Shown here one piece after another: positions 1 to 64,000 of a stretch of 64,000 bases of DNA. Below the pieces are notes generated by a model. That model searched no databases. It was not told the origin of the DNA and saw only the letters and a program-made list of their open reading frames with translations. The number at the start of each line of letters is the position of its first letter. The first letter of the stretch is position 1. The position numbers were made by a program, and so were the translations under genes. Source of the stretch: a virus; the IMG/VR virus record IMGVR_UViG_3300047666_000603, positions 1 through 64,000 of that record; one strand, given 5' to 3'.

Positions 1-165
1 TGAGTATTGTGATGGTTGATGGTGTTTTTTCATTCTTAGAAGCTCATGTTTTAGGTTGTTTAATCCTTGCCGCGATTTTTCTTCTATTGCTGTTAGAATG
101 TTTAGGAATGGGGCGGAGTAGTTTTTACTTTCCTCTGACAGCTTTCTTGCTTGTGTAGCTTTCAT
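1..165 (-). CDS. Hypothetical protein, 3' end beyond window edge
   Basis: An open frame begins at an ATG at 163-165 and stays open for 55 codons to the left edge, so the gene is partial. It starts MKATQARKLSEESKNYSAPF and is charged and probably helical. It overlaps the 3' end of the upstream HNH gene by 41 nt, which is more than usual in this operon but keeps strand and direction. No family recognised. A later start at a Met further left is possible. Confidence 0.5.
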   Translation of the reverse strand, partial: MKATQARKLSEESKNYSAPFLNILTAIEEKSRQGLNNLKHELLRMKKHHQPSQYS

Positions 166-523
166 ACCAAAATTTAATAGGTGTGTTATTTTCTTTTATG
201 ATTCCGTAGTCTAGGGCCATTCTGTATGCTGCGCTATCTCTTTGTAGTCTTTGTGTTTGCAGGTTTATTTCATTACGAAATTGCTCTAATGTCCATGTGC
301 TTTTCCATCTATTGCATCTGGCGCAGCTTGGGTTAAAGTTGGTTTCTTCGTGTTCACCTTTAGTGACACCCCACCTTTTACAGTCTTCTTCCGTACCATT
401 ATGCCAATGTGGTTTTATGTGGTCTATTTGCATTTGCTTATATTCCAATTCTACACCGCAATAGGCGCAACATTTGTTGTACTTATTCCAAACACGATTT
501 CTTATTTCTTTCTTTATATGCAT
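125..523 (-). CDS. HNH endonuclease
   Basis: 132 aa. A CAYCG zinc knuckle at about residues 19-23 is followed by the QIDHIKPHWHNG segment (DH of the HNH motif) and by NFNPSCARCNRWK, giving the C-x2-C...DH...N...C-x2-C arrangement of zinc-bound HNH nucleases. Such enzymes cut double-stranded DNA. In phages they can be free-standing homing nucleases or packaging helpers. It is one of three HNH genes in the window and sits at the distal end of the left early operon, which argues for a homing or host-DNA role rather than packaging. Confidence 0.85.
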   Translation of the reverse strand: MHIKKEIRNRVWNKYNKCCAYCGVELEYKQMQIDHIKPHWHNGTEEDCKRWGVTKGEHEETNFNPSCARCNRWKSTWTLEQFRNEINLQTQRLQRDSAAYRMALDYGIIKENNTPIKFWYESYTSKKAVRGK

Positions 524-537
524 ATCGTAAAAAAAAA

Positions 538-753
538 TTAGATGGAGAGCAGTTTCTTTATGTCTTCATTTATGTAGTCGTATGCTCTTTCTATTTCATT
601 AAATTCTGATGTTCCCTCTGTTCTTTTTCTCATGTCTTGGGCTATTCTTTGTCTATAACCTAGTAGTCTCATTAAGTTGGGTATGAGGTGTTCTGTTTCT
701 ACTTGGGAGGCTGATTGTATCTTAGCCCATTTGTCGTTGTATGCTGATTCCAT
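538..753 (-). CDS. Hypothetical protein, 71 aa
   Basis: Charged, mostly helical small protein (starts MESAYNDKWAKIQSASQVET). No recognisable motif. It lies in the minus-strand early operon with 14 nt to the next gene downstream and about 30 nt upstream, as in neighbouring genes. Function unknown. Confidence 0.6.
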   Translation of the reverse strand: MESAYNDKWAKIQSASQVETEHLIPNLMRLLGYRQRIAQDMRKRTEGTSEFNEIERAYDYINEDIKKLLSI

Positions 754-785
754 TGTTTTTGTGTTGTTTTAGATGTTGCGGGGAT

Positions 786-1121
786 TTAATAATGCCTTAC
801 AAGTGTGTACACGCCTCCTCTCTCAGCTTCTTTGCCCATAATCAGTGCGCGAAGAAATTCAAAGCTATCGCTATCAAATTCCATAACACTCTCAGACCAT
901 TGGCCTCCATGAATACTATACGCTTGGCGTATTAAACTAACACATTCATGTTTTGTGTTTTCACACAGGAACAGGCGTGTTTTCATTCCATATCCTGATT
1001 CATCTCTGTATTCGTAGCACTCTACAATTCCATCTCGGCATGAAAGGAATGAGTTTACATCTGATTCTTTTGTTTCTTCTTTGTCGAGGAATAGTTTATC
1101 TCCTCTATTTAGTTTATCCAT
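786..1121 (-). CDS. Hypothetical protein, 111 aa
   Basis: Starts MDKLNRGDKLFLDKEETKES; the first part (GDKLFL, GIVECYEYRDESG) alternates short beta strands and may be a small barrel. The later part contains VSLIRQAYSIHGG. No family recognised. Co-directional with the early operon. Confidence 0.6.
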   Translation of the reverse strand: MDKLNRGDKLFLDKEETKESDVNSFLSCRDGIVECYEYRDESGYGMKTRLFLCENTKHECVSLIRQAYSIHGGQWSESVMEFDSDSFEFLRALIMGKEAERGGVYTLVRHY

Positions 1122-1141
1122 TTGTTTATAATTTGCGGGGA

Positions 1142-1423
1142 TTACTTAACCCTTAGTTTCTGAGGGTTTGAGTATGGGGTGTAGTCTTTATCGTATTTCC
1201 ATAGTTTAGGTGTATTAGCTCCCCGTCTTTCTGGATTGTTAAGAAAAAATCCACATCCATTGTCAAATATCCAATTAATCCAGTCACAACTCGTTGGTCT
1301 TAAATCGTAAACAATTCTTTTAACACTTCCATTTCTATATAGGCCAAGTATCTCATCTCCCAAGTTTGGATGGTATTGGTTTATATCCTTCCAACTGTCG
1401 TTTAAATTTTCTATGAGCTTCAT
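1142..1423 (-). CDS. Hypothetical protein, 93 aa
   Basis: Starts MKLIENLNDSWKDINQYHPN. Aromatic-rich (several W, Y and F), with no transmembrane segment and no known motif. Member of the tightly packed minus-strand early operon. Function unknown. Confidence 0.6.
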   Translation of the reverse strand: MKLIENLNDSWKDINQYHPNLGDEILGLYRNGSVKRIVYDLRPTSCDWINWIFDNGCGFFLNNPERRGANTPKLWKYDKDYTPYSNPQKLRVK

Positions 1424-1435
1424 TTCTTTGTGTTT

Positions 1436-1660
1436 TTACTTATTGCGGGAGGTCTTAACGGGGATTTCTCCCATCCAAATCATTCTATCGTATTCCTCAT
1501 TCATTTTATGAGTAATGCGTATTCCAATGGAGTGTGGACTAGCGTAGTCTTCCACTAGGGAGTCTATGTCTTTCTGAGCCTCTTCTAGTTGCTTTTGTTG
1601 CTTTAGATAGAGGGGATGGGATTTAATGTATTTCTCTATGTGTTTTCTTAGTAGCTTCAT
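1436..1660 (-). CDS. Hypothetical protein, 74 aa
   Basis: Starts MKLLRKHIEKYIKSHPLYLK. Basic helical N-terminus with a short coiled-coil-like stretch (QQKQLEEAQKDIDSLVEDY). Its start overlaps the stop of the upstream gene by 4 nt (ATGA type), suggesting translational coupling. Confidence 0.6.
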   Translation of the reverse strand: MKLLRKHIEKYIKSHPLYLKQQKQLEEAQKDIDSLVEDYASPHSIGIRITHKMNEEYDRMIWMGEIPVKTSRNK

Positions 1661-1857
1661 TTCTTTGTGTTTTTAATTTTTGCGGGGATTGATGTGGGGT
1701 ATTTAGCTGTGAGTACCGCGTGATGAGGACAAAACCATAAAAACCCTTTGTAATAACCCTTGTAATTCCTGTAGTAATTCCACTTAGTCTCCTCTCCACA
1801 CATTATACACTCCCCTGTAATTTCTGACCCTGTAATTTCTATTTCTTTAGTCTTCAT
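1657..1857 (-). CDS. Small zinc-ribbon-like protein, 66 aa
   Basis: Contains CIMCGEE near residues 17-23 and FCPHH near residues 43-47, a C-x2-C...C-x-x-H spacing consistent with one structural zinc site. Surrounded by small early genes. Role unknown; nucleic-acid binding is possible but not shown by the sequence. Confidence 0.6.
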   Translation of the reverse strand: MKTKEIEITGSEITGECIMCGEETKWNYYRNYKGYYKGFLWFCPHHAVLTAKYPTSIPAKIKNTKK

Positions 1858-2056
1858 CGGGGCTTATTGGGTGAATATACACATTATTTTCTTCTATTCC
1901 GTATTTATTTATAGCGTCTGTTTTCGCATAGAAATATTCTTCCACGAAATTTTTTATGTCGCTTCTGTCTGGTATCTGATCGCAATAGGATGCTATTAGG
2001 CATTCGTGTCTAAAGTCGTCTATTATTCTGCTTAATGTGTCTATGTCCTCTTTCAT
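1847..2056 (-). CDS. Hypothetical protein, 69 aa
   Basis: Acidic small protein (starts MKEDIDTLSRIIDDFRHECL). Overlaps the downstream gene by 11 nt and the upstream gene by 4 nt. No motif recognised. Confidence 0.55.
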   Translation of the reverse strand: MKEDIDTLSRIIDDFRHECLIASYCDQIPDRSDIKNFVEEYFYAKTDAINKYGIEENNVYIHPISPDED

Positions 2057-2235
2057 ATCTTTAATATTTCCTTTATTTTACCCTTTACCCCTATAGGAAT
2101 ATCCCTAATTTCAGAAACGGTTAGTAATACTTCTTGCGCTTCCGCCAACTTATTTCTAAGACTCATTACCTCTGTAAATAGCAACTCTTTCTCTAAGGTA
2201 TCTACTGTTTTGTGATGACAGTCGTATTGATTCAT
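2053..2235 (-). CDS. Hypothetical protein, 60 aa
   Basis: Starts MNQYDCHHKTVDTLEKELLF and is mainly helical. Overlaps both neighbours by 4 nt (ATGA), so it is likely translated by coupling within the operon. No family recognised. Confidence 0.55.
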   Translation of the reverse strand: MNQYDCHHKTVDTLEKELLFTEVMSLRNKLAEAQEVLLTVSEIRDIPIGVKGKIKEILKI

Positions 2236-2387
2236 TTTTTTTTATTATCAAGGTTCACTACTTCTGGGTATATTTCCCCTATATTATCAGGAGTCACCAT
2301 TTGCTTTCCGTTATAGAAAGCCCATTCGTTTTTAGGAGACTCACTCTTCACTTTGTTAAGTATTTTCACAAACTTTTCATATGTCAT
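2232..2387 (-). CDS. Hypothetical protein, 51 aa (internal start chosen)
   Basis: The frame is open upstream, but the ATG at 2385-2387 (MTYEKFVKILNK) is chosen because it overlaps the stop of the upstream 56-aa gene as ATGA, the standard junction in this operon. The longer version would read through the whole of that gene in another frame. Function unknown. Confidence 0.6.
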   Translation of the reverse strand: MTYEKFVKILNKVKSESPKNEWAFYNGKQMVTPDNIGEIYPEVVNLDNKKK

Positions 2388-2554
2388 TTCGTCCAATCTT
2401 TTTCTAATGTTATTTCTATTTCGTAATGGGAGCTTTCTATTTCTCCGCAGCCAAGATAGTATTCTTTTCCCGTTTGACGAAGAAGAATGCCAGTTATTAT
2501 TCTTTCTAGCTGTGAGGGGTCTGTCTTGAGGTATACGATTTGTCCTAGCTTCAT
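2384..2554 (-). CDS. Hypothetical protein, 56 aa
   Basis: Starts MKLGQIVYLKTDPSQLERII and ends ITLEKDWTK. Begins by ATGA overlap with the stop of the HNH gene upstream and ends by ATGA overlap with the next gene. The beta-strand pattern (GQIVYLKT, GKEYYLG, SSHYEIEI) suggests a small barrel. Function unknown. Confidence 0.65.
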   Translation of the reverse strand: MKLGQIVYLKTDPSQLERIITGILLRQTGKEYYLGCGEIESSHYEIEITLEKDWTK

Positions 2555-2913
2555 TTCTTATGGGTTTTAGATTTATGACAAGGCTTACAAAGCACTTGGT
2601 AGCCCTCAACATCCTCACAGAATAACCTTTCTACAAAGCCTTTTAGGTCGTCTCCGTTACGTAGGCTGCCAGCTTCAATTTTGTGATCTACGTTTATATT
2701 CTTTTGCGGGTGATGCTTCTTACATTCCGCGCACAAAAACTCCCATTTCTGCCTCTTATTATTGCCTTTGTAGGGTCTACGGGCTTGCTCACGGGCTTGT
2801 TTAATGGGAAGCCAATACATTGTGCGGCGGCGGAGTGTTGAGCGTATCATCCCCCAGAAAGCCGCGTTACTCATTGTGCCGCCATTTCTTGTTTTTTCTA
2901 CACGTCTACCCAT
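2551..2913 (-). CDS. HNH endonuclease
   Basis: 120 aa. FLCAECKKHH, NINVDHKIEAGS and YQVLCKPCHKSK give the C-x2-C / DH / C-x2-C-H pattern of HNH nucleases; the DHK segment supplies the catalytic histidine. The N-terminal 50 residues are basic and aromatic. A homing nuclease or an accessory packaging nuclease are the usual roles. The terminase genes are 26 kb away, which favours the former. Translationally coupled to the 56-aa gene downstream. Confidence 0.85.
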   Translation of the reverse strand: MGRRVEKTRNGGTMSNAAFWGMIRSTLRRRTMYWLPIKQAREQARRPYKGNNKRQKWEFLCAECKKHHPQKNINVDHKIEAGSLRNGDDLKGFVERLFCEDVEGYQVLCKPCHKSKTHKK

Positions 2914-2924
2914 TTATCATTCAT

Positions 2925-3107
2925 TTAAAACTTATATTTGTATGCCGAACTTCTACTTTCTTCAATCTCTTCCTTGCTTCTTGTTTTGATATTTAGCTTA
3001 GGCACTTCAAACCTACTCCCGCACTCACTACACTTCTTACCAACCTCAACTATTACCTTGTCGCATTTAGGACACCATGTTTGAAATCGCTTGTAGTTAG
3101 ATTTCAT
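2925..3107 (-). CDS. Zinc-ribbon protein, 60 aa
   Basis: Two CxxC knuckles, CPKCDK near residues 12-17 and CSECGS near residues 27-32, form a classic zinc ribbon. The start MKSNYKRFQTW at 3105-3107 overlaps the previous gene by only 11 nt; the longer open frame to 3158 would overlap it by 62 nt and is less likely. Probably nucleic-acid or protein binding. Confidence 0.65.
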   Translation of the reverse strand: MKSNYKRFQTWCPKCDKVIVEVGKKCSECGSRFEVPKLNIKTRSKEEIEESRSSAYKYKF

Positions 3108-3336
3108 TTTCCTTATTAAACTCTGAATACGCCTTTTTAAATCCAATAGCCTCACCACTTCTTCTTATCATTGTTGTTCCAATAGTATACATCGGAACAA
3201 TAAAAACCCAAAACTGCCAAGAAATAAAGTTATAGTTAATCATCAGACTACCTGAAAAGAGTATTATTAATGATCCTAGAAACTCACTCTTGCTTAAACT
3301 ATTGAGTATCTTTCTCATAATTTTATTGCTGTCCAT
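3097..3336 (-). CDS. Small membrane protein, two TM segments
   Basis: 79 aa with two hydrophobic stretches, about residues 18-35 (FLGSLIILFSGSLMINY) and 40-57 (WQFWVFIVPMYTIGTTMI), so an inner-membrane hairpin. Function unknown; it sits beside the DnaA-like gene in the early operon. Confidence 0.6.
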   Translation of the reverse strand: MDSNKIMRKILNSLSKSEFLGSLIILFSGSLMINYNFISWQFWVFIVPMYTIGTTMIRRSGEAIGFKKAYSEFNKENEI

Positions 3337-3363
3337 TTATTCTTATTTACTGTTGTGCGATTA

Positions 3364-3981
3364 TTATTTAACAAAACTTAAAACCCTATCTATCTCTACT
3401 TTCTCTTGTCTTGAGGGAGCCACTAACTCATAATCACTACTTAAAGCCTCATATTTCTCTTTGTATTCTTCCTTTCTTTTTCTCTCTCGAACGAGGTTTG
3501 CCTCTACAACTCCCTTTTCCTCCGCCATTTTAGCTAAAAGAATCATTTGCTCGTCCATCTTACGCTCCATCCTATTTATTTTCTGCTCGATAATTTTTGT
3601 GTCCTCAAGGATGATTTGGCTCATATCTTTTGACTTGTCTGTTAATTGCCTCCTAAATTGCTTTATGTGAGGAAGGAAGTCTTCATAATGCTGTTGCATA
3701 GTGCGGGAGGATGGGTCTTTTAGCTCCTTGGAGTTATTCCAAGACTTAATGCTATGTATAATTGTAGCGTGATTTTGCCCAAAAACTTTTCCTGTCATTA
3801 TTAATGTGAGCCAAAGTTCTTTGTGTATTATTGCTGTAAGCACTTGCCTAGCTAATATTACGCGTCTCTTGCGGCAAACGGAAAGCATATCCACCCCGTA
3901 ATTCCTTCCCATCTCCCGCACTAAAACCTTTAGATTCAATAAAAGCTTCTTCTCCGTAACATCCTCCATTATGTTTTCCAT
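3364..3981 (-). CDS. DnaA domain-IV-like DNA-binding protein
   Basis: 205 aa. Residues about 30-85 resemble the C-terminal DnaA-box-binding domain: RKRRVILARQVLTAI followed by KVFGQNHATIIHSIKSW, matching the family's ARQ... and GxxHATIIH signature. There is no AAA+ ATPase region. The second half is a long charged coiled coil (EQKINRMERKMDEQMILLAK). It could bind DnaA boxes to steer host DnaA or to control the phage origin or transcription. It directly follows the NAMPT-like gene with no gap. Confidence 0.7.
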   Translation of the reverse strand: MENIMEDVTEKKLLLNLKVLVREMGRNYGVDMLSVCRKRRVILARQVLTAIIHKELWLTLIMTGKVFGQNHATIIHSIKSWNNSKELKDPSSRTMQQHYEDFLPHIKQFRRQLTDKSKDMSQIILEDTKIIEQKINRMERKMDEQMILLAKMAEEKGVVEANLVRERKRKEEYKEKYEALSSDYELVAPSRQEKVEIDRVLSFVK

Positions 3982-5457
3982 TTATTGTTTGTTTAATGTT
4001 TCTCTAATTTCCGTTAATGTTATTTGGTTTTTAAACTCACCATTAACGTATATTGTCTTTAATTCCCCGCCCTCATCTTCACGAGAAACAGATTGTATTA
4101 AAAAATAATCTTCACCATCTTTTTCGACTCTAAGGAGTCCTTTAGCTGATTTTTTGTCACCACTATCTGTTATTGGGTCTTTAAAAATTTCTCTTCCCTC
4201 TCCGCTCACCTCTATATAAGTGGCCTTCATAGCAAACCCATAAGTGTCTCTTGTGTTAAATTGGTAGGTGAATGAGCCGATACCTAATATAATATTGGTG
4301 CTTGCAAACCCCTTTTCAGCCAATCTAAGGCATATTTGTTGCGCTCTATCCACTGTTATACTATCCCCATATATAGCTCCTATATGAGGGTCTAACACCT
4401 TAAATCCCTGCTCATTAATAGTACCACCAAAGATGTCCCAAAGTAATTCTATTACTCCTTTATGTTCTGGTTTTAAACCATTACCTCCGTATGATTCTCT
4501 TTCCTGTTTACTTGAACCTCTACCACAAATAATATCAACAGGATCACCACTATCAGGACGGATAACCACTTTCCCATCACGGGAAAGAATTTCATCTTTA
4601 AGAACGGGTAAATACTCTGTAAGTACTTTCCATAAGTTCCAAGTGTCGCTTACAACAGAAAGAATGCCTACAGGAAATTGATTAAGCAAATACCTAAAAG
4701 TTCCTATCTCATCATCTTTCGTTCCTGCGCTCATAACGCTATGCTCTGTTGCGTTAACTGAATGAACAACATCACCCACCTCGTCGTAGTATTTTCGCGC
4801 CCCATGAATAGTGGGCAACCCGTCAGACCCTTTAAATGATGTAGCGTGGCCTAATCCACTAGAAATTGAAGCGTCAATAGAGTCCATCCCACGCATTGAG
4901 AAATCATGCCCCTGAAAATCCACAAACCCTAAATTGCCTGAGTCTGTTGTTTCGGCCCAAAATAAAAGCGTACCCTTATATATATTCGCAATAGTAGCGG
5001 AGGTTATGGGCTTCCATAAGAGGTTGCTAATTAGCGTCTCAAGATAATTTGTAATCCAATAAAAATCAGGGTGCGTATTTACAACCGTAAGAACAGGGAT
5101 GCCAATAGGCACAATCTCACCCTCTTTTATCCCCTTCACTTCAATGGGTAAATAGCCTAAATCATGCAGGCTCTCGAAGTGAGAAACGTCATAATTAGTA
5201 AATAGGTGCGCGGAAAACTCTCGCTTCAACTCCCCACAAACCTCTTCTTTTGGTTTTGAAAAGAATCCTTCGTTAAACATCTCATTAATCTTCCTTACAA
5301 CCATTTGTTGACCAAAGCTCACCACTCCGCTCAATCCTGCTTTTAAAGCGTGTCTATTACTTCTAGGTGTAAAATTGCTATACACTAATGTTGTTCCTTT
5401 CGGGTACATTAAGTGATGTCCTAATTTGTACGAGTCTGTTGCTAGTAATGGATTCAT
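3982..5457 (-). CDS. nadV: Nicotinamide phosphoribosyltransferase family (NAMPT / Namat-like)
   Basis: 491 aa, full length for NAMPT. Visible landmarks: LLATDSYKLGHH (4-15), GHDFSMRGMDS (183-193), TEHSVMSAG with the active-site His (about 237-245) and VVIRPDSGDP (297-306), corresponding to the human NAMPT regions around F193/D219, H247 and R311/D313. NAMPT joins nicotinamide to PRPP. In phage NARP1 the homologous Namat instead joins nicotinamide to ADP-ribose pyrophosphate to give NAD+ directly. It forms a start/stop-overlapping triad with an HAD gene and a PRPP-synthetase-like gene. Which substrate is used cannot be read from the sequence. Confidence 0.92.
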   Translation of the reverse strand: MNPLLATDSYKLGHHLMYPKGTTLVYSNFTPRSNRHALKAGLSGVVSFGQQMVVRKINEMFNEGFFSKPKEEVCGELKREFSAHLFTNYDVSHFESLHDLGYLPIEVKGIKEGEIVPIGIPVLTVVNTHPDFYWITNYLETLISNLLWKPITSATIANIYKGTLLFWAETTDSGNLGFVDFQGHDFSMRGMDSIDASISSGLGHATSFKGSDGLPTIHGARKYYDEVGDVVHSVNATEHSVMSAGTKDDEIGTFRYLLNQFPVGILSVVSDTWNLWKVLTEYLPVLKDEILSRDGKVVIRPDSGDPVDIICGRGSSKQERESYGGNGLKPEHKGVIELLWDIFGGTINEQGFKVLDPHIGAIYGDSITVDRAQQICLRLAEKGFASTNIILGIGSFTYQFNTRDTYGFAMKATYIEVSGEGREIFKDPITDSGDKKSAKGLLRVEKDGEDYFLIQSVSREDEGGELKTIYVNGEFKNQITLTEIRETLNKQ

Positions 5458-5837
5458 TTGTATATTTCTTTTTTAAATTCTGTTAGTATTTCAATAGACT
5501 CATTTAACCCCGCCTTATCATCAAGAAGAATATTAAAGAATGGTTTATCTCCGTTACCGATTATTACAGGCGACCTATTTACGTAGTCAAAATTTATATC
5601 TAACGAATGTAGTATAAATTCCTTGTATTTCAAAGAAGAATTGTCAGAAACAGTGTAAATACAAAGAACAATGTCTTCTTTTTTAAACGATTTTATAAGG
5701 CTTTGAACCCTCGCGCACCTTTCCTCTATGTATTCTGATATTGTTAATGGGAAAATAGTGTCATCAAAATCAAGACCTATAATTATTTTACGGTGTTCAG
5801 AGAACGTTCTAATCAATTTTTCTGTCTCGTACCTCAT
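5454..5837 (-). CDS. HAD-superfamily hydrolase-like protein
   Basis: 127 aa. Motif I is GLDFDDTIFPL (about 20-30), the DxD nucleophile pair of HAD phosphatases. IYTVSDNSS provides a motif II Thr/Ser candidate and NILLDDKAGL the acidic motif IV. It is short and has little or no cap domain. Its start overlaps the stop of the PRPP-synthetase-like gene and its stop overlaps the NAMPT start (4 nt each), so the three are very likely co-translated. Possible roles are dephosphorylating an ADP-ribose or nucleotide intermediate or removing a defence signal; both are inference. Confidence 0.7.
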   Translation of the reverse strand: MRYETEKLIRTFSEHRKIIIGLDFDDTIFPLTISEYIEERCARVQSLIKSFKKEDIVLCIYTVSDNSSLKYKEFILHSLDINFDYVNRSPVIIGNGDKPFFNILLDDKAGLNESIEILTEFKKEIYK

Positions 5838-6625
5838 ATCACTTTTGTTTGAGATACTAATGGGTTACTTATTTCTTTCACTGAATTTGTTGTTAGTATT
5901 CCCTTAAAATGTTTACCCAATTCATCGAACCCCTTACTAAATATACCATGTGTCACCCATAGAAATAAGTCCCCTCGAAATCCAGACATGGTTAATTGCT
6001 TAGATATTTCCACAAAAGTTCTACCTCCATCGCAAATATCATCTACAATTAAAGCCCTTTCAAATTTAGGTGTCTTACTTAATTTTGTGTGGGTGATTTC
6101 CCCACTTAATGATCTAATCTTTTCGCAAGACACAAAGTCTATGTCTAAATTTCCTGACGTGATTTTATTTAAAAACTCACAAAACGCCCAAACTTTTTTG
6201 TAAGCCCCAAAGTCAGGTGAAATTATGCTTATTCCATATTCCAATCCATTAGTTATCTTCACCACCTCATCAAGAATCATGGGAAATACGTCCATTTGCT
6301 CAAGATTGTCCACGGCGTTCTCTAAAGCCATTGAATGAGGGTCTATCGTAATCACCTTACTAAACCCTTGAGCGTTTATTAATGGGGCTAAAACATCCTT
6401 TACATAGTTTATTCCACCATCTTCAAAAGCCCTGTCGCTTCTACCGCCCATTATGTACGGGGCGTAAAGAGTTATTTTTTCTAATCCGTATCTTTTTAGC
6501 GCAACGCTTTTTACTATCATGTGTTGAAAATCTTCCCAAGAGGCCAATCTTGTTTGTATTTCACTATCATCATCGTCTTCCGCTCTATAAAGTAACTGTC
6601 CGTCTGGAAATTCTGTTAGTATCAT
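5834..6625 (-). CDS. Ribose-phosphate pyrophosphokinase-like (Prs / Adps-like)
   Basis: 263 aa, slightly shorter than bacterial Prs (about 310). LYAPYIMGGRSDRAF (about 55-69) aligns with the Prs YxPYARQDR region, KVITIDPHS with VITMDLHA, and ALIVDDICDGGRTF (about 193-206) is the PRPP-binding loop of type I phosphoribosyltransferase-fold enzymes. Prs makes PRPP from ribose 5-phosphate. The phage homologue Adps in NARP1 pyrophosphorylates ADP-ribose. Pairing with a NAMPT-like gene, and the absence of an NMN adenylyltransferase here, favour the NARP1 reading. GGRSDR replacing ARQDR is a visible deviation. Confidence 0.85.
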   Translation of the reverse strand: MILTEFPDGQLLYRAEDDDDSEIQTRLASWEDFQHMIVKSVALKRYGLEKITLYAPYIMGGRSDRAFEDGGINYVKDVLAPLINAQGFSKVITIDPHSMALENAVDNLEQMDVFPMILDEVVKITNGLEYGISIISPDFGAYKKVWAFCEFLNKITSGNLDIDFVSCEKIRSLSGEITHTKLSKTPKFERALIVDDICDGGRTFVEISKQLTMSGFRGDLFLWVTHGIFSKGFDELGKHFKGILTTNSVKEISNPLVSQTKVI

Positions 6626-6627
6626 AT

Positions 6628-7158
6628 CTATTTGTTTAAATAACGCGGGAGTTCATATCCAACCCAAAACCCCGCTCTGTTTGCAAATGTATAACATATC
6701 ACCCGTAATACAAAGGTTTTCCAGTTATTTTCACACCTCGGCATTAATAAAAACGTTGCTCCTATGCTGAAATTCCTCAATGTTCTTAAAGCGTGATAGG
6801 CATCTGTTCCTCCCACGAATACAGTGGTGCTTCCAATGAATGCGGGGCCGTCACTCACCTCTCTATTCTTGTATTTGTTCTTCCAAGAAATGTCGGGGTT
6901 GTGCCAAGCGTCATTAACATCCCCGTAGAACGCCTCATAGCTTGCGTAGTCCCATTTCGTGATTTCCGCTGTGCCATCTGCCCATCCCGCTAGAAACATA
7001 GCTGAGGAAGCCCAAATGTCTTTCTTATCTAGCTTCCACCAATTGTCTTGGGCGGAAAGTGATGTTGAAAATAAAATACCAACCAAAATCAAAATTATTG
7101 CTAATAGCAAAAATTTAATGTCAAGCAACCCCTCCTCTATCGGGTCTTTGTCTTTCAT
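6628..7158 (-). CDS. Membrane-anchored or exported protein, 176 aa
   Basis: A hydrophobic segment at about 13-31 (FLLLAIILILVGILFSTSL) is followed by SAQDN, resembling a signal peptide or N-terminal anchor. The remainder is aromatic-rich (WWKLDKKDIW, NPDISWKNKY) with a possible second hydrophobic segment (FSIGATFLLM). Two nt upstream of the Prs-like start. Function unknown; the periplasm is the likely location. Confidence 0.6.
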   Translation of the reverse strand: MKDKDPIEEGLLDIKFLLLAIILILVGILFSTSLSAQDNWWKLDKKDIWASSAMFLAGWADGTAEITKWDYASYEAFYGDVNDAWHNPDISWKNKYKNREVSDGPAFIGSTTVFVGGTDAYHALRTLRNFSIGATFLLMPRCENNWKTFVLRVICYTFANRAGFWVGYELPRYLNK

Positions 7159-7511
7159 TTCTCTATGTTTTTAGGTGGGGTGGGAAGAGGCATCCAATGG
7201 GTAGGTATTACTCCACACTCCCCGTTATCCCATAAATCATCATCTGTTTCGCTGTAATAAGCAGCATCAGTCCAGTTGTCACGATTATTACATACTAAAA
7301 ACTTCCAATTTTTAAGAACCTCTTTATTTGTTGGGAGCCTATCCTCAACGCTTATCCATTTATTTTTTTTCCTTAAGCTATCGAAATAATGATTTATAGC
7401 TTTAGGTATTACGGACGAGTGGTGACAAGCTTTTGTAGCTAATTCATCATAATGCTCTAAAGCATCCCTTCGCAAATCTTCTAGTGGTGTTTGACACGCT
7501 CTTTCTTCCAT
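7155..7511 (-). CDS. DUF551-domain protein
   Basis: 118 aa. The C-terminal part begins WISVEDRLPTNKE and ends THWMPLPTPPK, the start and end signatures of the DUF551 family, common in phages and of unknown function. The N-terminal 45 residues are helical. ATGA overlap with the downstream membrane-protein gene. Confidence 0.75.
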   Translation of the reverse strand: MEERACQTPLEDLRRDALEHYDELATKACHHSSVIPKAINHYFDSLRKKNKWISVEDRLPTNKEVLKNWKFLVCNNRDNWTDAAYYSETDDDLWDNGECGVIPTHWMPLPTPPKNIEK

Positions 7512-7533
7512 TACATTAATTTTTGATAAAAAA

Positions 7534-8016
7534 TTACACTTGTTGTCTTGATGAAAATAATTCTTCTTTTAATAACGAAATCTTCTGCACACAACTATCC
7601 CTGTAGGACTTACACGTTTGGTAATATCCGTATACGTAATTATACCCCCGCTCTGAAAATATATGCGTTAAAAGAAACGGAGCTATTAACATTCTAGCTT
7701 TATATTTTGCATCATCCACGCTATATCTGTTGCCCGTTGTCTCATTAACCTCACAGCGTAGCCTCTCGTATTCAGAGTTAAATGCTTGTTGATGATTCAT
7801 TTCCGCGAGGTGCTGTATTTCTTTTGCTTTGGCTAATATCTCCCCGATGTGAAATGAGAGGCCGTTGAAGCTATCTTTGACATCACACAATACATGAGGA
7901 TTGTCTTTGTTCTCATTGTATTCTGCTATTGTAGCCTCTAGCTTCCCCTTCACCTTCTCTCCCGTTACATAGGAGAATAAATTGTCTGCCCTCTGTTGTA
8001 ATGTTAATTCACTCAT
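7534..8016 (-). CDS. Hypothetical protein, 160 aa
   Basis: Predominantly helical and charged (starts MSELTLQQRADNLFSYVTGE); no transmembrane segment and no motif recognised. The stretch VNETTGNRYSVDDAKYKARM resembles recombination-accessory or virion chaperone helices only vaguely. Coupled to the upstream HTH gene by ATGA. Confidence 0.6.
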   Translation of the reverse strand: MSELTLQQRADNLFSYVTGEKVKGKLEATIAEYNENKDNPHVLCDVKDSFNGLSFHIGEILAKAKEIQHLAEMNHQQAFNSEYERLRCEVNETTGNRYSVDDAKYKARMLIAPFLLTHIFSERGYNYVYGYYQTCKSYRDSCVQKISLLKEELFSSRQQV

Positions 8017-8243
8017 AGATTTTCTTTATGTGCCTTTGGCTTGTGATAGATGTTCTTTATATCTTCGTATTTGTAAAGATGAAGGGCTTGGGTGTATTCA
8101 AATGTTTCTCTCTGATCGTCAGACATTTGTGTGTATACACTCTCTCTTCTTATGTTTAAGGCTTTCGCGGCAGAAGAAACACTACTCCCGTCATTCATCA
8201 TTTCAATGAGCCTTTTAAAATCATCATCACTAATTGCTGCCAT
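8013..8243 (-). CDS. Small helix-turn-helix-like protein
   Basis: 76 aa from MAAISDDDFKRLI. DGSSVSSAAKALNIRRESVY (about 21-40) fits a helix-turn-helix of the kind found in small terminase subunits and resolvase-like DNA binders. The start at 8241-8243 is chosen because TAATG joins it to the upstream 46-aa gene; the longer open frame runs over that gene. It could be a regulator or a TerS, but TerS near TerL is more usual, so a regulator is favoured. Confidence 0.6.
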   Translation of the reverse strand: MAAISDDDFKRLIEMMNDGSSVSSAAKALNIRRESVYTQMSDDQRETFEYTQALHLYKYEDIKNIYHKPKAHKENL

Positions 8244-8383
8244 TATTTCTTCTTTAGTTTGTCTAATGGGAAAGCAAATTTGCTGCCCATACAAAACACA
8301 ATTGCTGTGTTCTCTTTCTCGTTTATTTCTACAATGCGGCCTTCTGCGGGTGGATACACTCTCTCCCAATCAAGCACCACCAT
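8243..8383 (-). CDS. Hypothetical small beta protein, 46 aa
   Basis: Starts MVVLDWERVYPPAEGRIVEI and ends FPLDKLKKK. The beta pattern (GRIVEIN, ENTAIVFCMG, KFAFPL) suggests a small barrel. A GTG five codons upstream, overlapping the previous stop, is an alternative start. The stop and the next start share one base (TAATG). Confidence 0.6.
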   Translation of the reverse strand: MVVLDWERVYPPAEGRIVEINEKENTAIVFCMGSKFAFPLDKLKKK

Positions 8384-8390
8384 CTCTCCC

Positions 8391-8603
8391 TTATTCACCC
8401 TTCTTTGGTGTTATAGCTAATTCGTCCAACACTTCTTTCACACGTCGAGAAAAGTTCTCGTTGAGGTTTTTAATGGCGAGGCGGTTAAAGTCTATTTTAT
8501 TAAACATTTTCTCAATGTCCTTTCGGTTGTCTAAAGCCTTCACTAACGATCCCGTTGATATAACCAATGCGGCTAGTGATATAATAAATGTAAATGCTAT
8601 CAT
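8391..8603 (-). CDS. Small protein with N-terminal TM anchor
   Basis: 70 aa. Residues 3-22 (AFTFIISLAALVISTGSL) form one membrane helix, followed by a charged helical tail. Similar in shape to phage coiled-coil membrane proteins. Function unknown. Confidence 0.55.
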   Translation of the reverse strand: MIAFTFIISLAALVISTGSLVKALDNRKDIEKMFNKIDFNRLAIKNLNENFSRRVKEVLDELAITPKKGE

Positions 8604-8613
8604 TTGTTTTTAA

Positions 8614-9009
8614 TTAGTTTGCTAGAAAATATTCAATAATGTAAAGACGAGGAGCCACTGTTATTTTAATGAAACCCTCTAAGTCTATAAAAAACATAAT
8701 TACCCCTATTATAAAAGAAAATCCGCTTAAAATATAAAGCGGAACACCTAGCTCATCGCTAATTTCTTTCCCTAAGAAATTAATAGTGTAATTATCTCTA
8801 GTTTCTCTTTTTGCTACCGATCTCATAATCAAAGGTAATCCAAACATAAGAAGTAAGGAGATGAAACATCCTAATACGTGTAAAACTGTATGCCACGTAT
8901 AAAATTCCTGCAATAAAATAGGGGCTTGATCTACAACAAATTCTCCTGTTGCTTCTGCTGCGGCCATTGCTTTTTCAATAATGGGCTTTAATTGTTCTTC
9001 GATTGTCAT
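8614..9009 (-). CDS. Membrane protein, two to three TM segments
   Basis: 131 aa. A helical N-terminus (IEKAMAAAEATGEF) is followed by TM stretches VLGCFISLLLMFGLPLIM and LYILSGFSFIIGVIMFFI; a C-terminal hydrophobic strand ends ALN-like. Holin-like topology, but it lies in the early operon, so host-membrane interference is equally possible. Confidence 0.6.
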   Translation of the reverse strand: MTIEEQLKPIIEKAMAAAEATGEFVVDQAPILLQEFYTWHTVLHVLGCFISLLLMFGLPLIMRSVAKRETRDNYTINFLGKEISDELGVPLYILSGFSFIIGVIMFFIDLEGFIKITVAPRLYIIEYFLAN

Positions 9010-9034
9010 CTGTTTTTATTTTGTTTTTGCTAAG

Positions 9035-9262
9035 TTAATCATTCTTATCAACACTGGCAAGGATTTTATTTAATTCTGTCTCTAAATGCCAAACTTTCAC
9101 CGTCGGGTCTGAATACAATATAGAGAGTGCTTTGTCTTTTGCGGAAGCTTCGTTTGTCGTCACTTGCTTGGAAATGAGGGCCGAAGCCAATGTTCCTCCG
9201 TTGCGGTAGTGATAGGCGTAGCGAAATCCTCGCTTGAGCCAATTATTTATCTCCTGTTCCAT
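9035..9262 (-). CDS. Hypothetical protein, 75 aa
   Basis: Starts MEQEINNWLKRGFRYAYHYR. Overlaps the upstream membrane-protein gene by 20 nt. Contains a helical C-terminus (VWHLETELNKILASVDKND). No motif recognised. Confidence 0.55.
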   Translation of the reverse strand: MEQEINNWLKRGFRYAYHYRNGGTLASALISKQVTTNEASAKDKALSILYSDPTVKVWHLETELNKILASVDKND

Positions 9263-9464
9263 TTTCTTCTTCTTTTCTCATGGCTTTTTCCGCAACCTCA
9301 TTAAAAATATACGACACCACTATTAATATAAGAGATGTTCCCGTACATTTAGCATAAAACAATGGGTCACCCCATATCATCGCTATTACAAACCCAATAA
9401 AAGCAAATACGGAAACTATCATAACTATTCCTGTTACGAAAAACACTGTTTTATACGTTTTCAT
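9243..9464 (-). CDS. Small membrane protein, two TM segments
   Basis: 73 aa with TM helices at about 7-30 (VFFVTGIVMIVSVFAFIGFV) and 40-56 (GTSLILIVVSYIFNEVA), then a short charged tail rich in Glu and Lys. Function unknown. Confidence 0.6.
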   Translation of the reverse strand: MKTYKTVFFVTGIVMIVSVFAFIGFVIAMIWGDPLFYAKCTGTSLILIVVSYIFNEVAEKAMRKEEENGTGDK

Positions 9465-9705
9465 TTTCTTCTTCTCTTATTGTTAAAAACCCTTTTCCTT
9501 CTAGCTCACCAAAACACATTGATACGTTCATACTTCCGTGTGTTTCGTTTAAAACTCTCGTTAAGTCTTCTAGTTCTATTTCCCCATCAGGAATCATCAC
9601 GGTTAGTATTACGTACATTCCCAATGATGAAAGGGTGAGGTTGTTTAATGCGTCTAGCGGGATGGAGACGGTTAGCTCTGTATTCTCTGTCTTTATTTCG
9701 CTCAT
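9451..9705 (-). CDS. Hypothetical protein, possible winged-helix
   Basis: 84 aa. The sequence LTRVLNETHGSMNVSMCFGE followed by LEGKGFLTIREEE has the helix-helix-wing pattern of small winged-helix proteins (the GFLTI strand as the wing). This is a shape-based guess. One-base stop/start overlap with the upstream gene. Confidence 0.5.
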   Translation of the reverse strand: MSEIKTENTELTVSIPLDALNNLTLSSLGMYVILTVMIPDGEIELEDLTRVLNETHGSMNVSMCFGELEGKGFLTIREEENENV

Positions 9706-9929
9706 TACTCTTCTCTTAGTTGTTTTATTGCTTCTTTTATGTGTTTTGGGAGGTGGCCGAGTAGGTGCATTTCCGCCACTACATTATCACCATCACCGCA
9801 CTCATCAACTCTTTCAATCCAATACGGGAGGAAATAGGCTTGCTTAAACTCACCATCCACCTCAAAAGTGACAATACTACCCGCTTGCTCAAACATATCA
9901 AACTGATCTTTTTTTAGCTGTAGCTTCAT
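9705..9929 (-). CDS. Hypothetical protein, 74 aa
   Basis: Starts MKLQLKKDQFDMFEQAGSIV; mixed alpha/beta, acidic centre (ERVDECGDGDNVV) and a helical end (KHIKEAIKQLREE). No family recognised. Part of the minus-strand early operon. Confidence 0.55.
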   Translation of the reverse strand: MKLQLKKDQFDMFEQAGSIVTFEVDGEFKQAYFLPYWIERVDECGDGDNVVAEMHLLGHLPKHIKEAIKQLREE

Positions 9930-9933
9930 CTAT

Positions 9934-10167
9934 CTAGTATTTTCCTGAGTTAAGGTGTCCTTTGTAGATGTTTATTGCGCCACTAGTACTGTATGCCGCA
10001 AACATATCACCATCCATGTCACACTTACCTAGAAAAACTATTTTATTAAGTGCATTGGGAGTATCACCAGTTTCACACCATCCCTCAGTGGTGCTTTGAT
10101 AATGCGTAAACTCTAATGGCTTTTCAGATTCCTGAACTACTTCTCCGATTCTAATTACTTCTCTCAT
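9934..10167 (-). CDS. Hypothetical protein, 77 aa
   Basis: Starts MREVIRIGEVVQESEKPLEF. Mostly beta, with repeated Gly and Asp turns (GKCDMDGDMFAAYS). No motif recognised. Preceded by 59 bp holding two direct repeats. Confidence 0.55.
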   Translation of the reverse strand: MREVIRIGEVVQESEKPLEFTHYQSTTEGWCETGDTPNALNKIVFLGKCDMDGDMFAAYSTSGAINIYKGHLNSGKY

Positions 10168-10179
10168 TTGTTTTTTTAT

Positions 10180-10227
10180 TATCGGCCACAGAGCCTATAT
10201 TACTTAATATCGGCCCTAGAGCCTATT
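10180..10227. repeat. Two 19-bp direct repeats
   Basis: TATCGGCCACAGAGCCTAT at 10180-10198 and TATCGGCCCTAGAGCCTAT at 10209-10227 differ at three adjacent central positions. They fill the only sizeable gap in the left operon and could be a duplicated binding site or a small duplication scar. Confidence 0.7.
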
Positions 10228-10496
10228 TATTTTAATTTAGAGCCACTTTCTCTCACGAGTGAGGTGATTGTATTCCTCATTGTCTTTAACTCGTCTAGGA
10301 GCGTCTGAATGTCGTTTCCATAATCCGCCGCCTTATTCGTATAAGCAATCAAAGCGGTTTCTAGGGATGGGTAATAATATTCCACCTTTGTAATTACAGG
10401 CTTTCCCGTGTCAGGATTTATTTCCCCCTCTTCATAGAATTTAAGAATGACATTGTAGCTGTCTCTTTCTATTGTGTAGTTGCTGTCGATTTTCAT
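10227..10496 (-). CDS. Hypothetical protein, DUF5405-like
   Basis: 89 aa. A beta N-terminus (YNVILKFYEEGEINPDTGKP) followed by VEYYYPSLETALIAYTNKAA and a helical C-terminus resembles the small phage family in which a measured response strand precedes a helix (DUF5405-like). Similarity is from pattern only. ATGA overlap with the YopX-like gene upstream. Confidence 0.5.
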   Translation of the reverse strand: MKIDSNYTIERDSYNVILKFYEEGEINPDTGKPVITKVEYYYPSLETALIAYTNKAADYGNDIQTLLDELKTMRNTITSLVRESGSKLK

Positions 10497-10912
10497 TTAT
10501 TGTTTATTAGTTCATGTATATTCCCCATCACTTCACATTTATTCGCATCGTCCTCGATTGGGTGGCCTCTGTATTTTATCCCTTCTTCTGGCGCGAACCG
10601 AAAGCATCCGTCTTTAAAGTATATGTTTCTTTCTTCTCCCGCCATCCAGCCATATTTCTGCCAATTATCAGGAATACTCACCACATCACCTTCATATATT
10701 TCATTCCCATTCTTGTCGTGTAAACCCGTATATTGGCCGACTGTTTTTTTTGAAACCCTGCATATGTGGTCAAAAGAATACTCATTAGCATTTGTGGGGA
10801 ATATAAATGCTAAATCTTTATTTGGGGAGTCTATACCATCAGTGATTAAGTCTCCATATTCCCATTTCTTTAATACGGGGGATAGTCCACGAAATTTTAT
10901 TTCTCTACTCAT
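10493..10912 (-). CDS. YopX-family protein
   Basis: 139 aa. Begins MSREIKFRGLSPVLKKW and contains VGQYTGLHDKNGNEIYEGDV and a C-terminal CEVMGNIHELINNK, the defining pieces of the YopX fold widespread in phages of Firmicutes and Bacteroidota. Biochemical role unknown. It is the first gene of the left operon, its start 24 nt from the -7 element of the early promoter. Confidence 0.88.
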   Translation of the reverse strand: MSREIKFRGLSPVLKKWEYGDLITDGIDSPNKDLAFIFPTNANEYSFDHICRVSKKTVGQYTGLHDKNGNEIYEGDVVSIPDNWQKYGWMAGEERNIYFKDGCFRFAPEEGIKYRGHPIEDDANKCEVMGNIHELINNK

Positions 10913-10927
10913 TACTTATTGTTTTCA

Positions 10928-10962
10928 GCAAATTTAAGGGATTAGATTCATTCTTGCAAGAG
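10928..10962 (-). promoter_or_regulatory. Early promoter of the left operon
   Basis: On the minus strand, TAAATTTGC (10936-10928) matches the Bacteroidota -7 element TAnnTTTG. A TTG-containing stretch (TCTCTTGC) lies about 19-20 bp upstream as the -33 element. The YopX start is 24 nt downstream. The -33 box differs from the late-promoter box, so host sigma factor is the likely reader. Confidence 0.6.
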
Positions 10963-11230
10963 AAAACAGAGAATTAATTCCTTATTCTTATTTAGACTAA
11001 ATAAAAATAGCCCCATAATTGAACTTTAATTTTCCCATAAACTTAGATGTGGCGGCGGAGGCGATAGCCGACGGTGGCGCAGAGAAGTTTATTATTACGT
11101 AGCTTGTAACACTTGCTATTCCCGCACTGTGTATAACAAGCACTAATTATGTTAAAAAGTTTTTGTATATTTAACATACTATGTCAGGAATGTTGGCTAA
11201 CTTTGCAGAGTGTATCTTTTCTACCGCTAA
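10937..11230. other. Divergent intergenic region, possible origin or control region
   Basis: No credible gene. An 8-bp inverted repeat ATAAACTT (11037-11044) / AAGTTTAT (11085-11092) encloses a G+C-rich core with GGCGATAGCC that contrasts with the A+T-rich surroundings. A second imperfect palindrome lies at 11103-11140 (CTTGT/ACAAG, then ACAC/GTGT). TAACTTTGC near 11193 is a plus-strand -7 candidate. The location between divergent transcription units fits a regulatory or replication-start region; function is inference. Confidence 0.45.
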
Positions 11231-11295
11231 ACCCAACGTTAATTAGTGTGTATTTCTAACGCAAATCCACTAACGTTTTTTTTGTTGTGTTGGGT
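11231..11295. repeat. attC-like imperfect palindrome N
   Basis: ACCCAAC (11231-11237) and GTTGGGT (11289-11295) are perfect inverses of each other and match the integron core sites RYYYAAC and GTTRRRY exactly. Inside, TTAGTG (11243-11248) pairs with CACTAA (11268-11273). The arrangement outer box / unpaired spacer / inner box / loop is that of attC sites, although the 3' spacer (15 nt) is long. Confidence 0.55.
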
Positions 11296-11426
11296 GTTAC
11301 CCAGTGTGTGAGAATAAGTTGGCAATACAGGATGCTTGCGCCCCACCCCCTCGTTTATTTATTTTCAATGTAGTGTTGGTTCTTCCAAATATATTTACGT
11401 ATATTTACGGAAACAAAACAGTAGCA

Positions 11427-12038
11427 ATGAAAAAAGTAACAAAGAAATTACAGCAGTTTATTGATTCAATTTCAACCATTGGAGACAGTACTATACCTGA
11501 TGATGATGGTAAGATTTACTATTCTAAAGTGGACGGCTCCTATTTAACAAGAGTTGGTATGGAAAACGATTTAAACTACCTATTGAAATTAGGAGTAAGT
11601 GAGCAAATACAGAGCGGGTATGGGGAGCCATCCACCGCTTGTATTGGATTTAACCCAACAGAGCAAAAATGGTACGGGTGGAGTCATAGAGCAATATATG
11701 GGTTTGGCGTTGGTAGTGAATGTAAAAAAGGATCGTGCGGATATTCCGCAAGCAATAAAAAAGATTTTGCAGAAGAAAATTTAAGGTGGTATTGCGACAC
11801 AGACATGGATGAAACGTATAAAGTAGACATTTCTGCAAAAGAGGCAATACAAGAAGGTAAGTTAGGTGTTAAAGTTGAATATACATATAACAATAAAGTG
11901 CCAAACGAATCTATGAGAAGCACCACTCATTTTGTTTTTGAGCCGTATCCAAAGAAATGGGGGAAAGGAGAATGGACTGCAAACTCACTTAATGAAGCAA
12001 GAGAAATGGCTGTAGATTTCGCTAAAGGAGTTTCCTAA
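11427..12038 (+). CDS. Hypothetical cassette-borne protein, 203 aa
   Basis: Start ATG 11427 (MKKVTKKLQQFIDSIS) is chosen because TATATTTAC, a -7-like element, lies at 11400-11408, 27 nt upstream, the usual distance here. No domain recognised; it is mixed alpha/beta with a Cys/Gly patch (SECKKGSCGYSAS) and ends EAREMAVDFAKGVS. The same frame stays open after the TAA for 36 more codons (to 12149), see findings. It lies between attC-like palindromes N and F, so it is probably an accessory cargo gene. Confidence 0.65.
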   Translation: MKKVTKKLQQFIDSISTIGDSTIPDDDGKIYYSKVDGSYLTRVGMENDLNYLLKLGVSEQIQSGYGEPSTACIGFNPTEQKWYGWSHRAIYGFGVGSECKKGSCGYSASNKKDFAEENLRWYCDTDMDETYKVDISAKEAIQEGKLGVKVEYTYNNKVPNESMRSTTHFVFEPYPKKWGKGEWTANSLNEAREMAVDFAKGVS

Positions 12039-12152
12039 CCCCCGCCAAAAATAAACAACAATAGTAATGATATAAAGACACCATTAAGCGCAAAAGAAGC
12101 TGAACATCTATTGACTCAATTTCACGTGCAAAAGCCATTAGGTGATTAATTT

Positions 12153-12216
12153 CCCCCAACACCAATAAAAGTCTTCCTATTAGGATTGTACAAAGGGAGT
12201 ACTTATATTGTGGGGG
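12153..12216. repeat. attC-like imperfect palindrome F
   Basis: CCCCCA (12153-12158) pairs with TGGGGG (12211-12216). After a 4-nt bulge CAATA (12163-12167) pairs with TATTG (12206-12210), then AAGT with ACTT and CTTCC with GGGAG, leaving a loop of about 17 nt and a few extrahelical bases. It lies directly after the extended frame of the preceding gene and begins with the same CAACACCAA found in palindromes A-D. Confidence 0.55.
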
Positions 12217-12223
12217 TTAGTTT

Positions 12224-12251
12224 GTCCAGTTTTTTAACTAATAAACTGGAC
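12224..12251. repeat. 9-bp inverted repeat upstream of cassette gene
   Basis: GTCCAGTTT (12224-12232) and AAACTGGAC (12243-12251) form a perfect 9-bp hairpin with a 10-nt loop. It has no T-run of terminator length. It may be an operator or leader hairpin for the gene starting at 12273. Confidence 0.5.
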
Positions 12252-12272
12252 TTTAACATAACATAAATAACT

Positions 12273-12494
12273 ATGAAAGAACAAGATACAAAGAACAACG
12301 TACTGGACAAATTACCCATAGGTGAGGCTGTAGAACGGTCTTCTTTTTGGTTTAATCAGTTAGGTGATTTTGAAAAATGGCTTAAATACTGCAAAATGAT
12401 TGGTGTAAACACAAGGGAATCTTACAGAACAAATTTTAATCAATATGAAATACTAGATTTATATGAATACCATAAAGCAATAAATAATCTATAA
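12273..12494 (+). CDS. Hypothetical cassette-borne protein, 73 aa
   Basis: Starts MKEQDTKNNVLDKLPIGEAV. Contains FWFNQLGDFEKWLKYCKMIG and ends EILDLYEYHKAINNL; helical, soluble, unknown family. The stop TAA is embedded in TATAACACC, the 5' end of degenerate palindrome E, as cassette stops often overlap attC. Confidence 0.6.
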   Translation: MKEQDTKNNVLDKLPIGEAVERSSFWFNQLGDFEKWLKYCKMIGVNTRESYRTNFNQYEILDLYEYHKAINNL

Positions 12495-12527
12495 CACCAA
12501 CAGAAGTCCTTTCCCTTAACGTGGCAT
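12488..12527. repeat. Degenerate member (E) of the AACACCAAG palindrome family
   Basis: AACACCAACAGAAGTCC ... GTGGCATT aligns with palindromes A and D (AACACCAAGAGAAGTGCC ... ATGGCATTT) but the arms no longer pair well and the CTGTT end is missing. Probably a decayed copy. Downstream, AATGTA / TACATT (about 12536-12582) forms another weak inverted repeat. Confidence 0.4.
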
Positions 12528-12607
12528 TATTAATAAATGTAAATAATTAAGTGCGCAAGTGAATAAAAATATGCGTACATTAACCGATGATAATAAAAAC
12601 GTGAGCA

Positions 12608-12838
12608 ATGAATAAGCCTGAAAATAGTTTAGATGTAGAGGATAAAATAGTTGATATAGTAACAGACCTTTTAAGGGATGATATAACCAAAACAGAAGCA
12701 ATAGATAAGCTATTGATTTTACACAATGTTGTGGGGCGAAGCGAACAGTTAAAGGCTTTTGCTGAACACCTTGATGAAATGCATGGGGGTGAAGAATTTG
12801 CGGTAAATGAAGTTGAACCTTATTTAAAAAGCCTTTAA
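12608..12838 (+). CDS. Hypothetical cassette-borne protein, paralogue of 58729-58953
   Basis: 76 aa, acidic and helical. EQLKAFAEHLDEM with C-terminal VEPYLKSL resembles EQLKDFASHLSNEW and IIDAYLESL of the minus-strand gene at 58729-58953, so the two are probably related. Function unknown. It is followed immediately by imperfect palindrome I. Confidence 0.6.
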   Translation: MNKPENSLDVEDKIVDIVTDLLRDDITKTEAIDKLLILHNVVGRSEQLKAFAEHLDEMHGGEEFAVNEVEPYLKSL

Positions 12839-12840
12839 TT

Positions 12841-12880
12841 GCCTACAACGCTGAGTGTATGGCACGTTGCCAGCACTAAC
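12841..12880. repeat. Imperfect palindrome I
   Basis: TGGCA (12860-12864) pairs with TGCCA (12868-12872) and AGTG (12854-12857) with CACT (12874-12877) across a 2x1 internal loop. It begins with GCCTACAAC directly after the stop codon, similar to the GCATACAAC that opens palindrome K. No clear GTT core at its 3' end, so it is either decayed or a simple hairpin. Confidence 0.4.
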
Positions 12881-12907
12881 TTAATTAATAACACAAAGAT
12901 TAAAGAT

Positions 12908-13126
12908 ATGGTAAAAGATAATTTAGAAAACGAACAGCAATGTGATATACACATTGTTAGGCATAGTTGCGAGATGATAACCGAAGAGTATGTTTATAAA
13001 AACGACTTTAGATTTCAACGAACACAGAAACACGGTATTTGGTTTGTGACCTACGAAAACCACTTAATAACATTTGGACAATATAGACATGATTTAGAAG
13101 AATGGATTGATAGCAATTATGCCTAA
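12908..13126 (+). CDS. Hypothetical cassette-borne protein, 72 aa
   Basis: Starts MVKDNLENEQQCDIHIVRHS at ATG 12908; the longer frame upstream crosses palindrome I. Beta-rich with aromatic residues (HGIWFVTYENHLITFGQYRH). No family recognised. Its TAA stop lies inside the GCCTAAC core of palindrome H. Confidence 0.6.
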   Translation: MVKDNLENEQQCDIHIVRHSCEMITEEYVYKNDFRFQRTQKHGIWFVTYENHLITFGQYRHDLEEWIDSNYA

Positions 13127-13215
13127 CGGTTTGGCTAAGATTACTAGCCTAAGTAATGAACTAATCAATTAAAAACTAAGCATCATAAGGCTATTAATTT
13201 TAGCCGTTGTTATGG
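13121..13215. repeat. attC-like imperfect palindrome H
   Basis: GCCTAAC (13121-13127) matches RYYYAAC and pairs with GTTATGG (13209-13215) with one extrahelical base. Unpaired spacers GGTTT and GTT follow. GGCTAAGATT (13133-13142) pairs over 10 bp with AATTTTAGCC (13196-13205, one G-T), and TAGCCT (13145-13150) pairs with AGGCTA (13188-13193) around a 37-nt loop. At 95 nt it has the outer box, spacer, inner box and terminal-loop design of an attC site and is the best single example here. Confidence 0.65.
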
Positions 13216-13443
13216 TGCGTTAATTAACTTGAAAATGACAAAAGAAGAAAGGAATTTAGACCCACACAGACCTGCAAGATGCGCTATGTGGCTGTATGCT
13301 GACCAATATACTCAGCAGAAAGGTGGTAGTATGGATTTTTGGGATAAGCTATCTGATAGTGATAAAAACACTTGTAGAAGAATGGTAGAACAAATTTCTT
13401 GCACAAGACCTGAATCTGATGATGAGCGGTAATGCACCATAAC
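13209..13443. mobile_element. Cassette-like unit bounded by perfect 10-bp inverted ends
   Basis: GTTATGGTGC (13209-13218) and GCACCATAAC (13434-13443) are perfect reverse complements and enclose one small gene. In integrons the start of a cassette (GTTRRRY side) and its end (RYYYAAC side) come together as one attC when the cassette is a circle, so this complementarity is what an excisable cassette predicts. A miniature element with terminal inverted repeats is the alternative. Confidence 0.5.
13235..13432 (+). CDS. Hypothetical cassette-borne protein, 65 aa
   Basis: Starts MTKEERNLDPHRPARCAMWL at ATG 13235 (an in-frame TTG two codons earlier is less likely). Contains YTQQKGGSMDFWDKLSDSDK and ends CTRPESDDER. 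Helical, charged, unknown. The leader GGTGCGTT...AACTTGAAAATG resembles the leader of the cassette gene at 34974. Confidence 0.6.
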   Translation: MTKEERNLDPHRPARCAMWLYADQYTQQKGGSMDFWDKLSDSDKNTCRRMVEQISCTRPESDDER

Positions 13444-13489
13444 ACCAAGAGAAGTGCCGTTACTTAATGGCATTTCTCGGCTGTTGGGC
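13438..13489. repeat. attC-like palindrome A (AACACCAAG ... CTGTTG family)
   Basis: A 13-bp stem pairs 13449-13461 with 13466-13478 (two G-T pairs) and has a 4-nt loop. An outer AACA (13441-13444) / TGTT (13482-13485) box is separated from it by a 4x3 internal loop. The 3' end GTTGGGC (13483-13489) fits GTTRRRY exactly. It closes the first cassette-like array just before the RNA-repair genes. Confidence 0.6.
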
Positions 13490-13533
13490 CGAGTTTTAAT
13501 TCGGAATTTCTTTTATTTTCCATTTCCTCTACG

Positions 13534-13542
13534 TATATTTGG
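13534..13542 (+). promoter_or_regulatory. Promoter -7 element for the RNA-repair/primase operon
   Basis: TATATTTGG matches TAnnTTTG and lies 25 nt before the ATG of the RNA ligase. No CAATAACAA box is present at -33 (ATTTCTTTT instead), so this unit is not part of the late promoter class. Confidence 0.5.
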
Positions 13543-13558
13543 CAAAAATCTAAAACTT

Positions 13559-14452
13559 ATGGAGTTCAAAAAGTATATGCATCTTGAGCGTTTTGACGCA
13601 ACAGAGGTGGAAAACATTGAAATAGGAACGTGCTATGTGTTCCCTAAAATAGACGGCACAAACGCTTCTGTTTGGCTTAATGACGCTGCTATTATCGCGG
13701 CGGGAAGTAGAACAAGAACACTTTCATTAGAAAAAGACAATGCGGGGTTTTATGAGTTTGCTAGTCAATGTTCTGAGATAGCTGATTTTTTAGACTCCCA
13801 CCCAACGCTTAGGCTTTACGGTGAATGGCTAGTTCCGCACAGCCTCAAAACATACAGAGAAAACGCTTGGAGAGATTTCTACGTATTTGATGTAATGGAT
13901 GATAGCGGAAGGTATTTACCTTATAATGAATACAAGTTGCTGTTAGATGAGTTTGATTTAAACTACATCCCGCCAATTAAAATCATCAAAAACGGAACAT
14001 ACGATGATTTTGTATTTCAAATGAACAGCAACAATAACTACCTTATTGAAGACGGCAAGGGAATGGGAGAAGGTGTTGTGCTAAAGAACTACTCATTTGT
14101 AAATAAGTACGGAAGAACGACGTGGGCTAAAATAGTAAGTTCTGAATTTAAAGCAAAGCATCACAAAGAAATGGGTGCGCCCGAAGTGGAATATAAGATG
14201 GTGGAGAGTGATATTGTAGATAAATTCGTCACTCAAGCATTATGCGAAAAAGTAAAGGCTAAAATAGAAATGGAGACAGGTGATTGGAAGTCGCAATACA
14301 TCCCCCGACTATTAAACACTGTTTACTACGATTTAGTTAGGGAGGAAATGTGGGAGATAGTAAAGGAATTCAAGAAGCCTAAGATTGATTTTAAAACCCT
14401 TCAACACTTTACAAATAACAAGACAAAAGAACACTTACCTAAAGTATTTTAA
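13559..14452 (+). CDS. RNA ligase, Rnl2-like nucleotidyltransferase
   Basis: 297 aa from ATG 13559 (MEFKKYMHLERFDATE); the upstream open frame runs back over palindrome A and the promoter, so the shorter start is taken. The covalent nucleotidyltransferase motifs are visible in order: I KIDGTN (about 32-37, lysine adenylated), III LYGEWL, IIIa YVFDVMD, IV EGVVLKN and V WAKIV. The N-terminus resembles T4 Rnl2. Such ligases seal nicked RNA, typically tRNA cleaved by host anticodon nucleases. The kinase/phosphatase gene follows after 2 nt. Confidence 0.9.
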   Translation: MEFKKYMHLERFDATEVENIEIGTCYVFPKIDGTNASVWLNDAAIIAAGSRTRTLSLEKDNAGFYEFASQCSEIADFLDSHPTLRLYGEWLVPHSLKTYRENAWRDFYVFDVMDDSGRYLPYNEYKLLLDEFDLNYIPPIKIIKNGTYDDFVFQMNSNNNYLIEDGKGMGEGVVLKNYSFVNKYGRTTWAKIVSSEFKAKHHKEMGAPEVEYKMVESDIVDKFVTQALCEKVKAKIEMETGDWKSQYIPRLLNTVYYDLVREEMWEIVKEFKKPKIDFKTLQHFTNNKTKEHLPKVF

Positions 14453-14454
14453 AA

Positions 14455-15348
14455 ATGATAAGAGCATACATAGGAATTTCAGCGAGTGGGAAAACAACCC
14501 TTTGCAAGGGCGATATGAAATTAAATACTAATTCTGTTAGAGTTAATAGAGATGATTTACGTTTTGCTGTTTACGGTCTTGATTACGATTCTTACGGTGA
14601 TTATTTTAAGCGTGATGATTTTTACAGGTGTGAGCAGTTTATATCTGATTTAGCGGATAGAATTGTTTCTCGCGCCATATCTAAGGGAAAAGATGTTTAC
14701 ATAGACAACACTCATCTAAAGCAAAAATATCTAAAGAAATATTACACTTACGGAGTGGATGTTGAGCTTGTTTGGTGTGATGTAGATATTGATCTTGCGC
14801 TTCATAGAAACGTAAATAGAAAAGACCATTTTGTTGACTCTGAAATAATCAAAAAGCAAAATGACTCTTATGAAATTATAAAGAAGAATTGGAAATCACC
14901 CGATGAAGTTGCGGAAAGAAAGATACATAATAACTCATTAAAAAAGAAGTGTTACGTATTTGACATTGATGGAACGCTTGCAGATAAAGGAGATAGAAAC
15001 CCCTATGATTATTCGCGTGTTTCAGAAGATGGTCTTAGAAATTCAGTTCTTGACGCTTATTTAGCCCATTCTTTTGACGGAAAAGAGATGATTATTTGTA
15101 GCGGAAGAGATAGTTCATGCAGAACAGAAACAGAGGATTGGTTAACGAAGAACCAAGTTTATTACACCACTCTTTACATGAGGCAAGAGGGAGACTCAAG
15201 GGCTGATTGGAAAGTGAAAGAGGAGATGTGGGATGAGATATGTAAAGATTATTATATAGTGGCTATGTATGATGATAGAAATCAAGTTGTAGACCACGCT
15301 AGGAGTCTTGGTTTTGATGTATTTCAAGTACAGGAGGGAAACTTTTAA
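14455..15348 (+). CDS. pseT: Polynucleotide 5'-kinase / 3'-phosphatase (T4 PNKP-like)
   Basis: 297 aa. The N-terminal P-loop kinase has GISASGKTT (about 6-14) and the substrate region YIDNTHLK. The C-terminal HAD phosphatase begins CYVFDIDGTLADKG (motif I DxDGT) and has MIICSGRD and ends with AMYDDRNQVVDHARSLG (acidic motif). This is the T4 PseT domain order. It heals 2',3'-cyclic phosphate and 5'-OH ends so that the adjacent ligase can seal them; together they form an RNA-repair pair. Stop overlaps the next start (TAATG). Confidence 0.93.
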   Translation: MIRAYIGISASGKTTLCKGDMKLNTNSVRVNRDDLRFAVYGLDYDSYGDYFKRDDFYRCEQFISDLADRIVSRAISKGKDVYIDNTHLKQKYLKKYYTYGVDVELVWCDVDIDLALHRNVNRKDHFVDSEIIKKQNDSYEIIKKNWKSPDEVAERKIHNNSLKKKCYVFDIDGTLADKGDRNPYDYSRVSEDGLRNSVLDAYLAHSFDGKEMIICSGRDSSCRTETEDWLTKNQVYYTTLYMRQEGDSRADWKVKEEMWDEICKDYYIVAMYDDRNQVVDHARSLGFDVFQVQEGNF

Positions 15349-17111
15349 TGATGGTAACAATATTTGATAGTTTGTACGACGACAAGCCTGTGTATTCTGA
15401 GGCTAATGATGTTTTAAGTGCTTTTGCTGTTCGCGGCAAGCATTACAGCACAATAGAGAGAATAAGAAACAGCAAAGAGAAGGGGGAGAGGGATGAGTTG
15501 AAGAAAACATTGCCCATTGTTTGCTTCGGTGGGAGATTTACAGCTAGGAAGAAAGCGGCCTTAGAGAAAGCATCCCAACTCATAATCTTAGACTTCGATG
15601 AGGGGGAAAACCTAAAAACTGTAAGAGAGAGAATGGAGAAATGGAATTGCACATATTCCTGCTTTTCCTCTCCAAGCGGCGGGGATAGATTCAAGGCTCT
15701 CGTGAAGATAGATGAGGTGAAGGATGATGAGGAATTTAAGGAGTATTTTGATTTCTTTGAGCGCAATTACAGCGTAGACATAAGTGGGAAGGACATTTCT
15801 CGTGCTTGTTTTTCTACATACGACCCCGATATATACATAAACGCAAACGCTAAAGTATTTACAAAAGAAATGCTAAAGAAATATGCCCCAAAGCCGCCAA
15901 GGAAACAAACAGACCAAAAGCTAATAGAGCTTGTGAGTAATTGGATACGGCTTGCTCCCCAAGGAACGAGACAACATAATTGCTGTAAAGCTGGATTTTA
16001 TGCGGGAGGTTTAACAAAGATGGGGCAATTAGAACAAACCTCAGCACTCGCGGCATTACATCAAGCAGCCCAAGATAGGGGCGGGGAAATAGATCAGAGC
16101 ATAAGAGCAATAAACGAGAGCTTCGAGCAAGGAAAGTTGCGGCCAATTCTAAACATAAACGAACTGGACAATGTAGTGAGGGGAATGAAGAAGAAGGTGG
16201 TGGATGTAAAGAGCCTGATTGTTTCCCCTGATAAGATGAACCAACAATCAGAAGACCTATACGAAGGAAGGCTTGAAATGGGAAGGGGAATAGGAATAGC
16301 CAACTTCGATAAGTTTGTGAGGTTTAGACAGAACTCATTTACGTTTATAGTAGGGAAGCGTGGAGTGGGGAAAACAGCCACCACCCTCTACCTATTATGT
16401 CTTGACGCGGCAAAGAACAACACCAAGTATTTAGTGTGCGGAATAGAGAACAGCAGCTTCTCGCTAAGAAACCAACTCATTAGTTTCTATTTAAGGGAAA
16501 GAGCCGCCGAAGCATACAAAACAAACAAAATAGGACTGAGAGCAGCGGAGGAATTTATAGACAGCCATTTCGTTTTCATACAATACGATGAGGCATGGGA
16601 GATAGCAGACATATTGAGCATAGCAAAACAGTTAGACGAGGAGCATAACTTCGGAGGGCTGTTCATAGACCCCTACAACGCTGTTACAGTTCCTAACGTA
16701 CCAAATACATTTAAGTACCACGTAGACTCTGCAAATGCTTGTAGAATGTTTAGCGACAGGCATTTTAGTGTATTGCTTACAGCCCACCCCAACAGCGCAG
16801 GGCAAAGAGAGGCGGGAACCCCCTCTGACGTGATGGCTGAACATGGCGGCACATTTCCCAATAAAGCGCACATGACAATGGTAGTGGATAGGAACGCGAA
16901 AGCAGAGGGTGAGGAGAAATACACGACAAGAGTGAGTGTAGATAAAGTGAGAGACAAGGATATATTTGGGGGAGACGAAACCGCAACGGAATTTCCAATA
17001 GTGATGAGGCTAAACCCGATAAACGCAACATTCATAGCCCACCTCCCGATTCACGGAGAATCAAACTATGAGTTTAAAACATACGACTTAATGTCGGAAG
17101 TAAAGAAATAA
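15348..17111 (+). CDS. Primase-helicase with BT4734-like N-terminus
   Basis: 587 aa. Residues about 40-190 carry the BT4734/BF3469-like N-terminal domain seen in Bacteroidota primase/helicase proteins (SQLIILDFDEGENL, SPSGGDRFKALVKID). Residues about 330 onward form a RecA-like DnaB-type helicase core: Walker A VGKRGVGKTATT, Walker B-like GGLFIDPYNAV, then LLTAHPNSAGQREAGTPSDV. It probably unwinds and primes at the phage fork. No DNA polymerase is in the window. Starts M-M; either Met could be used. Confidence 0.82.
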   Translation: MMVTIFDSLYDDKPVYSEANDVLSAFAVRGKHYSTIERIRNSKEKGERDELKKTLPIVCFGGRFTARKKAALEKASQLIILDFDEGENLKTVRERMEKWNCTYSCFSSPSGGDRFKALVKIDEVKDDEEFKEYFDFFERNYSVDISGKDISRACFSTYDPDIYINANAKVFTKEMLKKYAPKPPRKQTDQKLIELVSNWIRLAPQGTRQHNCCKAGFYAGGLTKMGQLEQTSALAALHQAAQDRGGEIDQSIRAINESFEQGKLRPILNINELDNVVRGMKKKVVDVKSLIVSPDKMNQQSEDLYEGRLEMGRGIGIANFDKFVRFRQNSFTFIVGKRGVGKTATTLYLLCLDAAKNNTKYLVCGIENSSFSLRNQLISFYLRERAAEAYKTNKIGLRAAEEFIDSHFVFIQYDEAWEIADILSIAKQLDEEHNFGGLFIDPYNAVTVPNVPNTFKYHVDSANACRMFSDRHFSVLLTAHPNSAGQREAGTPSDVMAEHGGTFPNKAHMTMVVDRNAKAEGEEKYTTRVSVDKVRDKDIFGGDETATEFPIVMRLNPINATFIAHLPIHGESNYEFKTYDLMSEVKK

Positions 17112-17300
17112 ATGTTATATTGGCATATGGAAAACAAAGAAATTTCGGTTCTTTTGAAAGAAAGACTACAAGACATTGAAAAAAAATTAAAAGGTAGAGA
17201 TTTTTATTTAATTAAATATGTAAAAGAAGAGGTTATGATGTCCTATTCTGATGGATATAAAGACGCTTCTGATGTTGCTAGAAAGATTTTTTACAAATGA
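17112..17300 (+). CDS. Hypothetical protein, 62 aa
   Basis: Follows the helicase stop directly. The inner ATG at 17127 (MENKEISVLLKERLQDIEKK) is an equally good start. Helical, charged, no known family. Stop overlaps the next ATG (ATGA). Confidence 0.55.
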   Translation: MLYWHMENKEISVLLKERLQDIEKKLKGRDFYLIKYVKEEVMMSYSDGYKDASDVARKIFYK

Positions 17301-17401
17301 AAGAATTATTATCAATAGTTATTCCAATATTGCTTGCTGTTTTGTTATTTTGGTTTTGTTTTATTAGAACCCAAGATTGGGACGGGGGAGATGTATTATG
17401 A
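17297..17401 (+). CDS. Single-TM micropeptide, 34 aa
   Basis: MKELLSIVIPILLAVLLFWF followed by CFIRTQDWDGGDVL. Almost the whole N-terminal part is one membrane helix. It overlaps the previous stop and the next start by ATGA on both sides, which supports translation of such a small gene. Function unknown. Confidence 0.6.
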   Translation: MKELLSIVIPILLAVLLFWFCFIRTQDWDGGDVL

Positions 17402-18270
17402 AAGAAAAATTACTTGTAAGTTTCAGCGGCGGCGAAACATCTGCGTATATGGTGTGGTGGGTAAAGAAACACTGGGCTAATAAATACGATATAAAGTTTG
17501 TATTCGCCAACACTGGTGAGGAAAACGAAGAAACACTTTTGTTTACTAAAAAGTGCCAAGAATATTTTAATATTGATTTAGTTTGGGTGGAGGCTGTATT
17601 TCATAAAGAAAAAGGAAAAGGAACTACTCATAAGGTGGTTCCTTTTGAAGCGGCGGAAAGAAGTAATAAACTATTTATGGATATGGCTGCGGTATATGGG
17701 ATACCAAACCAAATGTTTCCCCACTGCAACAGGGAGCTAAAACTAGCCCCAATTAAGTCTTACTTGAGAAGTGTTGGGTGGAAAAAATATCAAACAGCTA
17801 TAGGGATAAGAAATGATGAAATAGATAGGGTTAACGTAAATAGAGAAAAATATAGGCTTTTATATCCGTTAGTTACAGATCAACCAATGACAAAGCCTAA
17901 AATAAACTTTTGGTGGTCACAACAACCATTCAGGTTAAATTTAAAGGGTTATCAAGGAAACTGCAAAACGTGTTGGAAAAAGGGTGATAATAAATTGTAT
18001 CAAATAGCAAAAGAAAATAGACGGTTTTTTGACTCATTTAAAGAAGTTGAAAAAACTTACACTAATTTTGTTCCAGAAGGAAGAAGTGCTACGGATGAAA
18101 AGATTACATTTTTTAGAAGGGGGAGGTCTACGGAGCAGATATTAAAAGAAGCGGAAAATTTTAACGGTGTAGTAAGAGATGATTCCGCCGAAATAAATTA
18201 TCAAACATCAATACTAGATTACGATGAAAGTGAAAGTTGTGATATTTATGCAATGTGTGGGGATAATTAA
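17398..18270 (+). CDS. PAPS-reductase-family (N-type ATP pyrophosphatase) protein
   Basis: 290 aa from ATG 17398. LLVSFSGGETSAYM holds the PP-loop SGGxTS (about 8-13) and KFVFANTGEENEETLLF is the second nucleotide-binding segment, typical of phosphoadenosine-phosphosulfate reductase/DndC-like enzymes. A later CKTCWKKGDN and FPHCNREL supply cysteines that may bind metal or carry sulfur. Common in phages, where sulfate-related or nucleic-acid thiolation roles are suggested; the substrate cannot be told. Confidence 0.82.
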   Translation: MKEKLLVSFSGGETSAYMVWWVKKHWANKYDIKFVFANTGEENEETLLFTKKCQEYFNIDLVWVEAVFHKEKGKGTTHKVVPFEAAERSNKLFMDMAAVYGIPNQMFPHCNRELKLAPIKSYLRSVGWKKYQTAIGIRNDEIDRVNVNREKYRLLYPLVTDQPMTKPKINFWWSQQPFRLNLKGYQGNCKTCWKKGDNKLYQIAKENRRFFDSFKEVEKTYTNFVPEGRSATDEKITFFRRGRSTEQILKEAENFNGVVRDDSAEINYQTSILDYDESESCDIYAMCGDN

Positions 18271-18279
18271 AACAGCACT

Positions 18280-18393
18280 ATGAGCGAACAAAGAAGAAGA
18301 CGACGTAAGATGCAAAGGGAATACGAGAAGTATATGCGAGAAATACGTAGGGATGCTTTTAAGAGAGCCGAGGAGCAGAAGGAAGAGAAATGA
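18280..18393 (+). CDS. Basic small protein, 37 aa
   Basis: MSEQRRRRRKMQREYEKYMR then EIRRDAFKRAEEQKEEK. Very Arg/Lys/Glu rich single helix; could bind nucleic acid. It ends just before palindrome B. Below normal gene-finding size, so moderate confidence. Confidence 0.45.
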   Translation: MSEQRRRRRKMQREYEKYMREIRRDAFKRAEEQKEEK

Positions 18394-18396
18394 TTT

Positions 18397-18448
18397 TTAA
18401 CACTAAGCTAAGTTCCGTTATTTCAATGGAATTTAGCGGCTGTTAGAA
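18397..18448. repeat. Palindrome B (AACACTAAG ... CTGTTAG family)
   Basis: 13-bp stem 18407-18419 / 18425-18437 with loop ATTTC and two G-T pairs; outer AACA/TGTT box (18399-18402 / 18441-18444). The stem sequence differs from A and D while pairing is kept. It stands 14 bp before a late-promoter -33 box. Confidence 0.6.
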
Positions 18449-18462
18449 GTTGTTTCTTTTTT

Positions 18463-18499
18463 CAATAACAAGGAGCAAAACAGAGAGTGTTACTTTTGG
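18463..18499 (+). promoter_or_regulatory. Late promoter 1
   Basis: CAATAACAA (18463-18471), 19 bp, then TACTTTTGG (18491-18499). The start codon at 18519 is 28 nt from the beginning of the -7 box. Member of the seven-copy promoter class. Confidence 0.75.
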
Positions 18500-18518
18500 C
18501 TAAACAAAACCGAAAGAA

Positions 18519-20666
18519 ATGTCTGTCACAAGTACTTCTGCGAAAATAAAGTTTACCATAGGTAGTTTTGACTACGATACAACGTTAGTTCTTCCCGCCA
18601 CAACCGAAGAAAATAAACTCACATTAGAGTTTGAGGAATTAGTAACAAGTCAGCTTACGGGTTGGGGTGATATTCCTAGAGATGTATACGTTCTATTAGA
18701 TGTAAAGTTTGAGGGAGAGGATTGGTACAAGAACCCTCAATACGACAGCCCAAGCACAACCCTAGTCCCAACAGACCCCGATATTACAATTGTTCCAGAC
18801 GCAAATCCAGCAACGGTAGAGACTGTAACGATAAACAACCTTGTGCCTATGGTGACAGATATAAGTGGAGACATTTCTATTGGAACATACATAGTGAACG
18901 CTAAGTTTGTTTATTGGGCTAATGACACGGCATTTGGCTCTAGTGTTACAGCATTTACGGCAGACTTATCATGGGAGAGTAAGGAGCCAACACTTTCAGA
19001 GTGGTACGACACCCAAACCCCAAAACTACAAATAACAGACGGTCAAAGCTACGTAATAGACGGGGTGACGGCAGATAGAGACACGGAGTTTGTTCTTTCC
19101 CCACCACAAAACAGAGCGGAAGTGGTAAACACCTTTGACAACATTCAAAAGGTGTCTTACACAAGTTTTTGGACGGGAGGTAATGAGATGACCTATACGA
19201 TTCTTCTCACCTACACATTCACCACCTACATCATTGAAAACGTACAGCAAGACTACAGTGCATTTACGGTGTACAATATAGACAACTGCAAAATATTTAA
19301 TTGCCTCAAAGACCAATACGACATTTGGCAAGCGGCAACTTGCGGAACAAAGAATGAAGTGGTGGCTAAGGACATGTTGTACAAAGCAACCTCAATAGCC
19401 TTACAAATAACACAAGGGTTAGGATGCAATAGCGATGAATTGAGTGCGCTTATAGAAGACTTCAACACATTAGTAGACTGCGACTGCGGCTGCTTAGATG
19501 AAACACCAACACAACTTGGAAGCACAAGCACTGTAACGGCCACAAACCGACAAACTGTAACAGCAGACACAGCCACCACAACCATAGACCTAAGCGCGGG
19601 AAGTAACGTAACAATAAACGTAAGCGCAACTACAGAATTAGACATCACTAATATTGAGCAGTTTACAAACTACAGATTAATATTTGTAGCCTCAGCAGGA
19701 GGGGAAGTGATTTCATTCCCATCAGCCGACTTTGAGGATGACAACGGTGTAGTGGGTGATATAACGTTAGATGTGCGCGGCGTTCTTATACTTGATTTTT
19801 ACGCATACCTATCCACTAAGCTAACATTAGTGAGTAGAAGTGATGCTGATGATTACGATAGAGATTTACAGCAAGTTTCCGCTACAACAGCAGCAACATC
19901 TGTAGATTTGAACGAGGGAAACATAGTTAATGTAGCTCTTGCTGTAGGGGGAGGCACAACAGAAATGAGTGTCACAAATATAAAGGAAAACGACGAATAT
20001 ATGTTTATATTTAGTCGGGGTTTTTCTACGCAAGAAGCAACATTCTCTTCCGATTTCAATGGCCCAAATGCCACTGTACCTTCTGTAACACCACTACTTG
20101 ATGATAAAGTGGTTCTTTCATTTATAGCCACATCATCTAGTGAATTGACACTAACATCGAGAAGTGATGAAGTTACAAGCGCGGTGGAGACAGTGGTGGG
20201 AACGGCAACAGAAATAGACATTGACTCCGCAGATGCTCAAAATCCTATTGTTTCTTTAGCGGTGGAAGTAACAGCATCATTAGCTCTAGCCGACTCCGCA
20301 TTGCAGAGTGGTGATAACGTGAGTGTGTTAACGAATGATGCGGGGTATATTGTTGGTTCTTTTCAAGATGTTGGAGCGCAAACAAGCCCTTACACCATTA
20401 ATTTTGCAAGCGGTAGTATAGCGTATTTAAGTTTTGCTAATGCCGCCATAACTATAGATGCTTCTAGCATAATTGAGGGAAGTGAGTATAAGATAATAAT
20501 TAGAAATTCAGGCGCAGGCTCACAAGACGTAACCCTAACAACAGACCCTTTTTGGTCTTTTGCAGCCATTTCCGTTGGTTCAACGCAAGTATTGGGGATT
20601 ACTTTTGTTTGTGTTGATATTGGGGGTACAAATTACCTAGTTCCAACAGGTCAGCAAATAAACTAA
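18519..20666 (+). CDS. Virion protein with tandem beta modules (fibre-like)
   Basis: 715 aa, Thr/Ser/Val rich and almost wholly beta. The first 330 residues are unique with a Cys-rich end (DCDCGCLDE). Two modules of about 95 aa follow, each ending with a similar strand (LTLVSRSD, LTLTSRSD). A third related module closes the protein (ITIDASSIIEGSEYKIII). First gene after late promoter 1, so structural; probably a surface fibre or decoration protein. Family not recognised. Confidence 0.65.
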   Translation: MSVTSTSAKIKFTIGSFDYDTTLVLPATTEENKLTLEFEELVTSQLTGWGDIPRDVYVLLDVKFEGEDWYKNPQYDSPSTTLVPTDPDITIVPDANPATVETVTINNLVPMVTDISGDISIGTYIVNAKFVYWANDTAFGSSVTAFTADLSWESKEPTLSEWYDTQTPKLQITDGQSYVIDGVTADRDTEFVLSPPQNRAEVVNTFDNIQKVSYTSFWTGGNEMTYTILLTYTFTTYIIENVQQDYSAFTVYNIDNCKIFNCLKDQYDIWQAATCGTKNEVVAKDMLYKATSIALQITQGLGCNSDELSALIEDFNTLVDCDCGCLDETPTQLGSTSTVTATNRQTVTADTATTTIDLSAGSNVTINVSATTELDITNIEQFTNYRLIFVASAGGEVISFPSADFEDDNGVVGDITLDVRGVLILDFYAYLSTKLTLVSRSDADDYDRDLQQVSATTAATSVDLNEGNIVNVALAVGGGTTEMSVTNIKENDEYMFIFSRGFSTQEATFSSDFNGPNATVPSVTPLLDDKVVLSFIATSSSELTLTSRSDEVTSAVETVVGTATEIDIDSADAQNPIVSLAVEVTASLALADSALQSGDNVSVLTNDAGYIVGSFQDVGAQTSPYTINFASGSIAYLSFANAAITIDASSIIEGSEYKIIIRNSGAGSQDVTLTTDPFWSFAAISVGSTQVLGITFVCVDIGGTNYLVPTGQQIN

Positions 20667-20669
20667 TAA

Positions 20670-21332
20670 ATGCTTATAAACGAAATATACGAGGTGTTTA
20701 GGCAGATGGTAAACTCCCAACAGTCGGGAGGGTATTTCAACGCCACAAATTTCAACAACTATTGCGACTACGCACAGAACGCTGTAATAAACGAACTAAG
20801 CGAAATAGCCGACTACAACCAAAGGGTGATAAGCCTTTCCTCGGACGTTTTAAAAACAGCCACAATAAACGTTGTAGACGGTATAGCAGCTCTACCAAGC
20901 GACTATTTCATATACTTGGATGCAAACGCTATGTTCTACGACAATGATGCTAAGAAGTTCGAGGAATACCCCGCAGACTATGTGGGCAAAAGCGAGAGAG
21001 GTGAAAGACTTAGAAGCAAGATAGTAGACCCACAATCAGACTACCCTATAATTACAGAGGGGTTTGGAGGGCTTTTAGTAGAGCCGAGTGAAGTGAGTAG
21101 GATAAAATTAACATATTACTTTCAGCCTGACGCGCCAGTGTGGGCGGGAACAGACACCGTACCTCCCGTATTTGACCCCAACACAAGCACAGACTTCGTA
21201 TTGGGTGATAAGTTCAAGAACATATTAGTGAATAAAATCCTTTCCTACGCGGGAATAGAAATACGAGAGCCTTATTTGCTCCAAGCGACAACACAAAGCC
21301 TTATAAAACCAACAGGAAACCCCACTAACTAA
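20670..21332 (+). CDS. Putative virion/connector protein, 220 aa
   Basis: Starts MLINEIYEVFRQMVNSQQSG. Helical N-terminus with NYCDYAQNAVINELSEIADY then mixed strands; ends KILSYAGIEIREPYLLQATT. Size, acidity and position between the fibre-like gene and another structural gene suggest a head-tail adaptor, but no family is recognised. Confidence 0.55.
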   Translation: MLINEIYEVFRQMVNSQQSGGYFNATNFNNYCDYAQNAVINELSEIADYNQRVISLSSDVLKTATINVVDGIAALPSDYFIYLDANAMFYDNDAKKFEEYPADYVGKSERGERLRSKIVDPQSDYPIITEGFGGLLVEPSEVSRIKLTYYFQPDAPVWAGTDTVPPVFDPNTSTDFVLGDKFKNILVNKILSYAGIEIREPYLLQATTQSLIKPTGNPTN

Positions 21333-21958
21333 TGGCAACACCACACCCTATATCTCTAAGCAAAATAGGTGAGAGAGTTAAGAGGCTGTTAAGCGCAGGA
21401 AAAGACCTTGTAGAAAACAGGGTGACACAAAGGGATGCTGAATTAGCTGTAGCCGAAGCAAGGGATGAATCAATAGTGGAGTACTTAGGGCAGCTGAAAG
21501 CTGCGGGAGAACCCGCTATGCCATTTGATTTTATAAGCGAGAAAACCGTAACAGCAGAGAAGTCGGGGAACCTACACAAAGCAACCCTACCCACACGTCC
21601 TTTATCAATAGGAGGAAAAGCAAGCGGAATATTTACAGTGGTGTTTGAACAAGACCCCTCACACGAAATATTCCCAACAACAATAAGCCACAACACAATG
21701 TTTAAAGGCCAACCCGCAGAGAACATGGAGAGTGATGCTTATTACACACCATTCGAGGACACTTTAAGAATATGGGGGTTAGAAACCGATAGCTGCAATA
21801 TAATAGTTCAATACGTACAAGTGGGAGAACAGTTTGATGCAGATGAATATTTCGCTGTGCCACCCGAACTTATTGATACGATAGTGGCTAAAGCCGTTAA
21901 AATGCTCTCAATGCAACTTTCCCAAGAAGACCCATTTACCGACGCGAAGAACCTTTAA
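21332..21958 (+). CDS. Putative virion protein, 208 aa
   Basis: Starts MATPHPISLSKIGERVKRLL, overlapping the previous stop by one base. The middle is beta-rich (GIFTVVFEQDPSHEIFPTT) and the end helical (IDTIVAKAVKMLSMQLSQED). Probably structural by context. It ends overlapping, tail to tail, with the minus-strand gene. Confidence 0.5.
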   Translation: MATPHPISLSKIGERVKRLLSAGKDLVENRVTQRDAELAVAEARDESIVEYLGQLKAAGEPAMPFDFISEKTVTAEKSGNLHKATLPTRPLSIGGKASGIFTVVFEQDPSHEIFPTTISHNTMFKGQPAENMESDAYYTPFEDTLRIWGLETDSCNIIVQYVQVGEQFDADEYFAVPPELIDTIVAKAVKMLSMQLSQEDPFTDAKNL

Positions 21959-22821
21959 CTAATCACTTGCCCTTTAAATAGGTTGAAGTTCATTACAATA
22001 TCCCCACTTTCTACAAGTATTATAATATGTTCTGCGTAACGCGCACGACTCTTTGTTTGATAAACAAGGGCCACCTTTCCATTAAACGGTAGTTTAGGAT
22101 TATGAAGCCTAGCTAATCTTTGGTGTTTCGCGGGAACACAGTCATACTTTATTTGAGCCGCCTTATTACCCGTAATAATAATACCATTACGCTCATACTC
22201 CAAACCCTCAAACTCATCCATCTTATAGAACTTACCGTAGGCTTCTCCATCAACAGACGCCACTCTGCTTTTCATTACAGCCCAATACTGCACTTCTTTC
22301 TGCCAAAACTCAACACGTCTTCCGTGTATGTATTCTATTTCAGAGCCAACAGGAATATCATCCTCATTGCTATTCACCACCTCAAGAATGTTTGGATTCT
22401 CCGCATTATACAAAGCAATCCCATTCTTCTCCTCTATCTTATGCTCTTTCGTTTTACCCAACACCCAATTATCACTATAAGCCGTTGTAATATCCGCACC
22501 AACAAAAGCAACCCCACCATCCTTAAAATGATAAATAGGCTTGTCTTCATACTCACCAAAATGCTCATCACCAATAAAACTACTATCAACAACAGTGTTA
22601 GCCACCCATAGATGAGAGCCTATTGGATACTTAGCCCCTTCCGTTCTACCTATAACCTCCACATGATTTGAGAAGTTAGTGTATTTACCCACACCTGTAC
22701 GCGGCCTCATTTCAATTTCAATACCTGTGTCTCCAAGTTCAAACTTATCAAAGCCATCCTTCACCTCTACGGAGAAGTATTTCTCGTTAACATCTTCTAA
22801 GTTTTCAACAATCCTTGTCAT
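21955..22821 (-). CDS. Hypothetical beta protein, possibly GroES-like
   Basis: 288 aa, the only sizeable minus-strand gene inside the late region. It is beta-rich with repeated short barrels: YPIGSHLWVANTVVDS, DIPVGSEIEYIHGRRV and a C-terminal EHIIILVESGDIVMNF. The segment YERNGIIITGNKAA resembles the mobile loop of GroES/gp31 co-chaperonins (GGIIIP). Phage co-chaperonins help fold the capsid protein. This is a weak, pattern-based proposal; otherwise unknown. Confidence 0.4.
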   Translation of the reverse strand: MTRIVENLEDVNEKYFSVEVKDGFDKFELGDTGIEIEMRPRTGVGKYTNFSNHVEVIGRTEGAKYPIGSHLWVANTVVDSSFIGDEHFGEYEDKPIYHFKDGGVAFVGADITTAYSDNWVLGKTKEHKIEEKNGIALYNAENPNILEVVNSNEDDIPVGSEIEYIHGRRVEFWQKEVQYWAVMKSRVASVDGEAYGKFYKMDEFEGLEYERNGIIITGNKAAQIKYDCVPAKHQRLARLHNPKLPFNGKVALVYQTKSRARYAEHIIILVESGDIVMNFNLFKGQVIS

Positions 22822-22837
22822 ATAGCTATAAGTGTTT

Positions 22838-22857
22838 TATATTTACGTGCAAATATA
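22838..22857. promoter_or_regulatory. Divergent promoter -7 elements
   Basis: Plus strand TATATTTAC (22838-22846) lies 26 nt before the ATG at 22864. Minus strand TATATTTGC (22857-22849) lies 36 nt before the start of the minus-strand gene. Both match TAnnTTTG. No CAATAACAA box. Confidence 0.5.
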
Positions 22858-22863
22858 AACAAA

Positions 22864-23046
22864 ATGAACGAAGAAACAAAGGACTTAAAAATGTGGTGTG
22901 TAGAACAGGCACTAACCGCTGCGGGCAAACAATACACAGGCCCGAACGAGGGATTCCCCGAATACCATAACAACACAACTCTCATCGAATTAGCAATCAA
23001 AATATACGACTTTCTCAAAGAAGATGGACACACAGACACTAATTAA
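22864..23046 (+). CDS. Hypothetical protein, 60 aa
   Basis: Starts MNEETKDLKMWCVEQALTAA. Helical with NNTTLIELAIKIYDFLKEDG, a pattern seen in small phage helical proteins. Overlaps the next gene by 23 nt in another frame. Function unknown. Confidence 0.55.
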   Translation: MNEETKDLKMWCVEQALTAAGKQYTGPNEGFPEYHNNTTLIELAIKIYDFLKEDGHTDTN

Positions 23047-23479
23047 CGCGATAGGGGATATTCATTTCCCTAATGAAAAAGCAATACTTAAAGTGAGGGC
23101 TTCGGTCTGGTATAAAAGCCTATCAATTAAGGAGAAATCACAAACCGAAGAGGACGTAAGGAGGCTACTCGATCAAACACAAAAAGCTCTTTTAGGGGTG
23201 CATGAGGTTTACTCCACCCCATTTGACCGCATCACCATACTTTCAATGTTCCATGAGCCAGTGAATCTAATATGGAAAGAGGACAAAACGGTATTAAACG
23301 GTAAGCGGGTGAAGCGGCATTACTTCTCATTAGACAACGTAGACTACAAGCCAAAAACAATAGCAGACTTTGTTAGTTTGATAGATAGCTTGGAAAGGCA
23401 TAAGCTCACTCCTAAGTTTTCGGGGGATAAAAGCTCGGCAGCATTACTATGGAACAAGAGCCGCAATAACACTCAATAG
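23024..23479 (+). CDS. Hypothetical protein, 151 aa
   Basis: Starts MDTQTLINAIGDIHFPNEKA. Contains KSQTEEDVRRLLDQTQKALL and a C-terminal KPKTIADFVSLIDSLERHKL. Mainly helical, soluble. It precedes small genes leading to the metallophosphoesterase. No family recognised. Confidence 0.6.
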   Translation: MDTQTLINAIGDIHFPNEKAILKVRASVWYKSLSIKEKSQTEEDVRRLLDQTQKALLGVHEVYSTPFDRITILSMFHEPVNLIWKEDKTVLNGKRVKRHYFSLDNVDYKPKTIADFVSLIDSLERHKLTPKFSGDKSSAALLWNKSRNNTQ

Positions 23480-23481
23480 CC

Positions 23482-23724
23482 ATGAAGGGAGTAATTTCGG
23501 GAAAACAGAACAGCATGGAGGAAATCTACGTACACTACACAGACGAAGATGGGGAAGAACACACATCCATACATTTCGTAGACCCCGAACTAGCGAACTA
23601 CATACAGGCGTTAGAGAATGACATAGAGGCGTTATCTACGGAAGTGGAGGGCGCAGAGGATACAGCGGAGTATTGGAAACGAATGTTAACCGTCCACATC
23701 ACAAGCGGAATAAAAGCTAACTAA
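23482..23724 (+). CDS. Hypothetical protein, 80 aa
   Basis: Starts MKGVISGKQNSMEEIYVHYT; beta hairpin then an acidic helix (IQALENDIEALSTEVEGAED) suited to a coiled coil. Two nt after the previous gene. Unknown function. Confidence 0.55.
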   Translation: MKGVISGKQNSMEEIYVHYTDEDGEEHTSIHFVDPELANYIQALENDIEALSTEVEGAEDTAEYWKRMLTVHITSGIKAN

Positions 23725-24036
23725 ATGGATTGTAAAGAGTTAAAAGTATTTTACGAAAAGGTGACGGAAAGCCCTCACTTTATGGTGTACCTCACATTGC
23801 AGAATAAGTTAAGGCAAGTGTGTGAGAGTTTCGATGGAGTGTTCATTGACATCACCTCCGACGACAAAACCTTTGACAACCTAATGAAGTTTAACAAGCA
23901 AGCATTAGACGTGTTAGAGGACATGGAGAAGATATGGAGCAAGATAGATTCATCAAAACAAGCGGAACTTCGAGCAAGCCAAAGGGAGGCGGGAGAAGCA
24001 TCATTAGAAAGTATGCTAAAGAAATTCAGAGAATGA
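23725..24036 (+). CDS. Hypothetical protein, 103 aa
   Basis: Starts MDCKELKVFYEKVTESPHFM immediately after the previous stop. Helical with LDVLEDMEKIWSKIDSSKQA. Stop overlaps the next ATG. No motif recognised. Confidence 0.55.
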   Translation: MDCKELKVFYEKVTESPHFMVYLTLQNKLRQVCESFDGVFIDITSDDKTFDNLMKFNKQALDVLEDMEKIWSKIDSSKQAELRASQREAGEASLESMLKKFRE

Positions 24037-24149
24037 GCATTTTTACAGGAGTGAACACAACGTCAGATGATGAGTTTGACGAGATAGTGTATTTCCTATA
24101 CGGAGAATTTGAACATTGCGAAACAACCTATATTACAACACATGAGTAG
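24033..24149 (+). CDS. Hypothetical protein, 38 aa
   Basis: MSIFTGVNTTSDDEFDEIVY then FLYGEFEHCETTYITTHE. Starts by ATGA overlap with the previous gene and ends inside the start region of the phosphoesterase. Small and acidic; translated status inferred from the coupling. Confidence 0.45.
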   Translation: MSIFTGVNTTSDDEFDEIVYFLYGEFEHCETTYITTHE

Positions 24150-25191
24150 TAAGAGAGTTCGTCTGAAACAAGATGAAGTAGAAGTTGTCGATAATTACAG
24201 GAGAATAAAAGAGGAAGCGAAAGCGGAGGGTATTCCTGTTTCAGCCATAAGTTCTGGTTGGATAAAGAATAAGAGCGCAAGCCTACATTTCAAGAACCCT
24301 TTATTTGAAGGGAGCGGCGTAAAACCCGAAGAAGTGAAAAAAAAGTTTCGCGAGGAGATGATGCAATACTCCCCGAAATACGAAGCAATAGTTAGGCCCA
24401 AGTTAAAAGAGCCGCACCTATTTGTTTTAAGCATAGCAGACCTCCATATAGGTAAGCTATCCACTCCAACAAGCACTAGGGAGAAATACGGAACGAAAGT
24501 GGCTGTAAAGAGAGCTAAGGAGGCTACAAACGCATTACTCAATCGCGCACTAGGATACGACATAGATCAAATACTACTTCCATGCGGAAATGACCTACTT
24601 CATGTGGACAACTCAAACAAAACCACCACAAGAGGAACCCCGCAAGATGTAGATGGGAATTGGCACGATAACTTCACCGCAGCAAGAAAACTGTATGTAG
24701 AGATAATAGAACAACTCATGCAAGTGGCAGACGTACACATTTGCCACATACCGTCAAACCACGATTACGTAACAGGGTATTGCCTAACAGATGCACTTTA
24801 CTGTTGGTTTAATAAGTCGGACAACGTAACATTCGACCTAGACATGAACCACAGAAAGTATTATCAATACAGCAATAATCTAATTGGTGTTAGTCATGGT
24901 GATGGAGCGAAGATGCCCGAACTCCCGCTTCTTATGGCAAACGAATCAGCAAAACAATGGGCAGACACAGACTACAGATACTTTTATTTAGGCCACATAC
25001 ATCATAAGGATGTATTTAAGTTTAGAAGCGGAAAAGACTACCAAGGAGTGACGGTGGAGTATTTAAGAAGCCCAAGCGCGGCGGATAGGTGGCACAGCGA
25101 CAATGGCTATCAACACGCTAAAACAGCAATAGAAGCATTTATACATAGCCCAAATGAAGGTCAGGTGGCGAGAATAACCTACAACTTCTAG
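24142..25191 (+). CDS. Calcineurin-like metallophosphoesterase
   Basis: 349 aa from MSSKRVRLKQDEVEV (an upstream ATG at 24109 is possible). The two-metal motifs are in order: SIADLHIGK (DxH, about 102), CGNDLLHVD (GD/ND), SNHDYVTGY (GNHD-type), VSHGDG, and YLGHIHHKD (GHxH). Substrate could be DNA ends, RNA or a nucleotide; the family includes SbcD/Mre11-like and phage 5'-phosphatases. It may process DNA at packaging or replication. Last gene before an accessory insertion. Confidence 0.85.
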   Translation: MSSKRVRLKQDEVEVVDNYRRIKEEAKAEGIPVSAISSGWIKNKSASLHFKNPLFEGSGVKPEEVKKKFREEMMQYSPKYEAIVRPKLKEPHLFVLSIADLHIGKLSTPTSTREKYGTKVAVKRAKEATNALLNRALGYDIDQILLPCGNDLLHVDNSNKTTTRGTPQDVDGNWHDNFTAARKLYVEIIEQLMQVADVHICHIPSNHDYVTGYCLTDALYCWFNKSDNVTFDLDMNHRKYYQYSNNLIGVSHGDGAKMPELPLLMANESAKQWADTDYRYFYLGHIHHKDVFKFRSGKDYQGVTVEYLRSPSAADRWHSDNGYQHAKTAIEAFIHSPNEGQVARITYNF

Positions 25192-25201
25192 TTTTTATTC
25201 G

Positions 25202-25286
25202 TATATTTGGAGGGTTAATTACAACGGTTTAAATATAGTGTCGTGGCGCACCCAATAAATGCCACTAAACTTAAAAATTGGTAAAT
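25202..25286. repeat. Weak attC-like region L and promoter-like element
   Basis: TATATTTGG (25202-25210) resembles a -7 element. TTACAAC (25219-25225) is followed by GTTTA (25227-25231) / TAAAC (25266-25270) and GTGGC (25243-25247) / GCCAC (25261-25265), a short nested palindrome. The TTACAAC core is the same as the end of the tRNA-like unit. Could mark the 5' boundary of the two-gene insertion at 25.3-25.8 kb. Confidence 0.35.
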
Positions 25287-25294
25287 ATTTGATT

Positions 25295-25510
25295 ATGAAA
25301 AACAGACTTAAATTTAACCTGCGCTATGCACTATATTTTGTGTTGTGTGTAGTGCTTTTATCTAGCTGCGTTGAACGTAGGTGCTATGATGAAGAGCATA
25401 TACTGTTAATAACCGAAAATGCCTTTTTAGAAGGATATAAAGCAGCATTAATGAAGCAGCACCAAGATAGTGCGTGGAATAATGTGAAACAGCAATACAA
25501 GTTTGACTAG
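25295..25510 (+). CDS. Small lipoprotein, 71 aa
   Basis: Start ATG 25295 (MKNRLKFNLRYALYFVLCVV) gives a clean type II signal peptide with lipobox LLSSC (cysteine at about residue 24), so the mature protein is lipid-anchored in the envelope. The mature part is short, charged and helical (LEGYKAALMKQHQDSAWNN). It could be a superinfection-exclusion lipoprotein or an outer spanin-type protein; inference. Lies in an accessory insertion between the phosphoesterase and the portal. Confidence 0.65.
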   Translation: MKNRLKFNLRYALYFVLCVVLLSSCVERRCYDEEHILLITENAFLEGYKAALMKQHQDSAWNNVKQQYKFD

Positions 25511-25521
25511 TATTACACACA

Positions 25522-25827
25522 ATGGACAAGGCTAAACGAAGTAATTTAAAAAGATTTGAAATGATAAAACTAAAAGCAGAAGTAAACAAAAGTGCAGTAA
25601 TGAGAGAATTACAAGCAAAAGCAATTGAAAGATTTAAAGACTCTTGGCAACCTGAATTACAAGTACAAGCCTACATGAATGGAGCGCATGACCTTTTTAA
25701 ATTATTGCGTTTAGGTGATGTTAGCGTTTCGTTTACGGATAGATTATTTGAAATAGCTTATGATTACGAATCTTCCGTAAGCGAACGAATGGAACAAATA
25801 AAGACCTTATTAGTAAATGAACGCTAA
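25522..25827 (+). CDS. Hypothetical accessory protein, 101 aa
   Basis: Starts MDKAKRSNLKRFEMIKLKAE; Lys-rich helical N-terminus then YMNGAHDLFKLLRLGDVSVS. No family recognised. The stop TAA lies within GCTAACACC, the 5' end of palindrome C, as in cassette arrays. Confidence 0.6.
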   Translation: MDKAKRSNLKRFEMIKLKAEVNKSAVMRELQAKAIERFKDSWQPELQVQAYMNGAHDLFKLLRLGDVSVSFTDRLFEIAYDYESSVSERMEQIKTLLVNER

Positions 25828-25873
25828 CACCAAGCTATAAAGCGTTTCAATGCTTTTATAGCGTCTGTTGTGA
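25822..25873. repeat. Palindrome C (AACACCAAG ... CTGTTG family)
   Basis: Stem from 25834-25843 pairing with 25852-25862 with one extrahelical T (25854), extended by GTT/AAT; outer AACA/TGTT box (25826-25829 / 25866-25869). The stem is completely different in sequence from A and D yet fully paired. Nine bp later comes the late-promoter -33 box. Confidence 0.6.
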
Positions 25874-25880
25874 TTTAATA

Positions 25881-25917
25881 CAATAACAAGCCCTCACTAG
25901 CAATCGCTTAAATTTGC
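25881..25917 (+). promoter_or_regulatory. Late promoter 2 (portal)
   Basis: CAATAACAA (25881-25889), 19 bp, TAAATTTGC (25909-25917). It shows that the portal start must lie downstream, supporting the GTG at 25935, 26 nt from the -7 box. Confidence 0.75.
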
Positions 25918-25934
25918 CCCTAAAGCAAATTTTT

Positions 25935-28277
25935 GTGGCTAAAACATCAGGTTATATAGGGGCGTTTCCGAGCGAAATTGATAGTCCCGAACAGAAAGCA
26001 AAAGAAGAATGGGGGTTAAAGTACGCTCAAGCCATTGTATCTTCGTCTGAAAGATCAGATGAAACCTACACTGATAGAAAGGATAGATGGGAAGAGAACA
26101 GGCGATACGGTCGCGGCCTCCAAGATATAGATAAGCTAAAACCAAAAGCAATACCCACAGAGAACGAGTGGGCAACCCTTCCATACGACATAGGAACACC
26201 CGTTCCAAAGCAAATCCGTGTCATACAAGAAACCATTTACTCCCACCCATACAAACCAAAGGTGGAAGTATTTGACAGCCACAGCCACAGCAGACTAGAG
26301 CGAAGAAAGAACGAACTTCTAGCCAAGATGCAGCTTAGTAAAGAAGTGGCTAACATGAAAGCAGAGGGCATCCTACCTGAGCAATTGAGTTTTCAAAAGC
26401 TAGATGGTGCGCCAAAAGACGCGCATGAAGTGGAGATGTACCTAAAAACCAACGCTAAAACCATTGAGGAAATAGCAATAGAGAAGTTGGTGAGGCGGTC
26501 TTTTGCTAGATGTAATATGCCTGCTATTGAGAAGAGGTTTGTTAGAGATGCTGCCGAAATTCAATGGATGGCTTCGTATACAGGTATAGATGACAATGGT
26601 AACTTCTACGCTGAATATATAGACCCAATGCTATCTGGTTCAAGCTACGTGGAGAACGAAGACTTCTCTGACATGACTTGGGCATATCACGTAAGCTACA
26701 TAACGGTTGGTGAGTTCCGAGACAAGATGCCCCACCTAAATGACGACCAAGTTCTAAGTGTCATTCGGCAGAACGTAGGAAACAGACTAAAAGACGACTA
26801 CAACCTAGAGTTAGGAACACGAAACTACTTCAACCTTTCATCCGACGAGAGAAACGCACTTGACAGCGTACTCATTGAAGTACTTAATTTTGAAACCCTA
26901 CAATCAGACAGAGTAACTTACGTAGAGAAAAAACTAAGCACAGGCGGTTTTGACATAAAGAAAAGAAGTGCTGATTACGAAGGGCCAAAAGACCCCGACT
27001 CAAAAAAGAAAACACATAAAGGAATTATAGAGAGAATATACAAAGGATGCTTCATAATGAAGACACAGTATATGCTCAAGTGGGGATTAAAGGAAGGCGT
27101 AGCATACAAGGTGAGAAAAGGCAAGATGATACACAAGCCTTTGTTTGGATATGTATTCTACGCACCGGGTATCCTAAACATGGTGAACAAGTCATTAGTG
27201 GAAGAAGTGAGACCTCACATTGACACAATGGGTATTCTTCAACTAAAGATGCTTCACTTTATTGCTTTAGCAGACCCACCCGGTCACGCAATAGACATAA
27301 CATCAGTTGTAGAGGCAATCAAAGGAATGGGAATGGAAGGCTTAAAGCCTAAGGACATTGCCGAGATGAAGTCATGGACGGGAAACTACTACTACGCCTC
27401 CCGCGATGAAATGGGTAACGCCATAGTACAACCGGGTATGAAGCCAATAGAGTTTCAGCCAAGCACACTAGACCAAGCCGTAGAACGATTTGCAATGCTC
27501 TACAACAATGAATTGCAGAAAGTGAAGGAAATCTTAGGCGTGAATGACGCGGTGGATGGAAGCACTCCCGACAAGAAAGCATTAGTGGGTGTTCAAAACC
27601 AAGCAATAGCCGCACACAAGACAAGCGTAAGATACTTGCAGCAAGCTTACCTACATATGGTGCAGGAAATAGCCCAACGCTGCGCCTACTACCAACAACT
27701 CGCCATAAAGGAAGGAACTATAAGCGATGAGATGAAAGACCTCCTCAGCGAACCTGAATTTGCTGTATTAGATGCAAAGAAGATTGGGGAGCTTATGTAT
27801 AACATCAAAATGGAACTACTCCCCGACGCGCAGCAGCAAGCAGAACTTCGGGAACAACTAAACATAGCATTACAGCAAGGAATGATAAGCGTCGATGACG
27901 TTATAATGATACAGCGAGTAGCTAAGGAGAGCTTGGAGAAAGCCGAGGAGATATTTCAAATGCGCGTAGAAAGGAAGCGTGTACAGCAGCAAGAAGCCTC
28001 ACAACAGCAAATGCAAGCAGAGCAGCAAGCCGCAATGCAAATACTACAAGCCGAAGCCCAAAGAGATATGCAAATCAACGCTGCTAAAATGGAGATGGAA
28101 AACGCGAAAGGCGAAATAGAAATTGCAGCCATACGGGAAAAAGGAATAGAGGCGCGGATGTCTATGACGGAAGAATACGACCGCAAAGAAAAACTAGCAG
28201 AAAAACAAGCTGAACTAGAAGCTCAATACGGAGACACAAAATCAGAATCGAAGAACACCCCTGCAACACCTAGATAA
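25935..28277 (+). CDS. Portal protein
   Basis: 780 aa from GTG 25935 (the frame is open further upstream, but that part is occupied by the promoter). Identified by size, position directly before TerL, a mixed N-terminal half, and the C-terminal portal-like segment GVNDAVDGSTPDKKALVGVQ, followed by long helices and a Gln/Glu-rich coiled coil (RVQQQEASQQQMQAEQQAAM). A dodecamer of this protein forms the DNA gate of the head. The pattern is like P22/crAss-like portals. TAATG overlap with TerL. Confidence 0.8.
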   Translation: MAKTSGYIGAFPSEIDSPEQKAKEEWGLKYAQAIVSSSERSDETYTDRKDRWEENRRYGRGLQDIDKLKPKAIPTENEWATLPYDIGTPVPKQIRVIQETIYSHPYKPKVEVFDSHSHSRLERRKNELLAKMQLSKEVANMKAEGILPEQLSFQKLDGAPKDAHEVEMYLKTNAKTIEEIAIEKLVRRSFARCNMPAIEKRFVRDAAEIQWMASYTGIDDNGNFYAEYIDPMLSGSSYVENEDFSDMTWAYHVSYITVGEFRDKMPHLNDDQVLSVIRQNVGNRLKDDYNLELGTRNYFNLSSDERNALDSVLIEVLNFETLQSDRVTYVEKKLSTGGFDIKKRSADYEGPKDPDSKKKTHKGIIERIYKGCFIMKTQYMLKWGLKEGVAYKVRKGKMIHKPLFGYVFYAPGILNMVNKSLVEEVRPHIDTMGILQLKMLHFIALADPPGHAIDITSVVEAIKGMGMEGLKPKDIAEMKSWTGNYYYASRDEMGNAIVQPGMKPIEFQPSTLDQAVERFAMLYNNELQKVKEILGVNDAVDGSTPDKKALVGVQNQAIAAHKTSVRYLQQAYLHMVQEIAQRCAYYQQLAIKEGTISDEMKDLLSEPEFAVLDAKKIGELMYNIKMELLPDAQQQAELREQLNIALQQGMISVDDVIMIQRVAKESLEKAEEIFQMRVERKRVQQQEASQQQMQAEQQAAMQILQAEAQRDMQINAAKMEMENAKGEIEIAAIREKGIEARMSMTEEYDRKEKLAEKQAELEAQYGDTKSESKNTPATPR

Positions 28278-30433
28278 TGCCATATACAAAAGCACAAATA
28301 GAATGCAGAGAAGCGCATAAGAAATTTGAGCGTAGATATGAAGTGAAGAAACACGTTCCTGATGCTATATGGGATTTCCCATACATACGTCCTGAGCCAC
28401 CTTCCGCTCCCGCCAAAATACACAACTACGGAAAGGCAAAAGGTGAGCGGAAGTTTCCTTATTACACAGATGAGTTTGTAGATAAAATGGAAGCCCTTGC
28501 GAGAGAGGACGTTCTTTCAGAAGAGTATATAAGCTTTGTGGAAGGGGAATGGAGTAGACGTGTAAAGGGATTCTTTTTTTACAACGGGAACTCTCTTGAA
28601 TACGTAACAGGACACCACTACTGCACACTGCAATACTGGAAAATACCTGTAACCAAGAAAGTGAGAGGTGTGAGCCGTAAAGGAAGGTACAAGCCTGACT
28701 TTATAGATATGCAGCGGGATATTTGGTACGCTATAGACTATGCCCGAAAGTGCGATGTGTCTACAGGTGTGTGCTTAGTCGGCTTCCGTCGATCAGGAAA
28801 AACAGCTACAGCATTAGCGGAAGGCTATTGGGACTCCACAGAGAACCCTGAAAGCGTATTCGCCATACAAAGTAAACCGGGTAACGATTCCAAGAAGCAA
28901 TTTAAGAAGCTAGTGGATAGTTGGAAGCTAGTTCCCATTTGGTTCAAGCCGAAAGATACAGAGGAAACAACCCAAACCACACGCCTAGTATTTGGAGAAA
29001 AGAAACAGAAAGGACGTAGCATTGAAGACCGTGTATACCAAGAAGTACTTAACTCCGTAATATACGCAGAGAACTCAAAGGAAGAAGCACTCGATGGTGA
29101 GTATGTCAGCTTTGTGTTTCAGGATGAGCTTGGGAAAAGCCCACGAACACTGAACGTAGAAGAAAGGTGGAATATTACAAAGGAAGCCTTATTTGATGGT
29201 AGTGATGTAATTGGGAAAGCCTTCTTAACATCAACCGTAGAAGATCAGAATAAATATGGTAGCGCACACTTCAAGAGAATATTTGACGACTCCGACCCAA
29301 ACAAGCTACTACCAAACGGCCTAACAAACTCAACACTATTCAGACTATTCCTTCCTGCTTATTACGGGTTTCGCGGGGAAGAGAAAAACAAGAAAATAAG
29401 CTTCGTAGACGAATGGGGATACACAAACGTAAAAGAATCTAAGGAATACCACCAAAAGATGTACGACTCTAAGAAAGGAGACTCACTGCTTTCTTACAGA
29501 CGTAAATACCCCATGTCTATAAATGACTGTTGGATTACGAGCGATGCTAAGAACAACTTTAGCAGCCAACGCTTAATGGAGCAGAAGATATGGAATGACG
29601 GAGTGAACTCTACAGAATGGGTGAGAGGTAATTTCATGTGGAAGCAAGGAAGGAAATGGACGGAAGTTGATTTTTATCCCGATGAACAACAAGGAAGGTG
29701 GTTAGTAGCTTGGCAACCCGACGAACACGACCGCAACCAATGGGATTTATACAACGGAACACAGAAACGACCTAAGCGTTCTTTCTGCTTTACGGGAATT
29801 GACCCATTTAGTCACGGGAAAGTGGTGGATGATGAGCAAGGCTCTAACGGCGCAGCAGTGACAATACTAAAAAGCTACGGAGGAACAGACCTTAAAGAAT
29901 CTGTCGTATGCGTTTACAATTACAGACAAGCAGACCCTAACGCGCAGATAGAGGACATGATAATGCAATGCGTGTATTATTCTTCTCCCGCGCTAATTGA
30001 AAGCAACGTAGGATTTGCAATAAACGGATTCCAAGACAAAGGCTACTATGGATTCTGTGAGATGAACCCATTAGAGACCCGTCAGGAGATTATCAGGAAA
30101 GGAAAGAAGGGATATGCCACAACGTCAAAAGAAAGCGTAGAAAACCTTATAAGCAACGTAGCAAGCTATATATTGGATAGGGTGGGGAAGCGAGAAGATG
30201 GTGAGTGCGGATATTTCCCACCGCAGCTCGTAGACCAATGCCTAAACTTCAACCCTGAAAAACGCGGCCCCTATGACCTTGTAATGGCATTAGGGATAGC
30301 TGTAATACTTCTCCGCAACGAAAAACAAAGCACCAACATAGGTTGGGATTTTAGCGATTGGGTTCCTAGAGCAAGTGTTTCCACCTACGAAAGAGTGAAA
30401 ACAGGGCTAAAAAAGAGTCAAATCATCGGCTAG
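28277..30433 (+). CDS. terL: Terminase large subunit
   Basis: 718 aa. The packaging ATPase has Walker A GFRRSGKT (169-176) and a Walker B-like FVFQDELGK, with coupling segment KAFLTSTVEDQ. The C-terminal nuclease domain starts FTGIDPFSHGK (RNase H-like Asp), with further acidic residues in ALIESNVG and YDLVMALGIAV. It cuts and pumps DNA into the head through the portal. Its last 11 nt overlap an antisense XRE gene. No small terminase is obvious next to it. Confidence 0.9.
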   Translation: MPYTKAQIECREAHKKFERRYEVKKHVPDAIWDFPYIRPEPPSAPAKIHNYGKAKGERKFPYYTDEFVDKMEALAREDVLSEEYISFVEGEWSRRVKGFFFYNGNSLEYVTGHHYCTLQYWKIPVTKKVRGVSRKGRYKPDFIDMQRDIWYAIDYARKCDVSTGVCLVGFRRSGKTATALAEGYWDSTENPESVFAIQSKPGNDSKKQFKKLVDSWKLVPIWFKPKDTEETTQTTRLVFGEKKQKGRSIEDRVYQEVLNSVIYAENSKEEALDGEYVSFVFQDELGKSPRTLNVEERWNITKEALFDGSDVIGKAFLTSTVEDQNKYGSAHFKRIFDDSDPNKLLPNGLTNSTLFRLFLPAYYGFRGEEKNKKISFVDEWGYTNVKESKEYHQKMYDSKKGDSLLSYRRKYPMSINDCWITSDAKNNFSSQRLMEQKIWNDGVNSTEWVRGNFMWKQGRKWTEVDFYPDEQQGRWLVAWQPDEHDRNQWDLYNGTQKRPKRSFCFTGIDPFSHGKVVDDEQGSNGAAVTILKSYGGTDLKESVVCVYNYRQADPNAQIEDMIMQCVYYSSPALIESNVGFAINGFQDKGYYGFCEMNPLETRQEIIRKGKKGYATTSKESVENLISNVASYILDRVGKREDGECGYFPPQLVDQCLNFNPEKRGPYDLVMALGIAVILLRNEKQSTNIGWDFSDWVPRASVSTYERVKTGLKKSQIIG

Positions 30434-30677
30434 GCATTAGCGAATAAGCATCCGCAATTGAATAGCCAAGCCCATTAAACAGCTTGGACATCGTAATGAA
30501 CGTGGTGGTTATCTTCTTGTTCTCAATATTACAGATGTGATAGGCTGTCACACCCGACAACACCTCTAACTCTCTCATACTAATCCCCTCAGCGTTTCTA
30601 AGCGTTCTCAAAAGAGTGGCTAAATCAGCCGCATCCACCTTAAACTCTACTGTTTCTTTGTAGTCTTTCTTACTCAT
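30423..30677 (-). CDS. XRE-family helix-turn-helix regulator
   Basis: 84 aa. LRTLRNAEGISMRELEVLSG followed by VTAYHICNIENKKITTTFIT is an HTH_3/Cro-CI domain. It is antisense to the surrounding late genes and overlaps the TerL 3' end by 11 nt. It diverges from late promoter 3, whose elements lie within 60 bp of its start, so it may repress that promoter or its own. Alternatively it could be an antitoxin-like cargo gene. Confidence 0.82.
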   Translation of the reverse strand: MSKKDYKETVEFKVDAADLATLLRTLRNAEGISMRELEVLSGVTAYHICNIENKKITTTFITMSKLFNGLGYSIADAYSLMPSR

Positions 30678-30697
30678 AGATATAATTTATCAAATTT

Positions 30698-30734
30698 CAA
30701 TAACAAATAGAGAACAAATATACACTTATTTTGC
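30698..30734 (+). promoter_or_regulatory. Late promoter 3 (scaffold/capsid)
   Basis: CAATAACAA (30698-30706), 19 bp, TTATTTTGC (30726-30734; second position deviates). The ATG at 30755 is 29 nt from the -7 box, which supports it over the ATG at 30749. Confidence 0.7.
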
Positions 30735-30754
30735 ATTAAACCAAATTATTGTAT

Positions 30755-31894
30755 ATGAGCGAAGTGCAAGAACAAGTAAGTAATCCATTTGCAGGGATGG
30801 TTCACGGCACAAGAACAGCCCCATCAGCACCATTAGCGGAAGCACCGTCAACAGTAGTGGATGATGAAGAAGTGGTAGAGGACACACCCGACGTGGTGGT
30901 GGACATATCCGAAGAGGCTACAGAAGAAGTGAAGGCGGAAGAGCCTAAAGAAGAAGTGGTGGCGGATGACGTAGTGACGTTAGACTTCGGGCAAAAAGTA
31001 GAACCACAAGAAGTAACAACAGAAACAATAGACGCATACAAAGAGCGACTAAGCACACTAGAGGCGGAATTAGCTAAGGCAAAAGAAACACCCAAGCTAG
31101 ACCCCCGCATAGAGAAATTAAACGACATCATCCGCAACGGAGGCGACATAAACCAATCCGTATGGGAGATGCAATCAAAAGACTACTCTGACATTTCATT
31201 GCAAGAAGTGGAGAACACTTTAAGCATAGTGAAAGACAAGTTGAAGTATTTAGATGGGGATGACGCTGACATGGTGAACATCTACCTAGACGACAAATAC
31301 CCAACACTAAGAGGTAAGAAAGACGCTGACGACTTTGACACAGATGAAGAGTTTGGCGCACAAAAGAAACGAGAAGAAACATTACTGCGGAAAGAGGCAA
31401 AAGAATTTGTTCCAAAGCTGAAAGACTTTCAGGAAGGGATGAGATTGCCAAACGCACCGCAACATAAACAACAAGAGGAATACGAACAAGCAGTGAGGGC
31501 TTATCGGACAGAAGCTATAACGAAAGTTAGTGAAATTAACTCGTTTGACATACAGCTTACAGATGACCTTACAGTGAGGATTCCAATTACAGGGGATGCC
31601 GCTAAATATGCTGACTCCATTGCCACTGAGCCTGAGAATCAAGCACAGTATTTTAATAGGTATAGGAATGAGGATGGAAGCGTGAATTTCCAAAAGCTTA
31701 AAGTAGAGACCTACCGCAGCCAAAACCAAGAGCAGATTGATAAAGCCTTGTTCGATCAGGGCCGAAGTTACGGGAAGAAGGAAGCAATACAGGAACTACA
31801 AGGTGACAACGGAGGCATGACAAGGAAAGCAGCCCCCACCACCAAAAAAACTAACAACCCGTTTTCGGGTATGAAACATTCAAAAAGAAACTAA
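30755..31894 (+). CDS. Scaffold protein
   Basis: 379 aa, acidic N-terminal third (Glu/Val/Asp repeats) then charged helices and coiled coil (YKERLSTLEAELAKAKE), located directly before the major capsid gene: the standard profile of an assembly scaffold. The motif NPFAGMVHGTR near the N-terminus recurs as NPFSGMKHSKR at the extreme C-terminus, possibly two capsid-contact sites. Removed or cleaved during head maturation in other phages. Confidence 0.75.
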   Translation: MSEVQEQVSNPFAGMVHGTRTAPSAPLAEAPSTVVDDEEVVEDTPDVVVDISEEATEEVKAEEPKEEVVADDVVTLDFGQKVEPQEVTTETIDAYKERLSTLEAELAKAKETPKLDPRIEKLNDIIRNGGDINQSVWEMQSKDYSDISLQEVENTLSIVKDKLKYLDGDDADMVNIYLDDKYPTLRGKKDADDFDTDEEFGAQKKREETLLRKEAKEFVPKLKDFQEGMRLPNAPQHKQQEEYEQAVRAYRTEAITKVSEINSFDIQLTDDLTVRIPITGDAAKYADSIATEPENQAQYFNRYRNEDGSVNFQKLKVETYRSQNQEQIDKALFDQGRSYGKKEAIQELQGDNGGMTRKAAPTTKKTNNPFSGMKHSKRN

Positions 31895-31897
31895 CAG

Positions 31898-33349
31898 ATG
31901 GGATATACACCAGTAGGTATAGGGGGAAACTCCCCACAAGGGGTTGGTCTAGCAAGGACTGACTTTAACTTTTTAGGAGCGCAGACTCTAAACGGATTTT
32001 CCGTACTGCATCCTGACGTAGACCCAACGTTGACAAAACGTTATGGGCATCAAGACGACATGATCTCAATGTTTGACAAATTGGGTCTTGCACGTCGAGT
32101 AACGAATAGTACAATCTTCCGTCACTACGAAGAAGAGCGACTACGACCACCTGTGGTTATGGACGCTAGTAGCGTTGGAGGCGCTGGAGCAACAGTGCAG
32201 ATTCCAATTTTAGCGGCTGACCAGTTTAGTATTCCGCAATCAGCTCCGTACATCGGATCAGGAACAACTAATGCTGTAGCACCTCGACTTGGTGATGTAG
32301 GGTTTTTCTCTAACAACGTAGAGGCTGTAGTAACTGCTGTAGCTGCTGATGGCACTACGTTTGATGCAACACCAACACAAACAGGCGAAGTAATTCCAGA
32401 AATCACATCTGGCGATGAGTTTGTCATCACTTCCGCTGTATCTAATGAAGCGGGTACATTCGCAGATAGAGGTTCATTCTCAAGTCGTGTAATCTACTAC
32501 CAAAACAACACACAAATCTTCACTGAGCGTCACGAAATTTCTGGCTCTGCATTAGGTGAAGAAACGTGGATTGACTTTGATGGTAAGTACGGACAAGGAA
32601 AGTACTGGTACTACTACGATATGGACAGAACGTTGAGACGACACAAAAGCTCGTTTGCTAACGGTTGCATCTTCGGAAAGGACATCACTAACGTTACGTT
32701 GGCGGGAATCGCTGGATTTGAGCAAGCTAAGAAAACAAAAGGTTTGATCCCAACAATTCAAGCTTCGGGTATTAATGAAGCCTTTACAACAGGAGCCTTG
32801 ACGCTAGCTGATGTTGAGAATGTTCTTGATGACTTGTCAGAGCAAAGTGCTGCTAACGAGTATATGCTTCTTTGTTCTCAAGGGTTCCGTAAGGACATTA
32901 ACAAACTCGCAAGAGAAGGTGATGGGCTTACTTTCAATCAGGATTCTAGGTCTTCTATAATCTTCGCAGACTTCAATGGCGGTGTTCAAGCTGTAGACTT
33001 TGATATAGATACTGTGAAACACCTAGGATACACATTGAACATTAAAACTCAACGTGCATTCAGTGATCCAACCCAACAAGGAGCAATCACAGCATACAAT
33101 AGTTTTGCTGTCGGAATGCCAATGGGAGAGGTGAACATCTACGAAGAACTAGGTGGAAGCTATGTAAAAACACCTGCAATGCAAGTGGTATACAAAGGAT
33201 CAGGCCCAGAAGGAGGAGATCGTTCAATGGACGAATACGTACAAACTCCAAGAGAGACAGGTAAAGACAACTTAGTACACGTAATGGTGACAGAGGGTGG
33301 TGTTGAAACAAACGCCATTAACCACTGCTTCACAATGCAAGGTTCCTAA
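31898..33349 (+). CDS. Major capsid protein
   Basis: 483 aa following the scaffold gene by 3 nt and ended by a strong terminator, as expected for the most abundant virion protein. Codon choice shifts toward GCT/GTT/GGT relative to neighbours, consistent with high expression. Regions such as GQGKYWYYYDMDRTLRRHKS and GYTLNIKTQRAFSDPTQQGA are compatible with an HK97-type fold, but the assignment rests mainly on position, length and expression signals. Confidence 0.8.
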   Translation: MGYTPVGIGGNSPQGVGLARTDFNFLGAQTLNGFSVLHPDVDPTLTKRYGHQDDMISMFDKLGLARRVTNSTIFRHYEEERLRPPVVMDASSVGGAGATVQIPILAADQFSIPQSAPYIGSGTTNAVAPRLGDVGFFSNNVEAVVTAVAADGTTFDATPTQTGEVIPEITSGDEFVITSAVSNEAGTFADRGSFSSRVIYYQNNTQIFTERHEISGSALGEETWIDFDGKYGQGKYWYYYDMDRTLRRHKSSFANGCIFGKDITNVTLAGIAGFEQAKKTKGLIPTIQASGINEAFTTGALTLADVENVLDDLSEQSAANEYMLLCSQGFRKDINKLAREGDGLTFNQDSRSSIIFADFNGGVQAVDFDIDTVKHLGYTLNIKTQRAFSDPTQQGAITAYNSFAVGMPMGEVNIYEELGGSYVKTPAMQVVYKGSGPEGGDRSMDEYVQTPRETGKDNLVHVMVTEGGVETNAINHCFTMQGS

Positions 33350-33366
33350 GTAGTAATAAATGCAAT

Positions 33367-33397
33367 GGCGCGGGGAAAGACCTCGCGCCTTTTTTTT
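33367..33397 (+). terminator. Rho-independent terminator after the capsid gene
   Basis: GGCGCG pairs with CGCGCC, extended by GGG/CCT, around loop AAAGA, followed by eight T (33390-33397). Probably partial, letting some transcription continue into the next gene. Confidence 0.85.
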
Positions 33398-33414
33398 ACA
33401 TATACAATCAACAA

Positions 33415-34473
33415 ATGGCAAACTTAGTCTATAGATTAGGACAATCAGGCAGACAGAAGAGAAGCAACCCATCAGATTTAGGTTATTACGCAACAGGTTC
33501 AAGAGACGGAGGAAATCAAGACCTCGCACCACCTATGCCCTATTCGAGAAGGTTTAAAGCAATTCACACTGTAAGAGTAGAGAAAGACGGGAAAATAATT
33601 CCCCGCAAAGTGGCCTACAGCCCCGACGAAGAAAGTATTTTTATGGATGATTGGGTGGATAAAAACTCAAAAGTTGTAAAGATTAAGTTCAAGAAGGGGA
33701 TGCTCATGGTGGATGAGGATAATGAACCACAACTTATTGAACTGTTAAGTTTATTGGACGGGAATGAATCAAAACCAAATAGGGACACTAAAACCCCTGT
33801 TTTATTCCATCAGATTAACAAATCAAAGAAAGCAGAGGAAGTTTTGTTAAACGAAGAGCGTGTAGCAAAAGAACTAGCCGTATATTGGGACTTACCATAC
33901 ACAAGAAAGCAAGCAATTGCAAATTGGGTGGGGATAAGAACAGCAAACCAAGACCCGAATATGTGGCAGCACAGCCTATTCCTATGGGCGAAACACAACG
34001 TCAAGAAGTTTAAAGAAGTTTATCACAACCCCGACCTAGAGTACATGGATTTCATTTCACGAGCAGAGAACATCGGCTTATTGAAGTTTAACACAAATAC
34101 ATGGAAATACGGAGAAGTGAAGATGCTAGTAGTGAGTAGGAATGATATGCGCTACGAGAAGCTAGTGGAAAGGCTCTTAAACGAACCCTCGCTGTACAAG
34201 TCTATTGCTGACGACGTACTTCGGGCAGAAGGTAAAAGCAACCTCATAGTAGCAGGGAAGGAGAAATTTGACTTTGATGCAATGACAGCCGAAGACCTTT
34301 TGGACAAAGCTAAGAAGCATGACTTAGTGAAATACAAAGGAGGAACAGGATTCTACATTGTGGACACAGGTAAAGCTGTGGGTAAATCAACCAAGGAGGA
34401 CGCTATTAAGTCAATAGAGACAGACCCTTATTTGAGACAACAAATAGAGGAACAGTTCAAAAAGCTCATCTAA
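33415..34473 (+). CDS. Putative head-associated protein, 352 aa
   Basis: Starts MANLVYRLGQSGRQKRSNPS, with a disordered N-terminus (DLGYYATGSRDGGNQDLAPP). The middle contains a beta segment and helical repeats (ADDVLRAEGKSNLIVAGKEK, MTAEDLLDKAKKHDL). Position between the capsid protein and two terminators suggests a head-stabilising or head-completion role. No family recognised. Confidence 0.55.
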   Translation: MANLVYRLGQSGRQKRSNPSDLGYYATGSRDGGNQDLAPPMPYSRRFKAIHTVRVEKDGKIIPRKVAYSPDEESIFMDDWVDKNSKVVKIKFKKGMLMVDEDNEPQLIELLSLLDGNESKPNRDTKTPVLFHQINKSKKAEEVLLNEERVAKELAVYWDLPYTRKQAIANWVGIRTANQDPNMWQHSLFLWAKHNVKKFKEVYHNPDLEYMDFISRAENIGLLKFNTNTWKYGEVKMLVVSRNDMRYEKLVERLLNEPSLYKSIADDVLRAEGKSNLIVAGKEKFDFDAMTAEDLLDKAKKHDLVKYKGGTGFYIVDTGKAVGKSTKEDAIKSIETDPYLRQQIEEQFKKLI

Positions 34474-34477
34474 TAAA

Positions 34478-34489
34478 AAGGAGGTGATG
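34478..34489 (+). promoter_or_regulatory. Perfect anti-Shine-Dalgarno complement
   Basis: AAAGGAGGTGAT is an exact 12-nt complement of the conserved 16S rRNA 3' end. It is followed by only ATG-TTC-TAA, so no real gene uses it. Bacteroidota phages normally lack such sites. Confidence 0.5.
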
Positions 34490-34499
34490 TTCTAAAATA

Positions 34500-34532
34500 A
34501 AAAGCCCTGCATTTGTTTGCGGGGCTTTTTTT
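34500..34532 (+). terminator. Rho-independent terminator
   Basis: AAAGCCCTGCA pairs with TGCGGGGCTTT with a short loop and is followed by T-rich sequence ending at 34532. Closes the capsid transcription unit before the second cassette-like array. Confidence 0.85.
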
Positions 34533-34544
34533 GTTTATATTTGC
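34513..34544 (+). promoter_or_regulatory. Host-type promoter for the accessory array
   Basis: TATATTTGC (34536-34544) matches the -7 TAnnTTTG, and a TTTG lies about 20 bp upstream inside the terminator, the host -33 element. It would transcribe the tRNA-like unit and following cassettes. Confidence 0.5.
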
Positions 34545-34589
34545 TCATAACGTTAAATGTAAAAAGCATTTTAATGATTTTTAAATAAT

Positions 34590-34729
34590 GTTGTAAGTAG
34601 TTGCTGCGGTATGCAAGAGTAAATGACTTCTAATTGTCGCCCTGCAAAGGTTGGTCAAAGCAGCGTCCGCAAAACGTGCCGCAAGGTTCGAGGGTTCGAA
34701 TCCCTCTCGTAGCAGCTATTACTTACAAC
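34590..34729. mobile_element. Cassette-like unit carrying the tRNA-like gene
   Basis: GTTGTAAGTA (34590-34599) and TACTTACAAC (34720-34729) are perfect 10-bp inverted repeats that bracket the tRNA-like gene within a few bases on each side. The GTT...AAC polarity is that of integron cassette ends. A MITE-like element is the alternative. Confidence 0.5.
34603..34714 (+). tRNA. tRNA-like gene, atypical, Cys(GCA)-like
   Basis: A perfect T arm GAGGG-TTCGAAT-CCCTC (34690-34706) is followed by TCGTAGC, which pairs over 7 bp with GCTGCGG at 34603-34609, then discriminator A. CTGC (34641-34644) / GCAG (34659-34662), one base out of D-arm register, encloses GGTTGG, a D-loop look-alike. The loop CCGCAAA would give anticodon GCA but lacks U33. 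About 30 nt separate the acceptor 5' strand from the D arm, so the RNA is 112 nt instead of about 75. Alternative loop CTTCTAA (34627-34633, anticodon TCT) is possible. It may be a non-canonical tRNA, a pseudogene or a tRNA-like decoy. Confidence 0.45.
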
Positions 34730-34858
34730 GTTTAGTATAAAAATAGTAAGGGGTGGAGGTTGAAATCTCCCGACTCATAGGTAGCTATAATCTTGTCCAT
34801 ATCCTATGCCAAGCCCGTAGGTTATAGACCCCTTATTTTATTTACACATTGTTGTATG
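34722..34858. repeat. Large attC-like palindrome (four-helix structure)
   Basis: TACAAC (34724-34729) pairs with GTTGTA (34851-34856). Inside, a 10-bp helix joins 34745-34754 to 34828-34837 (core GGGGT/ACCCC). Within it: hairpin GGAGGT-TGAA-ATCTCC (34755-34770), CTATAA (34785-34790) / TTATAG (34822-34827), and CCTATG (34803-34808) / CGTAGG (34816-34821). Helices abut with no gaps at three places. If transcribed it would fold as a compact RNA; as single-stranded DNA it resembles an attC with a branched terminal structure. Confidence 0.55.
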
Positions 34859-34879
34859 TCTTTTTTAATTGCATACAAC
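34851..34879. repeat. Empty or deleted mini-cassette ends
   Basis: GTTGTATG (34851-34858) and CATACAAC (34872-34879) are perfect 8-bp inverses separated by 13 bp (TCTTTTTTAATTG). This looks like cassette start and end sequences with no gene left between them; a simple hairpin is the alternative. Confidence 0.4.
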
Positions 34880-34961
34880 TACAAAGCTATGTGGCGTGGC
34901 TACAACAACGCTGAAATAAACAAACAAGTCGCCCAGCCATGCCATATAGGTAATGTTGTGG
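34873..34961. repeat. attC-like palindrome K
   Basis: ACAAC (34875-34879) pairs with GTTGT (34955-34959). After unpaired spacers of 7 and 5 nt, CTATGTGGCGTGGC (34887-34900) pairs over 14 bp with GCCATGCCATATAG (34936-34949) including two G-T pairs, around a 35-nt loop. The 3' end GTTGTGGTGCG is close to GTTATGGTGCG of palindrome H. Confidence 0.6.
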
Positions 34962-34973
34962 TGCGTTTTTATT

Positions 34974-35195
34974 ATGAACTTGAAATATGCAATACAAGTA
35001 AAAAAAACAGGGAAGTGGTTAAACTTAGATTTTCATGACGGGTCTGAAATAATAACTGTAAATGACTTTACGAAGGCTTATCATTTCGATGACTCAGAAG
35101 CGGCTGAAAAATTCCTTTCTTATCATAGGCTTGATAAAGGGAATCACGAGATGTTTAAGCTCGAAGTATTTGCTAGGCCGATTGAATGGTCTTAA
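34974..35195 (+). CDS. Hypothetical cassette-borne protein, 73 aa
   Basis: Start ATG 34974 (MNLKYAIQVKKTGKWLNLDF); the longer frame enters palindrome K. Alpha/beta with ITVNDFTKAYHFDDSEAAEK. No family recognised. Lies between palindromes K and J, with a leader resembling that of the cassette gene at 13235. Confidence 0.6.
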   Translation: MNLKYAIQVKKTGKWLNLDFHDGSEIITVNDFTKAYHFDDSEAAEKFLSYHRLDKGNHEMFKLEVFARPIEWS

Positions 35196-35220
35196 TGCCC
35201 TACGGCTATGATAAGAACTG

Positions 35221-35286
35221 GCCGAACAAAAACACTAGATTCAAGCCGTAACGCTGCCGCGGCTTGTTTTTATCAATTGTTGGCAG
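35221..35286. repeat. attC-like palindrome J
   Basis: GCC-G-AACAA (35221-35229, one extrahelical G) pairs over 8 bp with TTGTTGGC (35277-35284). CAAGCCG (35242-35248) pairs over 7 bp with CGGCTTG (35260-35266). The 3' core GTTGGCA is near GTTRRRY. An extrahelical base in the outer box and unpaired spacers are typical of attC. Confidence 0.55.
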
Positions 35287-35303
35287 CAGTTAAATTTTTT
35301 AAG

Positions 35304-35669
35304 ATGATTCGAATTATTAAAGACAAAACAGAACTGAGAAAAGGAAACTTAATTTTTGTTGATAGCATAGTATTCCCACCAAATTTTATTACCGCTAAAC
35401 CGCAAATTCTAGGTGATGGATGGGAAGAGGATATAAATAAAGAGTGGGAAAATTGCGCCTTTCTAAATGCTAAAGAGCAATACATGAAAGATTTATTCGG
35501 CAATGAAATGGAGAAAAACGAGGTGAAAGTTGAGCAATTGGAAAAAGAAGATTTCGACACATTTCCAAAGTGGAAGATGAGTTACAAAAAGGAAACTAAA
35601 GAGGCTTCTTTTATACACCAAGTTCAAAACAATTATGAGGATTGGACTGGTGAAAAGCTCATCCCTTAA
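35304..35669 (+). CDS. Hypothetical cassette-borne protein, 121 aa
   Basis: Start ATG 35304 (MIRIIKDKTELRKGNLIFVD); the longer frame crosses palindrome J. Beta N-terminus, helical acidic C-terminal half (EMEKNEVKVEQLEKEDFDTF). No family recognised. Followed after 5 nt by palindrome D. Confidence 0.6.
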   Translation: MIRIIKDKTELRKGNLIFVDSIVFPPNFITAKPQILGDGWEEDINKEWENCAFLNAKEQYMKDLFGNEMEKNEVKVEQLEKEDFDTFPKWKMSYKKETKEASFIHQVQNNYEDWTGEKLIP

Positions 35670-35674
35670 TTGCA

Positions 35675-35727
35675 TCCCAACACCAAGAGAAGTGCCGTTT
35701 TTTCAATGGCATTTCTCGACTGTTGTG
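35675..35727. repeat. Palindrome D (AACACCAAG ... CTGTTG family)
   Basis: 13-bp stem (35687-35699 / 35705-35717) with loop TTTTC; outer CAACA/TGTTG box (35678-35682 / 35721-35725). Almost identical to palindrome A, 22 kb away, except in the loop and spacer. Fourteen bp later comes the -33 box of late promoter 4. Confidence 0.6.
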
Positions 35728-35741
35728 AGCATATTCTTTAC

Positions 35742-35778
35742 CAATAACAAACACCCTTTGTCTTCTTTGTAATTTAGC
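35742..35778 (+). promoter_or_regulatory. Late promoter 4 (connector/tail)
   Basis: CAATAACAA (35742-35750), 19 bp, TAATTTAGC (35770-35778). ATG 35796 is 26 nt from the -7 box. Confidence 0.75.
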
Positions 35779-35795
35779 GGGAAAATTAGCCCGTT

Positions 35796-36548
35796 ATGCC
35801 CACCACTGTAGGAGACGTAGTAAGTCAATATTTAATAGAGCAGGATAATAACTCCCAACATGGGCGACCTCGGCTTATAAACATAGCAATAAGCGGCCTA
35901 AAAGAGCTTCATTTTGACGTTACAGGCGCACCCGTATTCACGCAACTAACATTAGACAGCAATAAGACTGCGGCTGTTCCTACGGGCTTAATAAACGTCA
36001 TAGGGATGTTTATGAACTCAGTTAACTACGGGCTATTGGAAATTGTAGAATCAAAACAACTCCCGCCAAACCTTATAAACAGCCAAGGAAGCACCGTTAT
36101 AGCAGACAAATCCACATTCGGAAACGACCCTTCTTTTGGTTTTGGAGGAGGAATGGGAGGAAGCAACGTAGGCTCGGATTTTCAGGGCGGAGAATTTCGC
36201 GGGGGAGTGTATAGTGGCGTAGGCTCCAACCCATACAAATACAATTGGAACAGAAGCACAAACAGATTTGAGTTCTCAAGCAACGTCACCAACCCTATAT
36301 TAGAATACCTCGGCCAATTAGGAACAACAGACGGGAAGCACTGTGTACCTGAGTTCGCTGTGGACGCACTAATACAATGGATTCGATACGTAGACACCCG
36401 CAACAAAGGAATAAGCCCTAGTGAGAAGCGATATAACCAACAATCATGGGTGAACGCAAAGAACTTAGTGCTACGGAGGATGGCAAATATTACACCAGCG
36501 GGTTTACGTGAAGGCTTTAGAAAAAATTATTCACTAACAGTTAAGTAA
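35796..36548 (+). CDS. Putative head-tail connector / tail ring protein
   Basis: 250 aa. Starts MPTTVGDVVSQYLIEQDNNS; helical N-terminal DALIQW-like and PRLINIAISGLKELHFDVTG segments, a Gly-rich disordered middle (FGGGMGGSNVGSDFQGG) and a helical C-terminus (AKNLVLRRMANITPAG). Position at the start of the tail transcription unit fits a ring or adaptor protein of podoviral tails. Family assignment tentative. Confidence 0.55.
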   Translation: MPTTVGDVVSQYLIEQDNNSQHGRPRLINIAISGLKELHFDVTGAPVFTQLTLDSNKTAAVPTGLINVIGMFMNSVNYGLLEIVESKQLPPNLINSQGSTVIADKSTFGNDPSFGFGGGMGGSNVGSDFQGGEFRGGVYSGVGSNPYKYNWNRSTNRFEFSSNVTNPILEYLGQLGTTDGKHCVPEFAVDALIQWIRYVDTRNKGISPSEKRYNQQSWVNAKNLVLRRMANITPAGLREGFRKNYSLTVK

Positions 36549-36549
36549 A

Positions 36550-36759
36550 ATGGCAGATGTTAACGCAAACGCAATTCCGCTCACAGCAAGCACAACCAAA
36601 ATAATGTTTATTGATTATGATGCCCCAACAGGTAATGGGGTGACAACCGTAACAATAGATGCTGTAGCGTACACCGTTCTAGACGATGGTAATGAAAACA
36701 ACAGTTGGGTGGTGATAGATGGATTTGTAGCGGGAGGAAGAATAGTGGCAACCATATAA
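36550..36759 (+). CDS. Hypothetical small virion protein, 69 aa
   Basis: MADVNANAIPLTASTTKIMF followed by beta strands (GVTTVTIDAVAYTVLDDGN). Entirely beta, one small domain; likely a virion component by context, one nt after the connector gene. Confidence 0.5.
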   Translation: MADVNANAIPLTASTTKIMFIDYDAPTGNGVTTVTIDAVAYTVLDDGNENNSWVVIDGFVAGGRIVATI

Positions 36760-36763
36760 GAAT

Positions 36764-39700
36764 ATGCAAGAGAGTAAGTCAAACATAATAGACAATAAAT
36801 TATTCTTCGCTGGAAAAATGAATTTGGACTTAACGCCCGAACTCCAAAAGAACGGGGAGTACGGCGCAGCGTTAAATATAAACCCTGTAAATTATGCAGG
36901 GGGCTTTGTCGGCACTCTAACAAACGTAACAGGTAATGAAGAGGTGGATTACACCTTTACAGGACTAACAGCAGACCCATTCATAAAAGTGGTGGGAAGT
37001 AAGCTAGATGAGAAGCGTAGACGTGTCTATTATTTAATATATGCTCAGAATGCTGGAAGCGACCAATACGCATACATTGTCTATTACTCTTACGACACGC
37101 AAGATATTACAACAGTGTTTAGCTCATCCAACCTTCTTGAGTTCGACCCCAACTTCACTATTTCAGACGTAAACATAATTTACGACGATGAATTGGGTGA
37201 CACCCTTATGTGGGTGGATAGAAACACAGAGCCAAAGAGATACAATGTAACAGCGGGAGATAATAGATTCAACAACTACACAGCGGCCACAACAGGATTT
37301 ACAGTGGGCGACATTGTATTTGCAAACGGAGATGAAAGCATTTCCGCGATAAGACAGTTTATTCCCTGCCGCGCATTAACAACAACCAACGACTACCCCG
37401 CAATAGACTATACAACGGGAGAATTAGACACGGTAGACTGGGAAACCCTACCTGTAGGACAATGCTACCCACCATTCTTAGTTGACACCCTATTCTATCA
37501 GAAAGTACCTAGCCCTTATTGGAGTCCAAATGGAACATTTAGGTATGATGATGGAACGGAAGAAGTGGAGGGTGTAGCTACATTTCTAAGAAGAAAGAGT
37601 TATCAGTTTGCTTACGCCTATATTTATTTTGATGGATCATTAAGCGAGGTGAGTCCTTTTAGTGAATCTGTTCTTTCTCAAGAATTGACAAGTGCTATAT
37701 TTACTATTGGAGAGGTAACAGCCAACCCTGACTACCCAACACCATCAGGGATAGACGTTAAAGTTCCAATACATTCATTTAGGTACACGGATGTTGATGA
37801 TGTGGCTTCTGTGACGGAATTTCCCCATGTAATGATAGCGCGGGTTAAGCTGCTTATTCGGGAAGTTCCTACAGATAGAACACCTACGGATTGGCTTGAG
37901 TGGTTAGATATTCCATACGATGAGTTGTATAAATACAACCTGTCAAGCTCAAACATATCAGAGGGGTTTCCTGTGGCGGGAGATGCGGGAACGTATTATT
38001 ACGATTGGTTTTCGGGAAGCTATTCTTCCGCGCCATCAGGAGAAACAAGCCAAATCACCACTATAACAGCTAGATATGACGGAACTCAAACCCTCATTCC
38101 TGTAGATGTAAAATGGGCGTCAACAAACTCTTACGCTTCGCCAAAAAAAGCAAACAGCCAAGACATCTCTGAGAATAGGACAGTGATGGGCGGAACTACA
38201 GACGGAATGAACGTGAGTAGGGATGTGGTGAGTAGTATAAGTGATAACATTAGTTTGGATTTATTTACCCAAACCCCTAATATATCAGTAAACCCAACAC
38301 AAACAGAAATAAACAAATACAACACATCGACAACAAGTCAGTCTTATAACTCTGGTACAGGCTTGTACACTGGTGTTTTTGATTTGCAAGTCCCGCTAGT
38401 TATTGTTAATTTTGATATTCTTTTTCAAGTTGATTTTACTCTTGAGTGGAAAACAATCCAATCAGGCACTGTAACAAGCATAACCTTATACAATATTCAA
38501 ACTAGCGTGTCTGGTATACCTGATGAGTTTGCGACATATAAAGAATTTTTAGAATCAACAATTAACGACCAAACCCCGTTCACCGCAATTGTAGATGATG
38601 CAACAGGAGAATTAACTATTACAAGGGTGTTTAGCTCAACTTTTTCTAACGCATACGATGTAGATATAGTTAGCAACGTGGGCTTTTTCTCTGTAGATAC
38701 TTATCTCCCATTTAGAACATACAAAAACCACTCAACACAACAATTTGGATTTGTATTCAGAGATGAGTTGGGTAGGCCAACACCTGTAATAACGGGGGAT
38801 TGGGCAACCCTATATATCCCTCACTTTATTAACCAAACCAACCAACCACAAATATATGGTGGCTGGATAAAAGGAATAAGTAATTTCACCACGCCTCCCG
38901 AAGCTAGGGTGATGGATATTGTAAGGAAGCGTAGCGAAAGCTTTCAAAACTTCATTCAATTTGCATTAAGCAGTAGCAACACAGTGCAAGAGAATTGGAA
39001 TTGGGATAGACCATACGTAATAGGCTTTGAAAACCTAGAGATAGATGACTCTGTCCCTAGCGTTATACCAAGCAACAAAAACCTTTACATAAGTCTAAAC
39101 TCAGTGAATGGTGGGGATGGAAACGCCTACAACAGCCTTTTTGATAGCGATATACTTTCATTCCTACCACAAGAAGGTGATGTGCTTAGATTTTTGTACA
39201 GGACTGATCAGGATGGAATTATAATTGAAGAGTATAACGCCTCATTTAATATTAGTAAATACGACGATAGAACTAATACAATAGTTATTAACTTCGAGGA
39301 TTTAGAGGAAAACGAGCCTGATTTAGCTGCCTACCTAGAGGGCTTTATTACAGTGTCTTTTGAATGGACTGTTAGAGTGCTGTGTGAGGTGATACAAAAG
39401 CCGACACAATCAGACAATGAGTTTTATTGGGAAACATCCGCACAACTAAGCTGTACGGATGGAGCTGTAGATATAGATGGAACAGCCTTTCAAGGAAACA
39501 TCACTATATTTGGAGATACATACCTAAAGCTAAGGGGGTATTGCGTGACTTACAACTCAGAAAACCCTGCGATAAGTTTTTTCATAAACTTCGTGTTACA
39601 AGACTTAAACTTCAATGACTTTGCTCCAACATGGAACACAGGACAAGGCCGACCTAACAAACAAGTGAGAAGCTTGCGTAGAGGGCAAAATGAGTACGTT

Positions 39701-41002
39701 GAGGTGACTAGAGACAACCTACTGAGGTATTCAGAGCAAAGCATACAGAACACCGATATAAGACGCTACAACCTCTTCTATGATGAAAACATACAAGAAG
39801 TAGATAACGTATACGGAAGAATAGAGAAGATAGACGCAGACGGTGATGTGCTAAACATCTACCAAGAAGATAAGATGAGTAGGGTGTTGGTGGGGCGTTC
39901 CGTGACAACAGAACTTTCGGGCGACCAAAGAATCATAGCAAGCCAAAACAACGTATTCTCAGACGTAATATACAACAGCTTCAATGGAGGAATAAGCATA
40001 GATGGAGACAGCTTCACAAAAAGCGGCTACCAAAAATACTTCACAGACTCCAAGAGAGGAAAAGTGTACCGTCAAAGTATGGATGGGGTGACACCTATTA
40101 GCGAAGTGGGAATGAGTGGTTACTTCAAAGACATCTTCCGCAAAGTAAGAAACAGCTTCACAACACCCGTAGTGAGAGGGATAGTGGATGAGAGAACAGA
40201 CGAATACATTCTAAGCATAACATACAGTGAGGCAGTGGATGTAGAAGTGGTGAGCGCAAACTCAGGTATATTCACATTCCAAAAGCCTGATAGCGCGGTG
40301 GGCTTCATCACATTTGGTGAGGGGCAGCTTATTCTCATAGACCCATCAGCACTCACCACGAAATACTCCCCATCAGAACTAGCGATAGCAGCAAATGAAA
40401 CAGCCGCAGGAGTAATAACAGTGAGTCAAAATCCATTAGACCTACTCGTACCGGGTGACATTGTAAGAGCAAGCATACCAAAGAACGAAACCCTTGTATA
40501 TAGTGAGAGAACAAAAGGATGGACAACATTCTTAGGATACACAGCAGAGTGGCTAGAGGGCGGAATACAGAGTTATCACACCTTCTTTAACGGAGAGATG
40601 TGGTTTCACGACCTCGGCAACACAGACTACAACACATTCTTTGGAACATTACAAGACAGTAGTGTAGTGGTGTATGGAAACAAAGCCCCTGAATTGACAA
40701 AATATTGGAGGAACATTTCCGCAAAAACCAAAGCACAAAACATAGAAATAGGAGAGGGTGGAATTACAACATCAGAAGAGCAAGTGAGCCACCTCCCTGC
40801 TACAATGTTTGAAAATCGCGAAGGTTCACAACACGCTCCATTCTTAGGGGAGGGAACAGGAACAGGCGTAAACATAGGGGATAAATTAAGAGGCCGTTGG
40901 GTAAAGACACTCATCACCCTACCTAGTGACGCAGAGGACAACCAAGAGTTCAAGCTATTTGGTGTAGCCTTCATAAGCGGAGAGAGTGGATTAACTTATT
41001 AG
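36764..41002 (+). CDS. Large tail protein, 1412 aa (tail hub / muzzle-like)
   Basis: A very long beta-rich protein with NNPAGFVGTL-like strand blocks, typical of the large podoviral tail nozzle/stabilisation proteins that follow the connector gene in P22- and crAss-like phages. Segments such as YFTDSKRGKVYRQSMDGVTP (SDxxxGxVYR) and GWTTFLGYTAEWLEGG recur in that protein class. It probably builds the distal tail hub. The exact family is inferred from size and place. Confidence 0.6.
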   Translation: MQESKSNIIDNKLFFAGKMNLDLTPELQKNGEYGAALNINPVNYAGGFVGTLTNVTGNEEVDYTFTGLTADPFIKVVGSKLDEKRRRVYYLIYAQNAGSDQYAYIVYYSYDTQDITTVFSSSNLLEFDPNFTISDVNIIYDDELGDTLMWVDRNTEPKRYNVTAGDNRFNNYTAATTGFTVGDIVFANGDESISAIRQFIPCRALTTTNDYPAIDYTTGELDTVDWETLPVGQCYPPFLVDTLFYQKVPSPYWSPNGTFRYDDGTEEVEGVATFLRRKSYQFAYAYIYFDGSLSEVSPFSESVLSQELTSAIFTIGEVTANPDYPTPSGIDVKVPIHSFRYTDVDDVASVTEFPHVMIARVKLLIREVPTDRTPTDWLEWLDIPYDELYKYNLSSSNISEGFPVAGDAGTYYYDWFSGSYSSAPSGETSQITTITARYDGTQTLIPVDVKWASTNSYASPKKANSQDISENRTVMGGTTDGMNVSRDVVSSISDNISLDLFTQTPNISVNPTQTEINKYNTSTTSQSYNSGTGLYTGVFDLQVPLVIVNFDILFQVDFTLEWKTIQSGTVTSITLYNIQTSVSGIPDEFATYKEFLESTINDQTPFTAIVDDATGELTITRVFSSTFSNAYDVDIVSNVGFFSVDTYLPFRTYKNHSTQQFGFVFRDELGRPTPVITGDWATLYIPHFINQTNQPQIYGGWIKGISNFTTPPEARVMDIVRKRSESFQNFIQFALSSSNTVQENWNWDRPYVIGFENLEIDDSVPSVIPSNKNLYISLNSVNGGDGNAYNSLFDSDILSFLPQEGDVLRFLYRTDQDGIIIEEYNASFNISKYDDRTNTIVINFEDLEENEPDLAAYLEGFITVSFEWTVRVLCEVIQKPTQSDNEFYWETSAQLSCTDGAVDIDGTAFQGNITIFGDTYLKLRGYCVTYNSENPAISFFINFVLQDLNFNDFAPTWNTGQGRPNKQVRSLRRGQNEYVEVTRDNLLRYSEQSIQNTDIRRYNLFYDENIQEVDNVYGRIEKIDADGDVLNIYQEDKMSRVLVGRSVTTELSGDQRIIASQNNVFSDVIYNSFNGGISIDGDSFTKSGYQKYFTDSKRGKVYRQSMDGVTPISEVGMSGYFKDIFRKVRNSFTTPVVRGIVDERTDEYILSITYSEAVDVEVVSANSGIFTFQKPDSAVGFITFGEGQLILIDPSALTTKYSPSELAIAANETAAGVITVSQNPLDLLVPGDIVRASIPKNETLVYSERTKGWTTFLGYTAEWLEGGIQSYHTFFNGEMWFHDLGNTDYNTFFGTLQDSSVVVYGNKAPELTKYWRNISAKTKAQNIEIGEGGITTSEEQVSHLPATMFENREGSQHAPFLGEGTGTGVNIGDKLRGRWVKTLITLPSDAEDNQEFKLFGVAFISGESGLTY

Positions 41003-41016
41003 AGCGTCATTCCTTT

Positions 41017-41053
41017 CAATAACAAACAACAGTGTGATAGTGGTTAATTTCGC
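41017..41053 (+). promoter_or_regulatory. Late promoter 5 (ejection proteins)
   Basis: CAATAACAA (41017-41025), 19 bp, TAATTTCGC (41045-41053). ATG 41071 is 26 nt from the -7 box. Unlike promoters 1, 2 and 4 there is no full AACACCAAG palindrome upstream. Confidence 0.75.
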
Positions 41054-41070
41054 ATAAAAGCAAATATACT

Positions 41071-41802
41071 ATGTCTCCTACCGTAATTCCTCTTGCAATT
41101 CAGGGCGCAACGTCATTAGCTCAAACAGTGGGTGGGCTAATAGGCGGAAATAAAGCACGTAAAGAATACGAGAACGCAGAAGTTCCCAACTATTTCGATA
41201 CAGCAGCCTATCAAACAGCAGAGAGTTCTGCAAATCAAGCATATAGATACGCCCAAGAAGGACTACCCGAAGCATCAAGACGGATGCAGGAGGATATGAT
41301 AGGGCGAAGCGGCGCAGCCTCATTAGCCTCTCAAGGCAGTTTACGCTCAGGAATAGCGGGTGTAGGCCAAACAGCACAATCAATGTCTGATAGTTATCGA
41401 CAGCTATCAAGTATGGACGCACAGCAGAGAATAGCCAATCGCGGCCAATATTTTAGTCAACTCGGCAATCTTCAAGACGCTCAAAACGTACAAGCAGACA
41501 GAGAGTATGGGCAGTTCCTAAACCAACAAGCGGGGAGGCTATCAAGAATGACAGCTAACAGGAACACAATGAACCAAGGGATACAAGGAATAAGCCAAGC
41601 GGGAACATTAGCATTTCAAGCAGGGTTAACACCAAAAGAGTTTGGAGGTTTTCTAGGAAGCGGAAATGGCGGACAGCAATCAATGGGTGGTGGAGTAAAC
41701 CAAAACGCACAAGGGGGAATGGGCGGATTCTTTAACCCAATGAACACGCTACTCGGACAAGGATTACAACAGCAAGGGGTATTCCAACTAGGTAAGTATT
41801 AA
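41071..41802 (+). CDS. Putative internal virion (ejection) protein, 243 aa
   Basis: N-terminal Gly/Ala-rich membrane-active-looking helix (IQGATSLAQTVGGLIGGNKA), then long Gln/Ala helices with many Ser and Arg, and a Gly/Gln-rich disordered tail. Resembles small internal core proteins such as T7 gp14 in shape. Leads the operon of three large internal-type proteins. Confidence 0.55.
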   Translation: MSPTVIPLAIQGATSLAQTVGGLIGGNKARKEYENAEVPNYFDTAAYQTAESSANQAYRYAQEGLPEASRRMQEDMIGRSGAASLASQGSLRSGIAGVGQTAQSMSDSYRQLSSMDAQQRIANRGQYFSQLGNLQDAQNVQADREYGQFLNQQAGRLSRMTANRNTMNQGIQGISQAGTLAFQAGLTPKEFGGFLGSGNGGQQSMGGGVNQNAQGGMGGFFNPMNTLLGQGLQQQGVFQLGKY

Positions 41803-41805
41803 GAA

Positions 41806-43368
41806 ATGGCAGACGAAGCAAGATTACAACCGTTAATCCAACAAGCCTACGGAACAGGTGTTCAAGGATTAGACACAAGCGGAATACAAGACGTATTTAC
41901 TAAAGATGTAGCTAAGAAGGAGAAAGAATACAAGTCTGCCTTAGATATAGGTAGTGATCTTGGCGCACAATATTACACAAAGATAGGTGACGGGTTAGAT
42001 TCTATAATAGATGAAGCAACAAGCGGAAACCTAACAGTGGGTAGCCCTGCTTGGCTCAATAAAGTGGGGAAGCTAAGGAACGCCGCCATTCAAACAAAAC
42101 AAATACAGGACACCTCAGAAGAAATGGGGAACATATTAAGAGATAAGCCTGACACAAACATATTTTACTACACCAATGAGAACGGTGAGCAAGTGGCGGG
42201 AGGATATGACGACTACCTCACCCAAGTGGATAGCCTTCTCAGCCAAGACTACGAAAACGTAGGTGAGTTGCAAAACAAACACTCTACATTACTTCAAGGC
42301 TTTAAACCTATGAGGCAGGGGTTCACTGAAGGGTATGATAGCCTAAGAAATGGCGCACAGGAATTAAGCGTCCTACTGCATAAAGGTGGTGGTACTGAAA
42401 GAAGTGTTCCTGTAACATCAAGGGCGGGTAACTCATACACAGCGAGAACAACGTCAACACTTTCTACCGAACAGGTGGAGGGAGCTGTAGCAACATTTGT
42501 AGATCAACACGAAGAATTTCTAACAGATGATTATTACGTAAAGAAGCGTAATGGACAAACAGACGCAACTAGTCCTAAGGAGTACGTTCAAGGGGCTATA
42601 GATAGAATGCTTATAAAGACAGCCGCGAGTGAGCAGAAAGGAACAATACCCACACCGAAGGATGATAAAAGTAAAAGCCTATCAATAAGAAGGTCTGGGA
42701 GCGGATGGGAAAACGATGATTTCATGTTTGAAAGGATAAGTGAAACAGAAGTGGCTGTAAACTCAAAAGGAAATACGGAGCCTAATAAGGTTTGGAGGGG
42801 TATTGATGAGTTGGGGGGTGAGGATGGAGCGCAAGGGGAAAAGAAGAGTTTAACCTCTGTTGTTTTTAAAGATGGAAAGTTTTACGCTAAATTGGTTGGT
42901 GAAAACCTATTAGAACCCGTTTTAGTTGATTTTGATAAGAATGGAAAACTACTAGCTGATTTTTATGGTGTAACAAAAGAGTCTGCTAAAGAAATTTTAG
43001 GAATGAGTGATTCGGGAGATGCCACACCGAATAATGAAACTATTATGGGTTTAGGTGATCCATTTCCCACTAATCAAGAAATAGACCCTAACGTTGTTGA
43101 TAATAAGGCGTGGGGGCAAGAGGTGGATGATAAGATAAGAAGTACTTCTCGTAAATCTAACACTAAAGATGCATCAAAATGGTTGCTAAATATAGACGGT
43201 GTTACAAATATTGAAACAAGTTTAGGATACATCACTACTGTTACAGTAGATGGGAAAACGTATAATTTAGGAACTGTTCGTGGGGCAGATGAATTAAATA
43301 CAGTTCTTAGAAGGAAAGCACCAACAGGAACAGGTGATACAAAATTAGTGGGAGGAAATGTAAGGTAA
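41806..43368 (+). CDS. Putative internal virion protein, 520 aa
   Basis: Starts MADEARLQPLIQQAYGTGVQ. The first half is helical and charged, the second mixed, ending TVTVDGKTYNLGTVRGADEL. Codon usage becomes more A+T-rich in its second half. Located between the small internal protein and the 2109-aa protein; likely packaged cargo. No family recognised. Confidence 0.5.
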   Translation: MADEARLQPLIQQAYGTGVQGLDTSGIQDVFTKDVAKKEKEYKSALDIGSDLGAQYYTKIGDGLDSIIDEATSGNLTVGSPAWLNKVGKLRNAAIQTKQIQDTSEEMGNILRDKPDTNIFYYTNENGEQVAGGYDDYLTQVDSLLSQDYENVGELQNKHSTLLQGFKPMRQGFTEGYDSLRNGAQELSVLLHKGGGTERSVPVTSRAGNSYTARTTSTLSTEQVEGAVATFVDQHEEFLTDDYYVKKRNGQTDATSPKEYVQGAIDRMLIKTAASEQKGTIPTPKDDKSKSLSIRRSGSGWENDDFMFERISETEVAVNSKGNTEPNKVWRGIDELGGEDGAQGEKKSLTSVVFKDGKFYAKLVGENLLEPVLVDFDKNGKLLADFYGVTKESAKEILGMSDSGDATPNNETIMGLGDPFPTNQEIDPNVVDNKAWGQEVDDKIRSTSRKSNTKDASKWLLNIDGVTNIETSLGYITTVTVDGKTYNLGTVRGADELNTVLRRKAPTGTGDTKLVGGNVR

Positions 43369-43369
43369 T

Positions 43370-46300
43370 ATGGAAGATGAATTAGATGTTGTTTTAAAAG
43401 ATTATGTTACTACGGCTAATAGTGGTAAGTATGACTCTTGGGAGGCTATCAATGAAAAGTTTCCCGAACTAAAAGACTACGACCAACAAGCCTTAAAGGA
43501 TTATGTAAGCACAGCCAATAGTGGGGAGTATAATTCTTGGGAGGAAATAAACACTAAGTTCCCTGAAATTTTTGAAAGCCAAGGAGGGGCTGATGTGGGA
43601 AAGCCGCAGGGCGAAATGGATTCTACGCAGTTGTCGGAAGAGTCCGTTTCGGATGGTGGTGGATTGACGGAGACAGTTGGTGCTTCGGAGTCACAAGAAC
43701 CTCCAAAGCAAAAAAAGGATAAATACCTTACAGGGGTTTTGGGTGATATGGTGGATTCTATGGATAGCCCAATGTCTTCCGTGGGGTGGTTGGGGATGGG
43801 TGACTTTATTGATGATATGGCTAGAGCTGTAGGCTCTGGTTTAGCGCAAGGAGATAAATCATCCGCAGCTAAAAAACTAGCAGAAAATACAGATGAAGAA
43901 ACAATAGATAGGTTTATAGCAGCCTCGGAAACTGTAAATAGTATAGAGCCTTCAGATGAAATGAAGAACTACCAAAGAATATACGAGGAAGAGGGTAGTG
44001 GGTTTTATGGTGTAATAAAGGGGTTAGCTAAAAACCCTAGCGTGGTTTCTGAAATAATGGTAAGTTCTCTTGTCGCTATGGGGTCAAATCCCGAATCAGT
44101 AGAAGCTTTTGTTGAGGGTGTCGGCACAGGTACAGCGGGAGGTGCGGTGGTAGGTTCTGTTGTGCCGGGTCTTGGAACAGCCGCAGGTGCAGCCGTTGGA
44201 TTTACAGGCTCTATTCCTATTGCTATTGGTGCTGCCACTGCCACTTTAGAATACGGAGCTACTTTTGCCGAACTTCTTGAAGAAGAAATAGGCGCGGATA
44301 TAACGAAGGAAAGCGTAAAGTCCGTACTTCAAGATAAAGACGCTCTTAATAGAATGAAAAGAAAGGCCGTAATTCGCGGCGTTACTATTGGTGTTATAGA
44401 CGCTTTGACAGGAAAACTAGCGGGTAGCGTCGGTGTTAAGATAGCAACAAAAGGAACTAGGGCGGCAAGAGTTGGAGGGGCGGCTACCGCTACAGTTATA
44501 GAAGGTGTTGGTGGTTCTACAGGGGAGGCAACAGCAAGAGCGGCTATTGGTCAGGAAATGGATGTTTCAGATATAGCGTTAGAAGGTATAGCGGAATTTC
44601 CAATGGCTATTCCTAACCTAGCGGCAGAAACAGCCCGTCAAAAAATAACAGTGAAGGACGCGGCAAAAGCCATTTCACCAAAGGCAAAATACACTGTGGC
44701 CGACGAAGAAGTGAGTAGAGCTGAATTTATGGAGCTAATAAAGGGAGCTACACCCGAAGAGATTGCTCAAATGCCGCTACAGGTGGACAACGACCTTGAG
44801 CTAGAGCAGCAGCTAAATGAGACTTTTAATAAAGCAAGAATAACCACAGATACAAAACAAGCTTACCCTAACCTCTCAGAAAGCGATGTAGATAAGGTGG
44901 TGGGATTGCAACGGGAAATAGATGCGTTAGAAGATAATAAAACAGAAGCGGGGAAGACGAAGAAGTCAGAACTAAGGGGTCAAGTAAAGGAAATAATAGC
45001 ACCCAAAGAAACACAAGAGGGTGAATCACGATCAGACCCTAAAGTAGATAGGTTGAATGAACTGGATGAAAAGGCAAAGTCAAAAGTTTCACAGAAAGGG
45101 CTTATTGGAAAACTTGAGGACTTCGTTTTAGGAAAGGAAGAGAGGGGCTTAACTGAACAAGAGCGAACTGAGAAAGGTCAGCTTAAAGGAGAGGTTCGTC
45201 AATCTGCTTACGAATCAAATCCAGATGAATACAACTCTAGGATGGATGATTTAAACAGAATAGATGATGATTTGAACTCAAATGAGGAGTTTATCAATAC
45301 AAGGAAGAGGGCTGATGAACTTCAATACAAGGGTAATGAAGGAAAATTATCAAGACGGGAAGATAAAGAGTATGATGCCATAATTGATAAGCTTGGTAAG
45401 TTTTATGCGCCCCACGACAAGGCTTCCGCTGAGTTTGATGCATGGGTCAATGAAACAGCAAACAAGAACGCAAAAACAACAAAGGAAGAATTTAAAGCGG
45501 GTGACACGGTAGAGCTAGAGGTAACACCGCAAAAAGAACAAACAAATGAAAAGCAACAAGAAGAAGGTGGCGTACAGCCCCAAGAAGAAGCCAAGCAAGC
45601 CAACGAAGAAGATGGGCGGCAAGAAGAAATAACAACGCAAGCAGATGGCAAAGAAAAAACAGAACCCCTGTTGGAAGGGATGGGAGATGATAGGAACCAA
45701 GAAAAAGGGGGGCAAGACGGTTCCCAACTGCGTCCCCAAGAAACCGAAGTAGCACCCGCCAAGCAAGTAGAAACACTCCGCGCAAAAGAACAAGCAGAAC
45801 TACTAAAGGCTATACCCAATATAGAGGAAGCAAGAGTGGATGGTGAGGTAGATAGAGCCAAACTATCAGAGGCAGACAGAAAGACTTTTGATAAAATCTA
45901 TGATAAGTACGACAAGCTAATTAGTCCTTTATTGGAGGAATCCGCACCTAAAAAGCAAAAAACAGAGCAAGAAGAAATAGATAACCTACCCGTTGTAGAG
46001 GACGTTCCTGACGGAGCCGTGGTGGAAGGTGAGATAGAAATGAAGGAAGCCGTGGTTGAGGAAGCCGCCACCAAAGAGACAGAAATAGCAGAGCCTACAA
46101 CGAAATCAATTCCAACACTTAAAGAAGGAAATGAGGCCACCGTTCCCTTAACGGAAAATGTAGAGGCAAAGATAAAGGTTAAGGAACTTCCTGACGGAGA
46201 ACTTGCGTATTCTATAACAATAGAAAGAGACGGGCAAGTGATAGAGGATAAGGACGGGAACACAGAGATGGAATTTCTCACCAAAGAAGAAGCCGCCACG

Positions 46301-49300
46301 CATATAACTAAGAAGCAGAAGGGGTTTAAGTTAGCTAAACAACCAAAAACAACCAAGCCTGTTACGGTGGAGCAAGTGAAAGACACCTATATAGAGGGTG
46401 ATGAGGTGGAGTTTAGTGTATTTGGGGGAACAGAAAAGGGAACCATCCTACCAAACGGAAGAGTAAAGTCTAAGAGTGGAACAAACTACAGGATAGGAAG
46501 CGGAATAGGTCAAGCCACGATAAATGAAAACCTAGACAGTGCTTTTCAAAAAGGCGCAAGACAGGCTATTAAGTTCCTTGATGATGTAGATAAAAAACTA
46601 GCAAAACAGAGTAGGGAAACATTAGGAATGAACCTACCCATTGCTATTGCTCAATCCGCTGTAAAGGTAGCTAAAGCGGCTATTAAGGCGGGGGCAACAG
46701 TGGCTAATGCAATTGAAAAGGCAATTCAGACAGTGAGGGATTCGGATTGGTACAAAAACCTATCAACCAAGGAGCAAACACAGGCCGAAGAGGATGTGAA
46801 GAAACTATTCAACGCCCCACCGAAATCAGTGCCAACAAAAGCCGAGGCTAAGAAAATAGTTGATGGGGCTGTGCAGCAATCAGAAGAAGCATTGAGAAGC
46901 CCAACCGTAAACCCATTAAACAAGAAGGGAAGGCAGAACATCGTTAATAAGCTACGTTCATGGTTCACGGACAGGCAGGGAACCGTTAAGCAGTTTATAA
47001 GAAGAATGAACCTCCCAAACGCAGAGGCTTTCCTTATAAATGCAAAAGGCGCAAGCGGATATGCAAGCAAACTTTATGAGGGGTTTCATAAGTCAATTTA
47101 CGGGGGGCTAAAATCAGACCTAGCAGAGACGCTAGATAGAATAATATTCCTACGCAGGGTGGTGCAGATTGACGACTCACGAGATGCAGCGGGAGAACTC
47201 CGCGTAAAACACCCAAACAACATCAATAGAGAAATAGCAATTGTTGAACTTGAAAACTTAAAGGAAGAGCTAGGAGACGAGAAGTACAACAGCCTATTAG
47301 AAAGAAGTGACGCTTATTTCGATTCCTTTAGAGAGGTGTTGAAGATGTCATACAAAGAAGGCTTGATAGATGAGGAGACATACAATAAGTTTAAGGACAA
47401 CAACTACCAACCGCGTAAGTTTATTAAATACATATTTGACCCCAATGTAGGTGAATCACAGAAAAACGCAGCCCTACAGAGATTGGCTAGGGAGAATGGG
47501 GTGAGGCAAGAAGTAATAAAGTCGTTAGCAGACGGTAGTACAGAGGAGATATTCTTAGACTCTCGTTTTCTTTTACAGGCAAGTATAAACTCCCTTACAA
47601 AAAGAATAGCACAAAATAAAGCCAATAGAAAGCTAATAGACGACTACAATAAACTTTCCGAAGAAGAGAAGGCCGAAGCCCCTGAAATGAGACAGAGGAA
47701 GCCTATAGCCAAAACAAAGCAAGGTAACTTAGTTTACCCACAAAATCCTGATGGATATTCAGTGGTGTATTATTACGAAGGCGGTCAGCAGAAGTCATTC
47801 TTCTTGCAAGATGATTTGTACGAGCAATGGTATGACTTTAGTAGTAGTATGAACTCCGATTGGGAGAAAGTTATCAGTACGATTTCAGGCAGTAGGCTAT
47901 TGAAAGCTATGGCTACGGGGTTAAATCCTTTATTTATCGCAGCAAACATCCCCCGTGACTTTGGACACATACTTCTTTTTACAGACGCGTATGATAGCGC
48001 AAAAGTATTGGGGGTTCCCATTCTTCCTATTAACGCTTTAAAATTAGCGCGAGACGGAGCTAAGGATTTCTTTGGTTTAATAGCGGGAAATAAAGCCACA
48101 ACAGACCTTCTTAGTCAAGCGGCGGAAGATGGTATGTTAATGGATTTCCTTTCTATACAAGGGAAACCTAAAGGCGGTAAGGTTGCTCGATCTGTTGGTG
48201 GGGCAAGAAAAATATTACGTGGAGCAGCAGATATGGCGGCATATCTAGGAGAGAAGTCTGAGATTGCATTTAGGCTTTCGGTTTATCGAAGACAAATAAA
48301 AGAACTCTCTAAGGAATTTAAAAAAGAAAATGGATCAGACCCGCAGGGGGTGGACTTAGAAAACATTAGGGGTAGGGCAGCGGCTAAAGCGCGAAGTATA
48401 ATTGACTTTAATCAGGGTGGAACTGTTACTAAATCAGCAGAGGCGGCTCTTCCATACATAAGCGCAGCCACACAGGGGGCGAGAGTGGCAGCAGACTACA
48501 TGACAAACCCGAAATCAATTAAAGATTTCATGACTAAATCAGCGCAAGCGGCGGGGTTTGTGGCGGGTATCACTTTATATAATCTATCTTATGGAGAAGA
48601 AGATTGGGAAAACGTACCAGATTGGGAAAAGTTAAGGTATTTTATTTTCCTCCTCCCTTGGAAGGATAAGGATGGAAATAGAGAATACCTACGTCTAGCT
48701 AAAACTCAGCAAGCCATTCCCTTATTTAACATAGTAGAGCATACCACAGAATCACTCATAAGAGAATCAAGGGGTACGGACACGGAGGCAAGCTACCAAA
48801 TGAGAGAGGATAGAATGGTGGAGTCACTGAAAGAGTTTATGCCTGTAAACCCATCGGATGTAGCGTCAAGAAACCCGCTAATCAGTTCAGCAGCATCGTA
48901 CATAACAAACTACGATCTTTATAAAGATAGACCTGTGACAAGAGACTTCAATAAGGTTCTCCCTTACTATGAGGGTGCTAATGACCCGCGAATAGAGGAG
49001 TTTTATAAAGCGATAGGGAGAGAAACAGGAATGTCTCCCGCAAGAGGGAAAGCAGCAATAGAGAAGATAATTACAAGTCCGACAACAAATCCATTAGTGG
49101 GTCTTGCATACGCGGCGGGTGAGTCAATAGTGGCAGATAAGGATGCTGAAAAACAACTACAGAAGTTTGCTAAAAAAACTTTTGAAGGTGTGTCTAGGAA
49201 GTTTTACAGGTCAACATATCCTGAGTGGAAGTCATTTAAGGAAAAGGAAATTGTTGAATTTTACAAGCTAGAAAACGCCACAGAAAAGAGGAGGATAAAC

Positions 49301-49699
49301 AAAGAGCTAAAAGACATTGCAACGGGTTATTTCTTAGACGATAAAAAGACGCAAGACGAGAAGCGTGGGAAGGTGAGGGAAGTGATAGATAAAGTAGACC
49401 CCGAAGACAAGAAAAGCTACGTAAACAGGTTTAAAGCATACGTGAAAGGTGACGGGCTACCTTACGATTATTTTAATATTTCATTTGAGGAAGACGCGGA
49501 AATACAAGCGAGGCTATTTAGAATTAAATTCGGGCCGTATTCACGACTAAACGCAGAAGACAAGAAAGAAATATTTGGGAACCTAAGCAAGGCAGGAATG
49601 AGTAGCCCTAAGAAAATGGTAATAAAACTCAAGAGACTAGAGCTAGAGGAGCCTGTAAAAGAGAATAGAACGTTAATTCAGAAAATGACAGGCCAATAA
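43370..49699 (+). CDS. Giant internal virion / polyvalent-like protein, 2109 aa
   Basis: The N-terminus has two tandem copies of about 33 aa (DYVTTANSGKYDSWEAINEK and DYVSTANSGEYNSWEEINTK). A Gly/Ala hydrophobic stretch follows (about 260-300: GSVVPGLGTAAGAAVGFTGS). The middle is Glu/Lys/Gln low complexity. The C-terminal third has LKAMATGLNPLFIAANIPRD, characteristic of large polyvalent protein domains (LPD38 type). Such proteins are ejected with DNA into the host. The membrane-active segment may form a conduit. Size rivals T7 gp16-class proteins. Confidence 0.6.
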   Translation: MEDELDVVLKDYVTTANSGKYDSWEAINEKFPELKDYDQQALKDYVSTANSGEYNSWEEINTKFPEIFESQGGADVGKPQGEMDSTQLSEESVSDGGGLTETVGASESQEPPKQKKDKYLTGVLGDMVDSMDSPMSSVGWLGMGDFIDDMARAVGSGLAQGDKSSAAKKLAENTDEETIDRFIAASETVNSIEPSDEMKNYQRIYEEEGSGFYGVIKGLAKNPSVVSEIMVSSLVAMGSNPESVEAFVEGVGTGTAGGAVVGSVVPGLGTAAGAAVGFTGSIPIAIGAATATLEYGATFAELLEEEIGADITKESVKSVLQDKDALNRMKRKAVIRGVTIGVIDALTGKLAGSVGVKIATKGTRAARVGGAATATVIEGVGGSTGEATARAAIGQEMDVSDIALEGIAEFPMAIPNLAAETARQKITVKDAAKAISPKAKYTVADEEVSRAEFMELIKGATPEEIAQMPLQVDNDLELEQQLNETFNKARITTDTKQAYPNLSESDVDKVVGLQREIDALEDNKTEAGKTKKSELRGQVKEIIAPKETQEGESRSDPKVDRLNELDEKAKSKVSQKGLIGKLEDFVLGKEERGLTEQERTEKGQLKGEVRQSAYESNPDEYNSRMDDLNRIDDDLNSNEEFINTRKRADELQYKGNEGKLSRREDKEYDAIIDKLGKFYAPHDKASAEFDAWVNETANKNAKTTKEEFKAGDTVELEVTPQKEQTNEKQQEEGGVQPQEEAKQANEEDGRQEEITTQADGKEKTEPLLEGMGDDRNQEKGGQDGSQLRPQETEVAPAKQVETLRAKEQAELLKAIPNIEEARVDGEVDRAKLSEADRKTFDKIYDKYDKLISPLLEESAPKKQKTEQEEIDNLPVVEDVPDGAVVEGEIEMKEAVVEEAATKETEIAEPTTKSIPTLKEGNEATVPLTENVEAKIKVKELPDGELAYSITIERDGQVIEDKDGNTEMEFLTKEEAATHITKKQKGFKLAKQPKTTKPVTVEQVKDTYIEGDEVEFSVFGGTEKGTILPNGRVKSKSGTNYRIGSGIGQATINENLDSAFQKGARQAIKFLDDVDKKLAKQSRETLGMNLPIAIAQSAVKVAKAAIKAGATVANAIEKAIQTVRDSDWYKNLSTKEQTQAEEDVKKLFNAPPKSVPTKAEAKKIVDGAVQQSEEALRSPTVNPLNKKGRQNIVNKLRSWFTDRQGTVKQFIRRMNLPNAEAFLINAKGASGYASKLYEGFHKSIYGGLKSDLAETLDRIIFLRRVVQIDDSRDAAGELRVKHPNNINREIAIVELENLKEELGDEKYNSLLERSDAYFDSFREVLKMSYKEGLIDEETYNKFKDNNYQPRKFIKYIFDPNVGESQKNAALQRLARENGVRQEVIKSLADGSTEEIFLDSRFLLQASINSLTKRIAQNKANRKLIDDYNKLSEEEKAEAPEMRQRKPIAKTKQGNLVYPQNPDGYSVVYYYEGGQQKSFFLQDDLYEQWYDFSSSMNSDWEKVISTISGSRLLKAMATGLNPLFIAANIPRDFGHILLFTDAYDSAKVLGVPILPINALKLARDGAKDFFGLIAGNKATTDLLSQAAEDGMLMDFLSIQGKPKGGKVARSVGGARKILRGAADMAAYLGEKSEIAFRLSVYRRQIKELSKEFKKENGSDPQGVDLENIRGRAAAKARSIIDFNQGGTVTKSAEAALPYISAATQGARVAADYMTNPKSIKDFMTKSAQAAGFVAGITLYNLSYGEEDWENVPDWEKLRYFIFLLPWKDKDGNREYLRLAKTQQAIPLFNIVEHTTESLIRESRGTDTEASYQMREDRMVESLKEFMPVNPSDVASRNPLISSAASYITNYDLYKDRPVTRDFNKVLPYYEGANDPRIEEFYKAIGRETGMSPARGKAAIEKIITSPTTNPLVGLAYAAGESIVADKDAEKQLQKFAKKTFEGVSRKFYRSTYPEWKSFKEKEIVEFYKLENATEKRRINKELKDIATGYFLDDKKTQDEKRGKVREVIDKVDPEDKKSYVNRFKAYVKGDGLPYDYFNISFEEDAEIQARLFRIKFGPYSRLNAEDKKEIFGNLSKAGMSSPKKMVIKLKRLELEEPVKENRTLIQKMTGQ

Positions 49700-50070
49700 T
49701 GACTAAAAAATGGCTCCGAATCACCCGTAAAGTAGCAATAAGAGATCAAGAACTCAAAGAGAACCCTTGGGGTAGTAAGATATTCTTTGAGGAGCTACGT
49801 AGAGGAGCTGTAACAGATAGGAGTGAAGTGTATATATACCAAAGAGAGCAGAGAGCAGACGGAGCCTTATACACCCCAAGACGTGTAACAGTGAATGAAT
49901 TGCTTAGTGCTGACCTAGCCGTATTAGATGAGGGCGATAGTTTCAGCAGCTACCTCTCCACACAAGTGTTTAATGAGGGTGATAGTGCTGAGACATATAC
50001 AGCAGAAGAAACATACGAAGAAGGGAATAGTGCTACAGTTTATTCTTTACAGAGCAGCTTTTCTATTTAA
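49699..50070 (+). CDS. Hypothetical protein with C-terminal triplicate repeat, 123 aa
   Basis: Starts MTKKWLRITRKVAIRDQELK, overlapping the previous stop (TAATG). The tail holds three imperfect copies of about 16 aa: EGDSFSSYLSTQVFN, EGDSAETYTAEETYE, EGNSATVYSLQSSF. Likely a virion accessory protein; function unknown. Confidence 0.5.
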   Translation: MTKKWLRITRKVAIRDQELKENPWGSKIFFEELRRGAVTDRSEVYIYQREQRADGALYTPRRVTVNELLSADLAVLDEGDSFSSYLSTQVFNEGDSAETYTAEETYEEGNSATVYSLQSSFSI

Positions 50071-50088
50071 GAAATGTTCACCCTTAGA

Positions 50089-50125
50089 CAATAACATAAC
50101 AACCTACTAAGCTATTTATCTTTAC
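50089..50125 (+). promoter_or_regulatory. Late promoter 6 (fibre/lysis)
   Basis: CAATAACAT (50089-50097), 19 bp, TATCTTTAC (50117-50125). ATG 50144 is 27 nt from the -7 box. Confidence 0.65.
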
Positions 50126-50143
50126 ACCTAAATTAAGGGGTAA

Positions 50144-52165
50144 ATGGCACAAATATTCGCTTTAAAGCGTCGCGGTGACACGGCTGCAAATTGGACATCT
50201 AACGCGACAGTTTTACTCGAACGTCAACTTGGATTTCAAACAGACGGGGGTGAAGGCTCTCGACCCTTAATGAAATTTGGTGATGGTGCAACAGCGTGGG
50301 GAAGTCTCCCGTTCATAGCGCGAAAGAACAACCTCACCGCCACGACAAGCCCCACAGTAAGCAACGACAACACCCAATATTATGAGGTGGGTTCGCTTTG
50401 GTCAAATGTAAACGCCCCTGCAAGCCCATTAGTATACATTCTCACAAGCGCAACTACGGGAGCGGCTAATTGGCAGCAAATAAACGCGGGTGGAGGAGGA
50501 GGAAGCGCAGCATGGGGGTCAATAACAGGAACACTCTCCGCGCAAACAGACCTACAAGCAGCCCTAGACGCTAAAGTGGCTACAACAGGGAATGAAACAA
50601 TAGCGGGGGTGAAAACCTTCTCGTCATTTCCTGTAACGCCAAGTTCGGCCCCCACAACAGACTACCAAGCGGCAAATAAGAAATATGTAGATGACAGTCC
50701 TAGTACCGCTGCAAACACTAGTTTAGTAGATACTGACTTAGTTGTAGCTCCCTTCACAAATGTTCAAGACTTTGCAGATGGTATTGATTCGGCTGTACTA
50801 AAGGCAAGAGGTACAGGTGTATCTAGTAGCTATGTATCTACCGTCGCAGTGGGGGGAACTACCTTTGCACAGCCAGCAGTCTCAGGAGAGATAAACAGCG
50901 ATGAAGGCTATTTTTCTATTAGCTACGCGGGGGCAACAGGTATAACGGTTACGACGTTATCAGTAGATTCTACTTATATATACATAGATAACACGGGAGC
51001 TTTACAGCAACAAGTTACAGAACCAACTAGACAAGATTGGTCGCGCAAAATGTTCACAATGCGTATTGCGGTCGATGCAGTTGCTGAAACGATTATTGGC
51101 TTTGAGTATCTGAATAATCCGATTGGTCATTACTCGAATAGTATTAGAGATTTATATACAGCTCTTCTTGCTCAGGGTGTACCGTTTAAAGTTGGTCAAA
51201 CTATTACAGGTCGCGCAACTGATTTAGGCTTTAACGCTTCGGCGGGAACTATCATGGAGTTTGGAGGGACGGGCGATATTAACAACGCTAACCTTTTGGA
51301 CATTGACGAGGTGACTAACGCCACTTACGACTTACTCACAAGGACAACAATTGCGTTTGAAAACCTAACAGACCTTGTAAAGTTCTGGGATAACGCGGGA
51401 ACTATTACAGCACTAGGTTCAACAACAGTAGTAGGTCATAGGTTGTACCGTTTCAGTAACGGTCAGTTTGCCATGCAATACGGACAAGGGAACTACGCTA
51501 ACATTTCTTTGGCTCGTGCGGGTGTACTGCTAGAGGATTACGTTCTTAACCCTCGATTAGTTAACGCTACTTTTTTTGGTTGGTGGTTGATCCAAGAAAC
51601 GGCAACGAATACAGGCGGGACAACTTTAACAGATTTTAGGGAGTACAATATTGGTGTGCAAGGTGGTAGTTCTAGCGTATTAGCTGGATGTTTGCTACAA
51701 GGTAACAACCTTTCCGACTTGCTTGACGCTGATGCAGCGATAGTCAACCTCGGAATAACAGCAACAGCAGCAGAAATTGACCTTGTAATTGGTGGTACAA
51801 GCGCGTTTCAAGCTCAGATTGATGCTTTATCAATACCCGACGAAGAAGATATTAGAGGGACGGCTCTGTACAGTGCCAGCGTTTCAGGAACAGTAACGCT
51901 CAACCTAACCACCTTCACGGCCTTTTACGCTATTCTAACAGGTAACACAACTTTAGCAGTAAACAACACGCCCGCAAGTGGTAAAACATTCACTAGATCG
52001 CTTAAAATAGTATCCACGGCAACAGAATCATTGACACTACCCGCCGCATGGAATGTCATAGGAACTTATGCAGCAGACACAACCGTAAACGATTTGCAAA
52101 TTGAGTTCACCAACTTCCCGACAGTGGGTCTAGTCGTAACTGTTTACATCAATCAATTACCATGA
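50144..52165 (+). CDS. Tail fibre protein
   Basis: 673 aa. The N-terminus (KRRGDTAANWTSNATVLLER, GFQTDGG...PLMKFGDGATAWGSLPF) is the common phage-fibre start that anchors to the tail. DYQAANKKYVDDS at about 168-180 is the recurring fibre collar motif. The remainder is Gly/Thr/Asn-rich beta, and the C-terminal 100 aa form a beta module similar in style to those of the 18519 protein. Likely primary receptor-binding fibre. Confidence 0.8.
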   Translation: MAQIFALKRRGDTAANWTSNATVLLERQLGFQTDGGEGSRPLMKFGDGATAWGSLPFIARKNNLTATTSPTVSNDNTQYYEVGSLWSNVNAPASPLVYILTSATTGAANWQQINAGGGGGSAAWGSITGTLSAQTDLQAALDAKVATTGNETIAGVKTFSSFPVTPSSAPTTDYQAANKKYVDDSPSTAANTSLVDTDLVVAPFTNVQDFADGIDSAVLKARGTGVSSSYVSTVAVGGTTFAQPAVSGEINSDEGYFSISYAGATGITVTTLSVDSTYIYIDNTGALQQQVTEPTRQDWSRKMFTMRIAVDAVAETIIGFEYLNNPIGHYSNSIRDLYTALLAQGVPFKVGQTITGRATDLGFNASAGTIMEFGGTGDINNANLLDIDEVTNATYDLLTRTTIAFENLTDLVKFWDNAGTITALGSTTVVGHRLYRFSNGQFAMQYGQGNYANISLARAGVLLEDYVLNPRLVNATFFGWWLIQETATNTGGTTLTDFREYNIGVQGGSSSVLAGCLLQGNNLSDLLDADAAIVNLGITATAAEIDLVIGGTSAFQAQIDALSIPDEEDIRGTALYSASVSGTVTLNLTTFTAFYAILTGNTTLAVNNTPASGKTFTRSLKIVSTATESLTLPAAWNVIGTYAADTTVNDLQIEFTNFPTVGLVVTVYINQLP

Positions 52166-52737
52166 TAGCTATAACGATAACGCAACGAGATAAGTCTTTA
52201 AACGACTTGAGCAACAAGATAGGCTCTGTACTAACCAAAGGAGAACACCCTAACGTATGGTGGGGCGAAGAGCGTGTAGTAGGTGGCTATAAAAATAGAG
52301 AAGACTTACATGAGCTGGATGGGTGGTATAACGTTGTTCAGCCTGTAATAGGTGAGAATCAAAAGCGCGGTGCAATCTACTTCGATGCTGACAATGATGT
52401 TTTCACATACACAAAAATTGAACTCACAGAGCAGGAGATAGACCAACGTTTAGAAATATCAATGCCGCGCCGAGACTTCAAAGTAGCTTTACTTAAAAAT
52501 CACGAAATCACAAATACAGATGTAGATAATCTTTTTTCTATATTAATTGAAAGTGATTCTGAAATGCTTTTAGCCGTTGAGGAGATGAAAATAATGTGGT
52601 ATGAAAGCGAAGTGTTTACCAATACAACACCTGAGTTATTTCAATTCGCGGGAATGATGACCAGCGTTGCGGGTATTGAACTTTCAGAGCAAGACTTGAA
52701 ACAGATATTTATTGACCATCAAAATGCAGATGTGTAA
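52162..52737 (+). CDS. Hypothetical fibre-associated protein, 191 aa
   Basis: Starts MIAITITQRDKSLNDLSNKI with ATGA-type overlap with the fibre gene. Alpha/beta, acidic C-terminus (GIELSEQDLKQIFIDHQNAD). Probably a fibre assembly or tail accessory protein given its place. Confidence 0.5.
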   Translation: MIAITITQRDKSLNDLSNKIGSVLTKGEHPNVWWGEERVVGGYKNREDLHELDGWYNVVQPVIGENQKRGAIYFDADNDVFTYTKIELTEQEIDQRLEISMPRRDFKVALLKNHEITNTDVDNLFSILIESDSEMLLAVEEMKIMWYESEVFTNTTPELFQFAGMMTSVAGIELSEQDLKQIFIDHQNADV

Positions 52738-53513
52738 TGAATAGAAGGATGTTAGGAAAAGGCGGTAAATGTATTACTCCATCATACTCATTTTGGACAC
52801 CGGTAAACATGGTGTCAGGCTTAGAGTATTGGTTTGATTCGGCAAACACTTGTGAAATGTCAATTGAATCTGATAATCAAAGTGTTAATACTTGGAACGA
52901 CCAAAGCGGAAACGCTAGAAATGTTACCGCTTTCTCATCGTCAGCATACCCCAAGGCAAATACCGACTCTTTAAATGGTTATAATGTTATAGATTTCACA
53001 CCAAGCGGAACTGTTGCGGCAGCATTTGTAGCAAATAACAGTGTTACAATAACTCAGTCAGATACTATTGTTGTATTTGCCGCATCGACTGGAACACAAG
53101 GCGCGTATGTAGACTCATATAGTACGCCGCAACACGTGTTTTATAATAGAGGGGAAAGATTAGCCGCTGGCGCTCTTTTAAACGCAGGAACATTAAGCGG
53201 GTTATATAGGATTCAGGGAGTAGAATTAAATGGGGTATCTTCAAAAATATATTCAGACGCTGTTCAAGTTGCTTCTGGAAACACTGGCACAAATTCTTTG
53301 AATGGAATAACAATAGGCAGGTATAGAACAAGTGTTGGAGCATCGGTAGCGGCTGTTTTGACTGGGCAAATAGGAGATGTTATTGTTTTTTCAGGGGTAG
53401 ACACATCAAAACGACAATTTTGTGAAGGATACTTATCTTGGAAGTGGGCGGGTGATGGGAGTTACCTACCAATAGGGCATCCGTATAAATCAACAGCACC
53501 ATCAATACCATAA
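52737..53513 (+). CDS. Lectin-like (ConA/LamG fold) fibre protein
   Basis: 258 aa. GLEYWFDSANTCEMS, NTWNDQSGNARNVTA and VIDFTPSG show the pattern (YW-D, W-DQSGN) of concanavalin-A-like domains found in phage fibres and glycan-binding proteins; GITIGRYRTS and GQIGDVIVFSGV are the following strands. Probably binds surface glycan. One-base stop/start overlap with the gene before. Confidence 0.7.
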   Translation: MNRRMLGKGGKCITPSYSFWTPVNMVSGLEYWFDSANTCEMSIESDNQSVNTWNDQSGNARNVTAFSSSAYPKANTDSLNGYNVIDFTPSGTVAAAFVANNSVTITQSDTIVVFAASTGTQGAYVDSYSTPQHVFYNRGERLAAGALLNAGTLSGLYRIQGVELNGVSSKIYSDAVQVASGNTGTNSLNGITIGRYRTSVGASVAAVLTGQIGDVIVFSGVDTSKRQFCEGYLSWKWAGDGSYLPIGHPYKSTAPSIP

Positions 53514-53528
53514 AACAAACCTAAAAAA

Positions 53529-54626
53529 ATGATACTAAATACAAGAATATTTGAATTTGACAGCAGGGTCTTGGTCAACCTCCCTGAGCAAGTGACACAC
53601 TTTCGAGGCTTTTCCGTTGACTTTTCAGCAACTAAAGTAGATGGCTTGTACCAATACACCGCAGACACAAAGCCTGAGGTATTCAACGATTGGCTAACCT
53701 ATTGCATAACCAACGACCTCTCCGTTGTGTGGACGCTCAATATGTCAAGCTTTACCATCGAAAAAGAAATAGATTTTGTCACTCAATTAATTAGCCAAGG
53801 ACTAAAGATTACTCACTTTCAAATGGGTGGTGAGTTCTGGCTTGGTAAGTATTACTTAGGTGATACAAATCAGAAGGGTGTAGTGGAGCAAGTGAGAATA
53901 GCAGACTACCTATTAATGATGGATGACTGGATTCCTTCTTTACGCTTGCATTTCCCTGATGTACAACTAATGATTCTTGGTTGTTCACACCAAAATGGAG
54001 ACAACCAAACAGAGAAGTACAGAAAGCAATGGAACGATGCCGTAATTGAATACAAGGAAGCGAACGACGCGAATGATACAATGGGCTTCACCGTTCATTA
54101 TTACGCAGGGGCCAAACCTGACTTGCAGCCATCAAACGGAGAAGAGGCAATATTTCAGAACATTGACTGGTCTCCTTTTATTTCTCAATTAAGAGAGCCA
54201 TTTCCCGACGTAGATATAATTATTACTGAAAGCGGATGGTATGCATCAGACAAGAGCCAAGAACAGCTTGATAAAATGGTGGAATTTTACGAGTCAGGAG
54301 TAGAGGCAATCGGAGAGAACGGAATCATGGGCCTTCACGTTCTGAACCAACAAAAAGAAAGCTATCACAACTGGTTTGACAGAGATGGAATTACAGATGT
54401 CGGTGATAATTTCCTTGATTATTTCGATTTACAGATTGAAGAAGAGGAAGAAGTTGTTTTAGTAGGTGTTATTCCCAATAAAAAGGGGCAATGGGTCATG
54501 TGGGGAAGGCAGACGTTGATATTTTCAAATGAGCAACGATTTAAAGTGCGTGTTCGATTTGAAACTTGGCCTTTTAGCTCCGACGATTATGGCAAAACAA
54601 TTAACGAATTAAAGGAAATCAGATAA
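53529..54626 (+). CDS. Glycoside-hydrolase-like protein (TIM barrel, clan A type)
   Basis: 365 aa. THFQMGGEFWLGKYY (acid/base Glu, about 101) and IIITESGWYASDK (nucleophile Glu, about 238) are spaced as in clan GH-A retaining glycosidases, with GFTVHYYAG and MGLHVLNQQKES as later strands. A C-terminal beta piece follows. It sits among fibre genes, so a virion-borne capsule or polysaccharide-degrading enzyme is likely. No signal peptide. Confidence 0.7.
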   Translation: MILNTRIFEFDSRVLVNLPEQVTHFRGFSVDFSATKVDGLYQYTADTKPEVFNDWLTYCITNDLSVVWTLNMSSFTIEKEIDFVTQLISQGLKITHFQMGGEFWLGKYYLGDTNQKGVVEQVRIADYLLMMDDWIPSLRLHFPDVQLMILGCSHQNGDNQTEKYRKQWNDAVIEYKEANDANDTMGFTVHYYAGAKPDLQPSNGEEAIFQNIDWSPFISQLREPFPDVDIIITESGWYASDKSQEQLDKMVEFYESGVEAIGENGIMGLHVLNQQKESYHNWFDRDGITDVGDNFLDYFDLQIEEEEEVVLVGVIPNKKGQWVMWGRQTLIFSNEQRFKVRVRFETWPFSSDDYGKTINELKEIR

Positions 54627-54629
54627 CAA

Positions 54630-54923
54630 ATGTTATACGGTATTGGTATACATTGGCTTGAAAATTTAAACATGGACGTAACAGGTGGAGACGTGCTTCA
54701 ATTAGCTATAATACTCGTGTCAATCGGGGTTGTATACGGGGTAACTAAAACAAGACAGGACGCTCAAGAAAAGCGCATGGACACGCTAGAGGCTATGATA
54801 AACACACAAATACAGGTGGATAATTCCATTAAAGATGTGCTAACGAAGTTAGAAGTAGGGCAAGCTGCAATGACGGTGGAGATAAAAAACCTAATTCATA
54901 GACTTAACGCACATGGGAAGTAA
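54630..54923 (+). CDS. Holin-like single-TM protein with coiled coil
   Basis: 97 aa. TM helix at about 22-40 (DVLQLAIILVSIGVVYGVT) and a long charged helix (QEKRMDTLEAMINTQIQVDN) give the XhlA/haemolysin-type holin accessory layout. Immediately upstream of envelope proteins and the amidase. An alternative start is at the internal Met 54672. Confidence 0.55.
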   Translation: MLYGIGIHWLENLNMDVTGGDVLQLAIILVSIGVVYGVTKTRQDAQEKRMDTLEAMINTQIQVDNSIKDVLTKLEVGQAAMTVEIKNLIHRLNAHGK

Positions 54924-55338
54924 ATGTCTTTTTTTCTTCTTCCTCGCGACAAATGTAGCGACAGCACAAAACACCTTCAAGGCAAACACATACACCTATG
55001 AGAAATACGAAGGTAGCTTAAATGTAAAGCTCATATTCAACGAGACGGTGAGTGTATGGAGTGTGATAGACAGCATCCACTACCTACCCCTAGTGACTGA
55101 CAGTGTTTTAATATTGGAGTTTGTAGGAAGCGGAAACTATCACAGAGATGGATATTGCGAAATACAAGCAACATTACAAGGAGAGAGGTTTTACGTATGT
55201 AAAGATAGGGTGTGTTTTTTGCTCACCATCTCCCCGCCACTCTTTAAAAACAAGAAAACAACTCTGAAATACCTCTACAAAAACTGTGTAGTGACGTGGG
55301 ATGAGGGCAATGACGAAGCAAGAATAGAATGGGAATGA
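54913..55338 (+). CDS. Exported protein, 141 aa
   Basis: Signal peptide MGSKCLFFFFLATNVATAQN (cleavage likely after ATA or AQ), then a beta domain with YEGSLNVKLIFNETVSVWSV and several Cys (KDRVCFLLT). Periplasmic. Overlaps the holin-like gene by 11 nt. Role in lysis is possible from context. Confidence 0.6.
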   Translation: MGSKCLFFFFLATNVATAQNTFKANTYTYEKYEGSLNVKLIFNETVSVWSVIDSIHYLPLVTDSVLILEFVGSGNYHRDGYCEIQATLQGERFYVCKDRVCFLLTISPPLFKNKKTTLKYLYKNCVVTWDEGNDEARIEWE

Positions 55339-55661
55339 AAACACCTAAAATAGATTTTACAGGCATGGCGCGTAGCCGCTTAAAGGTTACGTTTATATTT
55401 GGAGGGTTTGGAATGGTCGGTGTTTTCTTTACAATGTTTATGATATGGAAAGCGTCAGAGGTAGGGCAGTACGATGTTGTGGCCGCATGGAGTTCGTTAG
55501 GCTCAATATATGTAGCAACTTTAGCGGTGAGTGGCTACTACCTTTCAAGAGAGACGCAACGCCCCTCACTGCTCTCTAATACATTTGTAGGAATGGGTGA
55601 TGTAGAGAAAAGAATATTAGATGGTGAAGACGAGTCAGACCCCGAATCAATTCCTTTGTAA
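55329..55661 (+). CDS. Holin candidate, two TM segments
   Basis: 110 aa with TM helices at about 19-43 (VTFIFGGFGMVGVFFTMFMI) and 52-74 (VVAAWSSLGSIYVATLAVSG), charged C-terminus. Overlaps the previous gene by 10 nt and shares one base with the amidase gene. The best holin candidate in the window by topology and adjacency. Confidence 0.6.
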   Translation: MGMKTPKIDFTGMARSRLKVTFIFGGFGMVGVFFTMFMIWKASEVGQYDVVAAWSSLGSIYVATLAVSGYYLSRETQRPSLLSNTFVGMGDVEKRILDGEDESDPESIPL

Positions 55662-56182
55662 TGGCTAGAAATTTCGGCAGACCTATACAGCAAATAATAT
55701 TACACACCACAGCTACAAGCCAAAGCGCGACAGTGGAGTCAATAAAAACATTTTGGGCTACACCTAAACGGAATAAGGTGACGGGTGAAAAGGAGCCATA
55801 CATACCTAATTTGCAGGGTGGATGCGGATGGTCTACACCAATCGGATACCATTATATTATAGGGGTGAATGGTGAGCGACATATATTAGCTCATTTATCA
55901 CAAGTGGTAAATGGTGTTCGCGGCTACAATTGGAACTCATGCCACATCAGCTACATTGGCGGCAGAAATGGTGACGATAGAACTCCCGCGCAAAAAGCAG
56001 AAACAAAAAAACTCATACAAGAACTACGTAGTGATAAAATACTTGGGCCTATACCCGTTATTGGTCACAGAGACACGTATGGGGATGCAAACAGGGATGG
56101 TGTGATAGATAGCAGGGATTGGAAAAAAACTTGCCCTAGCTTCTCTGTGTCTGATTGGCTTGTAGAGGATGGTGTTATTTAA
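55661..56182 (+). CDS. N-acetylmuramoyl-L-alanine amidase (endolysin)
   Basis: 173 aa, a single Amidase_2 domain: IILHTTAT (zinc His, about 13), GYHYIIGVNGE, NSCHISYIGG, IPVIGHRDTYG (GHRD, zinc His and catalytic residue region) and TCPSFSV (second zinc ligand region). No signal peptide, so release through the holin is expected. Cleaves the amide between lactyl and L-Ala in peptidoglycan. Confidence 0.93.
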   Translation: MARNFGRPIQQIILHTTATSQSATVESIKTFWATPKRNKVTGEKEPYIPNLQGGCGWSTPIGYHYIIGVNGERHILAHLSQVVNGVRGYNWNSCHISYIGGRNGDDRTPAQKAETKKLIQELRSDKILGPIPVIGHRDTYGDANRDGVIDSRDWKKTCPSFSVSDWLVEDGVI

Positions 56183-56421
56183 GATGTTAAGCTTTTAGCA
56201 AACCTTTTGGTTGACATTCTTTTTACATTTCCCACATCATCTTCACAAACAAAAACCTCTCCCTTATAGTATTCTCTATACCAATTCGACTCAGGCTCCC
56301 GCTGTAAAAACATACCCCAATAAGCACATCCAAAAGTAAACGAGTTTGTTGGGTCTAGGCAGTAAAGCATAACTTTCTTCTTGAATGGGGTTCTCAATAT
56401 TCCTGTAGTAATATATTTCAT
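56179..56421 (-). CDS. Hypothetical protein, 80 aa
   Basis: Start ATG 56421 (MKYITTGILRTPFKKKVMLY). Contains SFTFGCAYWGMFLQREPESN. Converges with the amidase gene with a 4-nt overlap. Followed upstream by the terminator of the next minus-strand gene. Function unknown. Confidence 0.5.
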   Translation of the reverse strand: MKYITTGILRTPFKKKVMLYCLDPTNSFTFGCAYWGMFLQREPESNWYREYYKGEVFVCEDDVGNVKRMSTKRFAKSLTS

Positions 56422-56449
56422 ACACAAATATAACCATTCCTTTTGTAAT

Positions 56450-56483
56450 AAAAAAGCCCCACGTTAATTAAAACGCAGGGCTT
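56450..56483 (-). terminator. Rho-independent terminator (minus strand)
   Basis: On the minus strand AAGCCC pairs with GGGCTT (with inner CG pairs and an A+T loop) and is followed by six T. It ends transcription of the gene at 56505-57776. Confidence 0.8.
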
Positions 56484-56504
56484 ATACAAACATAAACTAA
56501 AACA

Positions 56505-57776
56505 TTATTCCTTCACTCTAAGGCTTTCCACGTTTACCCCGAACTTATCTGCTATTTCTTGAAGCGTAAGCTCAACCACCTTCTCTTCTTTAGCGGGGAG
56601 AATGGATGCCCATTTACCCATATAGAATACAGTGCCTTGACTTTCATTTAAGAAAAACCCACTATCACGATTTAATAAAGGTGTTCCTTCCTTGTGCGTA
56701 AAGGAACAGCCTCCCGCCACAGATATATATTTCACCCCTTCCTCAAACCCTCTTCGTTTTGCTTCTGCTATTAATGCGGAGGTGATTTCTTCTTTGGTGC
56801 ATTTTCTGTAATTACCATCTACTTCCCACCCTAAGTCATTGTTATGCCATTCTCCACATCCATCAAATCCATATCCTTTAATATATCCATCCCCATCTCT
56901 TTCACCATTAAAATTAACCATTCCAGCACCACAGCCATCCGTATACCACTCACCATTCACCAACTCAGGCTTTTTCTCTTCCACTATTTCAGCCCATTTG
57001 CCGTCTTCATATATTCTAACTCCTGAAAATCTACAGTCCTCCTCAGTTGCGCAAAGATAACTCACATCACCGTTATTAAAGAAGTCACCCGTAATTTCAG
57101 ATATTTCACCATCTAAACCTGTAGCTACAACACCCTTAACAAACCCTCTCTTCTTAGCTTCTTTTATCAAAACTTCTGTCACTTCTTGTTCGCTTGCGGG
57201 AACTAACTTAGGAACCCAATAATCATTAGCCATGCAGTAAATTGAATTATCACTTGAGTAATCCACCCAATCGCCATCTCTACCAATACCGTACCCAAGG
57301 GCTGAACCGTTCTTAGTTATTTCTGTAAGGCAAAATATCTGACACCCACTAGTGGTTGTATATTTATACCACTTTCCCACCTCTAATTCAGGCTTCTCAA
57401 ACAACTCAGGAGCTTCTTTCTCTATTCTTTCTTTCCAAGATTGACAGGCAGCCTTATGCCCATCTAACAGGAATTGCTTTTTCACTTTTACTGTATCTTT
57501 CATTTTCTTTTTTGGTTTGTATTCTTTGATTAGGTCGGCACCAGATTGACGTTCATAAGCAAAATAATTTCCATCTGAAGTGTAAACCTCATTATTCATG
57601 GAATCTATAAATTTGTACTCTGATAGGGTGCAAGAATCAACGCGTCTACCCTTCATTTCACCCGTAATATTCCCATCACGTCTTACATACCTTTTACCTT
57701 CTTCTATTTTCATTTGTTTTGATTTATTTTGTTTGTCTTGATAACGGTGCATCCAATACCATTCTGTTACACTCAT
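56505..57776 (-). CDS. Repeat-containing hypothetical protein, 423 aa
   Basis: Start ATG 57776 (MSVTEWYWMHRYQDKQNKSK); a TTG nine codons upstream is also open. Contains at least two related blocks, each with a GKWY/GEWY...GYG..GDW or GEW pattern followed by a helix ending AKKRGFVKGV / AKRRGFEEGV. Aromatic/Gly-rich repeat blocks of this type occur in Bacteroidota phages. C-terminus TLQEIADKFGVNVESLRVKE looks like a small HTH-like tail. Function unknown. Confidence 0.6.
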   Translation of the reverse strand: MSVTEWYWMHRYQDKQNKSKQMKIEEGKRYVRRDGNITGEMKGRRVDSCTLSEYKFIDSMNNEVYTSDGNYFAYERQSGADLIKEYKPKKKMKDTVKVKKQFLLDGHKAACQSWKERIEKEAPELFEKPELEVGKWYKYTTTSGCQIFCLTEITKNGSALGYGIGRDGDWVDYSSDNSIYCMANDYWVPKLVPASEQEVTEVLIKEAKKRGFVKGVVATGLDGEISEITGDFFNNGDVSYLCATEEDCRFSGVRIYEDGKWAEIVEEKKPELVNGEWYTDGCGAGMVNFNGERDGDGYIKGYGFDGCGEWHNNDLGWEVDGNYRKCTKEEITSALIAEAKRRGFEEGVKYISVAGGCSFTHKEGTPLLNRDSGFFLNESQGTVFYMGKWASILPAKEEKVVELTLQEIADKFGVNVESLRVKE

Positions 57777-57790
57777 TACAATATGTGTTT

Positions 57791-58018
57791 TTATTTTGTC
57801 CAACTAGATTTGTTTTCAAGCATTCTTAGAACGGCGGGGAATAGGTGTTGTAATTGATTTACACTCACGCCGTTCTTTTCAGCTAAATCAGCCATGCAAT
57901 TAGCTAAAGTAGCCTCAGATTCCTCGCCATCTTCAAATAACCAGTTCTTCACGTATTTATGAGCGGGGTATATTTCCCTCACTCCTTTGTTATACTTAAA
58001 TTTCAATACATCTTCCAT
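57791..58018 (-). CDS. Hypothetical protein, 75 aa
   Basis: Start ATG 58018 (MEDVLKFKYNKGVREIYPAH); the longer frame would enter the divergent promoter. Acidic helical middle (DGEESEATLANCMADLAEKN). No motif recognised. Confidence 0.55.
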   Translation of the reverse strand: MEDVLKFKYNKGVREIYPAHKYVKNWLFEDGEESEATLANCMADLAEKNGVSVNQLQHLFPAVLRMLENKSSWTK

Positions 58019-58020
58019 TA

Positions 58021-58057
58021 CAATAACGTTTAATTTGTTTGTGAGCCGTAAATTTAC
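58021..58057 (+). promoter_or_regulatory. Late promoter 7 (spanin-like genes)
   Basis: CAATAACGT (58021-58029), 19 bp, TAAATTTAC (58049-58057). ATG 58072 is 23 nt from the -7 box. Confidence 0.6.
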
Positions 58058-58071
58058 GAAATACATTTGTA

Positions 58072-58437
58072 ATGGACAAGAATAAGCTCAATTTATACGG
58101 AATTATTATTTGTGTTGCCCTGCTATTAGTGGCTGTCGGCACAATAATAAACCAAGACGCTAAAATACACAATCTAAACGTGAGCCTCAAGGTGTATGAG
58201 AAGCAGCAAGAGCAATTAGAGACAGAGAAAGATGTTCTCCGCAAAGAAATTAAACAAAACGAGAAGCAAATAGCCAAGCTAGAGAAAGAACTAAATAAAA
58301 TTCCTACAGATGCAGAGATTATTACTAACAGTCCTATTGTTTACGTCACTTACGATGATGTGTGGCGCACAATCACTCAACCTATCGAAGAGGCAATTAA
58401 TTTCGTTCAACGGGGAGACAGTGTTATTCCTAACTAA
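58072..58437 (+). CDS. Inner-membrane spanin-like protein
   Basis: 121 aa. N-terminal TM helix (about 8-25: LYGIIICVALLLVAVGTI) then a long coiled coil (QQEQLETEKDVLRKEIKQNE, KQIAKLEKELNKI), the i-spanin layout. It reads from late promoter 7 and overlaps the next gene by 128 nt, like Rz/Rz1. Confidence 0.65.
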   Translation: MDKNKLNLYGIIICVALLLVAVGTIINQDAKIHNLNVSLKVYEKQQEQLETEKDVLRKEIKQNEKQIAKLEKELNKIPTDAEIITNSPIVYVTYDDVWRTITQPIEEAINFVQRGDSVIPN

Positions 58438-58732
58438 AGATCAAGCTGTAGCCCAAGCTAATTTCAATTTAGGGGCTTTTCAACTCCGCGAGAGATTTAA
58501 AACAGCCCTATTAAGAGAGGAGAAGCTGCATGAATTATGGGCAAGCACCTCCCGCCAATTACAAACACAACAGACCCTCACAAAGAAAACAGAGGAGCAG
58601 CTTGCATTAAGAGAGCAGGAGATGAAGGACATTCAAAAAACCCATAAGAAAGAGAAACGTAAGAAATTCATCCAGAACACAGGGGTGGGGCTTGTAATTG
58701 GAATCGTGGGGACGCTGCTGTTAACCAATTAA
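58310..58732 (+). CDS. Exported coiled-coil protein overlapping the spanin-like gene
   Basis: 140 aa starting MQRLLLTVLLFTSLTMMCGA, a convincing signal peptide encoded within the other frame of the spanin-like gene. Helical charged middle and C-terminal hydrophobic segment (VGLVIGIVGTLLLTN). Could be the outer partner of a spanin pair; the lipobox is imperfect (TMMC). A GTG near 58420 is an alternative start without the signal. Confidence 0.55.
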   Translation: MQRLLLTVLLFTSLTMMCGAQSLNLSKRQLISFNGETVLFLTKDQAVAQANFNLGAFQLRERFKTALLREEKLHELWASTSRQLQTQQTLTKKTEEQLALREQEMKDIQKTHKKEKRKKFIQNTGVGLVIGIVGTLLLTN

Positions 58733-58953
58733 GGTGTTTTTGTTTGTTCAAGGCTTTCTAAATACGCATCTATAATGTCATCGTTAATATCAGGGCAATT
58801 CCACTCATTACTAAGGTGGCTTGCAAAATCTTTTAACTGTTCTCTTTGCTCTACAACACTAAATAAAGCCAATACCTGATCCTCTAATTCAATAACAGGC
58901 ATCGTTTCATCGTTGTAATATTCCTTAAACAGTTTTTTTATTTTTTCTTTCAT
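58729..58953 (-). CDS. Hypothetical protein, paralogue of cassette gene 12608-12838
   Basis: 74 aa. EQLKDFASHLSNEW and IIDAYLESL match EQLKAFAEHLDEM and VEPYLKSL of the cassette gene at 12608. Helical, acidic. Converges with the plus-strand gene (4-nt overlap). Function unknown. Confidence 0.6.
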   Translation of the reverse strand: MKEKIKKLFKEYYNDETMPVIELEDQVLALFSVVEQREQLKDFASHLSNEWNCPDINDDIIDAYLESLEQTKTP

Positions 58954-58986
58954 TGGTACAGTCTTTATTATTTTCGTTGGTAGTAA

Positions 58987-59295
58987 TTATATTTGCTTCC
59001 ATTTCCAATTAGAAGAATCCTCTTCTTTACTTTGGCACATAAATACGCTATAAGATTCTCTCCAACTTGTTAAGTAGGTAACACCCTTAGGGTCTTGTAC
59101 TATTAATTCAGTACTTTTAGGAGGCTCTTGGTCTTTAACGCAAATAAAACTATTGCCATCAACGGGTGCGGTTAATGCTTTCTTTAGTTTTTTAAGATAA
59201 TTATCTAAATTGCAATCTTCATTTTGCACACCCTTATTGTATACCTCAAACAGTATCTCTTGTTCTTTTGTTAGTTTTACTTCTCTCATTTTCAT
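58987..59295 (-). CDS. Hypothetical protein, 102 aa
   Basis: Start MKMREVKLTKEQEILFEVYN at 59295 is 27 nt from a TATATTTGC element (59322-59314, minus strand), so the longer frame is rejected. Contains SFICVKDQEPPKSTELIVQD and a W-rich end (SNWKWKQI). A DUF551-like tail is possible. Function unknown. Confidence 0.55.
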   Translation of the reverse strand: MKMREVKLTKEQEILFEVYNKGVQNEDCNLDNYLKKLKKALTAPVDGNSFICVKDQEPPKSTELIVQDPKGVTYLTSWRESYSVFMCQSKEEDSSNWKWKQI

Positions 59296-59313
59296 GTTGT
59301 TTTTGTTTGTTAA

Positions 59314-59322
59314 GCAAATATA
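59314..59322 (-). promoter_or_regulatory. Promoter -7 element
   Basis: TATATTTGC on the minus strand matches TAnnTTTG, 27 nt from the start of the gene at 58987-59295. Confidence 0.45.
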
Positions 59323-59340
59323 CATAGAAAAACATTCATA

Positions 59341-59381
59341 AAAAAGAAAAGCCTCACAAATTAATGCAAGGCTTCTCTTTT
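59341..59381 (-). terminator. Rho-independent terminator (minus strand)
   Basis: AAGCCT (59349-59354) pairs with AGGCTT (59369-59374), extended by A/T pairs, with a T-rich run on the minus-strand 3' side. Terminates the gene at 59407-59607. Confidence 0.7.
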
Positions 59382-59406
59382 AAACTCTACGTTAAGAGCC
59401 TATCTA

Positions 59407-59607
59407 TCAAGAACCGCAGGAAAGGCAAAACCCGTCCTCAATGTCACAAACATTTTTTTTTCCCTGCAAGTCATTCAGCTTATGTTTAAGCCTTTTAATA
59501 ATGTTAGAGGTGACGTGTCTATCCTCTTCATCCATACTTGAGAGTGAAATTGTTAGTAATTCAATCTTCTTTGCAATAGCTAATTGTTCTTCCATAAATG
59601 CTGTCAT
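59407..59607 (-). CDS. Hypothetical protein, 66 aa
   Basis: Helical (MTAFMEEQLAIAKKIELLTI) with a C-terminal Cys-rich tail CDIEDGFCLSCGS that could bind metal. Has its own promoter and terminator, an unusual monocistronic unit. Confidence 0.55.
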   Translation of the reverse strand: MTAFMEEQLAIAKKIELLTISLSSMDEEDRHVTSNIIKRLKHKLNDLQGKKNVCDIEDGFCLSCGS

Positions 59608-59626
59608 TAAATTTTAGTGTTAGAGG

Positions 59627-59662
59627 GGAAAGGTACGTAATTGTTTTGGTTGTTTGTTATTA
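59627..59662 (-). promoter_or_regulatory. Late-type promoter on the minus strand
   Basis: TAATAACAA (59662-59654), 18 bp, TACCTTTCC (59635-59627). The start at 59607 is 28 nt from the -7 box. It resembles the plus-strand late class but has one less base in the spacer. Confidence 0.4.
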
Positions 59663-59971
59663 GCCCCAGAATTTCTTTCTACGCTCATTCTTTCCCCGTG
59701 ATGTTAAATGCCAACGCCCTTCTGGACATTGATAGACGCGATGTGGCTTGTTGCTTCTCATGTGCTTGTCTCTCTGTATTTCATGCAGACGTAATGTAGC
59801 TTGCTCTTCCGTGGGGAACGTCTCCTTCCCGCAACATTTAACAGCAACATCAAACACCTCCTCACATTCCACCACCTCTGTCTCTCTCCTCATCTTCCTT
59901 ACGAGTTCTTGTAGCCTTCTATTGGGCGTTTTCTTTATTCGCGGGAGAGCTAAGAACTCTTTAAGAGTCAT
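59660..59971 (-). CDS. Hypothetical protein, 103 aa
   Basis: Basic (MTLKEFLALPRIKKTPNRRL). KCCGKETFPTEEQATLRLHE followed by HRVYQCPEGRWHLTSRGK is a C-x-H...C-x-x-H-like small zinc domain common in phage proteins. Coupled by ATGA to the gene upstream. Confidence 0.6.
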   Translation of the reverse strand: MTLKEFLALPRIKKTPNRRLQELVRKMRRETEVVECEEVFDVAVKCCGKETFPTEEQATLRLHEIQRDKHMRSNKPHRVYQCPEGRWHLTSRGKNERRKKFWG

Positions 59972-60120
59972 TGTACGCCCTCCAACACTCTACTTTGTAA
60001 CACCTTCCTAATAATAGCCTCCACATGAGAGGGATAGGAATAGAACACTTTAGGGATTGTGTCAGACATTACAAGAGCGTGTATAGCGTCCTTAATTTCA
60101 TTCTCTGTTAGTTCTTTCAT
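59968..60120 (-). CDS. Hypothetical protein, 50 aa
   Basis: MKELTENEIKDAIHALVMSD then VFYSYPSHVEAIIRKVLQSR. Below usual gene-finder length, but ends by ATGA overlap with the next start. Helical, unknown function. Confidence 0.55.
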   Translation of the reverse strand: MKELTENEIKDAIHALVMSDTIPKVFYSYPSHVEAIIRKVLQSRVLEGVQ

Positions 60121-60126
60121 TGTTTT

Positions 60127-60519
60127 CTAGTTTAAATATCCGTTCTCTCTTGCCCATTTAGGAGAAACGTGATGTATTTCATGGTGACACGGGCGACATA
60201 ATGCCATAACATTAGTGAAGTCGTTTAGCTTATCCTCCATACGCCCTCCTTTGTGATGGATGTCTGTTGGATTTGGTGTGCCGCATATTTCACAGACACC
60301 ATGCTCTTTCAAATAAGCCTCTCTAAGCACCTTATAAGCTGTTTGCTGCTTCTTTCTCTTGTCGCTGATAGGCTTTATAGGTTTACGCTTTAAGGGGGCT
60401 ACGTTCTGTTGTAATGGCTTCGACTTACTCTTAGCCACACAATCCATACACCCCACCTTACGATTCCATAGGAATTTCTCCTCTCCACAGGTGGGGCATA
60501 TTTTCTTTTTAGCTTTCAA
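60127..60519 (-). CDS. HNH endonuclease with N-terminal zinc ribbon
   Basis: 130 aa. An N-terminal ribbon CPTCGEE ... CMDC is followed by a basic linker and the HNH core: GVCEICGTPNPTDIHHKGGR (zinc knuckle and HH), FTNVMALCRPCHHEIHH (N and C-x2-CHH). Resembles phage HNH nucleases that cut DNA during packaging or homing. ATGA overlap with the upstream gene. Confidence 0.87.
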   Translation of the reverse strand: MKAKKKICPTCGEEKFLWNRKVGCMDCVAKSKSKPLQQNVAPLKRKPIKPISDKRKKQQTAYKVLREAYLKEHGVCEICGTPNPTDIHHKGGRMEDKLNDFTNVMALCRPCHHEIHHVSPKWARENGYLN

Positions 60520-60752
60520 CTCTTGTATAATTCAAACTCATAAACCACGTGTAGTTTTCCGTTGTCGCGCTTTATTAGATAATCATGCCTCCCTGTTTCG
60601 ATTATAGTGGCGTTGGTTCTATAATGTCGCTTCAACCTACTATGTATAGATATTTTTACTCTGTCACCCACTTTAAACCTTTCTTGTAGAGGTGTACTAT
60701 ACCCCCAATTATTATCGAATAGATTTAACAACACCCATAATATTCTTATCAT
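60516..60752 (-). CDS. Small SH3/KOW-like protein, 78 aa
   Basis: RFKVGDRVKISIHSRLKRHY ... ATIIETGRHDYLIKRDNGKL shows the beta pattern of a KOW/SH3-type barrel. The first 15 residues are hydrophobic (ILWVLLNLFDN). Function unknown. Confidence 0.5.
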   Translation of the reverse strand: MIRILWVLLNLFDNNWGYSTPLQERFKVGDRVKISIHSRLKRHYRTNATIIETGRHDYLIKRDNGKLHVVYEFELYKS

Positions 60753-60767
60753 GTCTTTTGTTTTAAG

Positions 60768-60932
60768 TTAAAATAAGTATTCCGCGCAAATTAAAAGCCC
60801 CATAATAGCTCCAAACAAGCCCATCATAAGCCCTTCCTCTGCTTTCATTTCATTGTAGCGTGGAGAATTGAGCCACCACTTAACCCAACGTCTAAACGCT
60901 TGTCTCCTTTGTACTCTCAAGAGCTTCTTCAT
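60768..60932 (-). CDS. Small membrane protein, 54 aa
   Basis: Start MKKLLRVQRRQAFRRWVKWW chosen to shorten the overlap with the upstream gene to 41 nt (the longer frame overlaps by 83 nt). C-terminal TM GLMMGLFGAIMGLLICAEYL. Basic N-terminus. Unknown function. Confidence 0.45.
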   Translation of the reverse strand: MKKLLRVQRRQAFRRWVKWWLNSPRYNEMKAEEGLMMGLFGAIMGLLICAEYLF

Positions 60933-61203
60933 TGTCGTTGGTCTTAATTTCAAAAGCATTCTCAACGAGGTCACAATAAGACTTATAGCTTTCCACTAAA
61001 CTATCAGCGTATGCCTCATTCTGTTTATTCAATGTAGCCAACATCCTGTCGTAATGCATTGTAAGGGACTTGGCTGTTATTTTTAGCTGCCCCTTAAACA
61101 ACCCTCCGTAAATAGGATGCTCTCTAAGCTCATTCATATTATCCGTAATATACATTAACGAAATGAGTGTAAGGGCTGCCCTCTTGTCTATTTCTTCCTT
61201 CAT
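60892..61203 (-). CDS. Hypothetical protein, 103 aa
   Basis: Helical (MKEEIDKRAALTLISLMYIT ... LTMHYDRMLATLNKQNEAYA) with an acidic tail. No motif. ATGA overlap with the upstream gene. Confidence 0.55.
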   Translation of the reverse strand: MKEEIDKRAALTLISLMYITDNMNELREHPIYGGLFKGQLKITAKSLTMHYDRMLATLNKQNEAYADSLVESYKSYCDLVENAFEIKTNDNEEALESTKETSV

Positions 61204-61607
61204 GTTTGTTTTGTTTTAAGCTCTTCGCCCGTTAGGGAATAAAATAGATTTTGAAGCGTGTGAACTTCCTTCACTGTACGTAAGCACCAAGTATTGCCAT
61301 CCACCTCACTAAATGAAAACACTCTTTTTGTGTTCGGTTGGTATAAGAGATCAGCGCGAAGGCTTTGTATTAGAAACGACCTAATATCTCTATGGGTAAT
61401 CTCGTTAAACCCAAACTTCAACAACCACTCTTCTGTTAAGGGGATTGGAATAAGTTCGTCCTCTCCTTTAGTGATTTCTGTTACTGCGGTTACATACACA
61501 TAATTAGGTGCAATAGTTGTAACTCTATAGTTCATTTCGCACAACTCATTGGTAGTAGTGTCTATTGCATTAACCAAATTCCCAATCCTTAATTCTATTG
61601 CTTTCAT
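61200..61607 (-). CDS. Conserved Bacteroidota phage protein, 135 aa
   Basis: Start MKAIELRIGNLVNAIDTTTN at 61607. ELRIGNLV, IPIPLTEEWLLKFGF and VHTLQNLFYSLTGEEL are hallmark segments of a small protein found across Bacteroidota phages and mobile elements. Function unknown, but it supports the host assignment. ATGA overlap upstream. Confidence 0.7.
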   Translation of the reverse strand: MKAIELRIGNLVNAIDTTTNELCEMNYRVTTIAPNYVYVTAVTEITKGEDELIPIPLTEEWLLKFGFNEITHRDIRSFLIQSLRADLLYQPNTKRVFSFSEVDGNTWCLRTVKEVHTLQNLFYSLTGEELKTKQT

Positions 61608-61813
61608 TTCCCTTGATTTATTGCCTCCATAGGAACGGCGTAAATAATTGTAATTGCAATAGAACACACTATCATCATAGCCTTAGCCTCCAAATTCCAA
61701 TTCAAAACATCTGCATTACCAAAGACAAACATCCCTGATAATACAAACATAATGAATATAACAAACATAAAACAAGCGTACAATGCTATTTTCTTGATTC
61801 TTCTCTTAGTCAT
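61604..61813 (-). CDS. Small membrane protein, two TM segments
   Basis: 69 aa; TM at about 8-30 (LYACFMFVIFIMFVLSGMFV) and 43-60 (AMMIVCSIAITIIYAVP). Overlaps the flanking genes by 4 nt and 1 nt. Function unknown. Confidence 0.55.
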   Translation of the reverse strand: MTKRRIKKIALYACFMFVIFIMFVLSGMFVFGNADVLNWNLEAKAMMIVCSIAITIIYAVPMEAINQGK

Positions 61814-62379
61814 TACGATGTGATGTATTTATACTTGTTTGTAGCGTGTTCTATCAACTCTTCTACAGATTGTATGTTTCTTGCTGTTGTTTCATCTGCG
61901 GCGGCGTGTAGGGCTGTCTGTCGGCTTATCATAAGGCTTGTTTTCGGGTCATCCCATTTCAATAGCGGCCCGTCAATATCACCTAGAACATAAGCTGCAA
62001 TAGTGTTGCATCCCTTCCCGTCTATAAGAACGTGTTGGTGTATTCCGTTTACGGTTCCTGCGGCCTTTACAGCAGAGCCTTTAGCCATGCGTTTGAGTTC
62101 TTCTAACGATGTCACCTTCTCTTTAAAACCACCACCTTTATTTCCACCTCCTGTAAAGGCTTCTCTCACTACTTTGCACTTCCACCCATATTCACCCTCA
62201 TTAGCCTCCACTTCTATCTGTTGGCCAACGGCAATATGTTTAGCGTCTTTTTCTTTAGCCCCGATGTTAAGTAAATGCTCACACCCCTCTATTTTAATGT
62301 CATGGAAATACGTTATCCCTTTCGGCCCTGGCCATTCCTTCTTAAATGCTGACTGTGTAATCTTTCCTTTTACTACCAT
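61813..62379 (-). CDS. OB-fold-like protein (possible ssDNA-binding)
   Basis: 188 aa. VVKGKITQSAFKKEWPGPKG and ITYFHDIKIEGCEHLLNIGA resemble the strand pattern of OB-fold single-strand-binding proteins; a Gly-rich linker (GGGNKGGG) and a helical second half (ALHAAADETTARNIQSVEEL) follow. Placed in the right early block near the RecB-like nuclease. Could be the phage SSB or a replication accessory. Confidence 0.5.
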   Translation of the reverse strand: MVVKGKITQSAFKKEWPGPKGITYFHDIKIEGCEHLLNIGAKEKDAKHIAVGQQIEVEANEGEYGWKCKVVREAFTGGGNKGGGFKEKVTSLEELKRMAKGSAVKAAGTVNGIHQHVLIDGKGCNTIAAYVLGDIDGPLLKWDDPKTSLMISRQTALHAAADETTARNIQSVEELIEHATNKYKYITS

Positions 62380-62406
62380 TTGTTTATTGTATTTGGGGTT
62401 AATTGT

Positions 62407-62625
62407 TTAGTAAATATCAATTTCTGTCATGTCACAACTATACTCATCCTCAAGGTACATATCAATAAACTCATTAGCCATATCACCTTTGAGTTCAAAT
62501 TTAGGCTTATTTTGCTCTTTTTCCGCCTTTCTAATAATCATTTTAAGGATGTTTCTGAGGTGTGATAACTCTAATTCATCAACGTTTATTTTTACCCCTT
62601 GTTTTGTTGTCCAAAAATATTCCAT
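62407..62625 (-). CDS. Hypothetical protein, 72 aa
   Basis: Begins MEYFWTTKQGVKINVDELEL; helix SHLRNILKMIIRKAEKEQNK. A shape seen in small phage proteins of early operons. Function unknown. Confidence 0.55.
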   Translation of the reverse strand: MEYFWTTKQGVKINVDELELSHLRNILKMIIRKAEKEQNKPKFELKGDMANEFIDMYLEDEYSCDMTEIDIY

Positions 62626-62629
62626 ATCC

Positions 62630-62815
62630 TTATTGTATTTGGTTCATCACTTGTTCATACACATAATCAGAGTCATCATTGATCTCGTCAAGTTGTGCTT
62701 CTGTCATTTTCTTGCCGTCATAATCCGCGCTGTAAATGAAAGCGTTAGAAAAATCAGGGTAGTCTGACGTATTAATACCGTCCACCTCTACGTTGTCTAT
62801 TTTACTTTTGTCCAT
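62630..62815 (-). CDS. Hypothetical acidic protein, 61 aa
   Basis: Very acidic (MDKSKIDNVEVDGINTSDYP ... AQLDEINDDSDYVYEQVMNQ). Small acidic phage proteins are sometimes DNA mimics or inhibitors of host enzymes; this is speculation. Confidence 0.5.
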   Translation of the reverse strand: MDKSKIDNVEVDGINTSDYPDFSNAFIYSADYDGKKMTEAQLDEINDDSDYVYEQVMNQIQ

Positions 62816-62820
62816 TTTGT

Positions 62821-63177
62821 TTAGTTAAGTGCTTTTTCGATTGCTGCTTCTGCGTTGCCTACTCTAATGTGCTGAGCATTATCAATGTCGTCTCTATTAA
62901 AAACTAAAACCATTTCCTGCAAAGCCTCAAGCAAGTCAGGCGCGGCGGCTATTAGTTTGGCGTTGGCTTCCCACTTCTGAGTCGTTTCATTGTTACCCCA
63001 TCCTTGATTTTCTGAATCTGTGGCATAATCTACATTGCAAATAATTCTACCCGTATTGTCGTGTACGCTTATTTGATTGTGATAAAACTCTTTACTTCCG
63101 TCTTCGAATCGAGAAAATAATGCGCTTTCAAAAGCTCGCCTTTGTTTCCACTCGCCTTTTGTTCCTTTAAATTCCAT
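62821..63177 (-). CDS. Conserved phage protein with AKLIAAAPDLLEAL motif, 118 aa
   Basis: KWEANAKLIAAAPDLLEALQ is the hallmark of a widespread small phage family of unknown function. The N-terminal WKQRRAFESA and beta segment ISVHDNTGRIICNVDYA fit the family. Early block. Confidence 0.75.
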   Translation of the reverse strand: MEFKGTKGEWKQRRAFESALFSRFEDGSKEFYHNQISVHDNTGRIICNVDYATDSENQGWGNNETTQKWEANAKLIAAAPDLLEALQEMVLVFNRDDIDNAQHIRVGNAEAAIEKALN

Positions 63178-63189
63178 GTTTATTGTTTT

Positions 63190-63930
63190 TTATTGTTTAT
63201 AATTTCCATTCTCAGGGCAAGCCGTTTGCCCACAAATATTTTTGCACCAAAACCAAGAAGGCTTCTTCTCCCATTTGGTTTCTGCTTCTATCTTCCCCGC
63301 GACATCATCCACCCAAGCAGCCACCTTATTGTATTCCTTTAAATCAAACACCTCTGTTAGCTTCTCATTATATCTAGCCATGTAAAAGCTCATGCTCTTT
63401 GGGTATTTGCCGTATTTCTCTTTGACATATCTCGCATAGATGTAGAGTTGGCGTTTCTTAGTTTCAAACTTCTTGCCGCGAAACCCATCAATACCAGAGG
63501 TTTTCCAATCCCAAATATAGTAATCTTTCCCGTCAAAAAGAACTAAATCAGCAAATAATTTCACCTTTCTCCCACTAATTGTAACAACACCCTCACCTTC
63601 TATACCCACCACTTCACCCTCAAACTTAGCAAATACATCAGGGAGATGGTCAAGGAAAGCAATACATTCATTCACCCATTTCTCAGCATATTCCTTCCTC
63701 ATATTGTCAAAGGATAGAATAGGCGTTCCAAAATAAAACCAATCCGATGCTTCTGAGTGTAATATAAGCTCTTTGAGGACATTTTCTACAGCTTCATGTA
63801 GAAAGCTTCCGCCCGTAGACCAATCGTTCCCAATTTCAGGTAGTTTTAGGTTATAGGTGCAATGATAGCTGAATGGGCAAGTTTCAAACTTATCAAGACG
63901 GGAATAGCTATATACCTTCTCTTTAATCAT
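63190..63930 (-). CDS. PD-(D/E)XK nuclease, RecB/Cas4-like
   Basis: 246 aa from MIKEKVYSYSRLDKFETCPF (ATG 63930). The nuclease core is SFLHEAVENVL (motif I His), KLFADLVLFDGK (Asp) and YYIWDWKTSG (D-x-K). A Cys in FETCPF plus the C-terminal CKNICGQTAC give the four-cysteine Fe-S pattern of Cas4/AddB-type nucleases. Probably processes DNA ends in phage recombination or replication. Start overlaps the stop of the partial gene upstream. Confidence 0.85.
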   Translation of the reverse strand: MIKEKVYSYSRLDKFETCPFSYHCTYNLKLPEIGNDWSTGGSFLHEAVENVLKELILHSEASDWFYFGTPILSFDNMRKEYAEKWVNECIAFLDHLPDVFAKFEGEVVGIEGEGVVTISGRKVKLFADLVLFDGKDYYIWDWKTSGIDGFRGKKFETKKRQLYIYARYVKEKYGKYPKSMSFYMARYNEKLTEVFDLKEYNKVAAWVDDVAGKIEAETKWEKKPSWFWCKNICGQTACPENGNYKQ

Positions 63931-64000
63931 AAGCAACAACTATTTCATTGTAAATAACACCCATATCTCTTAATGTAGGATAAAGAGCATCCCGAACTAA
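63923..64000 (-). CDS. Partial gene, 5' part beyond window edge
   Basis: The last 25 codons of a minus-strand gene enter from the right edge (ALYPTLRDMGVIYNEIVVAY then D and stop), ending with an 8-nt overlap with the nuclease start. Too short to assign. Confidence 0.45.
   Translation of the reverse strand, partial: LVRDALYPTLRDMGVIYNEIVVAYD

Follow-up and report, generated by a model that had tools for sequence, protein, structure and literature searches.

Arrays of probable integron-type gene cassettes in an integrase-less virus contig of likely Bacteroidota phage affiliation

Known cassette systems and the virus record

Gene cassettes are a means by which bacteria trade antibiotic resistance. 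In the classical cassette, the attC site lies 3' of its gene and the non-coding strand is the one that folds. The start box and the end box of a cassette should match, because both derive from one circular attC. Integron-type cassettes in phages are a known kind since the description of CALINs, integrase-less cassette clusters, in virulent phages such as Polaribacter phage P12002L, Tetrasphaera phage TJE1 and Pseudoalteromonas phage PH101, whose published sites recombine with IntI1 (Qi et al. 2023, PMC9892861). In complete integrons, the cassettes adjoin an intI gene, and the IntI-specific additional domain is treated as defining IntI (PMC2426708, PMC9668308).

The record IMGVR_UViG_3300047666_000603 is a virus contig of 73,238 bases, and its first 64,000 bases constitute the window, the whole stretch of DNA analysed here. 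Its terminase is 25-28% identical to the terminases of Flavobacterium, Maribacter and Cellulophaga phages, so that a Bacteroidota host is likely, judging from sequence. Near kin were sought with three genes: the RNA ligase retrieved only distant matches without a common neighbourhood, the primase none, and the terminase no close one; these queries thus yielded no near kin to show gain or loss of cassettes at the same locus. The chain scan, under its strict criterion, detected no arrays in the RNA-ligase relatives (L001-L014).

The arrays described below are most probably integrase-less, CALIN-like clusters of integron-type cassettes in a phage akin to virulent flavobacterial podoviruses, with an inverted polarity. 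They share with class 1 and sedentary chromosomal integrons the AAC/GTT cores, the unpaired spacers, the hairpin sites and the matched cassette ends, but the gene is oriented oppositely relative to attC and the record has no integrase. They resemble the published phage CALINs in being integrase-free attC arrays of lytic phages with small accessory genes and methyltransferase cargo, and differ from them in the presence of several arrays in one phage, a candidate anti-Thoeris cargo gene, the apparent inversion of polarity and the H hairpins that end the arrays.

Organization of the arrays and the H hairpins

In array 1 (11.2-13.5 kb), five small genes on the + strand are flanked by a block of - strand genes and by an RNA ligase gene. 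The small tandem genes with imperfect palindromes between them, reported at 11231-13489 in the earlier note, are indeed found there. The first site (about 11229-11295) contains a 15-base spacer with a T-run. It is followed by tad6 (11427..12038, +, 203 aa), whose product matches PF25188 at 129 bits (cut-off 27) over residues 29-203 and is predicted to be a Tad6 anti-Thoeris protein, an inhibitor of type I Thoeris. The gene is without strict cassette bounds here; a copy in viral contig L019, 66% identical, is bounded by GTTACCTGC..GCAGGTAAC, as seen by direct inspection of the sequence. On the 3' side of tad6 lies a degenerate attC-like hairpin of H type (12154..12222, +; AACACCAA.., scanner score 16.9) that is absent from the covariance-model list. 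A decayed hairpin of H type (12491-12530) marks the end of gene B (12273..12494, +, 73 aa), and gene C (12608..12838, +, 76 aa) lacks a strict left cassette end. Outside the arrays, a - strand segment at 58747-58881 is 66% similar to gene C in DNA and may be a paralog.

The right-hand part of array 1 is formed by an attC-like site between C and D (12843..12962, +; scanner 18.3) with homologs in contigs L029 and L047, gene D (12908..13126, +, 72 aa; cassette 12847-13127 from core to core), a site between D and E (13121..13215, +; scanner 18.9, also in the chain scan), gene E (13235..13432, +, 65 aa) and an H hairpin (13437..13489, +; scanner 20.3), the proposed attI-like docking end. The C-D site and its homologs (L029 2259-2374, L047 11060-11180) themselves encode the initiation codon and the opening residues of the protein that follows, so that different genes acquire a similar N-terminus. 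The four genes other than tad6 have no convincing family match, an Rfam search of the array returned nothing useful, and Tad6 is the only strong family match among the cargo.

Beyond array 1, the record has more arrays than had been claimed: two in the window, at 25.2-25.9 and 34.5-35.7 kb, and one at record positions 66.2-67.7 kb. The decayed 25-kb array opens with an attC-like site (25218..25349, +; scanner 18.8), continues with a unit at 25342-25523 whose ends GTTGTGTGTA/TACACACAAT agree at 9/10 positions on direct inspection, and closes with an H hairpin (25821..25874, +). In array 2, a left-end site (34544..34597, +) precedes a cassette (34590..34729, +) with 10-bp inverted ends GTTGTAAGTA/TACTTACAAC and tRNA-like content at 34603-34714 (Rfam tRNA 22.6 bits, under the gathering threshold of 29; no ARAGORN call). 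A second site (34722..34858, +), a gene-less cassette of 29 bases (34851..34879, +; GTTGTATG..CATACAAC) and a third site (34873..34961, +; scanner 21.3) follow, all of these elements, from the left-end site onward, being recovered in the chain scan. Two small genes without family, of 73 aa (34974..35195, +) and 121 aa (35304..35669, +), each with unit ends matching at 6/10 positions, lead to the terminal H hairpin (35674..35729, +), nearly identical to that at 13437. The gene-less cassettes of about 29 bases at 34851-34879, L065 3571-3600 and L047 9084-9113 have a common core, TGTCTTTTTTAATTGCAT; their end boxes (R boxes) differ among copies and match within each copy. The third array lies beyond the window (L065 2176-3721, record 66176-67721) with covariance sites and genes both on the - strand, and contains a Lar-like restriction-alleviation candidate (L065 2677-2967) that matches PF14354 at 23 bits, below the cut-off of 28.6.

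The H hairpin has the form AACACCAAG-stem-loop-stem-CTGTTG and occupies the right end of the arrays at 13.4, 25.8 and 35.7 kb. Beside the copy at 13437, near copies are located at 35675, 18395 and 25821, and two occur in Maribacter phage Panino. Compensatory changes distinguish the stems of the copies, with conservation of the flanks that lie within the AAC/GTT cores. The hairpin at 18394..18449 (+), with compensatory stem changes, is isolated, with no array around it.

Sites, matched unit ends and core-bounded homology

Sites were scored with an attC scanner of our own, which looks for an AAC core, spacer, stem, spacer and GTT core and was tuned on class 1 integrons, in which it recovers many known sites (four plasmids checked). 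Between 11.2 and 13.6 kb, four sites score 17 or more, against a mean of 0.043 in dinucleotide shuffles, none of 300 of which reached four. In a linked-ends test, which pairs candidate sites joined by a unit whose start box matches its end box, the window yields four links (12956-13127, 13209-13443, 34590-34729 and 34851-34879), against a shuffle mean of 0.06 and a maximum of 1 (n=100). The earlier note would have been contradicted by attC-model matches at the level of shuffled sequence, and both tests give a clear excess instead. Two or more attC-like sites with AAC/GTT cores and a hairpin fold thus stand within a few kilobases, as in a CALIN, by our own scanner and model rather than those of IntegronFinder. 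The linked-ends signature appears likewise in class 1 integrons and phage TJE1, and by chain scan in viral contigs L045, L049, L054-L056, L059, L060 and L064; comparable arrays thus occur in no fewer than eight viral contigs besides this one. One of these contigs carries two neighbouring methyltransferase cassettes, MT-A70 and N6_N4_Mtase (L045 3449-4988).

The perfect 10-bp inverted ends reported for the unit 13209-13443 are exact (GTTATGGTGC/GCACCATAAC), and unit D (12956-13127) likewise has ends matching at 10/10 positions (GTTAGGCATA/TATGCCTAAC). The reading of array 1 as five cassettes therefore stands for D and E (12908-13432), whereas of the 10 positions in the candidate unit ends no more than 4 agree in tad6, 5 in B and 2 in C. 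Matched start and end boxes are also found in 34590-34729 and 34851-34879.

Fifteen sites, none of them from this record and all from P12002L or other viral contigs, went into a covariance model. It matches both regions for which such a check had been proposed, 11.0-13.6 and 34.5-35.8 kb. In array 1, the matches are 12842-12963 (E 0.0068), 13436-13490 (E 0.86) and 13120-13216 (E 1.3), of which the latter two, with E near 1, are weak when judged by the covariance model and draw their support from the other tests. Elsewhere in the window, the model matches 34544-34597 (E 6.5e-5), 18394-18449 (E 2.7e-4), 35674-35729 (E 0.014) and 34722-34858 (E 0.046), and more weakly 25218-25349 (E 0.38) and 25821-25874 (E 2.8), which likewise draw their support from the other tests. 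The nine best matches in the window are all on the + strand. P12002L, itself among the sources of the model, is matched too and by this measure has the same attC type.

The comparison with contig L029 bears on exchange. Gene D has a relative there that is 82% identical, and the DNA homology starts exactly at the AAC at 12847 and stops exactly at the AAC at 13127, with both neighbours different. In this one informative pair, the breakpoints of an apparent whole-unit exchange lie at the cores, as the earlier note had expected, rather than at unrelated positions. A relative of gene E, 78% identical, resides in a contig of 265,845 bases (L023/G002; hereafter the 266-kb contig), which is a phage contig by a terminase match above cut-off. 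A genome scan with gene E hit only one Rhizobiales and one gammaproteobacterial contig and no Bacteroidota cassettes; a plasmid search with D and phage searches with C and E gave no match.

The hairpins might instead be RNA-level elements, such as terminators or hairpins for processing or stability, that close small phage genes and whose AAC/GTT ends are incidental. Terminator-like sites number 6 in the region against 1.8 in shuffles, and the H hairpin of array 1 overlaps one of these (13476-13493); the G-T pairs are biased towards the coding strand; and copies of H stand repeatedly at gene ends, both in this phage and in Panino. Such elements do not account for the matching of inverted ends on the two sides of entire genes and not inside a hairpin, nor for homology that begins and ends at AAC cores, and most sites have no T-run. 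As a full explanation this is improbable, though H may well double as gene-end hairpin and recombination target.

That the modules moved by ordinary recombination, homologous or illegitimate, between hairpin repeats, or through a Y1 transposase that recognises hairpins, is very improbable. Near-identical H hairpins at several places could recombine, and phage genomes are mosaic in nature; yet the matched ends of each unit differ from those of its neighbours, contrary to what homologous recombination between shared repeats predicts. The Y1 origin was rejected, as the record contains no Y1 transposase.

Polarity of the sites, the recombinase and implications

Across the phage arrays examined, the classical arrangement, with a 3' attC and a folding non-coding strand, does not seem to hold; three lines of evidence point to an attC placed 5' of each gene, a polarity opposite to that of class 1 integrons and of the arrays on two Bacteroidota plasmids. 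First, the flank of a site is coupled to its core. Between sites with similar cores (11 pairs, not all independent), identity is 0.68 in the downstream flank against a background of 0.36, and 0.42 against 0.45 in the upstream flank; for the difference over all pairs, permutation gave 21 in 500. Second, the coding strand is the better folder in 39 of 44 phage sites, with 75 G-T pairs against 18. The reverse holds for 11 of 14 sites of class 1 integrons and TJE1 and for all seven sites of the two Bacteroidota plasmids, where the other strand is the better folder. Third, in the 266-kb contig, the array begins about 50 bases from the start codon of a recombinase gene, the array end on that side lacks a hairpin, and every array gene points towards the recombinase. 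The strand bias could also reflect selection on an RNA hairpin, to which the core-flank coupling and the recombinase-side geometry are not easily ascribed.

A classical order, gene and then attC, as in the published phage CALINs, would make the apparent inversion a statistical accident. Unit ends look alike under either polarity, and class 1 integrons, TJE1 and the two plasmids are classical; the coupling, folding and geometry all run the opposite way, and D and E keep related left-hand sites in their relatives while the right-hand sites differ, which makes the classical order unlikely. The upstream site of D as a piece of a classical cassette was dropped in view of the L029 comparison, the core-flank test and the strand folding. 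With inverted polarity, the H hairpin at the right end would be the entry end of an array, and from this position we propose H as the docking site for incoming cassettes.

The absence of an integrase gene, noted earlier for the window, extends to the whole 73,238-base record, perhaps itself incomplete, at the sensitivity of PF00589 and TIGR02249: neither has a match, leaving the record with no detected tyrosine recombinase, and no adjacent intI with the IntI-specific domain is present as in a complete integron. PF00589 has no match either in 13 other viral contigs bearing arrays or Tad6, many of them fragments. In the 266-kb contig, a recombinase gene (L064 16963-17766, -) stands beside the array; at this end of the contig (L064 16963-19845), it adjoins at least five small-gene cassettes. 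Like IntI integrases with the additional domain, the recombinase matches TIGR02249 (157 bits); unlike them, it falls below the IntI cut-off of 265 bits, matches XerA better (NF040815, 177 bits) and is without the IntI-specific segment that precedes the HxLRH motif in IntI1. Recombinases near arrays on Pontibacter and Chryseobacterium plasmids likewise lack this segment. At several other recombinase-bearing loci (L069-L071, L074-L076), the strict chain scan found no arrays, so the recombinase is not always near an array. Its adjacency suggests that the recombinase of the 266-kb contig may act on these sites. The earlier suggestion of a host or unseen phage integrase as the enzyme source becomes more concrete with this phage contig, in which an array lies beside a recombinase.

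In the proposed mechanism, a cassette would consist of one small gene and one attC-like hairpin placed 5' of it, the inverted polarity making the coding strand the folding strand. Site-specific recombination at the AAC/GTT core would have put the cassettes together, as the core-to-core homology and the matching unit ends indirectly indicate, and by analogy with attC would have gone through a folded single strand. The probable point of entry for new cassettes would be the right end of each array, where the H hairpin stands. The recombinase would come from the host or from a co-infecting phage and would plausibly be of the IntI/XerA type seen in the 266-kb contig. The cargo would be expressed in the direction of the adjoining phage genes and would probably serve host take-over and counter-defence.

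Two features look new, the inversion of polarity and the association with a recombinase that has no IntI-specific domain; no report of either appeared in the literature searched, which covered few subscription journals and no preprints outside PubMed Central. Tentatively, Bacteroidota phages may share an integron-like system of their own, with inverted cassettes, an XerA/IntI-like recombinase without the IntI-specific domain supplied by some large phages, H docking sites, and swapping of counter-defence genes among phages. The two features allow a clear test, namely whether the recombinase acts on these sites and which strand is used. If the proposal is true, tools that require the IntI-specific domain would miss systems with inverted polarity and a domain-less recombinase, cassette arrays would be a place to seek new anti-defence proteins, and lytic phages would possess a modular route of their own to gain and exchange small counter-defence genes.
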